Of a stretch of 64,000 nt of DNA, positions 1 through 64,000 are shown piece after piece. The notes below the pieces were generated by a model. It was not told where the DNA came from, did not search any database, and saw only the letters and a program-made list of their open reading frames with translations. This stretch comes from Gloeomargaritales cyanobacterium VI4D9 (GTDB lineage Bacteria > Cyanobacteriota > Cyanobacteriia > Gloeomargaritales > Gloeomargaritaceae). The translations under genes were made by a program, and so were the position numbers. The stretch spans positions 1,153,157 through 1,217,156 of the forward strand of contig OV696605.1 of the NCBI GenBank assembly GCA_927797885.1. Direction: 5' to 3'. How positions within the stretch are numbered: position 1 is the first letter of the stretch; each line of letters starts with the position of its first letter.

Positions 1-432
1 AACCGAGTCCGTCAAGTAGCCCCTCAAGTCACATCGCTGTCTGGGCAAAAGTGGCGGATCACCCCAGCTAATCTTTCCAATGGGCCAATTAGCGTAAATA
101 TCTTCAATATTGCCCGCATCCAAGCATACAATCCAGGCAATCCAGGAGGAGGAGCTACATTCCTACTTGTCCAACCAAGTTCGGAATTTGGAGTCTCTTT
201 TGCAGGCCTCAAACCCGGTGGAACATATCTAGTTACTCTGGAAGCATCATCGAAAGATTTAGAAATAACAATTTTCGCTCCCAGTAAAGCAACAACAAAC
301 ATTACACCAGCAGGAGAACCTATTTTAATGGTATTTCAAGTTCCCGCCAATACAGGACAGACCCCTCAAATGAGTATAAAATCCACTGGGATTATAGAAT
401 TTCAAAGCCTGGAATTAACTCAGATCAACTGA
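1..432 (+). CDS. C-terminal part of an unrecognised protein (5' end outside window)
   Basis: An open frame runs from the first base to a TGA at 430-432, giving 143 residues without a start. The composition is rich in Thr, Ser, Pro, Gly, Val and Ile, with alternating hydrophobic stretches, as in extracytoplasmic beta-sandwich domains. There is no membrane segment, cysteine pair or catalytic motif that I recognise. It lies 27 bp upstream of the MFS gene in the same direction. Function unknown; beta-sandwich fold is an inference from composition only. Confidence 0.6.
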   Translation, partial: NRVRQVAPQVTSLSGQKWRITPANLSNGPISVNIFNIARIQAYNPGNPGGGATFLLVQPSSEFGVSFAGLKPGGTYLVTLEASSKDLEITIFAPSKATTNITPAGEPILMVFQVPANTGQTPQMSIKSTGIIEFQSLELTQIN

Positions 433-459
433 TTTGAGAAAACTCGCACATTCCTAACA

Positions 460-1620
460 ATGCACCCCCAAATTTGGGTTTTATTTGTAGGCCGCTTGCT
501 CTCCCAGTTGGGTAGCGGCTTTACGTTGTTTTATGCCCCGATTGTCTTTGTCAATCAGGTGGGGTTGAGTGCGACCCAAGTGGGCATTGGACTAGGGGCG
601 ACGGCGTTCAGTGGCATTGCGGGGCGGATCGCCGGGGGGTGGGGCAGTGACCGCTTTGGCCGTAAACCCGTGTTGATCCTGGCCGCCCTGATTTCTGCCC
701 TGGGCTGTGCGGGCTTGGCCGGTTCCGGGGATTTTGTCACTTTTACCCTGGGGAATTTGGTGTTGGGGCTGGGGGTGGGCTTGTACTGGCCCGCTAATGA
801 GGCGGCTGTGGCAGATTTGACGGCACCATCGCAACGCCAAACCGCCTATGCCTTGACCCGCAGTGCCGATGCGGTGGGGTTGGGGCTAGGGGTAGCCTTG
901 GGGGGAATTTTAGTAGGGGAATTATTTCGCTGGTTGTTTATCATTGATGGGCTGACATTTGTCATTTTTGGGCTGATTGTGGCGGTGGGACTCAAAGAAC
1001 CGGTGCGCCAAACCACCAGCCAATTGCAGGGAATGGGGCAAATTTTAAGGCAAGATAAAACCCTGCAAGTTTATGTGGTGATTAATACCACCTTCACTTT
1101 TTTTTTGGCACAAACCAACAGTGCCTTACCCCTGTATTTGAAAAATTTTGTTGGCACGCAGGGGTTATCCCATGTGGAAATTACCGCTTTTTTTACCCTG
1201 TTTGTGCTGGTGACCGCAGCGTTGCAAATCCCAGTGGTGCGCCTGTCCCGGCCTTTGGGGTTGATTGGTACCCTGCAACTGTCGGCCTGGTTTTGGGGGG
1301 CGGGGTTTGCGGGGATTGCCCTCACGGGATTGCTCCAGCTTCCGGCTTGGCTGGGATTGTCCCTGTTGGCGGTGGCGACGGCGGCTTACCTGCCCACCGC
1401 TTCCACCTGGGTGGCTCAACTGGCTCCCTGGGAACTGCGGGGCACCTATTTGGCGGTCAATTCCCTGTGTTGGTCCGCTGGGTACTTGCTGGGGCCGCCG
1501 GTGGGGGGCTGGTTTTTGGATTTACCCCGTCCTACTGCCGATGGACTCTGGATTTTCTTGGTGTTGCTGGCGCTGGCGGTGGGGGTGCAATTATCCCATT
1601 TGCCGGAAACGGTGCGCTGA
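460..1620 (+). CDS. Major facilitator superfamily (MFS) transporter
   Basis: A 386-residue integral membrane protein with about 12 hydrophobic segments, the usual MFS length. Between helices 2 and 3 it has the MFS loop motif GGWGSDRFGRKPV (near residues 60-72), which supports the family assignment. A Gly-rich helix 5 region follows near residues 130-160. It would move a small solute across the cytoplasmic membrane, probably driven by a proton gradient. The substrate cannot be read from the sequence; drug or metabolite efflux is the common role for this type. The ATG at 460 immediately precedes the first hydrophobic helix. A promoter for the next gene begins just after its stop, so it is probably not co-transcribed downstream. 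Confidence 0.88.
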   Translation: MHPQIWVLFVGRLLSQLGSGFTLFYAPIVFVNQVGLSATQVGIGLGATAFSGIAGRIAGGWGSDRFGRKPVLILAALISALGCAGLAGSGDFVTFTLGNLVLGLGVGLYWPANEAAVADLTAPSQRQTAYALTRSADAVGLGLGVALGGILVGELFRWLFIIDGLTFVIFGLIVAVGLKEPVRQTTSQLQGMGQILRQDKTLQVYVVINTTFTFFLAQTNSALPLYLKNFVGTQGLSHVEITAFFTLFVLVTAALQIPVVRLSRPLGLIGTLQLSAWFWGAGFAGIALTGLLQLPAWLGLSLLAVATAAYLPTASTWVAQLAPWELRGTYLAVNSLCWSAGYLLGPPVGGWFLDLPRPTADGLWIFLVLLALAVGVQLSHLPETVR

Positions 1621-1630
1621 GCTTGTGCCC

Positions 1631-1641
1631 CTGGGTATAAT
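1631..1641 (+). promoter_or_regulatory. Extended -10 promoter for the response-regulator gene
   Basis: TATAAT at 1636-1641 matches the sigma-70 consensus exactly and is preceded by TGG, giving a TGGGTATAAT extended -10 context. It lies about 38 bp before the ATG at 1679. No good -35 box is visible at the right distance. It would drive the response regulator and, originally, the nblB-like gene behind it. Confidence 0.55.
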
Positions 1642-1678
1642 ACGGACAAGTTTGCGTTGAACAAATCTGAGTAAAACC

Positions 1679-2074
1679 ATGACCCCCATGCTTGGCAAAA
1701 AACACCGCATTTTGGTCATTGATGACAGCATCATGATCCGCAAAATGGTCGTGGATTTACTCGAAGACCGCTTCTTGGTGGTGGAAGCCCGCAACGGGCG
1801 GGAGGGGGTGCGACTGGCAAAAGAGCATAAACCGGATGTGATTTTGCTGGATTTTGTCATGCCCGAATTGGACGGGTATGAGACCCTGCAACTGTTACAA
1901 AAAGATGTGACCTTGCAAAAAATTCCGGTAATTATGATGTCCGGTTTGCCGGATGAGGTGGTGAATAAGGTGCCCCAGCCCTTTGTGGGGTTTGATTTTT
2001 TAGAAAAGCCCTTTCAACAGGAGGATTTATATCAACATATCAATATTTATATCAACATATCAATAAAGCCCTGA
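1679..2074 (+). CDS. Response regulator receiver domain, truncated by frameshift
   Basis: CheY-like receiver domain of about 120 residues: the acidic pair in VIDDS (near residue 15), the phospho-acceptor Asp in ILLDFVMPE (near residue 60), Ser in MMSG, and the conserved Lys in LEKPF near residue 114. The last ten or so residues are an artefact: a 20-bp tandem duplication at 2025-2064 shifts the frame, leading to a TGA at 2072. Removing one repeat unit restores a frame that runs into ALTGEFQVSSAP and, after removal of the IS at 2103-3210, joins the coiled-coil ORF ending at 3502. The ancestral protein was therefore receiver plus helical C-terminus, about 215 residues. The receiver alone is complete and may still fold. 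Partner kinase unknown. Confidence 0.85.
   Translation: MTPMLGKKHRILVIDDSIMIRKMVVDLLEDRFLVVEARNGREGVRLAKEHKPDVILLDFVMPELDGYETLQLLQKDVTLQKIPVIMMSGLPDEVVNKVPQPFVGFDFLEKPFQQEDLYQHINIYINISIKP
2025..2064 (+). repeat. Perfect 20-bp tandem duplication causing a frameshift
   Basis: The unit ATTTATATCAACATATCAAT occurs at 2025-2044 and again at 2045-2064 without a mismatch. Twenty bases is not a multiple of three, so the second copy shifts the reading frame of the response regulator and creates the early stop. The lack of mismatches suggests a recent event. Confidence 0.93.
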
Positions 2075-2102
2075 CTGGGGAATTTCAGGTTTCATCTGCA
2101 CC

Positions 2103-3210
2103 CACAAGTGTTGAATCCTGCAACAAAACTTTACATATTGAGGCGTGGGATGACCCGATTGAGCCAATGGACAAAATTCCACTCCTGCCGTATTAAAATT
2201 TGTATATATCGCAACTTATCTACTAATTTACTTCCATACATCCGTGGAGCTTTTAATAGTTGCAATATCAAATAAACTATGAGAATTACGTCAATTTGAA
2301 TCATAATTCCGTTCAAATTTTTACTCATCATTTTATCGAGTTTCAAGTGCGTCTTGAGAAACGTCCATAGTACCTCTATCGCCCAGCGTTGTCTGTAGGC
2401 TTCCCCTATCTCTTCATTACTCATTACATGCTCAGGAATATTGGTAGCTAAATAATAATCTACTTTCTGTTGAACATTACCGAAACAGACCACCCTTACG
2501 TTACCCCGTTTGGTGCTGATACGATAGTTTTCATACCATTTCCAATTCGACTTAATACGGATAATGAAAAGAGCGTCATTTTCGATAAACTCATCAAATA
2601 CTTTGTGACTGCAAAACCCTCTATCCCCGACTGCGACTCCATTTTCCGGCAATATTTTCACAATATCTTCACCAAAATTAATCTCATGTGCCTGTCCAGG
2701 ACTAACGATTAAATGACCCGTGGATTTCGTATCTTGATTCAAAGTAGTTATTAACTTCACTTGACGATAGCCTTGGAGCCAAAATAACTTACTCATCAGC
2801 GGTATTACGGTAGCATCAAAAGGACATAAAACCAACCTCTTTTCAGGATGAGCTTCCTCAATATAATGCAATAATTTATGATAAAGATGCATAAAAATTT
2901 GTGGGTCTCTTGTCTTGTTCGCCTTAGAAAACGTGGATAAGTCAACCTTAATGCCCGCATGATTTAATTGGTAAAATAAGTCCCGTAAACTGTTGATTCC
3001 TTTGTCTAAAATGCCAGCAAACCAGATTGAACAAAATAAGCGAGAATTTAGAACTGGATAATCATTAGTTGGCAGGTCTTTGAGTAAAAATTTGACAATC
3101 CCGGGAAAAGAATTGAATTTCATAGTTGTTTCATGTTTTGGTTTATATGAATTAGAATACCATATTTTGACCCCTCTTTTTCTGCCTTTACCTACCTTTC
3201 AACACTTCTG
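2103..3210 (-). mobile_element. IS4-family insertion sequence, copy 1 (1108 bp)
   Basis: The element is bounded by imperfect inverted repeats: CACAAGTGTTGAA at 2103 and its near complement TTCAACACTTCTG ending at 3210. It is flanked by a 9-bp direct repeat ATCTGCACC at 2094-2102 and 3211-3219, the target-site duplication. It holds one minus-strand transposase gene. A second copy of exactly the same length lies at 38829-39936 in the opposite orientation. This copy sits inside the 3' part of the response-regulator gene. Confidence 0.95.
2131..3123 (-). CDS. IS4-family DDE transposase
   Basis: A 330-residue transposase. Catalytic residues visible: Asp103 in CPFDATVIP, Asp167 in VAVGDRGF, and the YREK signature of the IS4 family as Tyr243, Arg246, Glu250 and Lys257, with exact Y-2-R-3-E-6-K spacing. 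It is intact, so it is potentially active. It differs from the copy at 38916-39908 at a scatter of residues (for example Asp178-Glu versus Glu-Gln), so the two copies are not the product of a very recent duplication. It would cut and join the CA-ended terminal repeats of its own element. Confidence 0.93.
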   Translation of the reverse strand: MKFNSFPGIVKFLLKDLPTNDYPVLNSRLFCSIWFAGILDKGINSLRDLFYQLNHAGIKVDLSTFSKANKTRDPQIFMHLYHKLLHYIEEAHPEKRLVLCPFDATVIPLMSKLFWLQGYRQVKLITTLNQDTKSTGHLIVSPGQAHEINFGEDIVKILPENGVAVGDRGFCSHKVFDEFIENDALFIIRIKSNWKWYENYRISTKRGNVRVVCFGNVQQKVDYYLATNIPEHVMSNEEIGEAYRQRWAIEVLWTFLKTHLKLDKMMSKNLNGIMIQIDVILIVYLILQLLKAPRMYGSKLVDKLRYIQILIRQEWNFVHWLNRVIPRLNM

Positions 3211-3211
3211 A

Positions 3212-3502
3212 TCTGCACCAGTTGAAGCCACAGAAATGCAAGCGTTAGCCAACAAATTAGTCAATATCGAAACCCTATTGATCCAGGGGATTGAGGGGCT
3301 GGTGCAAAGGGAAATTGTCTCCCGGCTCATGGAATTGGATGCCCAGGGCGAATCCCAGGAAAATCGCCTGAGTCATTTGGAAGCTCGGACGGAGCGGTTA
3401 CAGTTACAATTGGATCAGCAAAACAAAATTTTACTGAGTATTGTGAGCGAAATTCAGCAATTGCACACCCTGTTGAGTCGTGTGAATTATGTCCGCTCCT
3501 GA
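3212..3502 (+). pseudogene. Detached C-terminal coiled coil of the response regulator
   Basis: This is the 3' fragment of the response-regulator gene at 1679, cut off by the IS. Read across the target duplication, its frame is continuous with the upstream gene once the 20-bp duplication is ignored. It contains an internal ATG at 3236 that could give an 88-residue peptide of helical, Glu/Gln/Leu-rich heptads, suited to oligomerisation. There is no Shine-Dalgarno sequence before that ATG, so independent translation is doubtful. Its stop overlaps the start of the nblB-like gene by 14 bp, showing that the two genes were once translationally linked. Confidence 0.8.
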
Positions 3503-4157
3503 AACAGTACAAGCCCTATTGAACGATGCGGATTGGGGTCGCCGTCTGCATGGGGTGGAACAGTGTCGGCAGTTGGCACCAACGGTGGCGATGAATTTCC
3601 TCAGGGAGGTGATGACGGATCGCAACGCCCGGGTGCGCTATGCGGCGGTCAGTCAATTGGGGAATATGGTAGGGTTATCAGCGGCGGAAAAGCAGCAATT
3701 ATTGCCCTTACTGCGGGAACGGTTGTATGGCGATAGTGAAGCGGATGTACAGGCGGCGGCGGCGGATGCCCTGGCGGGGTTGGGGTTAACGGAGGCTTAC
3801 GGGGATTTGGAGCGGGCGTACCGGGAAAGCCCGGAGTGGTTGGTCAAATTCAGTGTGATTGCCGGGTTGGGGGTGTTGGGGGATGCCCGTGCCTATCCCC
3901 TGTTGTTGGAAGCCCTGGATGCGGATATTGACCTACTAAAATTGGCTGCCATTGGAGCCTTGGCGGATTTGGGGGATATGCGGGCGGTGCCCCATCTGGG
4001 GGAATTGGTCAACCATCCCGATTGGCAGGTGCGGTTGCGGCTGGCACAGGCGTTACAGCGGTTGGATGGTGCCGATGCCCAAGCCTTTTTGGCAACTTTG
4101 GCGCAGGATGAGATGGAGGTGGTGGCCCAGGCGGCACAGACCACTACCATTGGCTGA
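3489..4157 (+). CDS. nblB: HEAT-repeat protein, NblB-like
   Basis: A 222-residue all-helical protein of repeated HEAT units, with recurring patterns such as VRYAAVSQLGNM, VQAAAADALAGL, VKFSVIAGLGVL and LKLAAIGALADLGD. Length and layout fit cyanobacterial NblB, a relative of the CpcE/CpcF phycobilin lyases that takes part in phycobilisome breakdown during starvation. Because many HEAT proteins look alike, another lyase-like role is possible. The ATG at 3489 overlaps the end of the response-regulator gene. The IS4 insertion now separates this gene from the promoter at 1636, so its expression may depend on the IS or on internal signals. Confidence 0.7.
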   Translation: MSAPETVQALLNDADWGRRLHGVEQCRQLAPTVAMNFLREVMTDRNARVRYAAVSQLGNMVGLSAAEKQQLLPLLRERLYGDSEADVQAAAADALAGLGLTEAYGDLERAYRESPEWLVKFSVIAGLGVLGDARAYPLLLEALDADIDLLKLAAIGALADLGDMRAVPHLGELVNHPDWQVRLRLAQALQRLDGADAQAFLATLAQDEMEVVAQAAQTTTIG

Positions 4158-4305
4158 CCGAATGCCCCAACCTCCATGCGGGGGCGCACATCCAGCATTC
4201 TGCTAATCCCCCCACAGTAATCACACCTGAATTGTGAGTAAAAACTTATACTTACTTCCTTTCACAGAGGGGGGTTCGTTAAAGTTACATCCCATGCCGT
4301 CACTG

Positions 4306-4427
4306 GGACACCTCTATATAATTCGTGGCTATTGAGAATGACTCCCGCGTTATTGATCATTGCCAACCAAAGAATGGGGCTTCCACGCCTACCGTGTAAG
4401 CACAAAAATCAATAAATAGAGGTGCCC
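4306..4427. repeat. MITE family A, copy 1 (122 bp)
   Basis: Starts GGACACCTCTAT and ends AATAGAGGTGCCC, matching the terminal repeats of the IS5-type elements at 23739 and 36371. The interior is closely related to the element at 12825-12945 and has no coding capacity. It lies in a gene-free stretch (4158-4616) together with a family B repeat; I see nothing else there. A clean target duplication is not evident. Confidence 0.8.
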
Positions 4428-4446
4428 ATGAATTTTTTGGGATTGC

Positions 4447-4547
4447 TATAGCAATCCTATTTGATTAACGAACACAAATTTCCCAGAACCAGGGACGGGG
4501 GCGGTGCCCCTGCGACCCCCGTTCCATTCTTATTTAGGATTGCTATA
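4447..4547. repeat. Repeat family B, copy 1 (101 bp)
   Basis: Starts TATAGCAATCC and ends GGATTGCTATA, inverted termini of about 11 bp, with a conserved GC-rich core GGGGGCGGTGCCCCTGC that can form a hairpin. Five more copies lie in the window. The bases just before it (GGATTGC) look like the right end of another copy abutting this one, making an 18-bp palindrome. No coding capacity. Confidence 0.8.
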
Positions 4548-4616
4548 TATCATGAAGGGAAAAAAGTAAATAGGGGCAGTGCGTCCACCACCCCTGGATA
4601 AAATCCCGGCAAAATC

Positions 4617-4814
4617 CTAGCTCAGGGCGCTAGGACCGTGGTCGTAGTCAATCCGAAACGTCGGTTGCACTTTCCCCTGGATATGGCCGAAATAGCCATG
4701 CAGTTGGGTAATGCCCGCTTCCGCCGCCGCCCGACCCAGCATCGTTTGTTGCCGATTCCGAATCTGGGCTGTCCGTTGCATCATCAGCAACCGAGCTTGT
4801 TGTTGCGTGTCCAT
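4617..4814 (-). CDS. Small basic protein, unrecognised (65 aa)
   Basis: A 65-residue frame whose ATG is preceded by a strong Shine-Dalgarno sequence, AAGGAGGG, about 8 bases upstream. This is the best evidence that it is real. The N-terminal half is a Gln/Arg-rich, probably helical stretch (TQQQARLLMMQRTAQIRNRQ), and the C-terminal half is less ordered. There is no signal peptide or membrane segment. It stands alone between repeats and the DUF1825 gene. I do not recognise the family; a conserved small cyanobacterial protein is likely. Confidence 0.6.
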   Translation of the reverse strand: MDTQQQARLLMMQRTAQIRNRQQTMLGRAAAEAGITQLHGYFGHIQGKVQPTFRIDYDHGPSALS

Positions 4815-5050
4815 GATCTCAACCCTCCTTATGACTTGGTGTGGTAGCCGCCAACCCAGATAAGCTGGGCAAACAATCTAACCTTTCTGTATCTAATGAT
4901 ACAGAATTTTCTGGGAGATTGTCCACAGGTTGCTTCAAAAACTGTTATAAATTGCGAATTGGGGTGGGCAGTGACGGGTTTCCCCACTCCAAGCGGCGGT
5001 CTTGGGGGGATAAGGTGGAAGATAAGGATGGTTAACACGGGTTATTAGCT

Positions 5051-5368
5051 ATGAGTTTTTTTGAATCGGAGATTGTCCAGTCTGAGGCGAAGCAAATTTT
5101 TAGCGACTATCAAAACCTGATCCAACTGGGGAGCCGGTATGGCAAGTTTGACCGGGAGGGAAAGCGGCTGTACATTGAACAAATGGAAACCCTGTTGGAG
5201 CGGTATCGCATATTTATGAAGCGGGTGGAGTTGTCGGAGGATTTTGTCGCCCAGATGACGGTGAAGCAGTTGGAGACATTTTTGGGGCAATTTGGCCTCA
5301 CCCCCCATCAGATGTTTGACCAAATGGAGCAAGCCCTGGAGCGGATGAAGCGAGAGCTTGAGCCATAG
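5051..5368 (+). CDS. DUF1825 family protein
   Basis: A 105-residue, mostly alpha-helical soluble protein beginning MSFFESEIVQ and containing the segment YGKFDREGKRLYIEQMETLL. Length and start fit the cyanobacterial DUF1825 family, whose function is not established. It has many charged residues and no cysteine. Its 3' end overlaps the TTG start of the next gene by 11 bp, so the two are probably co-translated. Confidence 0.8.
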   Translation: MSFFESEIVQSEAKQIFSDYQNLIQLGSRYGKFDREGKRLYIEQMETLLERYRIFMKRVELSEDFVAQMTVKQLETFLGQFGLTPHQMFDQMEQALERMKRELEP

Positions 5369-5852
5369 GGTCATCATCGGGGTAATGGGGCCGGGGGAAG
5401 GTGCCGACCTGGAGACCTGCGCCGTTGCCTGCCATTTGGGCACACAGATTGCCCAGGCGGGTTGGGTGGTTTTGACCGGCGGGCGCAATGTGGGGGTGAT
5501 GCGGGCGGCTACCCTCGGGGCAAAACAGGCGGGCGGTTTAACGGTGGGGATATTACCCGATGCTGCGGCGGTGGGGGCAGTGCCGGAACTAGATGTGGTG
5601 ATTCCCACCGGATTGGGGCAGGCTCGCAATGTGGTGAATGTCCTGGCCAGTCAGGTGGTGGTTGGCTGTGGTTGGGGGGCAGGGACAACGGCGGAGTTAG
5701 CGCTGGCGGTGAAATTTCACAAGCCGGTGATTGTGATGCAGATGCCCCCGGTGGCTGAGGACTTTTTCCGGCAATTATCGCCCCAGGTGCGGGTGGCACA
5801 GACGGTTACGGAAGCAATGGCGTATATTCGTTTGGCTCTTGAGGGAAGTTGA
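5358..5852 (+). CDS. SLOG/LOG-fold nucleotide-binding protein (TIGR00725-like)
   Basis: A 164-residue Rossmann-like protein of the SLOG superfamily. The N-terminal strand IIGVMGPG, the glycine turn LTGGRNVGVM near residue 40, and the segment GWGAGTTAELALAV near residue 115 are the typical nucleotide-binding elements. Related proteins include lysine-decarboxylase-like phosphoribohydrolases and DprA, but this short form is usually annotated only as TIGR00725. The likely start is TTG at 5358, inside the end of the DUF1825 gene; no good ATG lies before the first beta strand. Substrate unknown. Confidence 0.72.
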   Translation: MSHRVIIGVMGPGEGADLETCAVACHLGTQIAQAGWVVLTGGRNVGVMRAATLGAKQAGGLTVGILPDAAAVGAVPELDVVIPTGLGQARNVVNVLASQVVVGCGWGAGTTAELALAVKFHKPVIVMQMPPVAEDFFRQLSPQVRVAQTVTEAMAYIRLALEGS

Positions 5853-6035
5853 TACCTGTGGCAATCACAGATGATTTGATTTATGCGAATTTATACGAAA
5901 ATAAGGTTACTCGGAACCAAGGTGAGGGTTGGGCCTTATACGCTGCCAATTGATCAAAACGAGAAAAGATAGCAAAGCCAGTAAGCCCGGGGGAAACCCG
6001 CTGCAACCTGATTTCTGCGAGTGCCTGTTCCGTAA

Positions 6036-7403
6036 TCATTTAGGATTTCCATAGCCATTTTGCATCCATTTATCCACAAAATGGGTATCAAGTTGGGCGT
6101 TAATAAAATCAGGATGGTTGAGTAACTTTTGGTGAAAATCAATCGTGGTTTTCACCCCGGTAATTGCACATTCTTGCAGAGCCCGTTTCATCCGGGCAAT
6201 CGCATGATGACGATTTTCTCCCCAGACAATAATTTTGCCAATGAGTGAATCATAATAGGGCGGAATTTCATAATCGGGATAGACGTGGGAATCCACCCGC
6301 ACCCCCGGCCCGCCTGGGGGTAAATAGGCTAAGATGCGACCGGGACAGGGACGAAATTGATGATCCGGATCCTCTGCATTGATCCGACATTCAATGGCAT
6401 GACCCCGCAATTGCACATCTGCCTGGGTAAAGGGCAGGGGTTCTCCCTGGGCAATACGAATTTGCAAACCGATTAAATCTAACCCAGTGACCACTTCGGT
6501 AACCGGATGTTCCACCTGGATGCGGGTATTCATTTCCATAAAGTAAAAATTCCCCTGTTCATCCACCAAAAATTCCACCGTGCCCACGCCCACATAACCA
6601 ATTGATTGCGCCACTCGCACCGCCTGCATTCCCATTTTTTCCCGCAATTCTGGAGTAATAATTGGGCTGGGAGCTTCCTCTAATAATTTCTGGTGACGGC
6701 GTTGAATCGAACAGTCCCGTTCCCCTAGATGTACCACCTGACCGTATTGATCCGCCAAAATTTGCAGTTCCACATGGCGAGGTCGTTCAATCAATTTTTC
6801 CAAGTACACGCCGGGATTGCCAAAAGCCGCTTCCGCTTCCCCCTGCGCCGCCAAAAAAGCCCGCCCAAAGTCCTCCGGTTGGCGCACCACCCGCATACCC
6901 CGCCCGCCGCCCCCCGCTGTCGCCTTGATGATCACCGGAAAGCCAATCTCCTGGGCGATTTTGAGCGCCGTCCCCTCGTCAGTCAACAACCCCTCACTCC
7001 CCGGAATCACCGGCACCCCCGCCTGTTGCATGGTGCGTTTGGCAGTGGATTTGTCCCCCATTGCCCGCATCGCCTGGGGAGTCGGTCCGATAAAAATCAA
7101 ATCGTGATCCGCACAAATCTCGGCAAACCGGGCATTTTCCGCCAAAAAACCATAGCCGGGGTGAATGGCAGTAGCATTACGGGTGAGGGCGGCGGCAATG
7201 ATATTCGGGATATTCAAATAACTTTTGGCACTGGGGGCTTCCCCAATACACACCGCCTCGTCCGCCAACTGGACGTGCAAACATTGTCGATCAACCGTGG
7301 AATGGACGGCTACGGTTTTAATCCCCAATTCTCCGCAGGCACGTAAAATGCGAACCGCAATTTCCCCCCGATTGGCAATAAGTAGTTTGGAAATTGCCGC
7401 CAT
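6036..7403 (-). CDS. accC: Acetyl-CoA carboxylase, biotin carboxylase subunit
   Basis: Catalyses the ATP-dependent carboxylation of biotin on the carrier protein AccB, the first half of malonyl-CoA formation for fatty acid synthesis. At about 455 residues it has the family length. Motifs: [14 protein letters not shown] at the start, the ATP-grasp glycine loop [10 protein letters not shown] near residue 160, and the active-site segment [15 protein letters not shown] near residue 285. I chose the ATG at 7403 because it directly precedes the conserved N-terminus; an in-frame TTG six codons upstream is possible. It stands alone, as accC often does in cyanobacteria. Confidence 0.95.
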
Positions 7404-7452
7404 AAGCACCCCAGCAGTCAAGAGTTAATCCTACCATGTTGCGGGAACCGGG

Positions 7453-8781
7453 CTAGGATGGGGAACTGCGCCCCATGTTGAACCAATCAATCCGGCGAGT
7501 GCAGTACATGACCACCGCCAAAAACACAAACAGCCCCAGGGAACCAATCAGCAGAGCATAATCCTGATTCACCAACACCACGTAAAGATAGCCGTATAAA
7601 CCCACCTGCATCAGCCCAATTACCAGCCCCCGCCGATTCGCCCGCAGTACGGATACCGCATAAAACGCCACCAAAACCGCCACCGCCACACTCGCCAACC
7701 CGTAGGCGACCGGAAACCCCAGATGTTCGGAAAACGCCAACTGCAATAAATAAAACAAGCACATCGCCACCCCAACCAACAGGTATTGCAGGGGATGCAC
7801 CCGCAGACCGAGGGTGACTTCAAACAACCAAAAAGCGGCAAAAGTTAATAACAAAAACAGGAAATTGTACTTCAAGCTCCGTTCCGCCATGCGATATTGA
7901 TCCACCGGCGAGAGCAAATCCACCCCCACTGCCGACTGGGCAACCACCTCCTCCGCCATCGGCTGTTCACTCGTCCACTGCTGGGGAAAATTGCGCCCCA
8001 GGGCGGGAATCTCCCAGGTCGCCTGGAATGTGTCCGCCGTCACCTGCCGTTGGGTGGGCAACCACAGCCCCTGGAAGCTGGGGTTCGGCCAATTCCCCGC
8101 CATCGTAATTTTCGTCATCTGACCAAAGGGTGCCACACTAAACCGCTCACTGCCATGCAAGCGCAAATCAATGGCAAAATTAAAGCGATTTCCCGTCATC
8201 CCCGACCCCACATTGCTATGAATGCCCGTCCCAGGAGTAGGCTGAAATTGTCCCGTTCCCGGCGCAAAAGGAAAAGATTTACCCTGCCATCGCAAAACCG
8301 CTTGATTTTGAATCGCCCGGGCATCACTAATCGCCACGCTTAATTCACTTTGTCCCCAACGAATATCTCCCGGCGCAATCCCCCAGCGGCTCAAATCCGG
8401 GCGCATAAATTCCCCTTTAATAGTCGTTTGGGTGCGATAAACTGGCACTTCAAAAATGCCCCGATAACGTACTTCTGTCTCTAAATTGCTTTGAATTTGT
8501 AAATTTTCCGGCAAAACCGTAGCGTAGTAGGTGACGGCTCTCACCCGATTGCCTTCCCGGACTTGCTTGGTGTAGGGAATCAATAACCGGGGGCCTAAAA
8601 TCGTCTGGGCTTGCCCCCATTTTCCCCTAATATCGGCAACTGCTTCATTGCGTACCCCTTGCCGTTCCTGCACCAGACCCCTAATCATCAAACTGGGAAT
8701 TTGCAGAATGATAATCAGAAATACGATAATAAAAATCCGCACAAACTGGGAATTAATAATCGCCGACCACACACCCGTCAT
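7453..8781 (-). CDS. creD: CreD-family inner membrane protein
   Basis: About 442 residues, the usual CreD length. The N-terminal helix (RIFIIVFLIIILQIPSLMI) is followed by the conserved GLVQERQGVRNEAV segment, a large extracytoplasmic beta-rich domain, and then four to five C-terminal membrane helices starting near LKYNFLFLLLTFAAFW. CreD is linked to envelope stress in enterobacteria, but its biochemical role is unknown. A GAGGAG Shine-Dalgarno lies 9 bases before the ATG at 8781 and only 3 before an in-frame ATG at 8787, so I prefer 8781. No creBC two-component genes are adjacent. Confidence 0.85.
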   Translation of the reverse strand: MTGVWSAIINSQFVRIFIIVFLIIILQIPSLMIRGLVQERQGVRNEAVADIRGKWGQAQTILGPRLLIPYTKQVREGNRVRAVTYYATVLPENLQIQSNLETEVRYRGIFEVPVYRTQTTIKGEFMRPDLSRWGIAPGDIRWGQSELSVAISDARAIQNQAVLRWQGKSFPFAPGTGQFQPTPGTGIHSNVGSGMTGNRFNFAIDLRLHGSERFSVAPFGQMTKITMAGNWPNPSFQGLWLPTQRQVTADTFQATWEIPALGRNFPQQWTSEQPMAEEVVAQSAVGVDLLSPVDQYRMAERSLKYNFLFLLLTFAAFWLFEVTLGLRVHPLQYLLVGVAMCLFYLLQLAFSEHLGFPVAYGLASVAVAVLVAFYAVSVLRANRRGLVIGLMQVGLYGYLYVVLVNQDYALLIGSLGLFVFLAVVMYCTRRIDWFNMGRSSPS

Positions 8782-8856
8782 GTTCATTTGCTCCTCAAAA
8801 AAATTAAATTCCCAGCCCATGCAAGCAAGACCAAAGATGTCACAGTTAAGTTCCCC

Positions 8857-10278
8857 TTAACTGGATCGGGAAAGCATTTGATATTTTTGCTTAAATAATT
8901 GTTGTTGTTTTTGATGATTGACAATGGGTTGCGGATACCCTAACGCCTGTCGCTCTAAAGGTGTGATTTGATTGCTCAAAATTTGGGGCACATCCACAGA
9001 GCGCAACTCCGGCACCCAAGTGTAAATATATTCCGCTTCTGGGTCAAATTTTGCCGCCTGGGTATTGGGGTTAAAAATTCGCAAAGGACGGGGATCCATG
9101 CCCACCGAGGCACTCCATTGCCAACCGCCATTATTAGCACTTAAATCCCCGTCAATCAAATGTTGCATAAAATAGCGTTCCCCCCACCGCCAATCAATGA
9201 GTAAATCTTTAGTTAAAAAACTGGCGACAATCATCCGACAACGGTTGTGCATCCAGCCGGTTTGGTTCAACTGCCGCATCGCCGCATCTACGATGGGATA
9301 ACCCGTTTCCCCCGCACACCAGGCTTGGAAATAATGTTCGTTATTCTCCCAGGGGAACGTATCAAATTGTGCCCTGTGACTATGGGTTTCTAACTGGGGA
9401 AAGTGATACATCCCGTGTTGATAAAATTCCCGCCACGCTAATTCCTGTTGCCAGGTTACCACCGATTCATTGCCCGGAAAGTTTTGTAAACAATCCTGGG
9501 TAAATTGCCACAGGGTACGAATGCCAATCACCCCAAATTTCAGGGCGGCACTCAGACGAGAGGTTCCTAAAACCGCCGGAAAATTCCTTTGTTCCTGATA
9601 GCTATAAATCGCCGACCGCCCAAATTCTGTGAGTAAATTTTTTGCCCCTTGAGTACCCGGTTCGTAGTCCCATTGCCCTGACCAGTGAAACCCCAATTCC
9701 TGCATCGTAGGTAAGGGAATCACTCCAGCATTTTGGGCAGTTTGACGCTCTGTTTCTGTAAGTTTGGTGCAATTTTCTAACTTTGGACAGGGTGCAATTT
9801 TATTCTGTTGTGACCAATTTTTCCAAAAGGGCGTAAAAACCGTGTAGGGTTGCCCCATTTTTGTGAGAATTTCATCGGGTGAATGCAGTAATTGATCCCA
9901 AAATTGCCGATGAATAATCCCCTGTTGATTTAACGTATGAATCACCTGCTGATCCCGTTGCCGACCGTAGGGTTCCACGTCCCAATGCCAGTACACCGCC
10001 GCTTTTAAGGCTTGTGCCAATCGGGGAATGGCTTGGATGGGGTCAGCCCAAAGGATCAGTAACTCACTCCCGATTTGTTCATACTGTCGCTGTAAATCCT
10101 CTAGACATTCCCGCAGATAATAGACCCGCACTGGTGCCATATCATCCCGCCGCAAAATCTGAGGATCAAAACAAAAAACACCGACGACTTTGGGGGTAGC
10201 CAAGCGTGCCGTATGCAGACCCACGCTATCTTCAATTCGCAAATCCCGCCGGTGCCAAAATAGGATTAAATCAGGCAT
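8857..10278 (-). CDS. phrA: Deoxyribodipyrimidine photolyase (class I CPD type)
   Basis: A 473-residue light-dependent DNA repair enzyme that splits cyclobutane pyrimidine dimers using FADH-. The N-terminal alpha/beta domain starts LILFWHRRDLRIEDS and would hold the antenna chromophore. The C-terminal FAD domain contains the family blocks TWQQELAWREFYQHG, GYPIVDAAMRQLNQTGWMHN and DGDLSANNGGWQWSASVGMD. The start ATG overlaps the fabZ stop in a TAATG junction, indicating translational coupling to fabZ. Cryptochromes share this fold, but the intact repair-enzyme blocks favour photolyase. Confidence 0.93.
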   Translation of the reverse strand: MPDLILFWHRRDLRIEDSVGLHTARLATPKVVGVFCFDPQILRRDDMAPVRVYYLRECLEDLQRQYEQIGSELLILWADPIQAIPRLAQALKAAVYWHWDVEPYGRQRDQQVIHTLNQQGIIHRQFWDQLLHSPDEILTKMGQPYTVFTPFWKNWSQQNKIAPCPKLENCTKLTETERQTAQNAGVIPLPTMQELGFHWSGQWDYEPGTQGAKNLLTEFGRSAIYSYQEQRNFPAVLGTSRLSAALKFGVIGIRTLWQFTQDCLQNFPGNESVVTWQQELAWREFYQHGMYHFPQLETHSHRAQFDTFPWENNEHYFQAWCAGETGYPIVDAAMRQLNQTGWMHNRCRMIVASFLTKDLLIDWRWGERYFMQHLIDGDLSANNGGWQWSASVGMDPRPLRIFNPNTQAAKFDPEAEYIYTWVPELRSVDVPQILSNQITPLERQALGYPQPIVNHQKQQQLFKQKYQMLSRSS

Positions 10279-10715
10279 TATTCCACTAAAGAAAAGAGTA
10301 AATCCCCTTCGGCGACCAACTCCCCATTCACCATTGCCCTGCCCTGTACCTGCCCAAACCGTCCCATGCGTAAGCGTACCAAAGTGGCTTCTAAAATCAA
10401 TTGATCCCCTGGGGTCACCTGACGACGAAAACGGACTTTATCAATACCCGCAAATACGGACAAATGCCCATGCGCTTCCGGCAGTTGCATCACCACCACG
10501 CCCCCCACCTGCGCCATCGCTTCCACGATCAACACCCCCGGCATCAGCGGTCGCCCAGGGAAATGCCCCTGAAAAAACGGCTCATTGACGGTGACATTTT
10601 TGATGCCCACCGCCCGTTCCCCCGGCACATACTCCACGATCCGATCCACCAACAAAAACGGATACCGATGGGGCAATAGTTTTTGAATCCCTTCTACCGT
10701 TAAAACGTCTGCCAT
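10278..10715 (-). CDS. fabZ: 3-hydroxyacyl-[acyl-carrier-protein] dehydratase
   Basis: A 145-residue hot-dog fold enzyme that dehydrates beta-hydroxyacyl-ACP in type II fatty acid synthesis. It carries the [14 protein letters not shown] start block, the catalytic histidine in [11 protein letters not shown] near residue 50, and the glutamate in VEAMAQ. The length is typical. Its stop overlaps the start of the photolyase gene (TAATG). In many cyanobacteria fabZ sits with lpxC and lpxA; here it does not. Confidence 0.95.
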
Positions 10716-10923
10716 GCCTGCCTTCCCACGTCCGATTTCTCATCCTACACCACCCCCGTCCCCTGGGATCGCCCGCAGGGTTTATCTAAACAGGGCTAGG
10801 GAGTGTGATGCTCGTAGGGGTAGAAAAGATGGCATTGCTAATTGGTGCTATGAAATTCCCTGTAGTGATGGCCGGAAATGGTAAAGTGGTAAAAATTATC
10901 AGGGAGCTTCAAGTAAGTAATGA

Positions 10924-11024
10924 TATAGTAATCCTATTTGATTAACCAACAAAAATTTCCCAGAACCAAGGACGGGGGCGGTGCCCCTGCGACCCCTATT
11001 CCATTTTCATTTAGGATTGCTATA
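10924..11024. repeat. Repeat family B, copy 2 (101 bp)
   Basis: TATAGTAATCC start and GGATTGCTATA end, more than 90% alike by eye to copy 1 at 4447. It lies directly against the truncated end of an IS1-type transposase gene, whose reading frame runs into the repeat. The gene-free interval 10716-10923 before it holds nothing I can name. Confidence 0.8.
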
Positions 11025-11245
11025 GCATCAAATCTCTCATTAAACAACTTAGCGATGGCGTTCAGCGATAGGCTACTGACATAGAGTAACACTGTCATGA
11101 GCTTCATCCCTTTGGACTTACCGCACTCTCGATGGGTGGTAGTGAACTGATAGGTACAGCTTTTGCATCTGTATCTCTGTTTTTGGAGGATGAAGCCATG
11201 TTTGATAATGTTCTTATGTCCACGTTTAGGGTAAGCTTTTGGCAT
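11025..11245 (-). pseudogene. IS1-type transposase N-terminal fragment (InsA-like)
   Basis: The first ~73 codons encode a zinc-ribbon/helix-turn-helix head of the IS1 InsA type, with the segment HGFILQKQRYRCKSCTYQFT. The first CxxC pair expected at the N-terminus is degenerate (AYPKRGHK). After LFNERFDAI the frame passes straight into the family B repeat at 10924-11024, so the rest of the transposase is missing. No partner InsB frame is visible. It is an inactive relic. Confidence 0.75.
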
Positions 11246-11362
11246 TGGAGGCGATCCATGTTTACCACATTAATACCGTAGCATTATAAAGTTGACGCTT
11301 TCAAAACCCGATAAAGGCTGTGACCAGGGTAAAGTAGAAGGGGGTTTGCGGGGGATAGCCAA

Positions 11363-12289
11363 GTGCTGATATGGCAGAACATACGGCGACCCAGTTGCCA
11401 GTTGCGCCTGCAGTGGCGTTATTTTTATCTGAAGTTGGCCAATGGTCTGGAAATCCGGGGAGAACGGGAGCAGTTGACCGCATTGACGGTGTTGGTTTTG
11501 GCGTACTTGGCCACGCCACCGCCCCCGGTTAGCCCCAAGGAATCCCCAGGAGAATTGGTACCGTTGGGGGAGTCTCTGCCCATGCCTCACCGTTACGCCC
11601 TGGAATTTGGGGGCTTGGCACCGGCTATGAAGTTAACGCTTCAAGAATTGCATGACCTGGCCTGGGTGTTGGAGGTGGCCAAAACCCCCCGCTTTCCCTG
11701 GTGGCAACAAGGTTTGGGGTGGCTGGCCTTGGGCGCTGGGTTGGCGCTGGCGGTGATGTTAGCCCGTTTGCCCCGCCCAGTAGAGATGATGCTGGTAACC
11801 CGGCTGATCCCCCATAGCCCGGCAAAGTTAACAACCCCATTACCTAGTCCGCCACCGACCCCACCGCCTGGCTCGACGATTACGCTGAATACGGTGACGA
11901 CTCTACCACCACCTCCCCCCGCATTAACCCCAGGGGCGATTCAGACGGTTCCTTTACCCCAGTCGCCCGGGGCGATTACCTCCCCTGCCCCCCTGGTGAA
12001 AACGGCGGCTCCCCCGGAACTCCAAGGGGTGCACAATTATTTCCGCCAACGCTGGCAACCCCCCCAGAGTTTGCAACAATCCCTCACCTATCGGTTGGTG
12101 ATCACGCCCCAGGGCACCCTGAGCCGGATCACACCCCTGTCGCCAGAGGCGGGGGTATTTTTGGATCAAACCCCGATGCCGTTGGTGGGGGAAGCGTTTA
12201 TGGGTACCATCCCCAAAACCGCCAAGATTCAATTGGAATTGGCTCCCGATGGGCAGGTGCGGGTGTGGTTTGAAGGGTGGGAATCCTGA
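11363..12289 (+). CDS. DUF4335-like single-pass membrane protein
   Basis: A 308-residue protein with a cytoplasmic N-terminal domain, one membrane helix near residues 117-133 (GLGWLALGAGLALAVML), a long Pro/Thr-rich linker (roughly 150-215), and an ~80-residue C-terminal domain. The order matches the DUF4335 protein at 35266-36225, and the C-terminal domains share a pattern of the form RxxVTxxGxxxxxTPL. I therefore regard it as a paralogue. The start is a GTG at 11363; the nearby ATG at 11371 is out of frame. Function unknown. Confidence 0.6.
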   Translation: MLIWQNIRRPSCQLRLQWRYFYLKLANGLEIRGEREQLTALTVLVLAYLATPPPPVSPKESPGELVPLGESLPMPHRYALEFGGLAPAMKLTLQELHDLAWVLEVAKTPRFPWWQQGLGWLALGAGLALAVMLARLPRPVEMMLVTRLIPHSPAKLTTPLPSPPPTPPPGSTITLNTVTTLPPPPPALTPGAIQTVPLPQSPGAITSPAPLVKTAAPPELQGVHNYFRQRWQPPQSLQQSLTYRLVITPQGTLSRITPLSPEAGVFLDQTPMPLVGEAFMGTIPKTAKIQLELAPDGQVRVWFEGWES

Positions 12290-12306
12290 AAAATTACCAA
12301 AAAACT

Positions 12307-12653
12307 GGGTCTAAAGCCCCGTCCTCATGCCTACAGCACGGCTACGCCTAGAGGACGGCTTTGTACTCTACTAAGTATAGAGGTAAGGGTAGTCAACCTC
12401 TCTAAAAACCCAGTAGCCTAGCGGCTAAAAAAACAACCTAAGTTTTCTTTGGTTGGTTCAACGGTACCCTCCGGCACGCTACGCAGGGAACCGCCCCGTA
12501 AGGGGGAACGCTATGGCTTGCGCCACCTACGGAAGGGGGAGACAAGCACCTCTGGATGGGAAACCTGAAATGGTAAGTGCGCTCGTGAAACCAAGAACAA
12601 GAATCTCCTCGCTAATGCCTAACGGCACGGCTAACGCCTAGAGCGAGGGGAGT
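12307..12653 (+). ncRNA. Orphan HEARO/omega-RNA-like structured element, copy 1
   Basis: About 347 nt that match the element at 51525-51799 along the length, interrupted by small insertions. The conserved single-stranded core CTCTCTAAAAACCCAGTAGC and the segment CGTAAGGGGGAACGCT are shared. The first hairpin pairs CCGTCCTC with GAGGACGG; in the other copy the stem is CCGCCAT with ATGGCGG, so the pairing is kept while the bases change. The last hairpin behaves the same way. It ends at an ATGTCAA, as HEARO RNAs do at the start of iscB, but no nuclease frame follows. Identity as HEARO is recalled from the family; RNA structure is seen. Confidence 0.6.
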
Positions 12654-12657
12654 ATGT

Positions 12658-12819
12658 CAATTTTTTGAGTTAAGCAATAGCCCGAATGTGGTCTGGATTG
12701 ATCTGGAGCAACTCAATGTGAACCCTGGCGCACCGGTGTTAACCCTTGATCCAGATGATATGGAACTATCGGGCAACATCACCACCAAATTTCAACCCGT
12801 GACCAAATCCCCCTTCTAA
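12658..12819 (+). pseudogene. Orphan C-terminal coding remnant (about 53 codons)
   Basis: Directly after the RNA element, an open frame without a start runs through FFELSNSPNVVWIDLEQLNV and an acidic LDPDD stretch to a TAA at 12817. It has normal protein-like composition for this genome and no stop for 53 codons. It looks like the tail of a gene whose front was removed or displaced by the RNA element. I do not recognise the family. Confidence 0.4.
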
Positions 12820-12824
12820 ATTAA

Positions 12825-12945
12825 GGACACCTCTATTAATTCATGGCTATTAAGAATGACCCCCGCGTTATTGATAATTGCCGACGAAAGAATGGGACTT
12901 CCAAGCCAGTCATGTAAGTACAAAAATCAATAAATAGAGGTTCCC
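12825..12945. repeat. MITE family A, copy 2 (121 bp) with TTAA duplication
   Basis: Starts GGACACCTCTATTAATTC and ends AATAAATAGAGGTTCCC. It is flanked by TTAA at 12821-12824 and 12946-12949, a 4-bp target duplication of the same length as that of the IS5-type element. It is non-coding. This is the cleanest MITE copy in the window. Confidence 0.85.
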
Positions 12946-13011
12946 TTAAATTAATATTTTGAAAAACCCCCACGAGGAAATGTCGCAGGGGCAAGGTTGA
13001 GATCACACCGC

Positions 13012-14892
13012 CTAGGCCGGTACTGGGGTTGGGGTATGGGCCAGACTGGGGGGAGCCTGCACTTGGCTGAGCCAGTGGTGCAATTTTTCCCCCTCAATCA
13101 CTTCCGTTTCCAGAATTTCCTGGGCGATGGTTTCCAGCAGTTCCCGGTTGTGGCGCAGAATATCCAGGGCTTGCTGGTGCGCCTGTTCCACAATCTCCTT
13201 CACCTCCCGGTCAATGGCCTGCGCCGTTTCCTCACTCACCGCCCGCCGCATCTCCATCGGATTGCCTAGGAACATATTGGGTTGCGCCTGTTGGTAGGCC
13301 AGGGGACCCAGCACCTTGCTCATCCCGAAGGTGGTCACCATCCGTTCCGCCAAATCCGTCGCCCGTTGCAGGTCGTTGCTGGCACCCGTCGTTACCCGCC
13401 CAAACACAATTTCCTCGGCGGAGCGGCCCCCCAACAGGGTAGCAATCTGCCCCCGCAGTTCCTCCTCACTCTGCAAAAACCGGTCCTCCGTCGGCAGTTG
13501 CAGGGTGTAGCCCAGGGCGGCCATCCCCCGGGGAATGATGGAAATTTTCTCCACCTTCCCCGAACCCGGCATCAGGGCACCCACCAGGGCATGACCCACC
13601 TCATGGTAGGCAACGATGCGTTTTTCATTCTCATTCAAGACCCGGCTTTTCTTCTCCAAACCGGCCACCACCCGCTCCACCGCTTCGGCAAAATCCGCCA
13701 TGGTCACCTCGGTACGCTGATTGCGGGCCGCCAAGAGAGCCGCTTCATTCACCAAGTTCGCCAAATCCGCACCGGCAAACCCTGGGGTACGGGCGGCAAT
13801 TTTGTGCAAATCCACCTCGGGAGCGAGTTTCACCTTGGCCGCATGGATTTTGAGGATGGCTTCCCGGCCAATCAGATCGGGACGGTCCACCAACACCTGC
13901 CGGTCAAACCGCCCGGGCCGCAGCAAGGCCGGGTCCAGGGTTTCGGGACGGTTGGTGGCGGCCAACACAATCACCGTCGCCCCGGAAGCCTCAAACCCAT
14001 CCATCTCGGTCAACAACTGGTTGAGGGTTTGCTCCCGCTCGTCATTGCCGCCGTAGAAGCCGCTACTGCTCCGGGATTTGCCAATCGCATCCAATTCGTC
14101 AATAAAGATAATGCAGGGGGCTTGCTTTTTCGCCTGCTCAAATAAATCCCGCACCCGAGCCGAACCCACCCCCACAAACAATTCCACAAACTCGGAACCG
14201 GAGATACTGAAAAACGGGACTTTCGCCTCCCCCGCCACTGCCTTGGCTAGCAGGGTTTTCCCCGTCCCCGGCGGCCCGACCAGCAGTACCCCCTTGGGAA
14301 TTTTGGCACCGATTTTGATGTAGCGTTCCGGGCTTTTCAGGAAATCCACAATTTCCACCAGTTCCGCCTTCGCCTCGTCACAACCCGCTACATCCGCAAA
14401 GGTGACTTTACCCGTTTCCCCCTCCACATAGACCTTGGCACGGCTCTTGCTGATGGAGAGGGCACCCTGGGGGCCACCCGCACCCCGACTGATGAAAAAT
14501 TGCCAAATGGCGACGAAAATCAAGGGGGGCAAAACCCAACTCAACAAACTGCCAAACCAACCATTGCGGGGGGGCGGCACGGCGGCAAACTCCACCCCGT
14601 GATCCTCCAACCGCTGGGGCAAACCCAAATCAAAAATCGGCGTGGTCGCCAACACCTGTCCCCCAAACTCCGGGCGCAGTTGGTAACGAATTTGATTTTG
14701 ACCCACGGAAGCCCGCGCCACCTCCCCCTCATCCACCTGATGGATAAATAGGCTGTAGGGCACCTGGGGAATCTGGGGCCCCAACAACCCCGGTAAAAAC
14801 AAATTCAACACCAGAAAGCCCAGTCCGACCAGAAACAGAATGTTGCCAATGGCACGGGGGCCAGGAAGCTGGGGAGATTTTTTTATCGCCAT
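13012..14892 (-). CDS. ftsH: ATP-dependent zinc metalloprotease FtsH
   Basis: A 626-residue membrane-bound AAA+ protease that degrades misfolded or damaged membrane proteins; in cyanobacteria FtsH paralogues turn over photosystem II D1 and regulators. It has two N-terminal membrane helices (about 17-38 and 113-134) with a lumenal/periplasmic loop between. The AAA domain has Walker A GPPGTGKT at 206-213, Walker [11 protein letters not shown] at 261-270 and the SRH region with [18 protein letters not shown]. The zinc site HEVGH is at 430-434. All key residues are present. Which of the usual four cyanobacterial paralogues it is cannot be decided here. Confidence 0.95.
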
Positions 14893-15058
14893 ACCTTTAG
14901 GAAAACTTTGGGATCATACGCATCTATTCCCACTATAAAACCCTTGAGCACCGCTGGTTGGGGGCGGAAAACCCTACCCATTGTCGCTCCTAAATAAAAA
15001 AGGGTAGGATACAGGAGATTTACAAAACGCAACCATTTGATTCACGAGGCGTAACCCT

Positions 15059-15940
15059 ATGACCGTCGCCTACCCCCGTAAGTTTGGAGCCTGGAATGCC
15101 CGCGCCATTTTGCACCAAGTGGTACAACAGCGGGAAATTCACCTGATCACCCTCAACCGCTATCGGTTCAGCGAGCAACGCAGTTGTAAAGATTTGACCA
15201 ACCTGGTGGAACAACTCGACGGTCAACCGCCGGAACTGATCCGGGACCTGTCCCGCCACATCAGCGATGAAGCCCGCCATGCCATGTGGTTGACGGATTT
15301 GCTCTGGGATTTGGGCGCACCGGTGGGCAAACCGCCGGGCACCAGCTACATTGAACAGTTTGAAACCCTTTTGGACAGCGAAACCTACAGCCCCGGCAGT
15401 GACGAGTTTTTGATTGCTTCCCTGGCGGCGATTAATGTCACCGAAAAGCGGGGTTGCGAGTATTTTTCCGCCCATATCTACGCATTGAAACAGGCTCCCC
15501 AAACTGAAGAAAATGTGGCGATTCGGGAGACAATTGAACGGATTTTCCCCGAGGAAGCCGCCCATGTGCGCTGGGGCAACCGCTGGCTGGCGCATCTCGC
15601 CCGTAAAAGCCCCCGGCATGAACAACTGGTGAATCAAGCCAAACAACGGTACAGTGCCATTGAGCAAGCCGCCTTTGAATCGGGCATGGACATTACCCTG
15701 GGGGCGGAACTGCGGCGGGTGGAACGGCTGGTGGCGATTGCCCGTACCCTGCCCGTGTGGGAACGCCCCGGCTATCTGATGGAACGGCTCCCGTCAGCCC
15801 TACTGGCACCCGATTTGCAACGCTCCCGGATTGACATCATGCAACGGGCGTGGCAGAGAGACCCGCAGAAATTTATCGAGCGGTTTATCCCCCTGTTTCT
15901 CAACCCCAATCCGCCCGCCCCGGAACAGGTGAAACGATGA
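15059..15940 (+). CDS. Ferritin-like domain protein
   Basis: A 293-residue, mostly helical protein. The pattern SRHISDEARHAMW (near residue 65) and, later, FPEEAAHVRWGNRW (near residue 165) carry the ExxH pairs of a ferritin-like di-metal four-helix bundle, similar to DUF455-type proteins. It could bind a di-iron centre; substrate or storage role is unknown. The stop overlaps the ATG of the glutaredoxin gene (ATGA), so it belongs to the glutaredoxin-gshB unit, suggesting a link with redox or metal homeostasis. Confidence 0.7.
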   Translation: MTVAYPRKFGAWNARAILHQVVQQREIHLITLNRYRFSEQRSCKDLTNLVEQLDGQPPELIRDLSRHISDEARHAMWLTDLLWDLGAPVGKPPGTSYIEQFETLLDSETYSPGSDEFLIASLAAINVTEKRGCEYFSAHIYALKQAPQTEENVAIRETIERIFPEEAAHVRWGNRWLAHLARKSPRHEQLVNQAKQRYSAIEQAAFESGMDITLGAELRRVERLVAIARTLPVWERPGYLMERLPSALLAPDLQRSRIDIMQRAWQRDPQKFIERFIPLFLNPNPPAPEQVKR

Positions 15941-16191
15941 ACGTGGAAATTTACACCTGGCGCACCTGCCCCTTTTGCATCCGGGCAAAGGCACTGCTGA
16001 ACCGCAAGGGGGTGCCCTTTACGGAATACGCCATTGACGGGGACGAGACAGCCCGCACCAAGATGGCGGAACGGGCGGGGGGTCGGCGGTCGGTGCCCCA
16101 AATTTTCATCAACGGTCAGCATATTGGCGGCTGTGATGAGCTATACAATTTAGAACGATCCGGCGAATTGGAACGGCTCTTGCACGCATGA
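15937..16191 (+). CDS. grxC: Glutaredoxin (GrxC type)
   Basis: An 84-residue dithiol glutaredoxin that reduces disulfides with glutathione. The active site is CPFC near residues 11-14, followed by the conserved SVPQIFINGQHIGGCDEL block with the cis-proline and the glutathione-binding GG. I chose the ATG at 15937, which overlaps the upstream stop and directly precedes the first beta strand. It overlaps gshB by 4 bp (ATGA). Glutaredoxin next to glutathione synthetase is a common cyanobacterial arrangement. Confidence 0.93.
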   Translation: MNVEIYTWRTCPFCIRAKALLNRKGVPFTEYAIDGDETARTKMAERAGGRRSVPQIFINGQHIGGCDELYNLERSGELERLLHA

Positions 16192-17165
16192 ATTTTGCCT
16201 TTATCATTGACCCCATCGAGCGGCTCGACCCTGGGCATGACTCGACGGTGGCGATGATGGAAGCGGCTCAGGAGCGGGGGCATGGGGTGTGGATCACCCG
16301 CATTGACCAACTCAGCGTGCGCTCCGGGCAGACCTGGGCGAATCTAACGCCGGTGCAACTGCAACCCGTGAGCCTCAAACAGGGGCGTTACGACATTCCC
16401 CAACCCTGGTACCAATTGGGGGAACCCACCCGGCGACCGTTGGGGGAAATGCAGGCGGTATTCATGCGCCAAGACCCGCCCGTAAATACTGCTTATTTGT
16501 GGGCAACGTACTTACTGGATTATGTGCCCCCGCCAACGTTAGTGGTGAATCAACCGGCGGCACTCCGGTCCGCCAATGAAAAAATGTTCGCTCTGCAATG
16601 TCCTGAGTTGTTGCCCCCAACCCTGGTGAGCCGGGACATCGGGGAGATTCGGGAATTTATCACCCGCTACGGACCAGGGGTGCTGAAACCCTTGGGGGGC
16701 AAGGCGGGGGAAGGGATTTTGTATCTTGACCCGGCGGATCGCAACCTCAATTCCCTGATCGAACTCAGTACCCAGGGGCATTTGCCGGTGATGGTGCAGA
16801 TGTATTTACCGCAGGTTGTTCAGGGGGACAAACGGGTGATTTTGCTGGCGGGGGAACCGATTGGGGCGGTGAACCGGGTACCCAAGGGGCATGAGTTTCG
16901 GGGCAATATGGCGGTGGGGGGGCAGGCGGTTCCCTGTGATATTACGGAACGGGATCGGGACATTGCCGCCCGGTTAAAGCCCCTGCTCCAAAGGGCTGGA
17001 TTGTATTTTGTCGGGATTGATGTGATCGGCGGGTATCTCACGGAAGTGAATGTGACCAGCCCCACTGGCATTCGGGAAATTGACCGGCTCAGCGGCACCC
17101 AATTGGGGCACAAGGTAATCGTCTGGGTGGAAGAACAATGCCAGATAAGAGGCTCAAAAATTTAA
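16188..17165 (+). CDS. gshB: Glutathione synthetase
   Basis: A 325-residue ATP-grasp ligase that joins gamma-glutamylcysteine and glycine. Recognisable blocks are FIIDPIERLDPGHDST at the start, VLKPLGGKAGEGI in the ATP lid region near residue 165, GDKRVILLAGEPIGAVNR near 215, and the metal-binding end EVNVTSPTGIREID near 285. Family length. Its start overlaps the glutaredoxin stop. No terminator is evident between it and the convergent response-regulator gene at 17351; the 185-bp interval holds nothing I can name. Confidence 0.95.
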   Translation: MNFAFIIDPIERLDPGHDSTVAMMEAAQERGHGVWITRIDQLSVRSGQTWANLTPVQLQPVSLKQGRYDIPQPWYQLGEPTRRPLGEMQAVFMRQDPPVNTAYLWATYLLDYVPPPTLVVNQPAALRSANEKMFALQCPELLPPTLVSRDIGEIREFITRYGPGVLKPLGGKAGEGILYLDPADRNLNSLIELSTQGHLPVMVQMYLPQVVQGDKRVILLAGEPIGAVNRVPKGHEFRGNMAVGGQAVPCDITERDRDIAARLKPLLQRAGLYFVGIDVIGGYLTEVNVTSPTGIREIDRLSGTQLGHKVIVWVEEQCQIRGSKI

Positions 17166-17350
17166 GGACATTGTGACAACATCTGAATAATGAGTTTTCA
17201 TGCTTAAAAATCAAGGGTCGCAGGGCATCGTCCCGTATTTGGTTCCCGGTAATCTGGTTATTCCTATAAAATCATATAATATCGCTCTATGAACCAGAAC
17301 TGATAGGAGCCATAAAATTAACTCTAAATTCTAAAAATGCTTGGCGTAAT

Positions 17351-17719
17351 CTAGCTCTTTAACAGTGCCGTCACCTTCTCAATCAACTGTTCAGGTTCAA
17401 AAGGCTTAACAATATAATCCGTTGCTCCCTGCCGCTTTGCCCATTGTTCATCGAAGGGTTCCCCCTTGGAAGAGCAGACCAAAATCGGCACATTCACCGT
17501 ACTGGCATTCGGCTTGCGTAACTCCCGGATCAATTCATAACCATTCATCACGGGCATCACCACATCCGTAATCACCAAGTGGGGCACCGCCTGCTTCACA
17601 CATTCCAGCGCCTCATTGCCGTTGGTTGCCGCCAACACCGTCAGCCCCTTTTCCTGGAGTAAACCGATGATCATTTCCCGCTGGGGGGCGCTATCTTCAA
17701 CCACTAAAACCGTACTCAT
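17351..17719 (-). CDS. CheY-like response regulator (PilG/PilH type)
   Basis: A 122-residue single receiver domain. Acidic pair in VVEDS at residues 8-9, phospho-acceptor Asp52 in VITDVVMPVMNGYE, Ser in CSSKG and the conserved Lys in IVKPFEPEQL. There is no output domain. The insertion near FDEQWAKRQGATDY and the end KPFEPEQLIEKV resemble the PilG/PilH regulators that control type IV pilus motility. The ATG at 17719 precedes the conserved first strand; an upstream TTG adds four residues. The similar gene at 17802 and hmpF at 18394 support a motility role. Confidence 0.82.
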   Translation of the reverse strand: MSTVLVVEDSAPQREMIIGLLQEKGLTVLAATNGNEALECVKQAVPHLVITDVVMPVMNGYELIRELRKPNASTVNVPILVCSSKGEPFDEQWAKRQGATDYIVKPFEPEQLIEKVTALLKS

Positions 17720-17801
17720 GGGGAACCGCAATATGAATTACTGATTATATTACACCGATATTGCCCTAGATAATAACCCCCGTGGCGAAGCGAGATTAAA
17801 A

Positions 17802-18176
17802 TTAACGGCTGACCCCCCGCAGTAAACTCCGCACCGTTCCCACCAAAACCTGGGGTTCAAAAGGTTTCACCACATAGGCATTGGAACCCAACCGCTCCGC
17901 CCAGTGTTTGTCAAATTGCTCCCCCTTGACACTACACACCACCACCGGCAGTTTGGCTAAATCGGGCTGTTTACGGATTTCCCGCAGAAATTCATAGCCG
18001 TTCATATTTGGCATCACCACATCCAGGACAACCACATCCGGGCGGGTTTCCCGCAGTTTTTGGAGGGCTTCCCGCCCATCGGCGGCGGTGATCACCTTTA
18101 ACCCATCCTGGCTCAGGGTTGCCGCCATCAGTTCCCGCTGTGTCCGCTGGTCTTCCACCAACAAAACCGTCGCCAT
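17802..18176 (-). CDS. CheY-like response regulator (PilG/PilH type), second copy
   Basis: A 124-residue single receiver domain, about half identical by eye to the neighbour at 17351: Asp52 in VVLDVVMPNMNGYEFLREI, VVVCSVKGEQFDKHWAERL and the Lys in VVKPFEP. It lies upstream of the other regulator in the same direction with an 82-bp gap and is transcribed divergently from hmpF. A pair of receiver-only proteins beside a motility coiled-coil protein is typical of cyanobacterial pilus taxis clusters, though no CheA/CheW gene is adjacent. Confidence 0.82.
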   Translation of the reverse strand: MATVLLVEDQRTQRELMAATLSQDGLKVITAADGREALQKLRETRPDVVVLDVVMPNMNGYEFLREIRKQPDLAKLPVVVCSVKGEQFDKHWAERLGSNAYVVKPFEPQVLVGTVRSLLRGVSR

Positions 18177-18393
18177 GAACCTTCCCTTTACAATCTGGAA
18201 TGGTTAAACTAATTCTACACTCAATCCCGGCAATCTCAAATTAAGTCAGCAAACCTGTTATACTGGCAGTGCAAATGCCACCACATCCTGCCTCATGACA
18301 TCCCTGTTCATCATACACCGGGATACAGTCATGGCTTGGGATAAGCTCAGCTAATGTAATTTTCCTCAGAACCAGCATCTTAGGGCGAACATC

Positions 18394-20070
18394 GTGAAGT
18401 ATCTAGCAGAGATTCAACGGCGGCAAAAGACCGGCTTTTTGGGTAGTACGATGATGTCCAGTGACGTGAATGTCCTGGCTGTCCAACGGGGAGAACTCTG
18501 GGTCGCTACCACCGCCAATCTCCAGGTGGATGACAAACGGATTGATTCCTACGGGAATGGGGCTTTGGTGCTGATCGAAACCAACGCCAACAACCAAGTC
18601 CAGCAGATACAGGATGCCAAACCCCATGTGATGGGGATCATGCGCCAATTGGCTCAATTGCAGGAAAAACTGCAAGAAGTGGAGCGGGAATCGGCAGAAA
18701 TGCAACAGTCCCTGATGATGCAGGCGCAGGAATTTCATCGCCGTCAGATGGAATTGGAAGACCGCTTAGCCCAGGTGGAGCAGGCGGAAGAAGCGATGGC
18801 GGGACTGGAAGAACAGCAACGGCAACTGCAGGCATTTCAAGCGGAAATCGAAGCCCTGCAAGCGGAAATTCAACGGAAGGAAACGGAACTGCAACAGGCG
18901 TGGGCACAACTGGAACAGGAACGTTCCCAACTGGAAGCCAACCGGGTGGGGGTCTTGACCCAGGCGATGGCGGGGCAGATGATGGATTGCCTGGAACGGT
19001 TGCGCCAATCCCAACCGGCGGGGGACAGCCTCAGCCAATGGCAGTACCTTTTGACCCAGGAGCAGGAATTTCTCGCCAGCCAATGGCACCAGTTGGAACA
19101 GGGGCGGCAGGAAGCCCAGCAATTGGCGGAGCAAGTCCAGCAGCACCGGCAGTCCCTCCTCGCCCAATGGCAACAACTCCGGGAACGGGAAGCCCAATCG
19201 GTGGCGCAGGAACGGTTGGCGGCGCATTACCAAACGGACTGTGACCAGTTGCAGAACCGACTGCGGGAACTGGAACAGGCACTCCACATTCAGGAACAGA
19301 CCTGCCACCAACTCAAACCCCTGGTGGGTGCCGCCGCCTTGGTGGACAAAGCCGCCCTCCTGGCGATGAATTTGGAGGATTTGGAGCGGGAAGTCGCCGA
19401 AAAAGAAGAATCCCTGCACAAGTTTCAAAAATATGTGAACGAGCAGGAAGAAGAACTCAGGATGCAACAGGAGGCGATTGATGAAATCCAGGCGCGCATC
19501 CAACAGGCAAACGACTACGAGCGGATTGACCTGGAAAATGAATTGGAAAGCGAACAGCAAAACTACCAATTTTTAGAAGCCTCCCTCCAGGGTCAGCGGC
19601 AAACCCTCGCCGAACGGGAAGCCATCGCCCGTGCCTATCGGGAAATCCTCGACCAACGGCAGGGTCGCAGTGTCCCGGAAACCAAAGGCTCGGATTTGGA
19701 ACCCATTTTGCGGTTGGCGGAACAGCAGTACCAACGGCTCCAGCAGGAACGGCAAACCCAGGCGCAAATCCTGCAAGAACGGCAAACCCAGTTGCGGCAC
19801 TGCCAAGAAACCCTCAGCCAGGAGCGGTCAGCCTGCGCCGAACAACGCCACACCCTGGAGCAACAGCAACAGGAACTGGAGCAAACCCAACAACGGCTCG
19901 ACCAACTCTGGGGGCGGCTCCACTGCCTCCAGGAACTCCTGCAACCCCAGCAAGACCGGCTCGACCAAACCTGGCACTGCTACCACCAGATCAGCCAGGG
20001 GGCAAGTCAGGGGCAAACGGCGGTGGTGGAGGAACTGTTGGGGTTGGTGAGCCAGGCAATCCAGGGCTAA
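18394..20070 (+). CDS. hmpF: Pilus motility taxis protein HmpF
   Basis: A 558-residue protein. The N-terminal ~75 residues form a small globular domain (KYLAEIQRRQKTGFLGST ... NGALVLIETNANNQVQQIQ) typical of HmpF. The rest is almost continuous coiled coil, very rich in Gln, Glu, Leu and Arg. In filamentous cyanobacteria HmpF is needed for type IV pilus motility and positions at the cell poles. The start is GTG at 18394. A TATACT -10 box near 18259 lies in the divergent spacer. The 3' end overlaps the convergent tilS gene by 80 bp. Confidence 0.82.
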   Translation: MKYLAEIQRRQKTGFLGSTMMSSDVNVLAVQRGELWVATTANLQVDDKRIDSYGNGALVLIETNANNQVQQIQDAKPHVMGIMRQLAQLQEKLQEVERESAEMQQSLMMQAQEFHRRQMELEDRLAQVEQAEEAMAGLEEQQRQLQAFQAEIEALQAEIQRKETELQQAWAQLEQERSQLEANRVGVLTQAMAGQMMDCLERLRQSQPAGDSLSQWQYLLTQEQEFLASQWHQLEQGRQEAQQLAEQVQQHRQSLLAQWQQLREREAQSVAQERLAAHYQTDCDQLQNRLRELEQALHIQEQTCHQLKPLVGAAALVDKAALLAMNLEDLEREVAEKEESLHKFQKYVNEQEEELRMQQEAIDEIQARIQQANDYERIDLENELESEQQNYQFLEASLQGQRQTLAEREAIARAYREILDQRQGRSVPETKGSDLEPILRLAEQQYQRLQQERQTQAQILQERQTQLRHCQETLSQERSACAEQRHTLEQQQQELEQTQQRLDQLWGRLHCLQELLQPQQDRLDQTWHCYHQISQGASQGQTAVVEELLGLVSQAIQG

Positions 20071-21031
20071 GGGTTAACCAATCCCCTCGCACTATCGCCC
20101 GCTGACCCCCTGGTAACGGTGCCGTACTGGCTCCAGACCCCTGGGTAAGTAACCGCCGCCCCTGCTCAATGTGCTGGAAACTCACCGCTCGCCGGAGATG
20201 ACGTTGTAAATAAAAACGCAGGACATGGCGTTGTAGGGCAAGGGGAAACTGGACTAACCGGCGGCGGTTTAAGCCCTGGCACTGGGGGTCGTACACCTGC
20301 GACCAAACCCGAGCCAGCCATCTCTGCCAAAACTCCTGTTCCGCCGTGAAAATCTCCAGGGTTTGTAACAATTGCCGTTCCACCTGCGGGTTAAAATGCT
20401 GGCGCAGGTAGGGCAAAAGTTCCTGGCGAACCCGGTTGCGGCGGTAATCCCGACTGTCATTCGTCCCATCGAGCCAAACCCCCAACCCTTGCTCCTGGCA
20501 ATAAGCCGCCGTTTCCGAGCGGGTCACCGTCCACAGCGGTCGCACCAGCCGCAGACCACCGGTTAACCCCCGGTCTGGGGCAAGCGCCACCAACCCCGCC
20601 AACCCACTGCCCCGCCACAGATTCAACAAAAAGGTTTCCACCCGGTCGCTCGCCGTATGCCCGGTAGTGATAATTTTGTAATGATATTGTAGAGCAATTT
20701 TTGCCAGGGCTTGATAGCGCCATTGGCGGGCGGCAGACTCCTGGGGGGGCAAATGTTCCGCCTGAGCCAGGTGGTAGGGATAACCGTACCGTTGGGCAAG
20801 CTGTTGGATGTAACGGGCATTTTCCCGGCTATCGGTGCGCCACCCGTGGTCACAGTGGGCGATCCCCAAATCCCAACCCCAGCGGGGGCGGAGGTGATGG
20901 AGGACATCCAACAGACACAGAGAATCCTGACCGCCGGAGACCGCCACCAAGAGGCGGGTTGCCGGGGGTAGGTAGTTGGACTGGCGCAGGAAGGCTTGGA
21001 CGTGCCGCCGTACCTGGAGGGGTTGGGTCAT
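19991..21031 (-). CDS. tilS: tRNA(Ile)-lysidine synthetase
   Basis: A 346-residue N-type ATP pyrophosphatase that modifies C34 of the CAU-anticodon isoleucine tRNA to lysidine, an essential step for reading AUA. The P-loop motif is VAVSGGQDSLCLL near residue 30, followed by IAHCDHGWR, TGHTASDRVETFLLNLWRG and DGTNDSRDYRRNRVR. The ATG at 21031 overlaps the mutS2 stop (ATGA). The C-terminus ends in a Pro-rich tail that overlaps the 3' end of hmpF on the other strand. Confidence 0.93.
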   Translation of the reverse strand: MTQPLQVRRHVQAFLRQSNYLPPATRLLVAVSGGQDSLCLLDVLHHLRPRWGWDLGIAHCDHGWRTDSRENARYIQQLAQRYGYPYHLAQAEHLPPQESAARQWRYQALAKIALQYHYKIITTGHTASDRVETFLLNLWRGSGLAGLVALAPDRGLTGGLRLVRPLWTVTRSETAAYCQEQGLGVWLDGTNDSRDYRRNRVRQELLPYLRQHFNPQVERQLLQTLEIFTAEQEFWQRWLARVWSQVYDPQCQGLNRRRLVQFPLALQRHVLRFYLQRHLRRAVSFQHIEQGRRLLTQGSGASTAPLPGGQRAIVRGDWLTLSPGLPGSPTPTVPPPPPFAPDLPPG

Positions 21032-23325
21032 GCCCCGTGCCAATGGGCGATGGTGATGCTGGGTTTCGGGCTTTCCCAGCGGTGAATGTGGGGATGCCGG
21101 TCGAGGTACTCCTGCACCGCCTGCCTCAGCCGCCCTGTCCCCTGCCCATGTACGATCCACCACGCCCGTTCCCCCGGATGTAAATGGGCATCCAAGCGGT
21201 CTGCAACCTGATCCACCCGCAAGCCCCTGAGATCAATGGTATTGGCGGGGGTTTGTACCAACGGCGGCGGCGGTACAGCCACGGGTTGCCCATCCAGGGA
21301 GGTAATGTCCCGCACGGACGCACTGACCCGCAGTTGCCCCAACCGCACGTTCATTTTCCCATCCCCATCCGGCAGGCTCAGCACCTCCCCCACCTGCCCC
21401 AGCACCCGCACCCGCTGCCCAATCTGGGGGGTAAAGCCCTGGGGTTGGGGACAAGGACGGGGTTGATGTCGTTTGTGAATGGCGGTCAAGGTGGCACTGG
21501 CGGCGTGAGCATCCTTGGCGTTCACCTGCGGAGCTTTGAGGGTTTGGATCACCCGGGCAATTTCCTGTTTCGCCTGAGCAATGGCGGTTTCCACCGCTTG
21601 GGTTTCCCGTTCCGCCAGGGCTTGCTTTTGCCGGTGCAATGCCTGGGCTTGCTGTTGGATTTGTTGGTACAGGTGTTCCGCCTGCGCTAAAAGTTCCGTG
21701 GCGGCTTGATTTTTCTGGGTTTGTTCCTGGCGTTGCTGTTCCATCTGACGAATCAGGTCGTTGAGTTCCCGGTGTTGCCCCTGGAGGTAGGTGGCGGCTC
21801 GCTGGATAATAGCCGGGTCAAACCCCAACCGCTGGGCAATGTGCAGGGCTTGGGAACGCCCAGGAATCCCCCACAGCAGGCGATAGGTGGGGGCAAGGGT
21901 GGTTTCATCAAAGGCGACCGAGGCATTTTCAAACCGGGCATCCTGGTACTTGAGGGTCTTCAGTTCGCCGTAGTGGGAGGTGGCTAAAGTGAGTTGGGCT
22001 TGGTTCGCACAGGTTTCCAAAATCGCCCGCGCCAGAGCCGTGCCCTCCGTGGGGTCCGTGCCCGCCCCGACTTCATCGAGCAGAATCAGGGACTCGGGGG
22101 TCGCCGCCTGGAGTATCCGGTGAATGCGGGTGATATGCCCGGAAAACGTGGATAAATTCTGACTCAGGGATTGGTCATCCCCAATGTCCGCCAACACCTG
22201 GTCAAACCAGGGCAACTGCGCCGGTGCCGCCGCCGGCAGGTACAACCCCGCCTGGGACATCAGCACCATTAACCCCAGGGTTTTCAGGGTCACGGTTTTG
22301 CCCCCCGTATTGGGTCCGGTAAGGGTCACCACCCGCACATCGGCGGGAATCACCAGGTCAATCGGTACCACCGTCCGCTCCGGTTCAACCTGGGCGTGCC
22401 AGACCAGCAGGGGGTGCCGTACCTGGCGCAACTGCACCGAGGGCACAAATTTGGGGGGATGGGCGTGCAACCAACGGCTGTAATGACACCGGGCACAAGC
22501 CACATCCAAACGGGTCAACCCCTCGGCAAGATGGCGCAACTCCGCCGCCACCCCCCCCACCTGGAGGCTCAACTCCTGCCGCACCGCTTCCGCCAATTCC
22601 TGCGCCTGTTTTTGGTAAATTCGCCGTTGGTTATTCAAGGGCACCACGCCCTGGGGTTCGATGTAATAGGTAGCACCAGAAGCGGAGGTATCGTGAACTA
22701 TGCCCGAAATCACATCCTTATGGGTCGCCTTCACCGGCAGGACATAACGCTCATTGCGCTGGGTGATCAGCACCTCTTGCAGGGCTTGGGAATGTTTTTG
22801 GCAAAGATGCTGGAGGGTTTGGCGCAGGGTTTGCTCGATGTCCCGACACTGTTGGCGAGCCTGAGCCAGGGCGGGGCTGGCGCGGTCGGTCACTTCCCCA
22901 TCGTCATCAATACAGTGGTAAATTTGTTGCGATAATTCCGGTTGGGTGCGCCAATTTTGCACCAGTTCATGCAGTACAGTAGTCTCCCGGTGGGCTTCGA
23001 TTTGCCGCCGCACCTGCCGAGCCGTGTGACACAAATGCGCTACGGACAGCAACGCCAACCCACTCAGAATCCCCCCCCGTTCCGCCCGTTCAATACTTGC
23101 TTCCACATCGGTAACGAGGGTCAAATCAAACGTGACCCCCCGTTCGGCGAGGGTATCCACCGCCTGGGTTTCCGCCAGCAGATATTCCGCCTGGGAGCGG
23201 GCGGTAGCGGGTTGCCACGCCTGCGCCAACCTTTTGCCCGGTTTGGTTTGGGCAAAGGTAGCTAAATGTTCACACAAACGGAGCCATTCCAGCAGTTCTA
23301 GGGTTTCTTGGCGAATGTCACGCAT
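21028..23325 (-). CDS. mutS2: Endonuclease MutS2
   Basis: A 765-residue MutS-family ATPase with a C-terminal Smr domain. Walker A is GPNTGGKTVTLKTLG near residue 335, the Walker B region is SLILLDEVGAGTDPTEG, and the signature ATSHYGELK follows. A long coiled-coil stretch (about 520-600) precedes the Smr nuclease domain, which starts TIDLRGLRVDQVADRLDAHL near residue 685 and includes HGQGTGRLR. MutS2 is implicated in recombination suppression or rescue of collided ribosomes rather than mismatch repair. It is coupled to tilS. Confidence 0.95.
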   Translation of the reverse strand: MRDIRQETLELLEWLRLCEHLATFAQTKPGKRLAQAWQPATARSQAEYLLAETQAVDTLAERGVTFDLTLVTDVEASIERAERGGILSGLALLSVAHLCHTARQVRRQIEAHRETTVLHELVQNWRTQPELSQQIYHCIDDDGEVTDRASPALAQARQQCRDIEQTLRQTLQHLCQKHSQALQEVLITQRNERYVLPVKATHKDVISGIVHDTSASGATYYIEPQGVVPLNNQRRIYQKQAQELAEAVRQELSLQVGGVAAELRHLAEGLTRLDVACARCHYSRWLHAHPPKFVPSVQLRQVRHPLLVWHAQVEPERTVVPIDLVIPADVRVVTLTGPNTGGKTVTLKTLGLMVLMSQAGLYLPAAAPAQLPWFDQVLADIGDDQSLSQNLSTFSGHITRIHRILQAATPESLILLDEVGAGTDPTEGTALARAILETCANQAQLTLATSHYGELKTLKYQDARFENASVAFDETTLAPTYRLLWGIPGRSQALHIAQRLGFDPAIIQRAATYLQGQHRELNDLIRQMEQQRQEQTQKNQAATELLAQAEHLYQQIQQQAQALHRQKQALAERETQAVETAIAQAKQEIARVIQTLKAPQVNAKDAHAASATLTAIHKRHQPRPCPQPQGFTPQIGQRVRVLGQVGEVLSLPDGDGKMNVRLGQLRVSASVRDITSLDGQPVAVPPPPLVQTPANTIDLRGLRVDQVADRLDAHLHPGERAWWIVHGQGTGRLRQAVQEYLDRHPHIHRWESPKPSITIAHWHGA

Positions 23326-23418
23326 CCTACAGTCAGGGGGCAGTTGGTTTCGATCCTAGCGTGGGAGCTGGGGGAACGCAGGGGTTAGAATACACAGTTG
23401 GAACTCCAGCATTACCCT

Positions 23419-23820
23419 ATGACCGCTTCTTTTCCCGTTGAAATCCGCCATCAGGGGCAAGTGACCACCATTCTGGCTCCGGCAGACCAAACCATCCTTG
23501 CCAGTGCCGTTGCCGCCGGTTTGGATTTACCCTCTTCCTGTACAGCGGGTATCTGTACGACCTGTGCCGCCCGTTTGCTCAGTGGTACGGTGGCGCAACC
23601 GGATGCGATGGGGTTGAGTCCGGCTTTGGTCAACCAGGGGTTCGCCCTGTTGTGTGTGGCCTATCCCCGCTCAGCCATTACTTTGGAAACGGAGCAGGAA
23701 GAAACCGTCTATGAATTGCAATTTGGGCAATTTCAAAAGGGCACCTCTATTTATTCAAAATATGAGAACGAAACACAAAAACAGCATAGCATTGCTCAGT
23801 ACTTTTTTGTACTAAGATGA
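23419..23820 (+). CDS. [2Fe-2S] ferredoxin with IS-encoded C-terminal tail
   Basis: Plant-type ferredoxin with the four cluster ligands: CTAGICTTC (C-x4-C-x2-C) and the last Cys in ALLCVAYP. The native protein ended ...GQFQK followed by TAG. The IS5-type element inserted exactly at that last codon: the native AAAAG-TAG sequence now lies at 24982-24989, beyond the element. The current frame continues 26-27 codons into the IS left end and stops at 23820, giving 133 residues instead of 107. The cluster-binding fold is complete, so the protein may still work, with an added tail. I chose the ATG at 23419 by comparison with other ferredoxins. Confidence 0.88.
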   Translation: MTASFPVEIRHQGQVTTILAPADQTILASAVAAGLDLPSSCTAGICTTCAARLLSGTVAQPDAMGLSPALVNQGFALLCVAYPRSAITLETEQEETVYELQFGQFQKGTSIYSKYENETQKQHSIAQYFFVLR

Positions 23821-24981
23821 CTGGGTTTTATAGATTGCTGTAGATATGATTGAAAAGAGACTTAGTAGGGGGTCAAAACTCACAGATTATCGGCCAGGGA
23901 CTGCCGCTCCCAAAACGCATAACGGCGGAAATTATAAGCCAGATTTTTCAAACCAATTGCCGCTTCTACTCTGGTTTTACCAATCAGACGCATGAATTTA
24001 CCCCCAAGACACATCACCCACTGACCAAATACGTGTTCCACCTTGGCTCTCACTTTAGATTTGATGCGATTCTTTTCATTTTGCTCTGCGGTTAGGGGCT
24101 GATTTCGGTAGCCTTTTTCATGGATGTGACTGGTAAATCCAATCCTGGCTAACGTCCATTCTAAATCCGTGCTGTGATAGGCACTATCTCCCCAGATTTC
24201 CGACCCATCAATATCCACCAGTTGACTGAATACTTGTGAGTCATGCACGGAGGCATCCGTGACCACATAATGACGCACAAAACCATATTTTACATCCACA
24301 CTGATATGATTTTTATAGCCAAAATAGCTGACACCATTTTTCTTTACCCAACGGGCATCTCTATCCTTTTGCCGTAAAACCTGGGGTTTTTCCTCCCATT
24401 GCTTAGGAATTTTCCCTTCCTTTACTTCTTGATTTTCTTGCCGAGTATTTCGTTGGACTGGCACGGGAATGAGAGTGGCATCCACAATCTGACCAACTTC
24501 GACAATATATCCTTTTTCTCTCAGGTAATTATCAAAGTGAGCAAATACTTCTTTGACTAGATCGTGCTTGGCGAGATTATCCCGAAATAGCCAGACCGTT
24601 TTGGCATCAGGGATAGCGTCTTCGATACCCAATCCTAGGAATTCCATGAACGAGATACGGTCATTCACTTGAAACTCGAGTTCATCGTCACTAAGGGCAT
24701 ACATTTGTTGGAGAATCAACAATTTAAACATCACAATGACGTCGGTGGGTTTTCGACCCGCATTACTCTTTCTTTCCTTGTCATATATGGTTTCTAATAT
24801 GGGTCGGAAATCTTCCCAGTTAATATTTTCATTGAGCCACTTCAGCATGGGCTTTTTCTGATTGAGTTTTTCCCGCCGCTCTTGCTCATCCCAAAATCCT
24901 TTTTGACCCATTTTCCCTCTCCACGTCGTTAATACTAATTATCTCACAAATCCCTCCCAAAATCAATTAATAGAGGTGCCC
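23739..24981 (-). mobile_element. IS5-family insertion sequence, copy 1 (1243 bp)
   Basis: Terminal inverted repeats GGGCACCTCTATTTATT at 23739 and AATTAATAGAGGTGCCC ending at 24981. It is flanked by AAAA at 23735-23738 and 24982-24985, a 4-bp target duplication. It carries one minus-strand transposase gene. The second copy at 36371-37613 has the same length and differs by only a few bases that I can see, so transposition is recent. Insertion removed the stop codon of the ferredoxin gene. Confidence 0.95.
23880..24911 (-). CDS. IS5-family DDE transposase
   Basis: A 343-residue transposase of the IS5 group. The N-terminal DUF772-like region (AGRKPTDVIVMFKLLILQQM) is followed by the DDE triad: Asp144 in QIVDATLIPVP, Asp242 in IWGDSAYHS, and Glu292 in RAKVEHVFGQ. 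The protein is identical to that of copy 2. It is intact. It probably also mobilises the family A MITEs, which share its terminal repeats. Confidence 0.95.
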   Translation of the reverse strand: MGQKGFWDEQERREKLNQKKPMLKWLNENINWEDFRPILETIYDKERKSNAGRKPTDVIVMFKLLILQQMYALSDDELEFQVNDRISFMEFLGLGIEDAIPDAKTVWLFRDNLAKHDLVKEVFAHFDNYLREKGYIVEVGQIVDATLIPVPVQRNTRQENQEVKEGKIPKQWEEKPQVLRQKDRDARWVKKNGVSYFGYKNHISVDVKYGFVRHYVVTDASVHDSQVFSQLVDIDGSEIWGDSAYHSTDLEWTLARIGFTSHIHEKGYRNQPLTAEQNEKNRIKSKVRAKVEHVFGQWVMCLGGKFMRLIGKTRVEAAIGLKNLAYNFRRYAFWERQSLADNL

Positions 24982-25013
24982 AAAAGTAGTGGAGCCACTG
25001 ACCTTGTCAGGAA

Positions 25014-25139
25014 GATACCTCTATTAAGTCACAACAGTAACCCCCAGATTACTGATAATTGCTAAGGAAGGCATAGGGCTTTGAGACCGGTTGTGTAAGT
25101 ACAAAAATCAATAAAAAAGGAAAGAATATAAAGATGCCC
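25014..25139. repeat. MITE family A, copy 3, degenerate
   Basis: Starts GATACCTCTATTAAGTC and holds the family core ending GTAAGTACAAAAATCAATAAA, but the right end is broken up by an A-rich insertion before GATGCCC. It lies 33 bp beyond the right end of IS5 copy 1. It is an older copy than the one at 12825. I see no gene between it and the tRNA at 25247. Confidence 0.6.
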
Positions 25140-25246
25140 TAAAATCCATTGCTTTAGCCTTGCTCAAGTGAAAACAATCCCACCGACTGGTCGTTCGTGT
25201 AGTGAGTAAAGGCTTTTAGGCAGTATAATAAAGAACCGCCACTTTG

Positions 25247-25331
25247 GGAGAGATGGCCGAGTGGTCGAAGGCGCAGCACTGGAAATGCTGTGTGGGGCAA
25301 CTCACCGTGGGTTCGAATCCCACTCTCTCCG
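25247..25331 (+). tRNA. tRNA-Ser (anticodon GGA)
   Basis: A complete class II cloverleaf: acceptor stem GGAGAGA paired with TCTCTCC, discriminator G, D arm GGCCGAGTGGTCGAAGGC, anticodon stem CAGCA/TGCTG around loop CTGGAAA (anticodon GGA), a long variable arm, and T arm GTGGGTTCGAATCCCAC. The 3' CCA is not encoded. It reads the UCC and UCU codons. An integrase remnant begins 146 bp after its 3' end, as expected at a tRNA attachment site. Confidence 0.97.
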
Positions 25332-25477
25332 TTTTGGGCACTTTTCAAGCTGTACCAAAAAATCCTAAAAAGCCCTATAAATAACGGGTTTCAAGCATAG
25401 TTAAGATTTCACTAGATTTCAAAAAAGTCTATACCAACCCAGGGTTTTAGGTAGAGAATTTTGGGGTAGGTACAACG

Positions 25478-25790
25478 ATGCCGAGGAGGGCTAAACCCTT
25501 GACGGACACGGAGCTACAGCAGGCGAAGGCCGGGGATGAGTTGTACCTGGAGGAATAAACGGTGGCGAGTCAAATATTGGTGGCAGGGGAAGGAGAATAG
25601 GTTAGGGGATTACCCCGCCGTGTCCTCGAAGCAGGCGAGGGAGCGTCGGGAATAAACCCCAGTGAATATCGGCAACAGCAACGGCAGGCGCAAGTTCAAC
25701 GGGGTAAAACCCTAGAGGTGACGGCGCAGGAGTGGATAGCAAGCAATCAGGGAAAATGGGCGTATTCTCATGCTGTCACCATAACCAATG
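25478..25790 (+). pseudogene. Remnant of a P4-type tyrosine integrase (N-terminal part)
   Basis: The frame opens with ATG at 25478 as MPRRAKPLTDTELQQAKAG, which matches the arm-binding (DUF4102) head of tRNA-targeting integrases. It hits a TAA at 25556, and after frame changes resumes as GINPSEYRQQQRQAQVQRGK and then VTAQEWIASNQGKWAYSHA, the start of the core-binding domain. The middle and catalytic domains are gone. At about 25790 the frame merges with a transposase fragment. Its place just after tRNA-Ser suggests that an integrated element was once here. Confidence 0.7.
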
Positions 25791-26002
25791 ACCCCGATTC
25801 TCTGAGTCCAGAGGAAGTCAAAGAGGAGTATAGTCAACGATGGAAAGTGGAGGTTTTCTATCGAGAATTAAAACAAACACCTGGGGTAGCAAATTGCCGA
25901 TGTCGCCAAGCCCAGATGTGGCTACGCCACGCTTCGCTATCAGCGCAATCCCATTGGTTGGGCGTTGTGGGTCAAGCTAAAGGAATTTGCGAGTGCCTGT
26001 AG
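25790..26002 (+). pseudogene. Transposase C-terminal fragment fused to the integrase relic
   Basis: The segment EEYSQRWKVEVFYRELKQ carries the Y-x2-R-x3-E-like end of a DDE transposase (IS701/IS4-like), followed by GVANCRCRQAQ. The upstream catalytic part is absent. The frame then runs through a short repeat-like stretch GTGGCTACGCCACGCTTCG and stops at 26002. It is open with the integrase relic from GTG 25718, so a 94-residue chimera is theoretically possible but unlikely to function. Nothing else is visible in 26003-26133. Confidence 0.65.
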
Positions 26003-26133
26003 AACTTCTGGCCGTAAAACAGGAAATCATGTCTCACTGGCTTGGTTGAGACCTGCCATATCCCCTGTTTGTCCTTAGCGTAAGTCCTGTAAGATTGTTA
26101 TAGTTCTCTTTCATAGCCAGTCTGACTAGGGCA

Positions 26134-26751
26134 TTAATTCACCAAAGCCAGGACATAAATCAACACAAATAACACAATCCAGATAATATCCACAAAGTGC
26201 CAATAAATTTCCGCCATTTCCACCCCAACGTGTTTCTCCGCCGTGTAATGACCAGGTACCCGGGAACGCCACAACACCCCCAAAATCAGCAAAATGCCAA
26301 CGAATACATGGAGGCCATGAAACCCGGTCATAATGTAGAAACAATTGGCAAAAACATTGGTGGTTAACCCATAGCCCAAAGTAGCATATTCATAGGCTTG
26401 ACCGGCCAGGAAAATTGCTCCCATCAAAGCCGTCACCCAATACCACTTGCGCAAACCAGCCACATTTCCCTTTTTGATCGCCACATCCCCGTAATGGATG
26501 ACAAAGCTACTGGAAACTAGAATCACCGTATTAATCGCTGGCAGAAGTAACTCCACCTCAGTTTCTTCCGGCGGCCACTGGGGAAACTCCCCGCGAAAAA
26601 TGAGAAATACGGCAAATAATGCCCCAAACATGAGAGATTCGGAAACGAGGAACGTCAACAACCCAAACATCCGAAAATCATGATGTTCATGGTCATCAAC
26701 AGGGAGTTCTTCCTGAATGGCTAGTTCCGGCGGCGTGGGTGCAGTCGTCAT
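26134..26751 (-). CDS. ctaE: Cytochrome c oxidase subunit III
   Basis: A 205-residue membrane protein with about five hydrophobic helices, as in cyanobacterial and other short COX III forms. Blocks such as LFLIFRGEFPQWPP, SSFVIHYGDVAIKKG and YIMTGFHGLHVFVGILLI are characteristic. It stabilises the catalytic subunit in the aa3-type terminal oxidase of thylakoid and cytoplasmic membranes. It is the last gene of ctaC-ctaD-ctaE, 20 bp after ctaD. Confidence 0.95.
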   Translation of the reverse strand: MTTAPTPPELAIQEELPVDDHEHHDFRMFGLLTFLVSESLMFGALFAVFLIFRGEFPQWPPEETEVELLLPAINTVILVSSSFVIHYGDVAIKKGNVAGLRKWYWVTALMGAIFLAGQAYEYATLGYGLTTNVFANCFYIMTGFHGLHVFVGILLILGVLWRSRVPGHYTAEKHVGVEMAEIYWHFVDIIWIVLFVLIYVLALVN

Positions 26752-26771
26752 GGCAATTACCTGGTTAAAAA

Positions 26772-28430
26772 TTAAGAATGAGTCGCAATGGCTGGGGACG
26801 TGTCGTGACCGTTCATCCCGTAGTCGTAGGGACCGTGGGTTAACACCGGCAAACGATGCCAGTTTTCAATAATTGGTGGGGAAGCCGTCGTCCATTCCAA
26901 GGTCAACGCCCGCCAGGGATTACCACTGGCTTTTTCGCCCCAACCCCAACTCCAAATCACATTCACCAAAAAGGGAATTACAGAGAAGGCTAGGACAAAT
27001 GCCCCAATCGTACAAATTTGGTTAATCTGGGTAAATTGCGGGTCGTACATCGCTACCCGACGGGGCATCCCCTGGGTTCCCAAAACGTGCATCGGTAAAA
27101 AGGTCAAATTTGCCCCAATTAAAGTCAACAGAAAATGCACTTTGCCCAGGGGTTCATTGAGCATTCTACCGGTCATTTTGGGAAACCAATGGTAAATCCC
27201 CGCATACAAACCAAACACTGAACCCCCAAATAAAACGTAGTGAAAGTGCGCCACCACATAGTAGGTATCGTGCATGTGAATATCCACCGGTGCCGTGCCT
27301 AGGGTGACCCCACTCAAGCCCCCTACTACAAACATGATCAGCAAACCAATGGCAAACAACATAGCACTGGTGTAGCGGATTTTTCCACCCCATAATGTTG
27401 CCGTCCAACTAAAGATTTTCACCCCCGTTGGCACCGCCACAATCAACGTCGAAACCGTGAAAAACATCCGCATCCAGGGGGGTGTGCCGCTGGTGAACAT
27501 ATGGTGTACCCACACGAATAAACCAACCATACAAATCACCATACTGGAACCCACAATCGCCTTATAGCCAAAAATGGGTTTACGGGCGTGGACGGGAATC
27601 ACCTCCGACATGATGCCAAAAATCGGCAAGATCATTAAATACACCGCCGGGTGGGAATAGAACCAGAATAAATGCTGGTAAATGATTACATTGCCCCCCG
27701 CATCGGGTTTGAAAAATGAGGTGCCAAAATTAATATCAAACAACAACAAAATTAAACCAATCGCCAGCACGGGTGTCGAAAGCAACGCCAGAATAGAAGT
27801 TGCCATCATCGCCCAGCAAAATAGAGGCATTTTATCCCAGGGCATACTGGGCACCCGCATTTTCACCATCGTGACCACGAAATTCACCGAACCCAAAATC
27901 GAGGAAGTTCCCGCCAAAATGATGCTCAAGCACCACATGGATTGAGCCGTATTTGCCGTGATCAAACTCAGGGGCGGATAGGATGTCCAACCCGCCTGCG
28001 CGCCGCCAAAGATAAAACTACCCAATAGCAACAAACCCGCCGGGGGCAACATCCAAAAAGCCAGGGCATTTAGGCGGGGAAATGCCATATCCCGTGCCCC
28101 GATCATCAAAGGCACTAAAAAATTCCCAAAACCCCCAATTGCCGCCGGAACAATCCAACCAAAAATCATGATTGTACCGTGATTGGTCAAGAGGGCATTG
28201 TATAAATTGGGGTCAATCACATCCGCATCCGGGGTGTACAATTCGGTACGCATCACCACCGCCATCAATCCACCCAGCAGATAGAACACAAATGAAAATA
28301 CCAAATACTGAATCCCAATTACCTTGTGATCCACGTTGAACGTGAAATAGTCATACCATTTCCAAGCAGTGGGATGGTGCCCAGAAACCTGGGGTAATTC
28401 ACCGGAAACGGGGAGTTGTGCCTGTGCCAT
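26772..28430 (-). CDS. ctaD: Cytochrome c oxidase subunit I
   Basis: The 552-residue catalytic subunit of the haem-copper oxidase, with about 12 membrane helices. Key features: the low-spin haem histidine in LTNHGTIMIFGW near residue 84, the CuB histidine-tyrosine region in LFWFYSHPAVYLMILP, the HHMFTSG pair, and the HMHDTYYVVAHFHYVL block with haem ligands. It reduces oxygen and pumps protons. Full length, with all ligands present. It lies 33 bp after ctaC. Confidence 0.97.
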   Translation of the reverse strand: MAQAQLPVSGELPQVSGHHPTAWKWYDYFTFNVDHKVIGIQYLVFSFVFYLLGGLMAVVMRTELYTPDADVIDPNLYNALLTNHGTIMIFGWIVPAAIGGFGNFLVPLMIGARDMAFPRLNALAFWMLPPAGLLLLGSFIFGGAQAGWTSYPPLSLITANTAQSMWCLSIILAGTSSILGSVNFVVTMVKMRVPSMPWDKMPLFCWAMMATSILALLSTPVLAIGLILLLFDINFGTSFFKPDAGGNVIIYQHLFWFYSHPAVYLMILPIFGIMSEVIPVHARKPIFGYKAIVGSSMVICMVGLFVWVHHMFTSGTPPWMRMFFTVSTLIVAVPTGVKIFSWTATLWGGKIRYTSAMLFAIGLLIMFVVGGLSGVTLGTAPVDIHMHDTYYVVAHFHYVLFGGSVFGLYAGIYHWFPKMTGRMLNEPLGKVHFLLTLIGANLTFLPMHVLGTQGMPRRVAMYDPQFTQINQICTIGAFVLAFSVIPFLVNVIWSWGWGEKASGNPWRALTLEWTTASPPIIENWHRLPVLTHGPYDYGMNGHDTSPAIATHS

Positions 28431-28463
28431 AAAGCGTCTTCCTCAAGTAAATAAATGGGCTAA

Positions 28464-29351
28464 CTAATCCTCAGAATTAACAGCTACCGCCCCAGACAAA
28501 TCTGGGTTTTGGGCAAATTGATTTTCCTTCAACCACTGGTCGTATTCCTCCTGGGTATGGACATACACCCGAGTACGCATGGCACCGTGATACCCACCGC
28601 ACAATTCCGCACAAACCACCGGGTAATCCCCCACTTTTGTGGCAGTGAATCGCAGTTCCGTATCATGACCAGGAATGGCATCCTGTTTCAGACGAAATTG
28701 GGGCACCCAAAAGGAATGAATCACATCAGCGGCTTTGATATTTAATTGCACGCTTTTATTTACCGGAATGTGCAATTCCCCCGCCGTTATCCCCTCAGGA
28801 TAATTAAAAATCCAGGCGTATTGCATCCCCGTTACAGTTACAGTCACATCCGGTTTTCCCGCCCCTCCCAATCCATATTCCGCCTTAAATTCGGGAGCAT
28901 TTTCCGCCGGATCATCACTGACCAATTGGGTTTTCATTTCATGGTGCTGATGATGGCTCATAAATAGATGATTGCCACCACCGCCGCCGGGGGCAAACCC
29001 GCCCATTTGCGTGAACACTTCCACGCTGTAAATCCCCAGGACAATCACGATCACCGCCGGAATCAGCGTCCAGTAGGCTTCCAGGGCAAAATCTCCCTCC
29101 AAGGGCACCCCGTCCTCCTCATCCCCAGGGCGTTGCCGGAAGCGGATCGTAAAGAAAATGATCGTGCCCGCCACCAATAGAAACAGGGCAACCGCAATCA
29201 TGAACATCAGGTTAAAAAAATTGTCCACCAGGGGGGCTTGCAGTGAAGCCTGCTCCGGGAAAAATCCACTATGGTTCCCCGCCCACAGGGCAATCAGGGT
29301 GACCACCACCCCCACGGTGAGTGTCCAAATCGAGGCTGGCAATTGTTTCAT
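28464..29351 (-). CDS. ctaC: Cytochrome c oxidase subunit II
   Basis: The 295-residue electron-entry subunit. An N-terminal helix (about 8-25) and a second membrane helix (VALFLLVAGTIIFFTIRF) are followed by the CuA cupredoxin domain. CuA ligands are the His in DVIHSFWVPQF and the C-x3-C-x3-H-x2-M set in CAELCGGYHGAM. A glycine and histidine-rich loop (GGGGGNHLFMSHHQHHEM) lies between the helix hairpin and the domain. It accepts electrons from cytochrome c6 or plastocyanin. First gene of the cta operon. Confidence 0.96.
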   Translation of the reverse strand: MKQLPASIWTLTVGVVVTLIALWAGNHSGFFPEQASLQAPLVDNFFNLMFMIAVALFLLVAGTIIFFTIRFRQRPGDEEDGVPLEGDFALEAYWTLIPAVIVIVLGIYSVEVFTQMGGFAPGGGGGNHLFMSHHQHHEMKTQLVSDDPAENAPEFKAEYGLGGAGKPDVTVTVTGMQYAWIFNYPEGITAGELHIPVNKSVQLNIKAADVIHSFWVPQFRLKQDAIPGHDTELRFTATKVGDYPVVCAELCGGYHGAMRTRVYVHTQEEYDQWLKENQFAQNPDLSGAVAVNSED

Positions 29352-29431
29352 CGGTAAAATCCAGAGTACGCCCGGACATTACTGGTTGTAGCACGGGAGT
29401 TGGCTGGGGCTGGGAGAATCTCTAGGTAATT

Positions 29432-29557
29432 TTAAGGTTGTGCTGGCAAGGGGGCGTCCATCCTCGCAACCAAGGCAATTTCCAGGGAATCGCCCAAATC
29501 CGGTAACCAGTGGTTAACTAAGTAAGTGGCTAGAAATTGGGTTGCAGGGGTACTCAC
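29432..29557 (-). CDS. Possible small ORF upstream of ctaC (41 aa)
   Basis: A GTG-started frame of 41 codons with protein-like composition, including FLATYLVNHWLPDLGDSLEI, ends at 29432. A GGAAAAG stretch precedes the GTG but very closely. An in-frame TTG eight codons upstream is an alternative. It is 80 bp upstream of ctaC on the same strand and could be a leader peptide or a small protein. The rest of 29352-29888 holds the family B repeat and nothing else I can support. Not recognised. Confidence 0.25.
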   Translation of the reverse strand: MSTPATQFLATYLVNHWLPDLGDSLEIALVARMDAPLPAQP

Positions 29558-29668
29558 CTTTTCCTTGGTTATGCTCAAAATGGCTCTCCTGGATTTATGG
29601 TTAAAATTGCATATCAGAATACGTTATATTTGCTTCCAGGGAAGCCGAAACCCTTATCGGGCTTAACA

Positions 29669-29771
29669 TATAGCAATCCTATTTGATTAACCAACACAAA
29701 TTTGCCAGAACCAAGGACGGGGGCGGTGCCCCTGCAACCCCTGTGCCATTCTCATTTAGGATTGCCATATA
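29669..29771. repeat. Repeat family B, copy 3 (103 bp)
   Basis: TATAGCAATCC start, GGATTGCCATATA end, and the same interior as copies 1 and 2 with a few substitutions. It lies in the spacer between ctaC and the 111-residue gene. Confidence 0.8.
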
Positions 29772-29888
29772 AACTCCGCTTATCACCAAATGCTCAGGAG
29801 AACCCTCAAAATTCATTTGGCAATTAGGTAGGATGCTTAATACAACCCTAGAGGTTTCCGCCATTTAATTCCCTGAAGTTAATTTCCT

Positions 29889-30224
29889 ATGCCCCTACCT
29901 CCCGTTTATCTCCAGGTTCAGCAGTTTTTAGCGACCTTTGGGCAAAAATTAACTATGACTGACTATAAAACCGTAGTAACAGAAATCGAAAACTTTATTA
30001 CCGAAATTCCACGGACATTTGATGATATGGAACCCCTTGCTCGCTCTTTAGGTGTAGAAATTCATAAGCAATTTCATCTGTTAAAAAATGATTTACTTTT
30101 TTGGCACGCCGCCCGCCAGATGGAAACTAAAAGCCAACGGTGGCAAAACATCCAACAACGCCTTGCTACCTTAAATTTATATGTGCAACAATTATTAAGC
30201 CTTGAACACTCTCCCCAGAAATAA
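29889..30224 (+). CDS. Hypothetical helical protein (111 aa)
   Basis: A 111-residue soluble protein predicted to be largely alpha-helical, with a central segment VTEIENFITEIPRTFDDMEP and a basic, Gln-rich C-terminal half containing LLKNDLLFWHAARQ. No membrane helix, signal peptide or metal motif. The ATG at 29889 is a reasonable start. It lies 95 bp upstream of fmt in the same direction. I do not recognise the family. Confidence 0.6.
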   Translation: MPLPPVYLQVQQFLATFGQKLTMTDYKTVVTEIENFITEIPRTFDDMEPLARSLGVEIHKQFHLLKNDLLFWHAARQMETKSQRWQNIQQRLATLNLYVQQLLSLEHSPQK

Positions 30225-30318
30225 ATTTTGATAAAGTGCCCCTAACATATTCAACAACATCCTAAAAACTGTGACATGCCTAGGAACCTTGCTTTTGCCC
30301 TTCGTGGAGTGAATAAAT

Positions 30319-31317
30319 ATGCGAGTAGTTTTCTTTGGTACCCCGGATTTTGCCGTACCTACCTTAGCCGCCCTGTTAGCCCAACCGGAATTTGACGTTT
30401 TAGGTGTCGTTACCCAACCGGATCAACCCCAGGGAAGGGGGCAAAAAATCCAACCCTCCCCGGTGAAAGTTTTGGCGCAACAATATCATCTCCCCCTATG
30501 GCAACCACCACGACTGCGCCGGGATTTAGCAACCCAGCAGGCATTCAATGAATTAAACGCCGATGTATTTGTGGTCGTCGCCTACGGGCAAATTTTACCC
30601 CCAGCAGTATTAAGGATGCCCCGGTGGGGGTGTGTGAATGGGCATGGTTCCCTATTGCCAAAATATCGGGGGGCGGCACCGATTCAATGGGCGTTAGTCA
30701 ACGGTGAAACCCATACCGGAATTACTATCATGCTAATGGATGCGGGAATGGATACGGGACCAATGTTAGCTCAGCAAACAGTAGCTATTGATTTATTCAC
30801 TTCCCTGCCAGAATTGTGGCAAGAATTAGCCCAATTAACTGCCAAATTGTTAGTAGAAACCTTGCCCAAATTACCAGAACTTACCCCCATTCCTCAAGAT
30901 GAAACCCAAGCCACCTATGCGCCCTTGATTCAACCGGCACATTATGGTTTAGATTGGCAAAAATCGGCATTAAAATTGCACAACCAAGTGCGGGGATTTT
31001 ATCCCAATTGTTATAGTTTATTACGGGGACAACGGGTAAAAATTTTAGAAACAATTCCCTTAATGCCGGAACTTTTACCCCAGGTGCAGAGCCAATTTCC
31101 CGAATTAACCTTACCCGCCCTCCCCCAAGGGATGCCTGCGGGGACGTTTACCGCTGTGATCAAAAAATTCGGTCCTGTCGTGGCGACTCAGGATGGAAGC
31201 CTTATCCTCAAAACCGTTCAGCCTCCGGGCAAACGAGCCATGTCCGGCGGGGATTGGTGGAATGGGATGCGTTTAGAAATCGGGGAGAAGTGGGATACTC
31301 CTCCCCAAAACATCTAG
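30319..31317 (+). CDS. fmt: Methionyl-tRNA formyltransferase
   Basis: A 332-residue enzyme that formylates initiator Met-tRNA using 10-formyltetrahydrofolate. Family marks: [19 protein letters not shown] at the start, the substrate loop [14 protein letters not shown], the formyl-binding and catalytic [17 protein letters not shown] near residue 110, and the tRNA-binding C-terminal domain. Typical length. Its stop overlaps the stop of the convergent ferredoxin gene within a shared CTAG. Confidence 0.95.
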
Positions 31318-31616
31318 TACAGATTTTCTTCCTGATGGGTCATGATGGTGCAGTCGCCGGTGGGATAAGCCACGCAGGTCAGCACATACCCTTGGCTAAT
31401 CTGGTCATCATCCAGGAAGGACTGGTCGGACTGGTCGGGAGCCGCCCCATCCACCAACTTACCGGCACAGGTGGAACAGGCACCCGCTCGACAGGAGTAG
31501 GGCAAGTCTAACCCCGCACTTTCGGCGGCATCCAGGATGTACTCATCGTCGGGGCAGTCAATCACGGTATCAATCCCTTGATCCGCATTGATCAGGCGCA
31601 CCTTGTAAGTAGCCAT
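31314..31616 (-). CDS. petF: Plant-type [2Fe-2S] ferredoxin
   Basis: A 100-residue photosynthetic ferredoxin that carries electrons from photosystem I to FNR, nitrite reductase and others. The cluster ligands are in CRAGACSTC (C-x4-C-x2-C) and the last Cys in [13 protein letters not shown]. The N-terminus ATYKVRLIN and the end THQEENLY are typical of PetF. A GAGGAG Shine-Dalgarno sits before the ATG. It is more canonical than the IS-tailed ferredoxin at 23419. Confidence 0.93.
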
Positions 31617-31850
31617 AGGAGATTCTCCTCAGAATGGATTAGGAACACGGATTTGTCCCATTCATCACCATAAAACGGATAAGGCAGATTGTCCGCACTG
31701 AATTGGATTTGTAATCAAAACCGGATTTGTCTCCAGGTTTTCTTATAGGTGCCCCGGAATTGGGTAACGATGGCTACAATTTATCACCCAAAACCTGCTG
31801 GTGGGCGGTCGAGGTGTTTCTATCATAAATGTGGTTAGTCTTTGAGCCTC

Positions 31851-33428
31851 ATGTCCCCCATCTTTGACTTATTTCAAACCGTACCGGGTAACCCTTGGCA
31901 AGCATTGCAACGGGCAGACCAGGCATGGTCAGCACTCAAACATCAGCAACCGATGCCTTTTGTTGCCGTTGGGGGGGCAGGGCGGGGCACTTGGGCAGAA
32001 GGACAAGCGGGGGAAATTCTTGTATTGGAAACCACCGATATTGCCGGTCAGACGGACTGGGATGTGATCATCGCTGGGGGCACACTGGGGATTTTGCTCG
32101 GTTGGGGTTTGTGCCGCAAGGGGTATCGGGTGGCGGTACTGGAGCGGGGCGGTCTGTACGGTCGGCGGCAGGAATGGAACATCTCCCGGGCTGAATTGGA
32201 TATTTTGCTGGATTTAGAGTTACTCACCCCCACCGAATTAGCAACGGTAATTGTGACCGAATATAACCCTGGTCGGATTCAATTTTATCAAAGTCAAACC
32301 TGGGAAGTTCGGGATGTATTAAACCTGGGAGTACGACCGGATTTGTTATTAGATTTACTTAAAAATAAGTTTATTCAACAGGGTGGGTATGTGGGTGAAT
32401 ATCAACCGCTAAAGAGTATCAAAATCAAGGGGGATGTCATCGAAATTCATGCAGGGGAAAGCATTTACACAGGTCGCTTATTATTGGATATGATGGGGCA
32501 CTTTTCCCCCTTGACTAAATTGGCGCGACGGGGGCAAGTTCCCGATGGTATTTGTCTGGTGGTCGGTGGATGCGCCCAAGGGTTGCCTGAGCGAAAAGAT
32601 GGGGATTTGTTGGTAACAACTACGCCAATTATGAATCATTGTCAATATTTTTGGGAAGCATTCCCTGCCCAGGATGGTCGCACAACCTATTTATTTACCT
32701 ATGTGGATGTCCATCCCCAACGTCCCAGTTTGACTGAATTATTTTCAACTTATTTTGACCTTTTACCAGCCTATCAAGGGGTAGATTTAGAAGGGTTATC
32801 CTGGCAAAGATTTTTATTTGGATTTTTCCCCAGTTACCGTCACAGTCCCTTGGGCAGTCAATGGGCAAGAATTTTACCGGTGGGGGATAGCAGTGGCATG
32901 CAATCCCCGTTGAGTTTTGGTGGATTTGGGACGTTATTACGGCATTTACCAAGGTTTTTGACCGGAATTGATGATGCCTTAAAAGTAGATGCCCTCGACC
33001 AAGACAGTTTGAGTTTACTGCAACCCTATCAACCCAATTTGTCCTTAACTTGGTTATTTCAACAGGTGATGCGGGTGCCGTTGGATCGGGATGTACCGCC
33101 CTATTTTGTGAATGAGGTTTTAGCAACAGCATTTGGGGTAATGGCACAGGCGGGCGACCGAGTCCTCAAACCTTTTTTACAAGATGTGATCCAATTATCT
33201 GGTTTAACCCAAACCTTAGTGGGAATGATGCGCCAAAATCCTGGTTTAATTACACAAGTGATGGGTCATGTGGGCGTAAATTCATTATTAAACTGGACAG
33301 GGCATTATGGGATGTTGGTGCTTTATTCATTGCTGGCACGAAAGTCACCCAAATCCCTGTTAAATTATGAGCAAAAGAGGCGTTTCGAGCAATACTATTA
33401 TGGCAGTGGTCAAGATTATCATAATTAA
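31851..33428 (+). CDS. cruP: FAD-dependent CruP/CruA-family protein (lycopene cyclase-like)
   Basis: A 525-residue flavoprotein. The dinucleotide-binding strand DWDVIIAGGTLGILLGWGL near residue 70, followed by VAVLERGGLYGRRQEWNISR and TEYNPGRIQFY, is characteristic of the CruA/CruP lycopene cyclase family of cyanobacteria and plants. The length favours CruP, whose role is connected with carotenoids and oxidative stress, over the longer CruA; CruA cannot be excluded without alignment. The ATG at 31851 is preferred to an upstream TTG. It stands alone. Confidence 0.7.
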   Translation: MSPIFDLFQTVPGNPWQALQRADQAWSALKHQQPMPFVAVGGAGRGTWAEGQAGEILVLETTDIAGQTDWDVIIAGGTLGILLGWGLCRKGYRVAVLERGGLYGRRQEWNISRAELDILLDLELLTPTELATVIVTEYNPGRIQFYQSQTWEVRDVLNLGVRPDLLLDLLKNKFIQQGGYVGEYQPLKSIKIKGDVIEIHAGESIYTGRLLLDMMGHFSPLTKLARRGQVPDGICLVVGGCAQGLPERKDGDLLVTTTPIMNHCQYFWEAFPAQDGRTTYLFTYVDVHPQRPSLTELFSTYFDLLPAYQGVDLEGLSWQRFLFGFFPSYRHSPLGSQWARILPVGDSSGMQSPLSFGGFGTLLRHLPRFLTGIDDALKVDALDQDSLSLLQPYQPNLSLTWLFQQVMRVPLDRDVPPYFVNEVLATAFGVMAQAGDRVLKPFLQDVIQLSGLTQTLVGMMRQNPGLITQVMGHVGVNSLLNWTGHYGMLVLYSLLARKSPKSLLNYEQKRRFEQYYYGSGQDYHN

Positions 33429-33506
33429 TGCTGATGAACCCGTCTATCCATTAGGGATCGTTGGTTGCAAGAGCATCTTAAATTTTGAGTGATATTTCTT
33501 GGTGAA

Positions 33507-34517
33507 TTAGGAAGGAAGCAAGACTAATTTCCCTGAAAATCCCCCCCGTTCCAGATGGCGATGAGCCGTAGCGGCTTCCGCTAGGGGATAGGTTTGTGCC
33601 ACGTTTACCCGCACCCGTCCCGCTACCACCAAATCTGCCAGTTGTTCTAAAATGCCGGTTTGCCGCACCTGTTCCTGGGGTAAATTCGCCGTTTGGGGGG
33701 TGAGCATCAGGGTATAGCCGATGGTTAAATTGCGCTGGCGGGCAATTTCCCATCCCTGTCCCGTGGGTGGGGGTTGCAAGAGGGTCACGACCCGTCCGTA
33801 GTACCGCACCGCCGCCGGGGTTTGGTGAAAGGTCTCGCCCCCGACCGTATCCAGGGCACAATCCACCCCTTGCCCCTGGGTGGCGTACTGCACCGCCTGC
33901 CCAAAGTCGGTTTCCCGGTAATAGACCACCCCATCGGCTCCCAAATCCTGGGCAAACTGTCCCTTGGCGAGGGAACTGACGGTAGTAAGTACTTTGGCAC
34001 CCCGATATTTAGCCAATTGCAGGGCGATGTGCCCCACCCCCCCGGCTCCGGCATGAACCAATACGGTTTCCCCCGCTTGCACCTGTCCCCGGTCAAACAG
34101 GGCTTCCCAGGCGGTAATGCCCACCAGGGGGAGCGCCGCCGCTTCCGCAAAACTGAGCCGTGCCGGTTTGGGCGCCAGGGCGGTTTCGGGCAGGACGATA
34201 AATTCCGCATAACTGCCGGTCATGCCTCCCAGCCCCCCCATGCAGTAGTACACCGCCTGACCCGGTTGAAACCGTTTCACCTGCGAACCACAGGCTACCA
34301 CCACCCCGCTGCCGTCACACCCCAGGATGGCGGGTTGCCCCGGATGTAGGAGCGTCCCCCGTCGCCGCAGTTTGGTATCAATGGGGTTGACACTGGCGGC
34401 TTTCACCTGGACGAGTACTTGGTGGGGAAATTGAATTTCTGGTCGGGGAACCAATTGATGGCGCAAAACCTCCGGTTCTCCGGGGCTGGTCATGACAATT
34501 GCCGACATTACAGACAT
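33507..34517 (-). CDS. Zinc-type alcohol dehydrogenase/quinone oxidoreductase family
   Basis: A medium-chain dehydrogenase/reductase of about 336 residues. The catalytic-fold segment KAASVNPIDTKLRRRG, the block ILGCDGSGVV, and the cofactor-binding stretch VLVHAGAGGVGHIALQLAKYRGAKV place it among zeta-crystallin-like NADPH:quinone oxidoreductases. The structural zinc cysteines are absent, as usual in this branch. Substrate unknown. The start is taken at ATG 34517; an in-frame ATG at 34508 is equally possible. It diverges from the DUF3038 gene. Confidence 0.85.
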   Translation of the reverse strand: MSVMSAIVMTSPGEPEVLRHQLVPRPEIQFPHQVLVQVKAASVNPIDTKLRRRGTLLHPGQPAILGCDGSGVVVACGSQVKRFQPGQAVYYCMGGLGGMTGSYAEFIVLPETALAPKPARLSFAEAAALPLVGITAWEALFDRGQVQAGETVLVHAGAGGVGHIALQLAKYRGAKVLTTVSSLAKGQFAQDLGADGVVYYRETDFGQAVQYATQGQGVDCALDTVGGETFHQTPAAVRYYGRVVTLLQPPPTGQGWEIARQRNLTIGYTLMLTPQTANLPQEQVRQTGILEQLADLVVAGRVRVNVAQTYPLAEAATAHRHLERGGFSGKLVLLPS

Positions 34518-34648
34518 AAACGTGACCCGACGTAGCGTAGGCGCAATGGTAATTTTAATTTTATGATTGACCCGATGATGCCTGAAGTGCCCCCACATCC
34601 CCGCTGGTTCTCGTAAACTGGTAAATTGGTGCCTAAAGTGACTTGCCC

Positions 34649-35269
34649 ATGATGACCCAATCGTCCGCCACGGAACTCGATACTGCTGGGGTGCTGGCAC
34701 TGCAACTCCTGCCTGACCCGGAGCCTCCCCTCGCCCAGGGGCTATGTCCTCCGGCGGTGGCAGGCAAGTTGGATTTGCTGTTGCTGGCGATTGAAGCGTT
34801 GGATCGCACGGGGGCAGAATTGATGATGATGGTGGTCAAGGAATTGGAACTCAACAGTGTGATTCCCAACCGGGTGATGCTCTGGCAATTGCGGGGAGCC
34901 AATCCCCTGCGCCGTGCCTACAACCGCCGTTTACTGACCCTGAATCAAGCCAGGGCGTTAATTTTGGTGCTGGTGTATCTCGCCAAACGGCTCACCATTT
35001 TGATCCGACAACTGCTCCTGGCCGGGGAACAACTGCAACAGCACGGGGTGGACATTCGCCATCACCCCCGTTTGGATGACTATTGCCAACGGTTTCGCAC
35101 CCATTTTCGCAAGCGGATGAACCTGCGCCGGGAACGCCTGCAAATCTATCGGGACGATGCCCGGTTGAATCTATTAGCCATTGACCTCCTGCACCAACTG
35201 CTGTTCTGCACCGGCACCTGTGGGGCACAGCGGATGTGGGCAAGTTTATTCATTGGTGAGGTGCTGTGA
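34649..35269 (+). CDS. DUF3038 family protein
   Basis: About 206 residues, soluble and mostly helical, with the central region EALDRTGAELMMMVVKELEL and a basic segment LRGANPLRRAYNRRLL. Length, composition and position directly before a DUF4335 gene fit DUF3038, a cyanobacterial family of unknown function. The frame begins TTG 34643; I take the ATG at 34649. The stop overlaps the GTG start of the next gene (GTGA), so the two proteins are probably made together. Confidence 0.75.
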   Translation: MMTQSSATELDTAGVLALQLLPDPEPPLAQGLCPPAVAGKLDLLLLAIEALDRTGAELMMMVVKELELNSVIPNRVMLWQLRGANPLRRAYNRRLLTLNQARALILVLVYLAKRLTILIRQLLLAGEQLQQHGVDIRHHPRLDDYCQRFRTHFRKRMNLRRERLQIYRDDARLNLLAIDLLHQLLFCTGTCGAQRMWASLFIGEVL

Positions 35270-36225
35270 GTACGGTTCTGCGGGAATACCGTTTACCCCA
35301 TTGCACCCTGATCCTGGAGGGGTTTACCACCCAAGCCGGGGGGTCGCTGGCGATATTGATCCAGATGGATTGTTACCTGCCGGGGCTGGAGCAACCCATG
35401 CGGGGGGGCAGTGAATTACTGGAGCAGTTGTCCCAGACGGTGAGCGAGTATGTGCAGAATTTTTTGAGCTACCGGGAACCCATCCCCGTCCATCCCGCCG
35501 GGCCAGTCGCCCTGGAACCCTTGTCCCAACATCAGCACCGCCTGCGGGTACACCCGGAACTCTTGCCGGACGCCCGGGAACCCATACAACTGGATTTGAC
35601 CACCATTCAACTGTTTGACCTTTTAGAAGCCTGTGACCAGGGCATGAGCGACCCCCAAACCCTGCCGGACTGGACGTTGAACCTGGTGCCCCGCATCCCC
35701 CGGAGCCTCAAAATTTCCCAACAGACCCTGCCTGCCGGAGTGGGGTTAGCCACCCTAGCCACTGCCGCCCTTGCCCTGGCACTGTTACCCACTCCGAAGA
35801 TCGAACCCCCTCGGGAACTGCGGGAAACTGCGACTCAGACCAGTGGGGAACCAACCCCCACCGCCAGCCCTAGCCCGGCTGTTACCCCAACACCAAGCCC
35901 AACCACGGCAACTCCGACCCCTAGCCCCACCATCACCCCGACTTCCAGCCCTACTGTCGCCTTAGAACCCGTGGATGCGAGCCGATTACTGATTTTGGTG
36001 TACGAAGAAATCAACGCCGCCTGGACGGAGCGGATCACCGAGGATATGAGTTTCCGGGTGGGGGTTACTCGTGAGGGTAAAATTGTCAATTTCACCCCCC
36101 TGGAAGCCACCACCGGGGAGGAACAACTTTTACCCCTAGAAAAATTGCGGCAACCGGGGCAAGTGGTAGCGGAATTTCGGGTGGTCTTTAGGCAAAATGG
36201 GGCATTGGAAGTCAGTCCTTATTAA
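35266..36225 (+). CDS. DUF4335 family single-pass membrane protein
   Basis: A 319-residue protein. The N-terminal domain (about 1-130) starts LREYRLPHCTLILEGF. A membrane helix follows near residues 162-175 (GVGLATLATAALALALL), then a Thr/Pro/Ser-rich linker, then an ~80-residue C-terminal domain (SRLLILVYEEINAAW ...). The GTG start overlaps the DUF3038 stop. The linker is low-complexity and repeats PSPT-type units. The same architecture occurs in the protein at 11363-12289. Function unknown; the layout suggests an envelope protein with a domain on each side of a membrane. Confidence 0.75.
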   Translation: MSTVLREYRLPHCTLILEGFTTQAGGSLAILIQMDCYLPGLEQPMRGGSELLEQLSQTVSEYVQNFLSYREPIPVHPAGPVALEPLSQHQHRLRVHPELLPDAREPIQLDLTTIQLFDLLEACDQGMSDPQTLPDWTLNLVPRIPRSLKISQQTLPAGVGLATLATAALALALLPTPKIEPPRELRETATQTSGEPTPTASPSPAVTPTPSPTTATPTPSPTITPTSSPTVALEPVDASRLLILVYEEINAAWTERITEDMSFRVGVTREGKIVNFTPLEATTGEEQLLPLEKLRQPGQVVAEFRVVFRQNGALEVSPY

Positions 36226-36370
36226 GATTTGGGTATAGCTAGGTAGGTTAAATTCATGGCTACGCCACGCAAGCTATGGGGAAACCAATGTGGGGCTACG
36301 CCCAGCGACCCATATCATGTCAACCTTTGTATGCTTAGCTATAGTAATGAAACAAGGGCACCTCTATCAA

Positions 36371-37613
36371 GGGCACCTCTATTTATTCAAAATATGAGAA
36401 CGAAACACAAAAACAGCATAGCATTGCTCAGTACTTTTTTGTACTAAGATGACTGGGTTTTATAGATTGCTGTAGATATGATTGAAAAGAGACTTAGTAG
36501 GGGGTCAAAACTCACAGATTATCGGCCAGGGACTGCCGCTCCCAAAACGCATAACGGCGGAAATTATAAGCCAAATTTTTCAACCCAATTGCCGCTTCTA
36601 CTCTGGTTTTACCAATCAGACGCATGAATTTACCCCCAAGACACATCACCCACTGACCAAATACGTGTTCCACCTTGGCTCTCACTTTAGATTTGATGCG
36701 ATTCTTTTCATTTTGCTCTGCGGTTAGGGGCTGATTTCGGTAGCCTTTTTCATGGATGTGACTGGTAAATCCAATCCTGGCTAACGTCCATTCTAAATCC
36801 GTGCTGTGATAGGCACTATCTCCCCAGATTTCCGACCCATCAATATCCACCAGTTGACTGAATACTTGTGAGTCATGCACGGAGGCATCCGTGACCACAT
36901 AATGACGCACAAAACCATATTTTACATCCACACTGATATGATTTTTATAGCCAAAATAGCTGACACCATTTTTCTTTACCCAACGGGCATCTCTATCCTT
37001 TTGCCGTAAAACCTGGGGTTTTTCCTCCCATTGCTTAGGAATTTTCCCTTCCTTTACTTCTTGATTTTCTTGCCGAGTATTTCGTTGGACTGGCACGGGA
37101 ATGAGAGTGGCATCCACAATCTGACCAACTTCGACAATATATCCTTTTTCTCTCAGGTAATTATCAAAGTGAGCAAATACTTCTTTGACTAGATCGTGCT
37201 TGGCGAGATTATCCCGAAATAGCCAGACCGTTTTGGCATCAGGGATAGCGTCTTCGATACCCAATCCTAGGAATTCCATGAACGAGATACGGTCATTCAC
37301 TTGAAACTCGAGTTCATCGTCACTAAGGGCATACATTTGTTGGAGAATCAACAATTTAAACATCACAATGACGTCGGTGGGTTTTCGACCCGCATTACTC
37401 TTTCTTTCCTTGTCATATATGGTTTCTAATATGGGTCGGAAATCTTCCCAGTTAATATTTTCATTGAGCCACTTCAGCATGGGCTTTTTCTGATTGAGTT
37501 TTTCCCGCCGCTCTTGCTCATCCCAAAATCCTTTTTGACCCATTTTCCCTCTCCACGTCGTTAATACTAATTATCTCACAAATCCCTCCCAAAATCAATT
37601 AATAGAGGTGCCC
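36371..37613 (-). mobile_element. IS5-family insertion sequence, copy 2 (1243 bp)
   Basis: Same ends, length and orientation as copy 1 at 23739-24981: GGGCACCTCTATTTATT at 36371 and AATTAATAGAGGTGCCC ending at 37613. Target duplication TCAA at 36367-36370 and 37614-37617. It is inserted near the left end of a family A MITE, about 15 bp from the MITE terminus. Confidence 0.95.
36512..37543 (-). CDS. IS5-family DDE transposase (copy 2)
   Basis: A 343-residue protein with the same sequence as the copy at 23880-24911, including Asp144, Asp242 and Glu292. At nucleotide level a few substitutions are visible near the 3' end, for instance in the ATTTTTCAAACC/ATTTTTCAACCC stretch. Intact and potentially active. 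Confidence 0.95.
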   Translation of the reverse strand: MGQKGFWDEQERREKLNQKKPMLKWLNENINWEDFRPILETIYDKERKSNAGRKPTDVIVMFKLLILQQMYALSDDELEFQVNDRISFMEFLGLGIEDAIPDAKTVWLFRDNLAKHDLVKEVFAHFDNYLREKGYIVEVGQIVDATLIPVPVQRNTRQENQEVKEGKIPKQWEEKPQVLRQKDRDARWVKKNGVSYFGYKNHISVDVKYGFVRHYVVTDASVHDSQVFSQLVDIDGSEIWGDSAYHSTDLEWTLARIGFTSHIHEKGYRNQPLTAEQNEKNRIKSKVRAKVEHVFGQWVMCLGGKFMRLIGKTRVEAAIGLKNLAYNFRRYAFWERQSLADNL

Positions 37614-37773
37614 TCAATTCAAAGTTAGCAGTCGCAGCGCCCTTGGTTCTGGGGAATATGGGCATTCCCACGATGGGATTGATGATTGGTTCAAATAAAT
37701 AGAGGTTCCCACAAAATAGAGTATAGTGCTAATGTGGCAATCACATTTATTGTTCTTGTCAAGGAAATTAACC

Positions 37774-38118
37774 ATGAACACCTATGCTCAAGTCCATATG
37801 CACCGGACTAATTTACTGATTCACTTGATTGCCGTCCCTCTGTTCATTGCCGCACATTTTGGGCTGATTTTGGGGATCGTCCAGCAAAAACCTTGGTCAG
37901 CTTTGATGTGGGTTGGTTTAATCGTTGTATCTCTGGGAATGCAACGCCAAGGACACGCATTAGAGTCCCAAAAACCCGCCCCCTTTCGCAACGGCTGGAA
38001 TTTTATGACTCGACTGTACACTGAGCAGTTTTATGCGTTTCCAAAGTTTGTGCTATCGGGAAAATTTCAGGAAAATTGGTTGGTGGCTTCATCGCAAGAT
38101 AAGCAAACGAGGAAGTAA
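37774..38118 (+). CDS. DUF962/Mpo1-like small membrane protein
   Basis: A 114-residue protein. The pattern MHRTNLLIHLIAVPLFIAAH, followed by a second hydrophobic helix and RQGHALESQKPAPF, resembles the Mpo1-like (DUF962) family: an H-x3-N-x3-H start and a GHxxE-x3-PA motif that hold iron in the yeast 2-hydroxy fatty acid dioxygenase. Whether this protein is a dioxygenase is inference. An AAGGAAA Shine-Dalgarno precedes the ATG at 37774. The next gene starts 1 bp after its stop. It begins 63 bp past the nested MITE. Confidence 0.6.
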   Translation: MNTYAQVHMHRTNLLIHLIAVPLFIAAHFGLILGIVQQKPWSALMWVGLIVVSLGMQRQGHALESQKPAPFRNGWNFMTRLYTEQFYAFPKFVLSGKFQENWLVASSQDKQTRK

Positions 38119-38119
38119 A

Positions 38120-38644
38120 GTGAGTAAGTTAACACTTGACCCAGTAATTCGAGCGGAGCAGCCAGAGGATTTCCCAACAATTCGAGCCGTGAATTTGGCA
38201 GTCTTTCCCACGCCCTTTGAAGCGGATTTGGTTGATCGACTACGCCAAAGGGCACAGCCTACAGTTTCCCAAGTTGCTGTTGTAGATGACACAATCGTGG
38301 GGCACATCTTCTTCTCTCCTGTCCATATTTCAAAACGGGACGACCTCAAAGTCATGGGTTTGGCTCCCACGGCAGTCCTGCCAGCGTATCAGCGGCAAGG
38401 GATTGGTTCGGCTCTAGTCCGTTCTGGTTTGGCGGTTTGTCAAGCATTGGGCTATGGCGCAGTGGTGGTGCTTGGGCATCCCAGTTACTATCCCCGCTTT
38501 GGGTTTGTCCCGACGGCTCGAACTGGTCTTCGCTGTGTTTACGATGTGCCTGTTGAAGCTTTCATGATGTTAGAATTACAGCCCGGCTATCTCCAGGATG
38601 TGCAAGGGATAGTCACTTATCACCCAGCTTTTGATGATGTTTAA
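38120..38644 (+). CDS. GNAT-family N-acetyltransferase
   Basis: A 174-residue acetyl-CoA-dependent transferase. The acetyl-CoA-binding motif A is visible as VLPAYQRQGIGSALVRSGL near residues 85-103, followed by VVVLGHPSYYPRFGFVP, a block typical of YhbS-like members. The GTG at 38120 is preceded by AGGAAG, a good Shine-Dalgarno; the frame is open further upstream but overlaps the previous gene. Substrate unknown. Probably co-transcribed with the DUF962-like gene. Confidence 0.85.
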   Translation: MSKLTLDPVIRAEQPEDFPTIRAVNLAVFPTPFEADLVDRLRQRAQPTVSQVAVVDDTIVGHIFFSPVHISKRDDLKVMGLAPTAVLPAYQRQGIGSALVRSGLAVCQALGYGAVVVLGHPSYYPRFGFVPTARTGLRCVYDVPVEAFMMLELQPGYLQDVQGIVTYHPAFDDV

Positions 38645-38659
38645 AGGGTCAGGTAGAAC

Positions 38660-38760
38660 TATAGCAGTCTTAAATGAAAATGGAACACAGGCCGCAGGGG
38701 CACCACCCCCCTCTTTCGTTCTGGGGAATTTCCGTCCGTTAATTAAGTAGGATTGCTATG
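38660..38760. repeat. Repeat family B, copy 4 (inverted)
   Basis: Reads TATAGCAGTCTTA on the left and AAGTAGGATTGCTATG on the right, with the core as the reverse complement of copies 1-3. It lies 68 bp upstream of IS4 copy 2. Ends are slightly degenerate. Confidence 0.7.
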
Positions 38761-38828
38761 GTAAAAAATTCTATCCTTAGAACACGAATATCCTAGAGAA
38801 CGAAAGGCGGAAGCTATATCTCTGCAAT

Positions 38829-39936
38829 CAGAAGTGTTGAAAGGTAGGTAAAGGCAGAAAAAGAGGGGTCAAAATATGGTATTCTAATTCATATAAACCA
38901 AAACATGAAACAACTATGAAATTCAATTCTTTTCCCGGGATTGTCAAATTTTTACTCAAAGACCTGCCAACTAATGATTATCCAGTTCTAAATTCTCGCT
39001 TATTTTGTTCAATCTGGTTTGCTGGCATTTTAGACAAAGGAATCAACAGTTTACGGGACTTATTTTACCAATTAAATCATGCGGGCATTAAGGTTGACTT
39101 ATCCACGTTTTCTAAGGCGAACAAGACAAGAGACCCACAAATTTTTATGCATCTTTATCATAAATTATTGCATTATATTGAGGAAGCTCATCCTGAAAAG
39201 AGGTTGGTTTTATGTCCTTTTGATGCTACCGTAATACCGCTGATGAGTAAGTTATTTTGGCTCCAAGGCTATCGCCAAGTAAAGTTAATAACCACTTTGA
39301 ATCAAGATACGAAATCTACTGGTCATTTAATTGTTAGTCCTGGACAGGCACATGAGATTAATTTTGGTGAAGATATTGTGAAAATGCTACCGGAAAATGG
39401 AGTCGCAGTCGGGGATAGAGGGTTTTGCAGTCACAAAGTATTTGAACAATTTATCGAAAATGATGCCCTTTTTATTATCCGTATTAAGTCGAATTGGAAA
39501 TGGGATGAAAACTATCATATCACCACAGAACGAGGTAAGGCGAGAGTAGTTTGTTTTGGCAATGTTCAACAGAAAGTAGACTATTATTTAGCTACCAATA
39601 TTCCTGAGGATGTAATGAGTAATGAAGAGATAGGGGAAGCCTATAGACAACGCTGGGCGATAGAGGTACTATGGAAATTTCTAAAGATGAACTTAAAGCT
39701 CGATAAAATGATGAGTAAAAATTTGAATGGAATTACCATTCAAATTTATGTAATTTTAATAGTTTACTTGATATTGCAACTGTTAAAAGTTCCACGGATG
39801 TACGGAAGTAAATTGGCAGATAAGTTCCGATATATACAAATCTTAATACGGCAGGAGTGGAATTTTGTCCATTGGCTCAATCGGGTCGTCCCACGCCTAA
39901 ATATGTAAAGTTTTATTGCAGGATTCAACACTTGTG
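38829..39936 (+). mobile_element. IS4-family insertion sequence, copy 2 (1108 bp)
   Basis: Inverted repeats CAGAAGTGTTGAA at 38829 and TTCAACACTTGTG ending at 39936, with a 9-bp target duplication CTCTGCAAT at 38820-38828 and 39937-39945. Same length as copy 1 at 2103 but in the opposite orientation, and diverged by a few percent. It lies between genes and breaks no evident frame. Confidence 0.95.
38916..39908 (+). CDS. IS4-family DDE transposase (copy 2)
   Basis: A 330-residue transposase with Asp103, Asp167 and the Y-2-R-3-E-6-K signature (Tyr243, Arg246, Glu250, Lys257) intact. Compared with copy 1 it differs at about twenty residues, mostly in the second half. No frameshift or stop. Either copy could supply transposase for both. 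Confidence 0.93.
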   Translation: MKFNSFPGIVKFLLKDLPTNDYPVLNSRLFCSIWFAGILDKGINSLRDLFYQLNHAGIKVDLSTFSKANKTRDPQIFMHLYHKLLHYIEEAHPEKRLVLCPFDATVIPLMSKLFWLQGYRQVKLITTLNQDTKSTGHLIVSPGQAHEINFGEDIVKMLPENGVAVGDRGFCSHKVFEQFIENDALFIIRIKSNWKWDENYHITTERGKARVVCFGNVQQKVDYYLATNIPEDVMSNEEIGEAYRQRWAIEVLWKFLKMNLKLDKMMSKNLNGITIQIYVILIVYLILQLLKVPRMYGSKLADKFRYIQILIRQEWNFVHWLNRVVPRLNM

Positions 39937-40044
39937 CTCTGCAATTAATTTTTAGAGGTGTCCTTGACAAATTCTGACCAGGAATGGCATGATTGATTTC
40001 GTTTCTGAATCAAGTTAGTAAAACCTATAGAGGATGTGATTAGC

Positions 40045-40365
40045 ATGGAATGGGAATTTTTATTTTTGGGATTAGAACCCCTGGTTGCCCTAACGGTTGG
40101 TGCCGGTGCCGTCGTGGTGGGAGGGGGTGCCCTCGCCCTGTCCCCTGCCCTCGGTACGGTTCTCGGTAAGCCGGAGTTGGCGAAAGAATTGCAAGAATCC
40201 GGTCGCTCGATGGTTAAAACCGGCATTGTCCTGAGCATGGATGCCTACGACAAGGTGCAAAGCGTCTGGACGGAGACCAGCACCAGCGTCAGTCAGTTGG
40301 TGGAGGAGGCGAAGGCGGAAGCGAAACATGCCCGCCTGCAAGAGGAAGTCCAAGCCGCTAGTTAA
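40045..40365 (+). CDS. DUF5132-like small membrane-associated protein
   Basis: A 106-residue protein. A hydrophobic Gly/Ala/Val-rich segment (LVALTVGAGAVVVGGGALAL) sits near residues 12-31, followed by an amphipathic region VKTGIVLSMDAYDKVQSVW and a charged helix ending EEAKAEAKHARLQEE. This resembles the DUF5132 family. GAGG lies about 10 bp before the ATG at 40045; a GTG at 40036 is an alternative. It is 9 bp upstream of the TRAP-type gene. Role unknown. Confidence 0.55.
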   Translation: MEWEFLFLGLEPLVALTVGAGAVVVGGGALALSPALGTVLGKPELAKELQESGRSMVKTGIVLSMDAYDKVQSVWTETSTSVSQLVEEAKAEAKHARLQEEVQAAS

Positions 40366-40374
40366 CTCGCCCGG

Positions 40375-41454
40375 ATGCGGCGACGGGTTGGCCTCCTAGG
40401 ATTAGGGGCGCTAGGACTCACTGCCTGCAATCGCCCTCAGGCACCAGCGGTCATCACCCAGCCCCGGGTACGTTGGCGTTTGGCGACCAGTTGGCCGACT
40501 TCCCTGGATACCCTGTTTGGGGGGGTGCGTGCCCTGGCGGAGCAGGTGAAACAACTCACGGATGGGCGGTTTACCCTGACCCCCTTTGCCGCTGGGGAGA
40601 TTGTGCCGGGTTTGCAGGTGTTGGATGCGGTGCGTTCCGGCACGGTGGAGGCAGGGCACACGGCGAGTTATTACTACTTGGGGCAAAATCCGGCTTTGGT
40701 GTTTGGGACTGGCTTACCCTTTGGTCTCACCGCCCAACAGCAAAATGCCTGGTGGTACGCCGGGGGGGGGTTGGCGGCCATGCAGTCTTTGTATCAGGAT
40801 TTTGGCGTTATTAATTTCCCGGCGGGGAATACGGGTGCCCAGATGGGGGGCTGGTTTCGGCGGGAGGTGACCAGCCTCAGCGACTTGCAGGGCTTAAAAA
40901 TGCGTTTGCCCGGTTTGGGGGGCAAGGTGATGGCGCAGATGGGGGTGAATGTGCAGGTTTTGCCGGGGAGTGAGTTGTTTTTGGCGTTGGAACGGGGTGC
41001 TTTAGATGCGGCGGAATGGGTCGGCCCCTACGATGACCAGCGGTTGGGTTTGCCCCGCGCGGCGCGCTACTATTACTATCCCGGTTGGTGGGAGCCGGGA
41101 CCAAGTGTGGAACTGCTGATCAACCGGCGGGCGTGGGAGCAACTGCCCATGAGCTATCAAAAAGCCCTGGAACAGGCGGCTCAGTCTATGAATCTCGCCA
41201 TGCTCTCCCAGTACGAAGCCCGCAACCAAACGACTCTGCAAACCCTGATCGCCGGGAATACCCAACTGCGGCGGTATAGCGATGACATTCTCCAAACTGC
41301 TTGGCAGGTGACCCAGGACCTTCTCGCCGACCAGAGTCGCCAATCCCCCGCTTTTCAAAAAATCTACCAACCCTGGCAAAAATTCCAAAAAGATAGCCTG
41401 AACTGGGTCAAAACCGATTCTTTGAGTACGATTCAACGGTTTTTGGCTCCCTAA
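40375..41454 (+). CDS. TRAP-type periplasmic substrate-binding lipoprotein
   Basis: A 359-residue DctP/TakP-like binding protein. The N-terminus is a short lipoprotein signal with lipobox LTAC (cleavage before Cys near residue 19). The mature part carries WRLATSWPTSLDTLFGG and LQGLKMRLPGLGGKVMAQMG, in which the conserved arginine binds the substrate carboxylate, and ALERGALDAAEWVGPYDD. Such proteins bind 2-oxo acids or other organic acids. The membrane subunits (DctQ, DctM) are not next to it and must lie elsewhere if present. Confidence 0.88.
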   Translation: MRRRVGLLGLGALGLTACNRPQAPAVITQPRVRWRLATSWPTSLDTLFGGVRALAEQVKQLTDGRFTLTPFAAGEIVPGLQVLDAVRSGTVEAGHTASYYYLGQNPALVFGTGLPFGLTAQQQNAWWYAGGGLAAMQSLYQDFGVINFPAGNTGAQMGGWFRREVTSLSDLQGLKMRLPGLGGKVMAQMGVNVQVLPGSELFLALERGALDAAEWVGPYDDQRLGLPRAARYYYYPGWWEPGPSVELLINRRAWEQLPMSYQKALEQAAQSMNLAMLSQYEARNQTTLQTLIAGNTQLRRYSDDILQTAWQVTQDLLADQSRQSPAFQKIYQPWQKFQKDSLNWVKTDSLSTIQRFLAP

Positions 41455-41508
41455 ACCGGGCACGGCTGAGCGATAATAAATTCTTAACCCAAAGCAATCC
41501 CTAAGCCC

Positions 41509-42699
41509 GTGTTATCTGAACGTATCTTGCAGGTGCAACCCTCCGCTACGCTGGAAATTACCGCCCGGGCGAGAGCCATGCGTGCCGCTGGTGAGGATGT
41601 GTGTAGTTTTGCCGCTGGGGAACCGGACTTTGATACCCCCGCATTCATCCGGGAGGCGGTCAAAACCGCTTTGGATCAGGGTAAAACCCGCTACGGGTCG
41701 GCGGCGGGGGAACTGGTATTGCGGCAGGCGATTGCCGAGAAATTTCGCCAAGACAATGGTCTGAGTTACGAACCGGAGCAGATTTTGGTCACCAATGGCT
41801 GTAAACAAGCCCTGTACAACCTGATACAGGTGATGATCCAACCGGGGGATGAGGTGTTGATCCCCGCCCCCTACTGGGTGAGTTACCCGGAGATGGTGCG
41901 CTTAGCTGGCGGGCAACCGGTGGTGATTCCCACGGAGCGGGCGACGGGCTACAAACTGACCCCTGAGCAATTGGCAGCGGCGGTGACCCCCCGCAGTCGC
42001 CTACTGATTCTCAATTCCCCCAACAATCCCACCGGGGTGGTGTACCAGCGGGAGGAATTGCAGGCACTAGCCGAGGCGATCCTGCGCCATGACCTGTGGG
42101 TGATCAGCGATGAAATTTACGAAAAATTGGTCTATGACGGGGCGGAACACGTGAGCATTGCCGCGCTTGGGGAGGAAATTTATGCCCGTACCCTGGTGTG
42201 CAATGGTTTTGCCAAAGCCTACGCCATGACCGGGTGGCGGGTGGGGTATGGAGCCGGATCGTCTGAAATTATCTCTGCCGCCGCCAATCTCCAGGGGCAT
42301 AGTACCTCGAATGTCTGTACATTTGCCCAGTATGGAGCCTTAGCCGCCCTGCAAGGTCCCCAGGCGGAATTGGAGCGGATGCGGCAGGTGTTTGACGAAC
42401 GACGCAGGTTGATGTGCGATGCACTGGCTCAGATGCCCGGTTTGGGGTTGGCACCACCAGCGGGAGCGTTTTATGTTTGGGTGGACATTCGGGCGACGGG
42501 GTTGCATTCCACCCAATTTTGCCAACAGGTCTTGGAGCAATATCAGGTGGCACTAGTGCCGGGGCGAGCGTTTGGGGATGACCAGCACGTGCGGTTGTCC
42601 TATGCCACCGACCAGACCACGATTGCCAAGGGCATGGCGCGGTTGGCACAGTATATGGCTCATTTAGCCCCCCTGTCGGTGGGGGATGGGAAGCGGTAA
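41509..42699 (+). CDS. aspC: Aspartate aminotransferase (class I PLP enzyme)
   Basis: A 396-residue fold-type I aminotransferase interconverting aspartate/oxaloacetate and glutamate/2-oxoglutarate. Visible: the substrate loop FAAGEPDFDTP, the ring-stacking region in APYWVSYPEMV, NSPNNPTGVV, SDEIYEKLVYDG with the pyridine-binding Asp, and the Schiff-base lysine in NGFAKAYAMTGWRVGYG. It is of the Thermus/Bacillus subgroup (also acts on prephenate in some members). The start is GTG at 41509. It overlaps nothing; thf1 follows 34 bp later. Confidence 0.92.
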   Translation: MLSERILQVQPSATLEITARARAMRAAGEDVCSFAAGEPDFDTPAFIREAVKTALDQGKTRYGSAAGELVLRQAIAEKFRQDNGLSYEPEQILVTNGCKQALYNLIQVMIQPGDEVLIPAPYWVSYPEMVRLAGGQPVVIPTERATGYKLTPEQLAAAVTPRSRLLILNSPNNPTGVVYQREELQALAEAILRHDLWVISDEIYEKLVYDGAEHVSIAALGEEIYARTLVCNGFAKAYAMTGWRVGYGAGSSEIISAAANLQGHSTSNVCTFAQYGALAALQGPQAELERMRQVFDERRRLMCDALAQMPGLGLAPPAGAFYVWVDIRATGLHSTQFCQQVLEQYQVALVPGRAFGDDQHVRLSYATDQTTIAKGMARLAQYMAHLAPLSVGDGKR

Positions 42700-42733
42700 A
42701 ATGGGATACGGTCTGTCCGAAGGAACTGCTCCC

Positions 42734-43411
42734 GTGCCCCCTATTCCCACTGTTGCTGACACGAAACGGGCTTTTTATCAATACCATCCCCGCCCGATCC
42801 ACTCGGTGTACCAGCGGGTGGTGGAGGAATTATTGGTGGAAATGCACCTGCTCCAGGTGAATGTGGGGTATCGCTATCATCCCCTGTACGCCCTGGGGGT
42901 AGTGACCAGTTTTGATACCCTGATGGCGCACTACACCCCGACGGCGCATCGGGACTCGATTTTCCAAGCCCTTGGTCGGGCGTTGAACCATGACCCGGCG
43001 ACCCTGCGGGCGGATGCCGAGAGGTTAAAAGGCCTGGCTCAGGGGGAGGGTGGAGCAACCCTGCGCGCTTGGTTGGCGCAACCAGAGGCACCCTTTTCTG
43101 CCGATGACCCCCTGCAAAGGGAATTGCAAAGCTGGCTCACCCCGTCCCCGCCCAAATACAGCCGGTTGGTGGGGATTGGATTGCTGACCCTGGTACAAAC
43201 TGTACTGCCCCAGCAGGAGGAGCAATGGGCATCCGCCGTACAAACCCTCGCCCGTGCCTTAAATTTGAATGGGGAAAAGGTGGAACGGGATTTAGACCTC
43301 TACCGCAGTACCCTGGAACGGCTCACCCAGGCGCAGGCGGTGTTAGCGGACATTCTCAAGGGGGGCAAGGCGAAATCCAGCCCAGCCCTACCAGAAGTCC
43401 CTGCCTCGTGA
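42734..43411 (+). CDS. thf1: Psb29/Thf1, photosystem II biogenesis protein
   Basis: About 225 residues. The N-terminal block PTVADTKRAFYQYHPRPIHS and VVEELLVEMHLLQVNVGYRY, then YALGVVTSFDTLM, are diagnostic of Thf1/Psb29. It interacts with FtsH complexes and supports photosystem II repair and thylakoid formation, so it is functionally connected with the ftsH at 13012. I take GTG 42734 as the start because the conserved N-terminus begins there; an ATG at 42701 would add 11 residues. The last ~25 residues are a Lys/Pro/Ser-rich tail. Confidence 0.92.
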   Translation: MPPIPTVADTKRAFYQYHPRPIHSVYQRVVEELLVEMHLLQVNVGYRYHPLYALGVVTSFDTLMAHYTPTAHRDSIFQALGRALNHDPATLRADAERLKGLAQGEGGATLRAWLAQPEAPFSADDPLQRELQSWLTPSPPKYSRLVGIGLLTLVQTVLPQQEEQWASAVQTLARALNLNGEKVERDLDLYRSTLERLTQAQAVLADILKGGKAKSSPALPEVPAS

Positions 43412-43457
43412 GGTGAAAATTATTAGCTTTGGCAATTTCTAGGAGGAGAACCGAATT

Positions 43458-43829
43458 ATGGCTACCAGTCGGCGGGTCGAGCGGGTTGCAGAACTGATCA
43501 AGCGGGAAATCAGCCAGCTTTTGCTCAGCGGCATTAAAGATGACCGGGTGGGGCAGGGCTTGGTGAGTGTGACAGCGGTGGAGGTGTCCGGGGATTTGCA
43601 ACACGCCCAGGTCTATGTCAGCATCTTTGGCTCCCCAGCCGTCCGGGCGCAAACCATGGCGGGGCTGGAATCCGCTACGGGCTATGTGCGGAGTGTCCTG
43701 GGGCAACGGGTACGCCTGCGCCGTACCCCAGAGGTGGTGTTTCGGGAAGATACGTCCTTAGAACGGGGTAGCCGGGTGATCGCCCTGTTGAACCAAATTC
43801 GGCAAAATCAGCGAGCTTCAAGTAAATGA
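43458..43829 (+). CDS. rbfA: Ribosome-binding factor A
   Basis: A 123-residue KH-fold protein that binds immature 30S subunits and helps process 16S rRNA 5' ends. Motifs: [18 protein letters not shown] at the start, [20 protein letters not shown], and [26 protein letters not shown] lies 9 bases before the ATG, a very strong ribosome binding site. Family length. Confidence 0.94.
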
Positions 43830-43956
43830 TGATGGGTACCTCTTACAGTCTTTTGAGTGGTTATGGGATATACCCCATTTGTTGTAGGTCAATTATGGTC
43901 AATCATGCTAAGCTTTTAGGATAATTGAGGCTTTTTGTATCCTTTAATTGATAAAT

Positions 43957-44062
43957 AGACTGTAATTCATGACTATTGTGAGAATGACCCCTGGGTTATT
44001 GATAATCGCCAACGAGAGAATGGGGCTTCCGAGCCTGCCATGTAAGTACAAAAATCAATAAA
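43957..44062. repeat. MITE family A, copy 5, truncated ends
   Basis: The family interior (AATTCATGACTATTGTGAGAAT ... GTAAGTACAAAAATCAATAAA) is present, but the outer terminal repeats are lost. The right end is replaced by family B copy 5. The rest of the gene-free stretch 43830-44185 holds nothing I can support. Confidence 0.6.
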
Positions 44063-44184
44063 TATAGCAATCCTACTTGATTCACATGAGCTTGCGTGCC
44101 GTAGGCATACAAGAATTTTCCAGAAGCAAAGATGGGGGCGGTGCCCCTGCAACCTCTGTTCCATTCTCATTTAGGATTGCTATA
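44063..44184. repeat. Repeat family B, copy 5 (122 bp, with a ~21-bp insert)
   Basis: TATAGCAATCC start and GGATTGCTATA end. Compared with copies 1-3 it has about 21 extra bases, GAGCTTGCGTGCCGTAGGCA, after the first 20-25 bp. The same insert at the same site is in copy 6 (57386), so they share an ancestor. The insert resembles the very small palindromic repeats found elsewhere in the window. Confidence 0.75.
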
Positions 44185-44185
44185 G

Positions 44186-44587
44186 TTAAAGAATTAACTG
44201 CCATTCTGCCCCTTCCCCCGTGCGGGTGGGTTTGCTGGTACTGCCCACCACAAATGGACCCCAGTAGCGGCGGGAACCATCCAAACTAAACGCCACCAAA
44301 ATATCCCCCGGATTTAAGCTCAATGCCCCCTCCGGCAAACTCAGGAGCAACCCTTCCCGCTCCCCTTCCCCTGGCGCAAAATCCCAATGCACTGGCTCCA
44401 GGTAACCCGTCCCCTTCCGTGCCAACAACACCAGCCGAAGCGGTTGCTTGGTGCGATTGCTCACCCGCAGACCCCGGGGATTTTGACTCACCACCGCCGG
44501 GGTAGGTCGTGCCGGTACCTGCGATGCCACCCCCAGCCCCCAACCCAATGCCATTCCTGCCGCCACCAATCCCCATCCCCAACGCAT
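44186..44587 (-). CDS. Hypothetical exported protein (133 aa)
   Basis: Residues 1-22 form a signal peptide (RWGWGLVAAGMALGWGLGVA, cleavage near ASQVPA). The mature part is about 110 residues with predicted beta strands and the segment RVSNRTKQPLRLVLLARKG. No catalytic motif is visible. The stop lies 2 bp after the end of the family B repeat, so the 3' flank is repeat DNA. It starts 2 bp after the CCB-type gene ends and is probably in its operon. Not recognised. Confidence 0.6.
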   Translation of the reverse strand: MRWGWGLVAAGMALGWGLGVASQVPARPTPAVVSQNPRGLRVSNRTKQPLRLVLLARKGTGYLEPVHWDFAPGEGEREGLLLSLPEGALSLNPGDILVAFSLDGSRRYWGPFVVGSTSKPTRTGEGAEWQLIL

Positions 44588-44589
44588 GG

Positions 44590-45222
44590 TTAACTCCCTT
44601 CAGCCAACATCACCGCTAGTTTATCAGCCACAGCGGCAATCCAGCCCTCCTCCTGCCGGGTATAAATGCGAGGAGCCGCCGCTCCCACCACCAGCACCCC
44701 TTGCCTGCCAATCGGTTGCACAATCACCGCCTGGGTATTGGGGGGGAGATAATCAAATTCCACCCGCCCCGGATATAGATTCAAATTTACTAAATAAACT
44801 GGTTTTTTTTGCGCTAAAACCCGTTGCACAATTCCTCCCGGTTGCACCTGCGGATTCGCCCCTAAAATCCCCCGCCGTAAGTAGGTTTTTCCTCCATAGT
44901 AAATCACTACGGTTTTCGTAGGTGTTGTCGTTAATAACGTATGGGAACACCAGGCTAATTCTTTTTGTAAAAAATCCGGCAATTCAGGATGAATTTCTAA
45001 ACCATTGCTCCCGATGAGTTCCACAGATTCCGAGGGTTTGGGCTGAATATTTTGCCAGAGTAACCCGGTGAGAATCAACACCGCACTGAGGATAATTCCT
45101 AGGGCATCGGCACGGGTTTGGGCAGGGGTTAAATATTCACTGATCCCCCGATTGACCAGGAGAGCCACTGCTCCCAAAGTCCCTACGATTAAGGGTAGCC
45201 AATACCAGCGATTCCCTTGCAC
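44590..45222 (-). CDS. CCB-type cofactor assembly protein of complex C, subunit B
   Basis: About 210 residues. Two N-terminal membrane helices (WYWLPLIVGTLGAVALLVNRG and LGIILSAVLILTGLLW) are followed by a soluble GAF-like domain containing YYGGKTYLRRGILG and QPIGRQGVLVVGA. This is the CCB2/CCB4-type layout. These proteins attach haem ci to cytochrome b6 of the b6f complex. I place the start at GTG 45222, just after the kinase stop; an ATG at 45276 would overlap the kinase by 53 bp. Alternative starts do not affect the domain assignment. Confidence 0.78.
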   Translation of the reverse strand: MQGNRWYWLPLIVGTLGAVALLVNRGISEYLTPAQTRADALGIILSAVLILTGLLWQNIQPKPSESVELIGSNGLEIHPELPDFLQKELAWCSHTLLTTTPTKTVVIYYGGKTYLRRGILGANPQVQPGGIVQRVLAQKKPVYLVNLNLYPGRVEFDYLPPNTQAVIVQPIGRQGVLVVGAAAPRIYTRQEEGWIAAVADKLAVMLAEGS

Positions 45223-45223
45223 C

Positions 45224-48200
45224 TTAACCCGCTTGCCCCGATGACCCTTGGTCGGTAACCAACATAAAAAATACATTTTCTAAGCCCTGTTTGAGGCGCA
45301 AATCCCTCGCCAGTTGATACCCCTGGGCATCGAGGGTGTCCATGATGATCATGTCGGGTTGAAATTGTTGCACCTGTGCGTTTACCGTTTCGGGATCGGT
45401 GACCTCAATCAAAATATCCCCTTGCTTTTCTAGGGCTTGGGTCAGGGATTTCAAACTGGCTTGATTGTGACTGACCACCAGGACTTTTTTGCGCTCCGAA
45501 CCTTGGGCTAGTAAATGATTTACTTCCTGGAGTAAATTGTCCATCAAAAAAGGCTTAGTAATATACCGTTCTACCCCCAAACGATAGCCCTTTTGCCGGT
45601 CTTCTACGATGGATAAAATGATAATGGGAATGTTGGCGGTAGTCGGGTTTTTCTTCAAAGCGGCGGCGACATCAAACCCATCCACCTCCGGCATCATCAC
45701 ATCCAAAATAATCAAATCCGGGCGCATCATCCCCACTTGCTTAATTGCTTCAACCCCATTGCGAGCCTCCTGCACCTGATAGCCTGCCTGGGTGAGTTCC
45801 TGTTTCAATAATTCCCGAATATGGGTATCATCATCCACAATCAGAATATGTTTATTCGCCGCCATTGCCGCTGGTAAGGGTATCACCTGTTCCCGCAGTT
45901 GCTGGATCAAACTATCCACATCCAAAACCACCAATTTCGGTGGAACCCCGACCGGCAAATCAAACCAAAACGTGCTGCCTTTGCCCACCTCGCTCACCAC
46001 CCCAATGTGCCCCCCGTGATGCTCAATGATGTGACGACAAATCGCCAACCCCAACCCCGTTCCCTGGGGTTTGTCCGTGAGCGTATTCCCCACCTGTTTG
46101 AATTTTTCAAAAATTTTTTCCTGATCCGCCGGAGCAATTCCCATGCCCGTGTCCTGCACCTGAATTAATAATCGCCCCAGTTCCAAGGCACTGCGGCAGG
46201 TAATGGTGCCCTGATCGGTAAATTTCACCGCATTAGAAATCAGATTAATTAATACCTGAATCAACCGATCCCGATCCCCTTGGATTGGGGGTAAATCCGG
46301 GGCTAAATCCAGGATCAAGGGTAACTGTTTGGCACTGAACAGGGAATCTGTGGCGGCGGCGGCATGGCGGATTAAATCATTAATATTCAGCCATTCCCAA
46401 TGCCATTCGGTTTTGCCGGATTCCATTTTGGCAATATCGAGCACATCGTTAATTAAACTTGTTAGCCGTCCGCCTTCGCTGATAATGATCCGTAAATTTT
46501 CCTGGATTTGGCGCATGGTGCGTTGCACCTTGGGGCTGTCCGTGTGAATTTCCGGGAAAAGGGTATCTTCTAACTTTTTTTGAATGATTTTGGCAAAGCC
46601 CAACACGGACGTTAAAGGGGTACGCAATTCGTGGGAAACGGTGGAAATAAAATCGGTTTTCATCTGATCCAATTCCTTATCGGCGGTAATATCCCGGATC
46701 AAAATCACCGCCCCGATACAGGTGGATGGCTGGGGATGGATTGCCGTCGCCACCGCCTTGCCCACCCGTTGACTTGCTAGGGGAATTTCCGCCTGATGCA
46801 CCCCCCCCGTCGCCCGCAGGGTGGTCTGGATCAGTTCTTGGATCGCCGGATGCAACTGCGCCACCGGGATGTAGGGAAAGCCCCGCCCGGAGCAGAGGGT
46901 ACGCAGGTGTGCCATTTCGGGGCTGAGGGGCAGGTGTTCATCGCTGGTTTTGAGGGCGAGTAAACCGGCTAGGGCAGGGTTATAGCGGGCAATATGCCCC
47001 TGACTATCCGTCACCAACAGCCCGTCCGCCAGATGGTCAATCACCGTCGCCAGGTAGGCACTGGCTTTCTCGGCGGCTTCTTTGGCGTGCTGTAAATCCG
47101 CCTCCACCCGCTTACGCTGGCGAATGTCCCGCACCAGGCTGAGGATGTAGGACTCATCCCCCAACTGCAATCGCCCCACGGACAGTTCTACCGGAAAGCA
47201 GGTGCCGTCCTGGTGTTGGGCGCAACCTTCGATGGTGCGGGGTTCCCCAGGGATCAACCCCTGCCAATCCTGGGGGCACCATTCGGGATGCAGGTCGCTG
47301 ACTGTGCGTTGGCGCAATTGGGTGTGGGTGTAGCCCAACAACTCACAGGCTTGCCGGTTGGCATCCATGACCTTGCCCCCCAGGTCGTAGAGAAAAATCG
47401 CATCAGCCGCCTGCTCCACCAGGGAACGGAACCGGGCTTCACTCAGACGTAAGAACGTTTCCGCCCTCTGCCGCTCGCTAATTTGCTCCAACAGGATTTG
47501 ATTCGCCTCCGACAAAGCCGCCGTCCGTTCCAAAATCCGCTCCTCCAGTTCCACCTGGGCTTGCCAGCGTTCCCAAAAGGCCAAGGCCATCGAGACCAGA
47601 TTCCCCAGGGCACTGGCAAAATGTTCCTCCTCCAAACTCCAATGGTGGACCACCCCCACCTGCTCCAGGGTCAATACCCCCACCAATTGCCCCCCCGCCC
47701 AGACCGGCACCGCCAGTAGGGAGCGAATGTCCGCCGGTTCCAGGTAAATGTCCGTCAAATCCCGGGTACGGGGGTCACGCTGTGCCTCATGCGCCGGGAT
47801 CACCTGCCCCAAGCACTGGAAATAACGGGGACAATCCTGGGCGTGCAACAGCAGTCCGGTTGCATGGCAGTCGTCCCTGGCCTGGTACAAGTCCCGACAT
47901 TCCAAGGTTTGGCTATCCCGATACAACCACACCCCCACCCGATCCAGTTCCAGGGTGTGCGCCGCCGTTTCGGTAATTAACGCCAAACCCGCCTGCAAAT
48001 CCCCTCCCCCCAACAGCTCACTGCTGGTCAATTCCAGCAACGCCTGGTTGTGCCGCCGCAGTTGCCGCTCCCCCTCCAGCAGAGCCGATTGCAGAAGCTT
48101 TTGTTCGCTGATATTGTGGCTAAACACCAACCCGTAGTCCTGCCCCTGATCGTGGAGATAATGCACCGACACCTCCACCGGAAACCTTTGCCCATCCCGC

Positions 48201-48460
48201 CGGATGTACTGGGTTTCTGCCGTGTAACTGTGCCACTGGCACAACTGTTGCCACACCTGGGGCCAATTCTCCTGGGTGATGTGGGCATCAATCGTACTCA
48301 AATGGCACCCCAATAGAGCCTCCCGCACCTGCCCCAAACAGCTACAGGCGGTTTGATTGGCGTAGATAATCTGCCCCTGGGGGTCAAATCCCAAAACCAT
48401 ATCCAAAATCCGATCCAGGGCTTGCTGGGGCAGGGAACCCAACAGCCCCTCTAAGGGCAT
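45224..48460 (-). CDS. Hybrid PAS-GAF sensor histidine kinase with receiver domain
   Basis: A 1078-residue cytoplasmic kinase. Domain order by position: PAS (about 15-125), GAF (150-300), PAS (340-450), PAS (470-590), HisKA with phospho-acceptor His610 in STVSHELRTPLTS, HATPase (725-840) with N box LINLISNAVKF, DTGMGIAP and GTGLGLAICRH, then a receiver with Asp920 in LIILDVMMPEVDGFD. A second receiver-like segment at the end stops after MLVTDQGSS without its last strands and lysine, so it is degenerate. The ATG at 48460 overlaps the upstream stop (TGATG). Signal unknown. Confidence 0.9.
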   Translation of the reverse strand: MPLEGLLGSLPQQALDRILDMVLGFDPQGQIIYANQTACSCLGQVREALLGCHLSTIDAHITQENWPQVWQQLCQWHSYTAETQYIRRDGQRFPVEVSVHYLHDQGQDYGLVFSHNISEQKLLQSALLEGERQLRRHNQALLELTSSELLGGGDLQAGLALITETAAHTLELDRVGVWLYRDSQTLECRDLYQARDDCHATGLLLHAQDCPRYFQCLGQVIPAHEAQRDPRTRDLTDIYLEPADIRSLLAVPVWAGGQLVGVLTLEQVGVVHHWSLEEEHFASALGNLVSMALAFWERWQAQVELEERILERTAALSEANQILLEQISERQRAETFLRLSEARFRSLVEQAADAIFLYDLGGKVMDANRQACELLGYTHTQLRQRTVSDLHPEWCPQDWQGLIPGEPRTIEGCAQHQDGTCFPVELSVGRLQLGDESYILSLVRDIRQRKRVEADLQHAKEAAEKASAYLATVIDHLADGLLVTDSQGHIARYNPALAGLLALKTSDEHLPLSPEMAHLRTLCSGRGFPYIPVAQLHPAIQELIQTTLRATGGVHQAEIPLASQRVGKAVATAIHPQPSTCIGAVILIRDITADKELDQMKTDFISTVSHELRTPLTSVLGFAKIIQKKLEDTLFPEIHTDSPKVQRTMRQIQENLRIIISEGGRLTSLINDVLDIAKMESGKTEWHWEWLNINDLIRHAAAATDSLFSAKQLPLILDLAPDLPPIQGDRDRLIQVLINLISNAVKFTDQGTITCRSALELGRLLIQVQDTGMGIAPADQEKIFEKFKQVGNTLTDKPQGTGLGLAICRHIIEHHGGHIGVVSEVGKGSTFWFDLPVGVPPKLVVLDVDSLIQQLREQVIPLPAAMAANKHILIVDDDTHIRELLKQELTQAGYQVQEARNGVEAIKQVGMMRPDLIILDVMMPEVDGFDVAAALKKNPTTANIPIIILSIVEDRQKGYRLGVERYITKPFLMDNLLQEVNHLLAQGSERKKVLVVSHNQASLKSLTQALEKQGDILIEVTDPETVNAQVQQFQPDMIIMDTLDAQGYQLARDLRLKQGLENVFFMLVTDQGSSGQAG

Positions 48461-48879
48461 CACGGGTGAGCCTCCGCCAGCCGTTTGGTCAAATGGAGCC
48501 GCTGTCTGTGGTGGCACCATTCCACCTGGTCAAACACCTGATGCAGAATGTACAAACCCCGCCCCGACTCCCAAGACCACTCCGGCTCCTGGTGCAAACA
48601 GGCACACTCCGGGCACCCCGCCCCCTGGTCTTCAATTACCCAGCACCACCAGTCCGCCCCCCCCTGGTAATGTACCCGCACCGCCTTGCTGGGGTCTAGA
48701 TTGTTGCCATGTTTGGCCGCATTCACCAACGCCTCCTGCAACCCCAACCGCACCAAAGGGAGCAAGGCGGGAGGCACATCCGCCACCAACAAATCCAGAA
48801 CCGGACTGAGATACAAGGTGGAGGGAAAACTGAGCGTCAGTTGCCGGTTACGCACGGGGATTGGGTCAAATGACGACAC
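48460..48879 (-). CDS. RsbW-like ATPase (anti-sigma factor/serine kinase type)
   Basis: A 139-residue HATPase_c protein. The N box is LGLQEALVNAAKHGNNLD, the G1 box is VIEDQGAG, and the GRGLYIL motif follows, as in anti-sigma-factor serine kinases. There is an unusual Cys-rich loop (CPECACLHQEPEW) after the G1 box. The GTG start at 48879 lies right at the direct repeats that precede the ParM-like gene. It is translationally coupled to the hybrid kinase (TGATG), so a switch that combines both is plausible. Confidence 0.82.
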   Translation of the reverse strand: MSSFDPIPVRNRQLTLSFPSTLYLSPVLDLLVADVPPALLPLVRLGLQEALVNAAKHGNNLDPSKAVRVHYQGGADWWCWVIEDQGAGCPECACLHQEPEWSWESGRGLYILHQVFDQVEWCHHRQRLHLTKRLAEAHP

Positions 48880-48924
48880 GGTGCTATGCTTAGCTTAGCA
48901 TTCCGGCGGCTCGGTGCTATGTTT
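48880..48924. repeat. Two direct repeats CGGTGCTATGYTT in a divergent spacer
   Basis: CGGTGCTATGCTT at 48880-48892 and CGGTGCTATGTTT at 48912-48924, 32 bp apart (about three helical turns, same face). Between them is the palindrome-like GCTTAGCTTAGC. They lie directly upstream of the ParM-like gene and at the start of the RsbW-like gene. By position they may be an operator or a mini-centromere for the ribbon-helix-helix protein at 50014. This is inference. Confidence 0.45.
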
Positions 48925-48947
48925 GATTATATGCGGTGTCTTTCGCC

Positions 48948-50006
48948 ATGACCTACAACAAATTTGCTGGTTCCCCCACTCTACTGAGTGTTGACCTGGG
49001 ACGCACCTCCACCAAAACCTGCGTGTCGAGCGAACCGGAGGAGGTCATTATCATTCCTGCCAACGTGGCTCCCATGACCGTGGAGCAGGTACGTCAGGGT
49101 CGGTTTGAAGGGGGGGCACCCCTGCTGGATTTGTGGGTGGAATACCACGGGCGAGCCTACGCCATTGGGCATCTCGCCGCCGACTTTGGAGCCGGTTTGG
49201 GCAGAGGTCAAACCCGGGATACCCTGGTCAAAACCTCCCGCAAGGTGGAGGATGCCCTCGTGAAAATCTTTGCCTGTATCGGTTACTTCGACCTGAGCGG
49301 GGATTTAGCGGTTTCCCTGGGTCTGCCCTACCTGTCTCAGGAGCAATTTGATACGGAAAAACGCCAACTGGTCGCCCAACTGCAAGCCCCCCACGCCCTC
49401 TCCTACCGAGGCCGCAGTTTAACCATCAATATCACCAAAGTCTGGGTGATGCCCGAAGGGTTTGGGAGTTTGGTCTGGTGTCACAAAATGGCCGAAAAAC
49501 GGGTGGATTTCACCAACCTCCACGTGGCCGTGATTGATATTGGTCACCAAACCACCGATATGCTCAAGGTGGATAAATTTCACTTCGCCCGGGGCACCTC
49601 CCGCAGCGAGGAATTTGGCATGAGTCAGTTTTATGACCAGGTGGCTGCCCAAATTAAAGGTGCCAACAGCGAAGATTTAACCCTGATCGAAGCGGTACAC
49701 CAACCGGAGGGTAAGCGGTTTTACCGTCCCCGGGGGGAAAAACCCATGGATTTAGACCTGATCCTGCCCCGGTTGCGGGAAATTTTTGCCAAGGAACTCT
49801 GGGAACGGGTGCGGCAATGGCTCCCCAGCCAAGTCACGGATGTGATCATCACTGGCGGCGGGGGCGGGTTTTTCTGGGACGACTTTGCCCCCCTGTTGCA
49901 GGAATACGGCCTCACCCCCCATTTGGCCAACCCCAGCCGCACCGCCAACGCCCTGGGGCAATACGTCTATGGCCAGGTACAGTTGAGCAAAGACAAAGGG
50001 GCTTAA
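48948..50006 (+). CDS. ParM/StbA-like actin-type ATPase
   Basis: A 352-residue actin-fold protein. Phosphate-1 motif LLSVDLGRTSTKT near residue 14, phosphate-2 motif VAVIDIGHQTTDML near residue 195, and adenosine motif VIITGGGGGFFWDD near residue 300 are all present. It resembles plasmid ParM/StbA filament proteins rather than MreB or DnaK. A small ribbon-helix-helix gene follows 7 bp later, as in parMR operons. It may segregate a replicon or organise another cargo. The ATG at 48948 is taken as start; a GTG at 48936 is possible. Confidence 0.82.
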   Translation: MTYNKFAGSPTLLSVDLGRTSTKTCVSSEPEEVIIIPANVAPMTVEQVRQGRFEGGAPLLDLWVEYHGRAYAIGHLAADFGAGLGRGQTRDTLVKTSRKVEDALVKIFACIGYFDLSGDLAVSLGLPYLSQEQFDTEKRQLVAQLQAPHALSYRGRSLTINITKVWVMPEGFGSLVWCHKMAEKRVDFTNLHVAVIDIGHQTTDMLKVDKFHFARGTSRSEEFGMSQFYDQVAAQIKGANSEDLTLIEAVHQPEGKRFYRPRGEKPMDLDLILPRLREIFAKELWERVRQWLPSQVTDVIITGGGGGFFWDDFAPLLQEYGLTPHLANPSRTANALGQYVYGQVQLSKDKGA

Positions 50007-50013
50007 ACTCCCC

Positions 50014-50553
50014 ATGACTGAACGCCTGGGCAAACGTGTGAGCCGCTCGATTACCTTCTACCCGACCCCGGAAGATAGCCAACTTCTGGAGGAATTGGAT
50101 CGGCGGGCGGCAGCCCAGCAGATGACCTTTAGTGAACTGTGCAAAATGGCTCTGTATCAGTTCGTCCAGGGGGATGTCCCGGCGCCAACCAGGGCAACCA
50201 GCCCCTACACCGTTTGTTTTGCGCCCCACGAAACCGCCCTACAACAACAAATTGAAGCGGAACTGACCGCCCAGGGGATGAATTTTAGCGACTGGGTGAA
50301 ACAACGGCTAATCGCCCCCACCCCCCTAGAATCCCGGGTACAGCACCTAGAGCAGGTGGTTGCCCGCCTGCAACATCAACCCCAACCCCCCACCCGCCTG
50401 GAACTTGAGCAGATGATTGCCCAAATGCTGGAACAAATCATGCACCAACCTCCCACCCCCAACGTACCCGCCGTACCCCCACCGCCTCCCCCCAAGCCCC
50501 CCACCGACCCCCTGATTGCCGAGTTGGGAGCCTTACTGTTAGATGATTTTTAA
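50014..50553 (+). CDS. ParR-like protein with two ribbon-helix-helix segments
   Basis: A 179-residue protein. Two consecutive strand-helix-helix segments occur: RSITFYPTPEDSQLLEELDR with TFSELCKMALYQF (about 10-50), and YTVCFAPHETALQQQIEAEL with NFSDWVKQRL (about 66-103), suggesting an internal duplication. A short coiled coil (LESRVQHLEQVVARLQ), a polyproline linker (VPPPPPPKPP) and a hydrophobic-acidic tail ending LIAELGALLLDDF follow. In plasmid ParR, a C-terminal helix docks on the ParM filament end; the tail here fits that role. The stop codon lies inside the first Pho-box repeat of pstB. Confidence 0.7.
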   Translation: MTERLGKRVSRSITFYPTPEDSQLLEELDRRAAAQQMTFSELCKMALYQFVQGDVPAPTRATSPYTVCFAPHETALQQQIEAELTAQGMNFSDWVKQRLIAPTPLESRVQHLEQVVARLQHQPQPPTRLELEQMIAQMLEQIMHQPPTPNVPAVPPPPPPKPPTDPLIAELGALLLDDF

Positions 50554-50578
50554 CCCAAACTTAACCTAATGTTAACCA
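50549..50578 (+). promoter_or_regulatory. Pho box (three 8-bp repeats) upstream of pstB
   Basis: TTTAACCC (50549-50556), CTTAACCT (50560-50567) and GTTAACCA (50571-50578) are direct repeats with exact 3-bp spacers, fitting the cyanobacterial SphR/PhoB consensus PyTTAAPyPy. A TATACT -10 box follows near 50600. Another GTTAACCT occurs near 50653. This predicts induction of pstB under phosphate limitation. Confidence 0.8.
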
Positions 50579-50693
50579 TCAGCGGGGCGACAGACCTCTT
50601 ATACTAAAGTCCGGGCTTGGGCAAAATCAGTCTCAGCCCTGTGAGGACATTAAGTTAACCTTTTTGGTATCAAGCCGTTGCAAGGAGCCAGTT

Positions 50694-51494
50694 ATGGGAA
50701 TCCAGAGTGCCATTCCAGATAGTGAGGTCATTTTACACGCCTCAGTCAACGCTTTTTACTACGGTAATTTTTTGGCACTCCGCAACATTGACCTGAAAAT
50801 TCAACGCAAGCGCATCACCGCCTTCATCGGTCCATCCGGGTGTGGCAAAAGTACCCTATTGCGGTGTTTCAATCGCCTGAATGACTTTATCAAGGGCACC
50901 CGGGTCGAGGGGCAGATTTTATTCAACGGCAAGAATATCTACGACCCTTCGGTGGATGCGGTGACCCTGCGGCGGCGGATTGGCATGGTGTTCCAAAAAC
51001 CCAACCCCTTTGCCAAGAGCATTTACGAAAATATCGCCTTTGGGCCTCGGATCAACGGCTACAAGGGGGATATGGATGAGTTGGTGGAGCGTTCCCTGCG
51101 CCAAGCCGCCCTTTGGGACGAGGTGAAGGACAAACTTAAAAAACCGGGGACAGCCCTATCCGGGGGGCAACAACAGCGTTTGTGTATCGCTCGGGCGGTG
51201 GCGGTGCAGCCGGAGGTGATTTTAATGGACGAACCCTGTTCCGCCCTGGACCCGATTTCCACCCGGCGGATTGAAGACCTGATGCAGGAACTGCGGGATA
51301 TGTACACGATTGTGATCGTCACCCACAATATGCAACAGGCCTCCCGGGTATCGGATATGACCGCCTTTTTCAACGTGGAAATGAAAGAGGGGAGCCGCAC
51401 GGGGCAATTGGTGGAGTACGATGTGACGGCGAAAATCTTCCAACAGCCTTCCCAAGAAGCCACCCAAGCCTACGTGGGCGGTCGTTTCGGTTAA
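50694..51494 (+). CDS. pstB: Phosphate ABC transporter ATP-binding protein
   Basis: A 266-residue ABC ATPase that powers high-affinity phosphate uptake with PstS, PstA and PstC. Walker [10 protein letters not shown] at 46-54, signature [16 protein letters not shown], Walker [14 protein letters not shown], and the H-loop [11 protein letters not shown]. The PstB-typical N-terminus [15 protein letters not shown] is present. AAGGAG precedes the ATG at 50694. The other pst genes are not adjacent, so this is a solitary pstB behind its own Pho box. Confidence 0.95.
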
Positions 51495-51524
51495 ACCCGA
51501 CGGCACCCTTTACTAAAGAACCTA

Positions 51525-51799
51525 GGTCTAAAGCCCCGCCATTGATGGCGGCTTTGTGCTAAATTCAAAGACAAAGGTGAGGGTAATCAACCTCTCTAAA
51601 AACCCAGTAGCCTAGCGGCTAAAGAAACAATCTAAGATTTTCTTTGGTTGGTTCAACGGTACCTTAGGGCATAAGGGAACCACCTCGTAAGGGGGAACGC
51701 TTGGGGAGAGATGCATCACTGCGGTTGAGGGGCAACCTGAAACGCTAAGTGCACTCGCTGAACCAAGAATAAGAACCTCCCGCCTTTAGGCAGGGGAGT
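51525..51799 (+). ncRNA. Orphan HEARO/omega-RNA-like structured element, copy 2
   Basis: About 275 nt, the compact version of the element at 12307. It starts GGTCTAAAGCCCC, folds a first hairpin CCGCCAT/ATGGCGG, keeps CTCTCTAAAAACCCAGTAGC and CGTAAGGGGGAACGCT, and ends with hairpin CTCCCGCCT/AGGCAGGGGAG just before ATGTCAAA at 51800. In IscB loci the omega RNA lies immediately upstream of an ORF starting in this way, but here thiG follows and no HNH/RuvC nuclease frame exists. It probably is a stand-alone, non-autonomous element. Confidence 0.6.
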
Positions 51800-51832
51800 A
51801 TGTCAAAATGGGATTGCTGGGTTCGGTGGTGT

Positions 51833-52645
51833 ATGGTTGTTGCGGTTGCCCCGCTCACAGACCCGTTGGTCATTGGCGGTAAAATATTCCAGTCACGCTT
51901 GTTCACGGGCACGGGACGCTATCGCACCCTGGAACAGATGCAGGCCAGCATCAGCGCCAGTGGGTGTGAAATGGTGACGGTGGCGGTGCGGCGGGTGCAA
52001 ACCCAGGCAACGGGTCATGTGGGGTTGGTGGAAGCCCTGGACTGGACCAAGCTCTGGTTACTGCCCAACACGGCGGGGTGTCGCACGGCGGAGGAAGCCA
52101 TCCGGGTCGCCCGGTTGGGGCGGGAAATGGCCAAAGTATTGGGGCAGGAGGAGAATAATTTTGTCAAATTGGAGGTGATTCCTGATCCCAAATATCTGCT
52201 TCCCGACCCGATTGGCACGCTCCAGGCCGCCGAGCAGTTGGTGAAAGAAGGGTTTACGGTTTTGCCCTACATCAATGCGGACCCGGTCTTGGCCCAGCGC
52301 TTAGAAGCCGTGGGCTGTGCGACGGTGATGCCCTTGGGTTCCCCCATCGGTTCGGGGCAGGGGTTACGCAATGCCAGCAATATCGAGATCATCATTGCCC
52401 AGGCCACGGTGCCGGTGGTGGTGGATGCGGGGATTGGCACCCCCAGTGAGGCCGCCCAAGCGATGGAGATGGGAGCCCAGGCGGTGCTGATCAATACGGC
52501 GATTGCCCAAGCCCAAGACCCGGCACGGATGGCGCAGGCGATGGCCTTAGCGGTGACTGCAGGGCGATTGGCCTATTTAGCGGGGCGGATACCCGTGCAG
52601 TCCTACGCTACCCCCAGTTCCCCCACCGAACAACGACTTAGTTAG
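51833..52645 (+). CDS. thiG: Thiazole synthase
   Basis: A 270-residue TIM-barrel enzyme that forms the thiazole phosphate of thiamine from deoxyxylulose phosphate, dehydroglycine and ThiS thiocarboxylate. Motifs: [11 protein letters not shown], the Schiff-base lysine in [28 protein letters not shown] and [20 protein letters not shown]. The barrel starts near residue 10. I take the ATG at 51833; an in-frame ATG at 51800 belongs to the end of the structured RNA element and would add 11 unrelated residues. The RNA element occupies the place of the normal promoter region. Confidence 0.93.
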
Positions 52646-52661
52646 GGGGGATAATCTTGGT

Positions 52662-53462
52662 TCATTTGCGGGCAACGACGGCGAGGTTCCACGCCAAACG
52701 CTTCATGCCGGGAATGCGCTTAAACAGACGGTCAAATCGTTCTAAGAAGAGATAAGTTGGCCGTAGGCGTTGATGTTCAATGATAATTTTTTTCCAGTAG
52801 CGTTCCTGATTGGGATGGACTTTTTCAATTAGGTAAAATTGCAGAAAAATCCAGAGCGTTGCCAACCAAAATGTATCCCATTTGATTTCAGTGAATAGGG
52901 GACGGATTTGCCGAATGATTTTAATATCTAACGGTGTTTCATCGGTAGTGCGTACCTGGGTCGCCATGCGGCGGTAGATATTGATCACCGGATTGTGGAT
53001 CAAGGGGTCCCAAAAGCAAACGTACCCCCCCGGTTTGACCACCCGTTGCATTTCCCGCACTGCCACCAGCGGGTCAGGAATGTGATGGAGGAGGTTGGCC
53101 GCATAAACCATATCAAAGGTATCGTCCGGTATATCAATCGCCATCGCATTGATCACTTTACCCGTCACCGGTACGCCATATTTGGCCGCCAACTCCTGAG
53201 CCACGTGTACCATTTCCGGGGAATAATCTCCGGCCACACATTGCGCCCCCCGCAGGGCGAAATAAACGCTATTTTCCCCGGCTCCACAACCCAAATCGAG
53301 AATGTATTTCCCGTGCAGATCGCCTAAATGTCGGAGAATAAAGCGATTTTCCGGGGCAGTACAGGCTTCAAAGTAATCAGGCACATGAATCCCATCCGCA
53401 TCAATCGCTTTTGCCCAGGTGTCATGAAATTCCCGCTCCCGCCGGAGCACCTCATCTAACAT
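52662..53462 (-). CDS. Class I SAM-dependent methyltransferase
   Basis: A 266-residue Rossmann-fold methyltransferase. SAM-binding motif I is ILDLGCGAGENSVYFALRG near residue 54, motif II is FDMVYAANLLHHIPDP, and motif III is RVVKPGGYVCFWDPL. The C-terminal ~90 residues contain a hydrophobic stretch (FWLATLWIFLQFYLI) and a basic end, suggesting membrane association. Substrate unknown; UbiE/lipid or small-molecule methylation is possible. Convergent with thiG, 16 bp apart. Confidence 0.82.
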   Translation of the reverse strand: MLDEVLRREREFHDTWAKAIDADGIHVPDYFEACTAPENRFILRHLGDLHGKYILDLGCGAGENSVYFALRGAQCVAGDYSPEMVHVAQELAAKYGVPVTGKVINAMAIDIPDDTFDMVYAANLLHHIPDPLVAVREMQRVVKPGGYVCFWDPLIHNPVINIYRRMATQVRTTDETPLDIKIIRQIRPLFTEIKWDTFWLATLWIFLQFYLIEKVHPNQERYWKKIIIEHQRLRPTYLFLERFDRLFKRIPGMKRLAWNLAVVARK

Positions 53463-53500
53463 TTAGCTCTACCTTTCACTTGAAGCAACCTTACCACAAT

Positions 53501-54187
53501 TCACGGCACCGCATAGGGCAGGGGGTCAACGATCCCCGCTTGGCGAAACCCCTCCCGGCGCAAAATACAGCTATCACACACCCCACAGGCCAATTCTTCC
53601 CCCCGATAACAGGACCAGGTGAGTTCCCAGGGCACCCCCAATTCCTGACCCAACCGGATAATGTCCACCTTATGTAGATGTAGTAATGGTGCCGTCAATT
53701 CAATCGGTCGCCCCTCTCGCCCCCGTTTGGTGCCCAGGGTATAGACCGCCTGCATCGCCGCCAGATAATCCCCCCGACAGTCCGGGTAGCCCGAATAATC
53801 CAGGGCATTGGCTCCCAGATACACCCGCTCTGCCCCCAACACCTCCGCCCACGCCAGCGCCACACTCAGGAAAATCGTATTCCGAGCCGGAACATAGGTC
53901 ACGGGAATCCCCTGCGCCATTTCCGCCGGGAGCCGGTGACCGGGCACATCCATATCCCGTTGGGTCAATGCCGAACCGCCCCAACGCCCCAAATCCAGGG
54001 GAATGATCTCATGCCCCTGAACCGCCGCACTCTGGGCAACCGCCTGCGCCGATTGCAGTTCCCGGCGGTGACGTTGCTGATAATCAAATGAGAGGGCATA
54101 GCAGGCATACCCCGCCGCCTGAGCGGAATACAAAACCGTCGCCGAATCCAACCCCCCAGATAAAAGCACAACCGCCCGCTGATTCAT
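53501..54187 (-). CDS. queC: 7-cyano-7-deazaguanine synthase
   Basis: A 228-residue ATP-pyrophosphatase family enzyme that makes preQ0, precursor of queuosine. The PP-loop is VVLLSGGLDSATVL at the start, with DYQQRHRREL, YVPARNTIFLSVALAWAE and GANALDYSGYPDCR following. The zinc site is the four-Cys cluster SCYRGEELACGVCDSC near the C-terminus. Full family length. No queD/E/F neighbours. Confidence 0.95.
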   Translation of the reverse strand: MNQRAVVLLSGGLDSATVLYSAQAAGYACYALSFDYQQRHRRELQSAQAVAQSAAVQGHEIIPLDLGRWGGSALTQRDMDVPGHRLPAEMAQGIPVTYVPARNTIFLSVALAWAEVLGAERVYLGANALDYSGYPDCRGDYLAAMQAVYTLGTKRGREGRPIELTAPLLHLHKVDIIRLGQELGVPWELTWSCYRGEELACGVCDSCILRREGFRQAGIVDPLPYAVP

Positions 54188-54239
54188 CATTCACTGGCGC
54201 ACAACTATTGTTAGAATGATCACCATGTTAGAAAATATG

Positions 54240-54271
54240 AAAAAACCTGTGGGCAGTAAACCAGGTTTTTT
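54240..54271 (+). terminator. Perfect 10-bp hairpin with U-run in the leader of the 54304 gene
   Basis: AAAAAACCTG at 54240-54249 pairs completely with CAGGTTTTTT at 54262-54271 around a 12-nt loop. With T-runs on both strands it could stop transcription both ways. On the plus strand it lies about 33 bp before the ATG at 54304, after a TAGAAT-like -10 near 54211, so it could be an attenuator. On the minus strand it could end transcripts of the DUF1995 gene before queC. Confidence 0.65.
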
Positions 54272-54303
54272 GTTCGTAGCTGTTTCGCGTAAGGAGACCG
54301 CCG

Positions 54304-54594
54304 ATGCTACACCGCAAGCTTTACCAAATCTGTTGCGACGGTCGGGAAGTGTGGATTTACCTCAAGGATCAACAACGGGTAATCGAGCGGGCACGGATCA
54401 TGGACATTGAGGGGGACTTGGTAACGTTACGTTACGAAACGGAAGAAGAAGACGAAACCTGTGCTTGGGAAGAACTCATTCGCATGGAAAGTATCGGTGC
54501 CATCACCCAAAAATTAGCCTCCGTACCCCGGGGTGACCTGGAACCGCTCGTATCCGACGAATGCCCGGAAGCAGAGCAAATTCGCGACGATTAA
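54304..54594 (+). CDS. Small conserved cyanobacterial protein (DUF6679-like)
   Basis: A 96-residue acidic protein with an Sm-like or beta-barrel pattern: LHRKLYQICCDGREVWIYLK, followed by RARIMDIEGDLVTLRYETEE. It lacks membrane or catalytic motifs. I recall it as a conserved family in cyanobacteria (DUF6679), with moderate certainty. AAGGAG lies 8 bp before the ATG. Its 3' end overlaps the convergent DUF1995 gene by 4 bp. A strong hairpin in its leader suggests transcriptional control. Confidence 0.65.
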   Translation: MLHRKLYQICCDGREVWIYLKDQQRVIERARIMDIEGDLVTLRYETEEEDETCAWEELIRMESIGAITQKLASVPRGDLEPLVSDECPEAEQIRDD

Positions 54595-55265
54595 GCCCGC
54601 AGTGCCCGCAGTAACCGCCCCAAGCCCCGCCAAAAGTTTTCCCCCGTAGGCTGGGGGTTCAGCCTAGCCATGACCGTCTCCCCATCGGGATTCTGGGGAA
54701 ATTCCCCCGCCAAAACGTAAGCCCCCTCCGGTTCCTCCCGCCAAACTTGCCAGGGGTGGGGGTAAATTCTCAGCACCGCTCCCCCTTCCACCGGGCGCAA
54801 ATGGTACGCTGTGACCAGGGTTTGCAAAAACTCCTGCCGCAGTCGCCGTCCCGCATAGCCAATCCCCACCGTGCCCGCATCCTCCAAGCGGGGGTTGAGC
54901 AAAACCACCGGACAAACCGCCGTTTCCACCAATGCCCGCACCTGGGTCACCTCCGCCGGGTCAGGAGCCACCAGCACCACCCCCTGATCCCCCGGTTGGT
55001 GGGGTTCCCGCAGGGTTTCCACCCGCCAAGGCACCGCCCCCCAGTCCCGCCGCGCCAACGCCGCCCCCCCCGCATCGCTAAACACCACCCGTCCCGCCGT
55101 TCCCCACCCCACAAAGGCTTGCAAAAATTCCCGTACCAGGGGCATGGGTTTGACATCCGGGAGCCACAATTCCACGAGCAGACGGGTTTCCCCTTGGGCA
55201 ATTGCCTCTTGGGTGGCATTTTGGGCTTGGGCAATCGCTTCCGGCAGGGTTTGGGGTAAAGACAT
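54591..55265 (-). CDS. DUF1995 family protein
   Basis: About 224 residues. Begins SLPQTLPEAIAQAQNATQEA and has alternating strands and helices, with VVLVAPDPAEV, VVLLNPRLED and a C-terminal block IYPHPWQVWREEPEGAYVLA. This matches DUF1995, found in cyanobacteria and plastids (LPA3-related in plants), with a suggested connection to photosystem assembly that I treat as tentative. The ATG at 55265 directly precedes the conserved start. Confidence 0.78.
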   Translation of the reverse strand: MSLPQTLPEAIAQAQNATQEAIAQGETRLLVELWLPDVKPMPLVREFLQAFVGWGTAGRVVFSDAGGAALARRDWGAVPWRVETLREPHQPGDQGVVLVAPDPAEVTQVRALVETAVCPVVLLNPRLEDAGTVGIGYAGRRLRQEFLQTLVTAYHLRPVEGGAVLRIYPHPWQVWREEPEGAYVLAGEFPQNPDGETVMARLNPQPTGENFWRGLGRLLRALRA

Positions 55266-55297
55266 AACTGGCAAAACAATTGCAGATTATTTATATT

Positions 55298-56569
55298 ATG
55301 GGAAAATTATTGTCCCCAAAAATGATGCCCTTCCTTTTGGGTCTATTGGTGGGGCTGGTTGCCCTCTGGTTGTACCGCCGCTACCAACGGCGTTCCCTAA
55401 CTTATCGGAAAAAACGTCTATCCCAAGCGCAAGAAAATTATGACGAGCTTGACCAACGACATAAGCAGATTACCCAAGAGTATCAAAAAATACAGCAACA
55501 ATTGCGGGAATTAGAACGAGAAAATCAACACCTGCACCAGCAATTAGCTAACCTACAGCAGGAGAATGCAGTTTTAATCCAGCAACAGACTGAATCCATT
55601 CAGGAACAATTACAGGAATTAGAACGAGAAAATCAACACCTGCACCAGCAATTAGCTAACCTACATCAGGAGAATGCAGTTTTAATCCAACAACAGACTG
55701 AATCCATCCAGGAACAATTACAGGAATTAGAACGAGAAAATCAACACCTGCACCAGCAATTAGCTAACCTACATCAGGAGAATGCAGTTTTAATCCAACA
55801 ACAGACTGAATCCATCCAGGAACAATTACAGGAATTAGAACGAGAAAATCAACACCTGCACCAGCAATTAGCTAACCTACATCAGGAAAATACTGCTTTA
55901 CTTGAACAGCAGACAGAACCTACGCAAACCCATCAGGAAAAAGCACAAGAATTACAACAACAAATAGCAAAATTACAACAAGAGAATCAAACCCTAACAT
56001 CATTTTGTGACTATTTTGAAAAATGCGCTATTTCCACCGAAGAAAGACATATCTCACTTCAAGAACAATACGATTCACTCCAGCAAGCGTATCTTCAGTT
56101 GCAAGCCCAGTTGAATCATAGTAGATATAACAATTACACCACTTCAGCACCTACACCCGGAACCAATAACCGCCATGCCATCACGTTTTATAGCAATGAA
56201 ACTGACTTTTACCAGGATGAAACTTATGAATTAATGTTGCGTCTCATCGAGAAAGAATTGAATCGTCTCCCTAATAACTGTTACAAACGCCGCCGTGATT
56301 TATTAAGATCGCTTTTAGAGTGTAACCCTTCCCAGGGGCATTCCCATCAAATCCGCACCCAAATCAAAGAGTTATTCTCTGATTATAAGGGCATGACGAG
56401 ACGCTTGGAAACAAGACTTAAGCAACTCGGTTTTTCTCTTACTGAAGGAAATCACTATAAAATTACTTGGCAAGATGATAATCGGTACACATTTTCTTTT
56501 GCTAAAACCCCCAGTGACTACCGAGCGGATAACAACATTGCCCGTGACCTGATTCATCTATTATTTTAA
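55298..56569 (+). CDS. Membrane-anchored coiled-coil protein with tandem 36-aa repeats
   Basis: A 423-residue protein. One N-terminal membrane helix (MMPFLLGLLVGLVALWLY) is followed by a basic stretch. Four tandem 36-residue repeats, almost identical in DNA, then form a long Gln/Glu coiled coil (about residues 67-210). After a low-complexity linker, a C-terminal domain of about 130 residues ends with HYKITWQDDNRYTFSFAKTP and SDYRADNNIARDL, recalling HicA-like double-stranded RNA-binding folds. Base composition is more AT-rich than its neighbours. I do not recognise the family. The next gene follows 6 bp later. Confidence 0.65.
   Translation: MGKLLSPKMMPFLLGLLVGLVALWLYRRYQRRSLTYRKKRLSQAQENYDELDQRHKQITQEYQKIQQQLRELERENQHLHQQLANLQQENAVLIQQQTESIQEQLQELERENQHLHQQLANLHQENAVLIQQQTESIQEQLQELERENQHLHQQLANLHQENAVLIQQQTESIQEQLQELERENQHLHQQLANLHQENTALLEQQTEPTQTHQEKAQELQQQIAKLQQENQTLTSFCDYFEKCAISTEERHISLQEQYDSLQQAYLQLQAQLNHSRYNNYTTSAPTPGTNNRHAITFYSNETDFYQDETYELMLRLIEKELNRLPNNCYKRRRDLLRSLLECNPSQGHSHQIRTQIKELFSDYKGMTRRLETRLKQLGFSLTEGNHYKITWQDDNRYTFSFAKTPSDYRADNNIARDLIHLLF
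55496..55927 (+). repeat. Four in-frame 108-bp tandem repeats
   Basis: Units start at 55496, 55604, 55712 and 55820, each coding for about ELERENQHLHQQLANL plus a 20-residue tail. Units 2 and 3 are nearly identical at nucleotide level; units 1 and 4 diverge at their outer ends. The near-identity points to recent unequal crossing-over or slippage, and copy number may vary among strains. Confidence 0.92.
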
Positions 56570-56575
56570 TATTTA

Positions 56576-57259
56576 ATGAACGAACCCTTTTGTACCATTA
56601 CGGGGCTACCCATCCCCACGTTGACCCCGGAGCAAGTGACCCTCTGGTGGGAACGGGTGGCTACAGCCGGTTTGCCGCCGGAAGTCTGGGTGGAAACCGC
56701 TGGGCGCAGTAGTGCCATGCTCACCCTGGGCTGGCTAGGACAGGACTGGCAGGTGGGACGGGTGGTGGTGCTGGTGGGAAGTGGGACAGTTGGGGCAGTG
56801 GCATTGAGTGCCGCTCGTCATTTGGCGAACCGTTGTATGAATGTGCGGGTCTGGTTGAATCCCGAAATTGCCCCCAATTTATACTCACAAAATCAATATA
56901 ATTTATATCAAAAAACCGGTGCCCAAACCGTTGATCTTACTGAATTAACAGGCGAAAAAGTGGCGGTGGTTTTGGTAGGCAGTGATACCCCCCTCCTCCC
57001 GGAAATATGGGCATGGGTGGCGCAATCGGGGGCAGAAGTATTGCGGATCGGGGCAACGGTGGACGGGGTGGCGGTGGCAACCTTGGTTTTGGGTTTGCCG
57101 GTGATGGGAATGCCTTACGAGGGGCAACTTTACCTAGCGGACGTGGGCATTCCCCTGGCGGTGTACGAACAGTTGGGCTTGTACCATCGGTTTGTGTTTG
57201 GCAATCAGTATATTATTCCGATTTATCAACGGGTGGCAGTTGCGGATGTAGAAATATAG
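56576..57259 (+). CDS. NAD(P)H-hydrate epimerase-like (YjeF N-domain) protein
   Basis: A 227-residue Rossmann-like protein of the YjeF_N type, which epimerises damaged NAD(P)H hydrates. Visible: EVWVETAGRSSAMLTL, the nucleotide-binding strand VVVLVGSGTVGAVALSAARHLANR near residue 63, and VRVWLNPEIAP. The C-terminal kinase (dehydratase) half of bacterial Nnr is absent, so only the epimerase module is encoded. Some catalytic residues are not obvious to me. It is 6 bp after the coiled-coil gene. Confidence 0.72.
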   Translation: MNEPFCTITGLPIPTLTPEQVTLWWERVATAGLPPEVWVETAGRSSAMLTLGWLGQDWQVGRVVVLVGSGTVGAVALSAARHLANRCMNVRVWLNPEIAPNLYSQNQYNLYQKTGAQTVDLTELTGEKVAVVLVGSDTPLLPEIWAWVAQSGAEVLRIGATVDGVAVATLVLGLPVMGMPYEGQLYLADVGIPLAVYEQLGLYHRFVFGNQYIIPIYQRVAVADVEI

Positions 57260-57385
57260 CAATTTTGACCAATTAGTGAAGAGATATTTAGAAGTACCAG
57301 AGATGAGTGTTGTAACCGCCAATTTTGAACCAATCGAAATGCTCTGAAATATAGTCATTCCGTTTTAGAATGCGACATTTTTAGG

Positions 57386-57525
57386 TATAGCAATCCTACT
57401 TGATTTGCATTAGCTTGCGTGCCGTGGGCATACAAAAATTTCCTAGAACTATACACCGCAGGTGCTTCTTTTATGGGGGCGGTGCCCTGCGACCCCCTGT
57501 TCCATTCTTATTTAGGATTGCTATA
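57386..57525. repeat. Repeat family B, copy 6 (140 bp, with two inserts)
   Basis: TATAGCAATCC start and GGATTGCTATA end. It carries the same ~21-bp insert (TAGCTTGCGTGCCGTGGGCA) as copy 5 plus an extra ~24-bp insert before the GC-rich core. It lies in the 288-bp spacer between the YjeF-like gene and infC, which holds nothing else evident. Confidence 0.75.
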
Positions 57526-57547
57526 GTTCTAATCTGTCTAAACCTGT

Positions 57548-58090
57548 CTATTTTTTGGGCACCACAATCATAATCATATTGCGTCCTTCTTTTTGAGGTA
57601 GTTGTTGCACTTCCCCCACGTCCTGCAAATCGGTCGCCAACCGTTTCAATAAATCTTCTGCTAATTCACTGTGTTGGGATTCTCTTCCTCGGAAGGTGAT
57701 GGTTGCCTTCACTTTGTCCCCATCTTTCAAAAACCGTTTCGCCTGATTCACCCGCACTTGGTAGTCGTGTTCGTCAATTTTGTAACGCATCTTCACTTCT
57801 TTGACTTCCACGGTTTGCTGTTTTTTCTTGGCTTCCCGCGCCTTTTTTTCCTGCTGAAATTTATACTTCCCGTAGTCCATAATCCGACACACGGGCGGGT
57901 CGGCTTTTTCGCTGATCACCACCAAATCTAGTTCCCGCTCCTGAGCCAGGACGAGGGCTTCCCGGGGGGACATGATGCCCAATTGGGTGCCATCCACATC
58001 AATTAGACGCACCTTGGGGAAGCGAATCCGCTCATTAATATTGGGTAATGTGCGATTGGTGGGGCGGCGGGGTGGGGGGGTGGCGGTCAC
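57548..58090 (-). CDS. infC: Translation initiation factor IF-3
   Basis: A 180-residue protein with both IF-3 domains: N-domain with [19 protein letters not shown] and [15 protein letters not shown], Lys-rich linker ([13 protein letters not shown]), and C-domain [18 protein letters not shown] ... MIMIVVPKK. It binds the 30S subunit and checks start-codon pairing. The start is GTG, about 18 residues before the conserved [12 protein letters not shown], which is typical. No rpmI-rplT genes follow. Confidence 0.95.
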
Positions 58091-58186
58091 GAAGTCAGCG
58101 GTAAAGGGTACACGTTGCGATAGCTAAGATTTTAACCGATGCCTTTGGGTTTGCCCATGCAGACATAGGGTTGTTAATCTTAACAT

Positions 58187-58405
58187 CTAATTTTCCCGGT
58201 TGACAAAGGGAAGCAACGCCAGCACCCGGGCTTGTTTGATGGCAAGGGTCAGTCGCCGTTGTTGTTTGGCGGTTAAGCCCGTTACCCGGCGAGGTAAAAT
58301 TTTGCCCTGTTCGCTAATAAATTTGCGTAGGAGGTCAATGTCCTTGTAATCAATGGGTTCGCTGGGTTTGAGGGGAGAAACCCGCCGCCGATAAAAAGTC
58401 ATCAC
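58187..58405 (-). CDS. rpsR: 30S ribosomal protein S18
   Basis: A 72-residue ribosomal protein with the conserved [19 protein letters not shown] and [20 protein letters not shown] blocks. Complete. Its ATG overlaps the rpmG stop (ATGA), the common cyanobacterial rpmG-rpsR arrangement. Confidence 0.97.
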
Positions 58406-58596
58406 TTCGTCTCTTTATGAATGGTGTGTTTGTTGCAGTGGGGACAGAACTTTTTGAGTTCCAGACGCCCGGTGGTATTGCGGCGATTTTTCATGGTGGT
58501 GTACCGGGAAACCCCCGCCGACCGTTTGTCCAGGTTGGTGCGACACTCGGTACATTCCAGGGTGATCACCAGGCGCACGCCCTTGTTTTTAGCCAT
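58402..58596 (-). CDS. rpmG: 50S ribosomal protein L33
   Basis: A 64-residue protein. [15 protein letters not shown] and [16 protein letters not shown] hold two CxxC pairs, so this is the zinc-binding form of L33. First gene of the rpmG-rpsR pair. Confidence 0.97.
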
Positions 58597-58661
58597 GAGG
58601 GATGCAACTCAAAACATGACGATTTTTAATCGTAACCTAAATTTTTAACTAAGGCAACGGA

Positions 58662-59039
58662 TCACTGGAATGCCCCCACCAGGTAGGCTTGCAGGTGATA
58701 GTGGGTGGACTCGCACCGCACCAGTGCCACATCGAAGCGACAGGGAGCCGTTTGCCATTGGGGGTGGTGACTGAGAAAAAGCGCCGCCGCCTGCCGCAAC
58801 CGTTCCTGTTTTTGGGGGGTAATGGCTTGCGCCCCGTCCCCATCCCAATTTCCCCGCCGACGGGTTTTAACTTCGACAAACACGAGGGTGTTGGCGGTTT
58901 GCATCACTAAATCCAGTTCTCCCCAGGGACACCGCCAGCGTCGGGCGATCACTTGCCACCCCTGCTGGGTCAACCACTCCGCTACCCAGTCTTCCCCCAG
59001 ATGTCCGGTGTTAGGCGTGGGGGACGGCTTGGGGGGCAT
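58662..59039 (-). CDS. yraN: UPF0102/YraN-family putative endonuclease
   Basis: A 125-residue Holliday-junction-resolvase-like protein. The nuclease core is visible: RRWRCPWGELDLVMQ followed by LVFVEVKTRRR, the D-x-(15)-E-x-K pattern. The N-terminus has the conserved GHLGEDWVAEWL. Cellular role not established. Its start overlaps the end of the pentapeptide-repeat gene by about 29 bp. Confidence 0.9.
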   Translation of the reverse strand: MPPKPSPTPNTGHLGEDWVAEWLTQQGWQVIARRWRCPWGELDLVMQTANTLVFVEVKTRRRGNWDGDGAQAITPQKQERLRQAAALFLSHHPQWQTAPCRFDVALVRCESTHYHLQAYLVGAFQ

Positions 59040-59745
59040 GGGTCGCCGGGAGAATCGTGCCGGTTAGGATCGCCCGGTTCAAAATCGCTCCGGTCAGGTC
59101 GGCACCGCTGAAATTAGCGTCCCGCAGGTTGGCACTGCTCAGGTCGCACTGGGTGAGATTGGCACCGTCCAGTTTGGCTGCGCGCAAATTGGCACCATTC
59201 AAAATGACGCTGGCGAGTTTTGCCCGACTCAGTACCGCCCCTTGCAAGACGGCACGGGATAAGTCCGCCCCCCGCAGGGAAGCCTCGGTTAAGTCCGCCT
59301 GGCGTAAATTTGCCCGACTCAAATCCGCATCCCAGAGGTTGGCACGGCTGAGATTCGCCTGGGTGAGGTTGGCACCCCCGAGCAAAGCCCGGCTCAAATC
59401 CGCCTCCACCAAGATGGCATGGCTCAGGTCCCCTTGGAATAAATTGGCTCCCCCCAAGTCCGCCTGGGTCAAATCCGTTTGCCAGAGAATTGCCCCGCTC
59501 AGTTTGGCGATCATCAACCCCGCCCCCCGCAGGGAAGCCCCACTCAAATCCGTTTCCCGGAGAATTGCCTGGTTCAAAATTGCCCCATCCAGGTTGGCAT
59601 TGGTGAGATAGGCTCCACTCAGCTTGGCTGCCGTCAGGTCCACGCCCCGCAGGTCCACCCCGGATAGGTCCACCCCGCTCAAATTGACCCGGCTGAAATT
59701 GCGTTCCCCTTGGGCATAAAGCTCTAGGAGTTCTTCGGCTTCCAT
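59011..59745 (-). CDS. Pentapeptide-repeat protein
   Basis: A 244-residue protein made almost entirely of A(D/N)LxX pentapeptide repeats, such as ADLSRANLWDADLSRANL, from about residue 17 to 230. It should form a right-handed quadrilateral beta-helix. A short N-terminal helix (EAEELLELYAQGER) caps it. Such proteins are abundant in cyanobacteria, and most have no assigned function. No signal peptide, so cytoplasmic. Confidence 0.93.
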   Translation of the reverse strand: MEAEELLELYAQGERNFSRVNLSGVDLSGVDLRGVDLTAAKLSGAYLTNANLDGAILNQAILRETDLSGASLRGAGLMIAKLSGAILWQTDLTQADLGGANLFQGDLSHAILVEADLSRALLGGANLTQANLSRANLWDADLSRANLRQADLTEASLRGADLSRAVLQGAVLSRAKLASVILNGANLRAAKLDGANLTQCDLSSANLRDANFSGADLTGAILNRAILTGTILPATHAPQAVPHA

Positions 59746-59893
59746 CGTGTGCCTCGCTTAGGACTTGTGGCTGAGTGGACTGGAACATTTCCCCAATAGT
59801 CCCTATCTTACTGTAAGTCGCACCGCCGTCCATCGCTCCCAACGGCAAGGTTTATCACCAAAAATAACCCCATCATGTTCAGGGTGTGAGGAA

Positions 59894-61180
59894 GTGGGTT
59901 TGTTTCACCGTCAATTTTTATTGGGCATCACCTGTATCGGTTGCCTCACAGTGGCGACCCCGGGCTGGGCACAGGCGACTTTGGAATCCTGGCGGGTTGA
60001 CCCCCACAGGCGGCGTTTGGAATTTCGCACGGATCAGCCGACCCAGCCCCAACTGCGGGTGGTGGGGGGTCAGCGGGTGGTGATTGACCTGCCGGATACC
60101 CGTTGGCGGCAACCCCAGACCCAACAGGACTTTGGCACGACCCAGGTGCGTATTGCCCAGTATCAACCGGATGTGGCGCGTTTGGTGGTGGCGGTACCAG
60201 AGGTGATCAGCCCGGCGCAGGTGCGGTTGGAACCCCAAGGCTCCCAGGGATGGACGGTGGTGTGGGGTGTACCGGTGAACGCCAGTACCATTCTCCAATC
60301 CGCCCAATGGCAAGGCTCGGGCATACTCCTGCGCTTGAGTGGTCCTGAGGTGGTGGGACGGGTGCGCCGTTCCAAAGATAGACAATGGCTATACGTTGAC
60401 CTGCCGAATACAGCGGTCAGTAGCAGTTTCCAAAACCAAACCCGTCCCTACAATCTGCGGGTGGAGCCGGGAGCAATGGGCAGTCTGCGTTTGGCACTGG
60501 AAGTCAAAACCAGCGACCCGGATTGGCAACTGCGCCCGATCCCCCAAGGATTGCTGTTAACCCGCCCGAATTCCACCCCGAGCACGAATCAAACCGCACC
60601 TCCAGCCCCTCCACCTCGCCCAGGAACCAAAACCCGCTATACGGTGCTGATTGACCCAGGGCATGGCGGTTCTGACCCCGGTGCGATTGGCAGGGGCGGC
60701 ATTCAAGAAAAAGAAATTGTGCTGGATATTTCCCGGCGGGTGGCACGCTTGTTGGAAGCCCAGGGGATACGCACAGTTCTGTCTCGCACCCAGGATGTGA
60801 CCTTAGACCTGGAACCCCGGGTCGCCCTAGCGGAGCGGGTCAATGCCACCCTGTTGGTGAGCATCCACGCCAATGCCATCAGCCTGAGCCGCCCGGAAGT
60901 CAATGGACTGGAAACCTACTACTACCAAAATGGGCAATGGCTGGCTCGCAGTATTCATAAAAACGTACTTAAAACCACCAATGCTCCCGACCGGGGGGTG
61001 CGCCAAGCCCGATTTTACGTCCTGCGCCGGAGTTCCATGCGGGCAAGTTTGGTGGAGGTGGGTTACGTCACGGGTGCCCAGGATGCCCCCCGGTTAGCTT
61101 CCAGCAGTTATCGCCAGCAGGTCGCCCAGGGGATTGCCCAGGGAATTATTCGCTATCTGGACAATTTGTCCCAAAAGTAA
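59894..61180 (+). CDS. amiC: N-acetylmuramoyl-L-alanine amidase (AMIN + Amidase_3)
   Basis: A 428-residue cell-wall hydrolase. A signal peptide (FLLGITCIGCLTVATPGWAQA) comes first, then an AMIN domain (about 30-245), a Pro-rich linker, and the zinc Amidase_3 domain. Zinc and catalytic residues lie in IDPGHGGSDPGAIG, a Glu in GIQEKEIVLD, SIHANA, and the catalytic Glu in LVEVGYVTG. It cleaves septal peptidoglycan; in cyanobacteria such enzymes help cell separation or form cell-cell channels. The start is GTG 59894 with GAGG upstream; the frame is open further upstream, but without a signal. Confidence 0.9.
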   Translation: MGLFHRQFLLGITCIGCLTVATPGWAQATLESWRVDPHRRRLEFRTDQPTQPQLRVVGGQRVVIDLPDTRWRQPQTQQDFGTTQVRIAQYQPDVARLVVAVPEVISPAQVRLEPQGSQGWTVVWGVPVNASTILQSAQWQGSGILLRLSGPEVVGRVRRSKDRQWLYVDLPNTAVSSSFQNQTRPYNLRVEPGAMGSLRLALEVKTSDPDWQLRPIPQGLLLTRPNSTPSTNQTAPPAPPPRPGTKTRYTVLIDPGHGGSDPGAIGRGGIQEKEIVLDISRRVARLLEAQGIRTVLSRTQDVTLDLEPRVALAERVNATLLVSIHANAISLSRPEVNGLETYYYQNGQWLARSIHKNVLKTTNAPDRGVRQARFYVLRRSSMRASLVEVGYVTGAQDAPRLASSSYRQQVAQGIAQGIIRYLDNLSQK

Positions 61181-61289
61181 GTAACATATAATTATATTTG
61201 CTTTATTCCGGCATAATTTTGCCTTTGCGCAACGTACCCAGGGTTCACTTCCTCACGGTTACTGTACTTACGGTGGTGGTGGGGAACTC

Positions 61290-62717
61290 ATGGAACGTTC
61301 ACGGTGGCAGGAAGCCCAGCGGGGGCAAGCGCAGGCATTGGAAACTTTGATGAATGAAGCCCTGCGTCCCCGGGGTTTGCGGGTGCGGGTGCAGAAACGC
61401 TGGCGGCAGTTGATCATCCGCTGTGATGCCCACGCAGGGATTTCGGCGCAGGGATGGACTCGGTTTATTGAACGGGGTTTGGGGCGGTTGGGGTATCGTT
61501 CCCGGCAAACCATCTGGCTGGATGGGGGGAATTGGCAGGTGGTGCTGAATTTGGGGGGGACAACCCCGGTAGCCCCGACCTGGTTGCCCCACATGATATT
61601 GGGACTGGTGGGGGCGGGTTCCCTGGTGTTTGGGGGGTGGTTGGCGTACCAGTGGCAGTCCCCGGCGACCACTGCCCAAGCGGTTGTGGAACCCCAGCCA
61701 ACGCCTGTGCCCACGCCGTCGCCAACGGTGATCACCATCAAAGCGGTGGGGGATGTGATTTTGGGGACGGATTTCCCGGATTACCGATTGCATCCTGAAC
61801 CCCGGCGGTTATTGGCGCAGGTGCGGGCGGATTTGTCCGGGGCGGACGTGGTGTTTGGCAATTTGGAAGGGGCAATCACCCGCCATCCCTACAGCAGTAA
61901 AAATGTGAATGGGTACTCGGTGTTTGCCTTTCGGATGCCCCCAAGCTACGCCCAGCTTCTCAAAGAGGCGGGGTTTACGATTTTCAATTTGGCGAATAAT
62001 CACACGGGGGATTTTGGCGATGTGGGACTGCGGGACACGGTACAGCATTTGCAAACCGCTGGGTTACAGTCTTTTGGCAAGCGGGGGGAAATTTTTTATC
62101 AAACCGTGCGGGGGGTACGTTTGGCTTGGATTGGGTTTAGCCCCTATGATTACCACAATTCTGTATTGGAGATTACAACCGCCCAAAATTTGGTGAAACA
62201 AGCCCGTGCCCAGGCGGATTTGGTGATCATTTCCAGCCACTTGGGCGCAGAGGGTACGGGAGCCTTGCGTACCCGCAACCAAAATGAGGTCTTTTTCGGC
62301 GAAGCCCGGGGCAATCCGATTTTGTTTAACCGCCGGATGATTGAGGCGGGGGCGGATTTAGTGCTGGGGCATGGTCCCCATGTTCCCCGTGCCATTGAGG
62401 TTTATCGGGGCAAATTGATCGCCTATTCCCTGGGCAATTTTATTGGCTATCGCACCCTCGGTACCCAGGGGGAGTTGGGCTATTCCCTGATTTTGGAAAC
62501 CCGGTTAGCCGCCGATGGGCAACTGCTGGGGGCACGGGTGATCCCGGTGATCATCCAGGGGGAGGGCATCCCCGTCCCGGATCGCCAAAACCGCACGATT
62601 AAACTGATCCAGGAGTTAAACCGTTTGGATATGCCGGAGAGCGGCTGGTTTTTGGGGGATGATGGGGTGATGCGTCCATTCACTGCCATCCAATCTGGAC
62701 AAATGCAACTCCGGTAA
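61290..62717 (+). CDS. CapA-family metallophosphatase-like membrane protein
   Basis: A 475-residue protein. The N-terminal ~105 residues form a small alpha/beta domain, a membrane helix follows (MILGLVGAGSLVFGGWLAY), and the rest is a CapA/PgsA-like calcineurin-type domain: IKAVGDVILGTDF, VVFGNLEGAIT, FNLANNHTGDFGDVGL, SSHLGAEG and VLGHGPHVPRAIEVY. CapA proteins are linked with poly-gamma-glutamate or capsule export, but many cyanobacterial members have no known substrate. Start ATG 61290 has weak upstream signals. Confidence 0.85.
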   Translation: MERSRWQEAQRGQAQALETLMNEALRPRGLRVRVQKRWRQLIIRCDAHAGISAQGWTRFIERGLGRLGYRSRQTIWLDGGNWQVVLNLGGTTPVAPTWLPHMILGLVGAGSLVFGGWLAYQWQSPATTAQAVVEPQPTPVPTPSPTVITIKAVGDVILGTDFPDYRLHPEPRRLLAQVRADLSGADVVFGNLEGAITRHPYSSKNVNGYSVFAFRMPPSYAQLLKEAGFTIFNLANNHTGDFGDVGLRDTVQHLQTAGLQSFGKRGEIFYQTVRGVRLAWIGFSPYDYHNSVLEITTAQNLVKQARAQADLVIISSHLGAEGTGALRTRNQNEVFFGEARGNPILFNRRMIEAGADLVLGHGPHVPRAIEVYRGKLIAYSLGNFIGYRTLGTQGELGYSLILETRLAADGQLLGARVIPVIIQGEGIPVPDRQNRTIKLIQELNRLDMPESGWFLGDDGVMRPFTAIQSGQMQLR

Positions 62718-62806
62718 TGTGTGTAGAACGTGCCCCCAATTTACGGCGATGAAATCTTATGTTAATTCTATTAAGTTGTAGGAAAACGTGCCCGTGAGGT
62801 GTCTTG

Positions 62807-63010
62807 ATGAAACGCATATCGGCGAAATATATTCTCTACCCCGGACTATTTGGCATCAGTTTGTGGGTAATTTTTGCCCAGCAAGCCAGCCCGGACATTT
62901 TGGCGGATATGAGCAATGCTTGGAGCAATTTTGTCAGCTCAGGGCAATTGGTTGCCATGATTGTTGGCATTGCCATAGGGTATTTGATCCGCCTGTTTAC
63001 CAGTTACTAA
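62807..63010 (+). CDS. Small membrane protein (67 aa), unrecognised
   Basis: A 67-residue protein with two hydrophobic helices (YILYPGLFGISLWVIFA and LVAMIVGIAIGYLIRLF). GAGGTG precedes the ATG at 62807 by 5 bp. Its end overlaps the convergent decarboxylase gene by 14 bp. It has no recognised motif. A small accessory membrane protein is likely; function unknown. Confidence 0.6.
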   Translation: MKRISAKYILYPGLFGISLWVIFAQQASPDILADMSNAWSNFVSSGQLVAMIVGIAIGYLIRLFTSY

Positions 63011-64000
63011 CCACCGCAATTGTTTGGTCAATCTCAACCCCCACAACCTGCCCCCCTAGCCGGTCAATTTCCTGGAGATAATCCACCACCTCCGGCGCAA
63101 TCCATTCCCCCGGTAGAAGTATAGGAATCCCCGGCGGATAAGGACTGACCATTGTTGCGCAGGTTTTTCCGACCGCCTCACGCCAAGGAAGCATCCTTTG
63201 GGGTGCAAAAAATGCCTCCCTAGGCGACATAACTGCTTCGGTCACCGCTGGCAATGGGGGAAGCGCAGTTAATGGTTGTGCTGGTCGGTTCGTGCTAATT
63301 TCCTGCAAAGCCTGCACAAAAATCTGTAAATCCGCCTCGGTATGACTGGGCGATAAAATAAAAGTTAAATCCCCATAATCGGGAAATTCCGCTGTGATTT
63401 TATACTGTTCATGTAATAGTTCATCTAACATAAACCCTGTCACGCCTAATTCCTGAGTTTGAATTACTAAACGGGTGGGGTCTTGGGCAGTAAAACCAAT
63501 TTGATCGGCGTTAATTTTTAAGGTACTGAAACCGGGGATATAGTTAATTGCTGGAATAAACCAAGTTAATTGCGTTAATAGCTGGTCAAATAGGGTTTCT
63601 GCCTGTTCTGCCATCTGTTCTGCCATTGCCACTAAAGAAGCCAACAGTAAATAACTGGGACTACTGGATTGCACCAGGCGCAGACATTGGCTGATCCGTT
63701 GGGGGCTAATGCGATTCCCCTGCTGATGTAAGAGTGCCGATTGGGTCAAAGAGGTTAACACCTTATGGGTGGAATGAATCACTACATCTGCCCCCAAAGT
63801 TAAAGCGGAATCCGGTAACTGGGGATGAAACGGAAAATGGGCACCGTGCGCCTCATCCACAATCACGGGAATGTTGTATTTATGAGCGATTTCAATACAT
63901 TCGGCAACCGCACCACACACCCCTTTATAGGTGGGAGAATTTAACACCAAGGCATTGATTGAACTATGATTTTTTGACGCTAAAATTGCTGTTAATTTTT
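62997..64000 (-). CDS. Orn/Lys/Arg decarboxylase-type PLP protein (N-terminus outside window)
   Basis: The last 334 codons of a fold-type I PLP enzyme. The block VLNSPTYKGVCG, VIVDEAHGAHFPFHPQLP with the PLP-binding Asp and His, and the Schiff-base lysine in VIHSTHKVLTSLTQSALL are the Orn/Lys/Arg decarboxylase signature. The C-terminal domain is shorter than in enterobacterial enzymes, matching the cyanobacterial/Bacillus SpeA-like form (arginine or lysine decarboxylase). The frame is open to the window edge. Confidence 0.88.
   Translation of the reverse strand, partial: KLTAILASKNHSSINALVLNSPTYKGVCGAVAECIEIAHKYNIPVIVDEAHGAHFPFHPQLPDSALTLGADVVIHSTHKVLTSLTQSALLHQQGNRISPQRISQCLRLVQSSSPSYLLLASLVAMAEQMAEQAETLFDQLLTQLTWFIPAINYIPGFSTLKINADQIGFTAQDPTRLVIQTQELGVTGFMLDELLHEQYKITAEFPDYGDLTFILSPSHTEADLQIFVQALQEISTNRPAQPLTALPPLPAVTEAVMSPREAFFAPQRMLPWREAVGKTCATMVSPYPPGIPILLPGEWIAPEVVDYLQEIDRLGGQVVGVEIDQTIAVVSNW

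Follow-up and report, generated by a model that had tools for sequence, protein, structure and literature searches.

An autonomous IS5-family insertion sequence nested within a MITE with related ends in a Gloeomargaritales cyanobacterium

The locus described here is an autonomous IS5-family insertion sequence (IS) nested within a short non-autonomous element (MITE) whose ends are related to its own, each of the two elements bearing its own target duplication. The whole structure, read both directly and by script from one outer ACAA to the other, lies at positions 36352-37714 of the window, that is, of the whole 64,000-nucleotide stretch of DNA that was analysed. Two successive ordinary cut-and-insert events, first of the MITE and then of the IS, would account for the locus with a probability of roughly 0.93. 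The nesting itself, together with a separate 4-bp duplication for each element (ACAA and TCAA), had been proposed in a first-pass annotation and is confirmed to the exact base.

The left copy of the outer duplication, ACAA, occupies positions 36352..36355 and is followed on the plus strand by the first 15 bp of the MITE (36356..36370), which form the outer left end GGGCACCTCTATCAA and agree with intact copies found elsewhere (L002 and L078, see below). Within these 15 bp the 11-bp left terminal repeat GGGCACCTCTA (36356-36366, plus strand) runs directly into TCAA, the left copy of the inner duplication (36367..36370). The IS then extends over 1243 bp on the minus strand (36371..37613) between the ends GGGCACCTCTATTTATT and AATTAATAGAGGTGCCC and carries a transposase gene of 343 amino acids with DUF772 and DDE_Tnp_1 domains (36512..37543, minus strand). 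The right copy of TCAA (37614..37617) leads into the remainder of the MITE, 93 bp on the plus strand (37618..37710) with the right terminal repeat ATAAATAGAGGTTCCC and the final bases AATAAATAGAGGTTCCC, the last of them at 37710; the right copy of ACAA (37711..37714) closes the structure. No strand is assigned to the four duplication copies. The IS thus lies 11 bp from the end of the MITE, or 15 bp with the target included, and a repeat finder reports direct repeats on both sides of the locus, of 15 bp at the left and of 21 bp (86%) at the right. With TCAA counted once and the IS left out, the pieces outside the IS sum to a MITE of 108 bp, which is the approximate length that had been anticipated for the uninterrupted element.

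Absence of any intact copy of this MITE had been set beforehand as the result that would mark the outer ends as chance, and intact copies were found. One in the same genome (L002) is an uninterrupted 108-bp element, 91.7% identical, with the flanks TTCA/TGCA (one mismatch); another in the congener G003 (L078) is likewise uninterrupted at 108 bp, 95.4% identical, and has TTTA on both sides. These copies refute chance as the origin of the outer ends. The broader proposal, that the outer ends are either a chance resemblance or the remnant of slippage at an IS end and that no MITE is involved, draws on the left outer piece, which, at only 11-15 bp, might have arisen by duplication of 15 bp locally; however, the left 15 bp and the right 93 bp make up a full 108-bp element that is intact elsewhere and has a matching ACAA outside it here, and the proposal is almost certainly wrong.

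The genome contains 281 exact occurrences (128 + 153) of the 12-base end GGGNACCTCTAT but only 2 of its reversed control; in the window, with up to two mismatches, the end has 19 matches where 4.8 are expected. The right-hand part of the MITE, used as a query, matches at least 41 other places in its own genome at an E value of 1.5e-8 or better (40 of 334 candidates scored), while the whole locus as a query returned 50 rows in G003. End-to-end MITE copies were recognised by pattern in 26 of 59 loci (29 from the own genome and 30 from G003); a perfect 4-bp duplication is retained in seven of the 26, and the rest have diverged. Among the pattern-recognised loci a second common form measures 119-120 bp and has a longer GC-rich middle. 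The window also contains two more short elements that share these ends, each about 121 bp long, at 4306-4427 and 12825-12945.

The sequence that the MITE has in common with the IS is confined to the ends. Over 21 bp the left end of the MITE is 90% identical to the left end of the IS, and over 17 bp it is 94% identical to the right end of the IS; the only other common sequence is an exact match of 13 bp. The family is short, non-coding, bounded by inverted repeats and present in many copies, with a 4-bp duplication, and the genome also has an autonomous IS with these ends; such features characterise Type I MITEs. Because both the ends and the 4-bp duplications are common to the two elements, it can be inferred that the transposase of the IS, or one closely related to it, would mobilise the MITE family in trans. 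A literature search found no publication naming this IS or MITE, and absence from print is not claimed.

The transposase scores 270.5 bits against NCBIfam NF033581 (IS5_4 group), for which the curated cut-off is 140, and contains the DDE catalytic domain PF01609 (DDE_Tnp_1, E 1.1e-24) as well as DUF772; the putative DDE residues, assigned by motif, are D144, D242 and E292. Short terminal inverted repeats and a duplication of a constant 4 bp are likewise features of the IS5 family. The IS5 subgroup of this family has the target preference YTAR, with which duplications of the present IS such as CCCT and AAAA disagree. A scan of named genomes with the transposase recovered 66 loci, none from the source genus and the best at 61% identity, and the nearest relatives there are proteins of other cyanobacteria about 60% identical; a plasmid search gave only three weak matches, in Acetobacter.

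At least 20 complete copies of the IS between recognisable ends are present in the genome, among 30 IS loci listed (40 of 277 first-look candidates were scored, and the IS counts are lower bounds). Perfect 4-bp duplications flank 17 of the 20. By rounding, 16 of the 20 are 100% identical in DNA, as are the best 18 other IS matches. The 343-aa frame is intact in 19 of the 30 loci examined, and 13 of the 30, the nested copy among them, encode an identical transposase protein; L049, L054 and L060 have no frame with the same start as that of the nested IS. Because complete copies are so numerous, mostly identical in DNA and often furnished with an intact frame, the IS looks recently active.

A second complete copy of the IS lies in the window at 23739-24981. 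Elsewhere, in L044, a complete copy interrupts another copy of the IS that is older and has diverged (the flanks match transposase sequence). In L043 the IS stands between two imperfect direct copies (about 1316-1500 and 2746-2890 of that locus) of a stretch longer than 100 bp that has the TTAA duplication as its starting point; this stretch may have been duplicated locally during or after the insertion. The sequence GGGCATCTCTAT, which is the end of some MITE copies, also occurs within the transposase gene at window positions 36985-36996, where the minus strand encodes DRDAR. As DRDAR is presumably a conserved motif of such transposases, the likeness to a MITE end is probably a coincidence.

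The anatomy of the locus suggests an order of events. A 108-bp MITE with ends matching those of the IS would first have entered the space between two genes, generating the ACAA duplication. The autonomous IS5-family element would have followed, one copy of it inserting at TCAA, positions 12-15 of the MITE, and duplicating TCAA. The MITE would have come first because its own duplication lies outside the IS and because the IS splits it, duplicating MITE bases 12-15. It also appears older than the IS insertion, since the IS copies are approximately 100% alike and the MITE differs, at the identity given above, from L002, the nearest own-genome copy measured. Any movement of the nested IS would presumably use its inner ends, like the other 19 complete copies. 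It is the anatomy itself that gives this order, because an orthologous empty site was looked for in relatives on both flanks and not found. The DUF4335 gene on the left flank is kept in all seven of seven relatives, with 93% DNA identity in G003 (DUF3038 and DUF4335 are presumably cyanobacterial families), and the homology with G003 on this side ends at 36234, after which G003 has a different gene. For the right-hand gene, a search of the seven relatives, run without a positive control, was negative, and the DNA on that side matched the relatives in repeats only.

The first-pass annotation had further suggested that outer and inner ends could be used in combination and so mobilise new composites. 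This suggestion gained no support, as the structure is present in a single copy and its junctions have no second occurrence in eight genomes. Movement of a composite would be mechanically possible; all four ends belong to one family, a perfect ACAA flanks the outer pair, and the composites known as TIME-COMPs, which are bounded by MITEs, are known to move according to the accounts in PMC4133298 and PMC13367494. Against this, a MITE body adjoins the IS at only 1 of the 30 IS loci listed, the nested locus, and at none of the other 29. The right junction, between an end and the MITE interior (AGGTNCCCTNAATTCAAA), was found with one mismatch allowed at 14 places in the eight genomes, of which only the nested locus has the TCAA form; MITE-MITE tandems, abutting ends and chance matches account for the remainder. 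When up to two mismatches were allowed, the left junction was found at 7 places in the eight genomes (control 0); its only exact occurrence is the nested locus. Abutting ends with a 4-bp spacer number three in the own genome, two of them real (L033 and L035) and one unlike an end pair.

Left and right ends can be paired in 110 ways within the 30 IS loci, and a perfect 4-bp match is present in 27 of these pairs; each belongs to a simple element, to a broken IS copy or to the MITE of the nested locus. Only at the nested locus does a pair with a perfect duplication enclose a second element of the family, and that pair is the original MITE insertion. The other long units with perfect duplications were considered as moved composites and rejected: L048 and L056 (2360 bp each, with different duplications) are IS copies broken independently by an IS4-type element, and L049 (1427 bp) is an IS copy broken by another insertion. 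L035, in which the IS stands beside a MITE and lacks a duplication of its own, was judged by eye as a candidate larger unit, and its flanks mismatch. Whereas a TIME-COMP-like composite would be seen at more than one site with its own duplication at each, the present structure occurs once. It is thus very improbable that the IS transposase moves the nested unit as a composite, or a unit that pairs an outer end on one side with an inner end on the other. The combined use of outer and inner ends is not supported, although this is absence of evidence and no proof of immobility.

Several other repeats are found near the locus. An IS4-type element of about 1111 bp occupies window positions 38827-39937, with a transposase at 38916-39908 (NF033592, 170 bits), and a 95% copy of it lies at 2103-3212. 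The same element broke the IS5-type copies in L048 (position 1197) and L056 (position 1046), where an overlap of 9 bp is consistent with a duplication of that length. Just to the left of the IS4-type element in the window, at 38655-38760, lies a member of a further repeat family, roughly 100 bp in length, for which G003 and G004 each gave more than 40 matches.

The MITE ends have a TNAA target at positions 12-15, which is the place where the nested IS inserted, and this raises the question of whether the IS prefers the ends of its own family (TNAA/TTAA at positions 12-15), with nesting and tandem arrays as a systematic product. Three of the 20 complete IS copies (L031, L033 and L035) have another related end no more than 20 bp away, against an expectation of 0.24 from the density in all flanks (P 0.002) or of 0.42 from the density in non-coding flanks (P 0.009), the latter from a script that placed only 11 of the 20 copies in non-coding DNA and placed L033 in an ORF. 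Nested elements at the same offset are known from two further loci: in L201 one MITE has another inserted into its right end, at TAAA, and in L198 a MITE lies behind a 15-base end-like piece. Five tandem MITE junctions, in which the right end is joined to TAAATTCAAA, occur in L177 and L185 of the own genome and in L173 (twice) and L180 of G003. In these, the right end of one unit sits directly on the TAAATTCAAA of the next, whose left end is missing, as would follow from nesting and the loss of one 15-bp repeat; the L180 array has TTAA on both flanks. In L033 (1509-2880) and L035 (1501-2868) the IS directly adjoins a MITE of a second type with TTAA between them, and the neighbouring MITE in L035 has TTAA on both sides.

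The case for such a preference is countered on several points. The 20-bp cut-off was post hoc, set after the data had been seen, and captures three events, of which L035 lacks a matching IS duplication. Approximately 433 TNAA-type sites on both strands of 9,350 non-coding window bases correspond to some 21,000 genome-wide; the 281 ends make up some 1.3% of that total, and on this rough estimate about 2 in some 150 insertions would strike an end by chance. Slippage or recombination could also be the origin of the tandem arrays. The excess of IS copies near related ends is weak, and the elements may simply all favour AT-rich intergenic DNA. A preference of the IS for ends of its own family is accordingly unlikely, and the larger proposition, that ends holding their own preferred target (TNAA, 12-15) give rise to tandem arrays and multi-ended composites with ends interchangeable for one transposase, is more doubtful still. 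Self-targeting is not needed for the nested locus, for which the two successive insertions suffice.

The mechanism at the nested locus is thus ordinary and, as the evidence stands, routine mobile-element biology. Its value is that of a clean, datable case in which an autonomous IS has entered a non-autonomous relative that shares its ends; the genome has as many as 281 exact copies of this end. Were the ends shown to be self-targets, the family would offer a simple system for the origin of MITE arrays and composites.

Among known systems, the IS resembles the IS5 family (NF033581) in its DDE transposase, which scores above the cut-off, in its DUF772 and DDE_Tnp_1 domains, and in its short inverted repeats and 4-bp duplications; it differs in that the nearest proteins in named genomes, from other cyanobacteria, are about 60% identical, and in being placed in no ISfinder subgroup. 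The MITE family is assigned to no named MITE. It resembles bacterial Type I MITEs, those of cyanobacteria among them, as these are outlined in PMC3542288 and PMC10969869, in being approximately 100-120 bp long, without a gene, intergenic, in many copies and with ends common to an IS of the genome, and it shows no difference in kind from that outline. The TIME-COMPs described in PMC4133298 and PMC13367494 are MITE-bounded composites with Tn3-type ends and two whole MITE copies, and their movement has been shown. The insert of the nested locus, in contrast, is the IS itself, and movement as a composite would be possible in principle only; what the locus has in common with TIME-COMPs is the presence of several compatible ends around a larger segment.

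Follow-up and report, generated by a model that had tools for sequence, protein, structure and literature searches.

The window analysed here, a 64,000-nucleotide stretch of the genome of Gloeomargaritales cyanobacterium VI4D9, contains a gene for a 423-residue protein in which an N-terminal membrane helix, a coiled-coil stalk with 108-bp repeats, a helical part, and a HicA-like domain follow one another. We propose that this single protein is a membrane-tethered effector that would bind and probably cleave RNA, that is regulated through its stalk, and that possibly acts against phages. Judged from its sequence and from structural models, the case for this proposal is evenly balanced.

Gene and domain organisation

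The open reading frame at positions 55298–56569 of the forward strand is coding, and its 423 residues are counted from an ATG; a TTG is located in frame at 55280. The gene is AT-rich compared with its flanking genes, as the earlier note had stated. Its GC content is 40.5%, versus 52.4% for the window and 63.6%, 51.5%, and 54.7% for the flanking genes encoding DUF1995, DUF6679, and YjeF_N, respectively. The immediate neighbours are the DUF1995 and YjeF_N genes, and no HicB gene adjoins it. The Rfam search found no RNA, no terminator-like site was found, and promoter-like matches did not exceed the level obtained with shuffles. The gene contains the following features:

55298..56569, + strand: whole gene, 423 aa; transmembrane helix, coiled coil, helical part, HicA-like domain
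55319..55375, + strand: N-terminal transmembrane helix, aa 8–26; mean hydropathy 1.84, charge +1 before and +8 after
55376..55417, + strand: basic juxtamembrane patch RRYQRRSLTYRKKR, aa 27–40; from sequence and charge count
55418..56122, + strand: coiled-coil stalk, aa ~41–275; from sequence, coiled-coil profile matches, and hydrophobic period
55493..55600, + strand: 108-bp unit 1; unit comparison
55601..55708, + strand: 108-bp unit 2, with no base different from unit 3; unit comparison
55709..55816, + strand: 108-bp unit 3, with no base different from unit 2; unit comparison
55817..55924, + strand: 108-bp unit 4; best match is unit 2 of the sister species, 5 differences
56123..56173, + strand: Ser/Thr/Pro/Asn-rich linker before the head, aa ~276–292; from sequence, both models starting with low pLDDT
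56213..56380, + strand: helical part of three helices, aa 306–361; AlphaFold model
56393..56566, + strand: HicA-like α-β-β-β-α domain, aa 366–423; models, profile matches, and conservation
56453..56455, + strand: His386 codon, corresponding to the catalytic histidine in the GSH motif of HicA; profile alignment and family conservation

Predicted HicA-like fold of the C-terminal head

The conserved positions of the protein family are located in the C-terminal head, a domain of about 130 residues, and none of them in the stalk. They include E301, D303, Y305, E308, R331, and N343 in the helical part, and the invariant residues K388, D394, R396, Y397, and D407. Position 386 is occupied by histidine in 15 of 17 relatives and by asparagine in the other two.

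The structure of the head was predicted with AlphaFold in two runs, for which the inputs were 6 and 14 sequences. Both models contain three helices followed by an α-β-β-β-α arrangement, with pLDDT values of about 75–85 in the HicA part, and the pTM of the whole domain reached only 0.44–0.45. The top Foldseek match of both models among 350,542 PDB chains was HicA of S. pneumoniae (5YRZ_B), with TM-scores by target of 0.45 and 0.56, probabilities of 0.60 and 0.66, and E-values of 0.39–0.56, which are not significant. The matches also included chain 6g26_F of B. pseudomallei HicAB and the small Thermus protein 1whz. The head is matched by the PADLOC profile 'HicA-like' (E 1.3e-6) and by the phage family PHROG 2053 (E 1.4e-10). 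Comparison of a profile of the family and eight phage homologues with 33 canonical cyanobacterial HicAs gave a score of 26.5, versus a maximum of 13.9 and a mean of 8.6 in 200 column shuffles; His386 was aligned with the histidine of the HicA GSH motif. The clear score depends on the phage sequences, since the family profile without them scored 19.6 against a shuffle maximum of 19.5, and comparisons using only five HicAs were too weak. The HicA-like C-terminus that the earlier note had recognised is thus supported independently by PADLOC, PHROG 2053, the structure predictions, and the profile comparison.

Simple membership of the Pfam HicA family is ruled out, because the C-terminal domain did not match HicA_toxin (PF07927) at E ≤ 1; five canonical HicAs encoded elsewhere in the same genome do match it. 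Searches of the head against NCBIfam and PDB sequences gave no meaningful match. Based on the models and alignments, we assign the head to the HicA superfamily as a divergent branch, extended by the helical part. The asparagine at the catalytic-histidine position of two relatives indicates that some members of the family may bind RNA without cutting it. The number of canonical HicAs differs strongly within the genus: at a threshold of E 1e-8, four each were counted in genomes G000 and G003, ten in G004, where the window gene is absent from the corresponding place, and none in G002.

Combinations of heads and carriers, and the question of defence

The HicA-like head is joined to more than one kind of carrier. 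Proteins from Klebsiella (WP_064169724.1) and Skermanella (WP_202684737.1) have the N-terminus of HEC-07, followed by a coiled coil and a HicA-like head. The Klebsiella head-bearing proteins are encoded on small ColRNAI plasmids, and the Skermanella one is also plasmid-borne. Three cyanobacterial proteins (L112, L113, and L114 from genomes G249, G263, and G041) have a transmembrane helix and a coiled coil followed by a HEC-07/NsnC C-terminal part; they form an unnamed sister design with the C-terminal motif IGHCGKHL. Including the HEC-07 profile itself as the fourth, all combinations of the two carriers and two heads occur. This points to equivalent roles of the heads, and the HicA-like and HEC-07/NsnC heads may be interchangeable effectors. 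Five viral contigs (L069, L072, L089, L091, and L068) encode diverse small phage proteins with the motif KTPSDWRA..N, some of them fused to longer C-terminal regions, which constitute an unnamed HicA-like phage group. Scans of IMG/VR with three queries found no relative.

PADLOC includes HEC-07 and NsnC among its known and candidate defence proteins, which is the main argument for a role in defence, and an antiphage function would be the most likely purpose of the protein. The main argument against it is provided by the neighbourhoods of the relatives, which contain housekeeping genes without a common partner. Among 128 neighbour proteins scanned with PADLOC, there were only generic matches (kinases, QueC, and ATPases) and no defence island, and a defence-island setting was rejected on this ground. 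The idea of a defence system in the earlier note may still hold through the domain relatives, and the genomic surroundings of the gene and its relatives do not speak for it. A literature search on HEC-07 and Menshen NsnC gave nothing.

The family was matched in 18 of 390 cyanobacterial genomes in a class-level survey at E 0.01, and in 5 of 386 in a phylum-level survey at 1e-6; other phyla were sampled solely through plasmids and phages. Carriers include Leptolyngbyaceae RU_5_1, Lyngbya confervoides, Phormidium tenue, and Nodosilinea nodulosa. Weak matches with E-values of 0.009–0.09 (L007–L010 and L013) were excluded, two of them (L007 and L013) being located in unrelated proteins or stop-bearing frames. 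The distribution of the family is patchy, at 1–5% of cyanobacterial genomes, which is typical of accessory genes.

Housekeeping surroundings, in the window as in the relatives, are also consistent with a housekeeping factor that localises or processes RNA, keeps transcripts near the membrane, and has no role in defence. RNase Y is composed of a membrane helix, a long coiled coil, and an RNA-binding domain, and the window protein has the same order of parts; purifying selection (dN/dS 0.24) fits such a factor as well. Nevertheless, we regard this explanation as unlikely. Carriage by about 1–5% of the sampled cyanobacterial genomes and absence from the corresponding locus of congener G004 indicate that the function is not core, and the head also occurs in phages and is encoded by mobilisable plasmids of small size.

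Growth of the coiled-coil stalk in whole units

TRF identified an array at 55493–55891 with a period of 108, 3.7 copies, 97% matches, and a score of 749, which is by a wide margin the strongest tandem repeat in the window. Four tandem units are present, and the two that had been described as almost identical, units 2 and 3, are fully identical (0 of 108 bases differ); unit 1 differs from them in 6 bases and unit 4 in 13. The hydrophobic period is 3.58 residues over the stalk and 3.60 over the four units. The core positions of a unit (L4, L7, N11, L14, L18, L21, N25, L28, Q32, and I36) correspond to five heptads and one skip residue. It is strongly supported that each 36-residue unit contains one skip residue and that the coiled coil grew by tandem duplication. 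In leucine zippers, asparagine at 'a' positions is characteristic of parallel dimers, and the asparagines at the core 'a' positions of the stalk therefore suggest a parallel dimer.

The orthologue in the sister species (L002 in G003) is located at the same place, with DUF1995 on one side and YjeF_N on the other, and has two units instead of four. The stalks differ by exactly 2 × 36 residues (72 aa), so that both the extendable nature of the coiled coil and the recent change of its length, as suggested previously, are borne out. Unit 1 of the sister species is most similar to unit 1 of the window, and its unit 2 to unit 4 of the window (5 differences). In the simplest history, the identical units 2 and 3 would have been gained in the lineage of the window. 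The 108-bp array is absent from the more distant congeners G001 and G002. The coil of a relative in genome G241 (L038:1006–1305) contains a 63-bp tandem array of 4.8 copies that are 94% alike, and growth of the stalk by tandem units has therefore occurred at least twice.

Changes of stalk length in whole units could also belong to a structural inner-membrane tether or spacer, with a C-terminal domain that binds protein or DNA and is not an enzyme. Among the Pfam matches of the stalk are the coiled-coil profiles of ZapB, KASH, and similar scaffold proteins, and the histidine at the catalytic position is replaced in two members of the family. We consider a purely structural function improbable, since the conservation sits in the head and not in the stalk, and the relatives of the head are HicA and a phage family of stand-alone proteins.

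Orientation in the membrane

The membrane helix that the earlier note had proposed is the sole one predicted, at residues 8–26, with a mean Kyte–Doolittle hydropathy of 1.84. Its flanks carry charges of +1 on the N-terminal side and +8 on the stalk side. All nine further full-length relatives with a single transmembrane segment that were tabulated have an N-terminal helix whose stalk side is the more positive one. According to the positive-inside rule, the stalk and head would be cytoplasmic (N-out/C-in). The prediction that the stalk and tip of the window protein face the cytoplasm, and that it is not a surface protein, is strongly supported. The charge topology led us to reject a surface adhesin or exposed sensor, and the cell-surface option considered previously is unlikely. 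A larger form of the protein (L108 in G034) has two predicted membrane helices about 130 residues apart, followed by the coil.

Fate of the gene among congeners

Intact copies of the gene are present in G000 and G003. Genome G001 contains two tandem copies, one broken by a frameshift and the other by an in-frame TAA; the latter is a second paralogue (L003:1889–2932) located between the first copy and the argininosuccinate synthase gene. The copy in G002 has a frameshift close to its 3' end, that in G006 is truncated by the end of the contig, and in G004 the gene is absent from the same place. Comparison of the two intact copies (window versus G003) yielded a dN/dS of 0.22–0.24 after the repeats and 0.24 in the C-terminal domain, and selection between them is purifying. 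That the gene is a decaying remnant of a past transfer with little present use in the genus, as its AT-richness, the broken copies in G001 and G002, and the absence from G004 might indicate, is still less probable than a structural tether, because intact copies with in-frame repeats and low dN/dS persist in G000 and G003, and the breaks, seen in draft assemblies, may have arisen through errors of assembly.

The synonymous divergence from the sister species is 0.09 in the C-terminal part of the gene, versus about 0.21 in both neighbours, and may reflect a recent exchange. A 118-bp direct repeat of 2.0 copies, 96% alike, begins directly after the YjeF_N gene of the sister species (L002:2717–2952).

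Proposed mechanism

Based on these observations, a mode of action can be proposed for the membrane-tethered RNA effector. The predicted HicA fold would provide the C-terminus with a head that binds double-stranded RNA. The stalk, presumably a parallel dimer, would measure about 35 nm in all, at about 0.15 nm per residue and 5.3 nm per repeat unit, and keep two HicA-like heads near the membrane, inside the cell. A signal, either a disturbance of the membrane or an invader, may be relayed by the stalk or anchor and release the heads onto RNA for binding and cutting. The control would thus lie in the same chain and not in a HicB antitoxin. The rare and scattered family may therefore combine a phage sensor and an RNA effector in one protein.

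We also raise, as a doubtful extension, a modular immune design without antitoxin, in which an input part, an adjustable coiled-coil stalk, and an exchangeable head loosed on RNA upon infection are combined. The input part could be one membrane helix, two helices with an outside loop, or the HEC-07 N-terminus, and the head could be of the HicA-like or HEC-07/NsnC type. If the proposed mechanism is correct, HicA-type RNA effectors can do without an antitoxin and be held at the membrane by a stalk whose length evolves in whole repeat units. One unnamed domain links phage, plasmid, and chromosomal proteins, and the possible exchange between two effector heads of the defence type, carried by the same kind of stalk and anchor, offers a testable case.

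Comparison with known systems

The HicA toxin (PF07927) has the α-β-β-β-α (dsRBD-like) fold that is predicted for the window head, and the catalytic histidine of its GSH motif is matched by H386. In contrast to HicA, the window protein has neither a Pfam match nor an adjoining HicB, has the motif KTPSDxR..N where HicA has the GTL helix start, and possesses the extra helical part and the transmembrane-coiled-coil carrier. Phage proteins of PHROG 2053 and PHROG 2089 (e.g. PaMx74_54) have the HicA-like half in common with the window head (profile match E 6e-16), as well as the motif H-K...[AS]K[TS]P[SG]DxRA..N, but are stand-alone proteins of about 70 residues without anchor or stalk.

HEC-07 shares parts with relatives of the window protein: its N-terminus is joined to the window-type head in Klebsiella and Skermanella, and the HEC-07/NsnC C-terminus to the transmembrane-coiled-coil carrier in cyanobacteria. 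The window protein has neither half and does not match the HEC-07 profile, whereas the Klebsiella and Skermanella relatives do. The likeness to RNase Y is confined to the order of parts and is a comparison of possible working only; neither its KH nor its HD domain appears among the best 25 of the 30 Pfam hits obtained with the full-length protein, or among any of the Pfam hits of the C-terminal domain alone.

The earlier note had not recognised the layout of the protein. It is correct that no library has such a family; however, the arrangement of transmembrane helix, coiled coil, and terminal domain recurs in other cyanobacteria, and a published design, the class 14 SMC-HicA fusion (Gerdes 2024, PMC10865869), has a coiled coil with HicA at its end. 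The window protein matches the NCBIfam SMC profile only at coiled-coil positions (258–494 of 1181), far below the cut-off, and no SMC ATPase was found. The class 14 fusion, compared by domain order, has the same succession of a coiled coil and a C-terminal HicA domain and is the nearest published design, from which the window protein differs in having a membrane anchor in place of the SMC ATPase.
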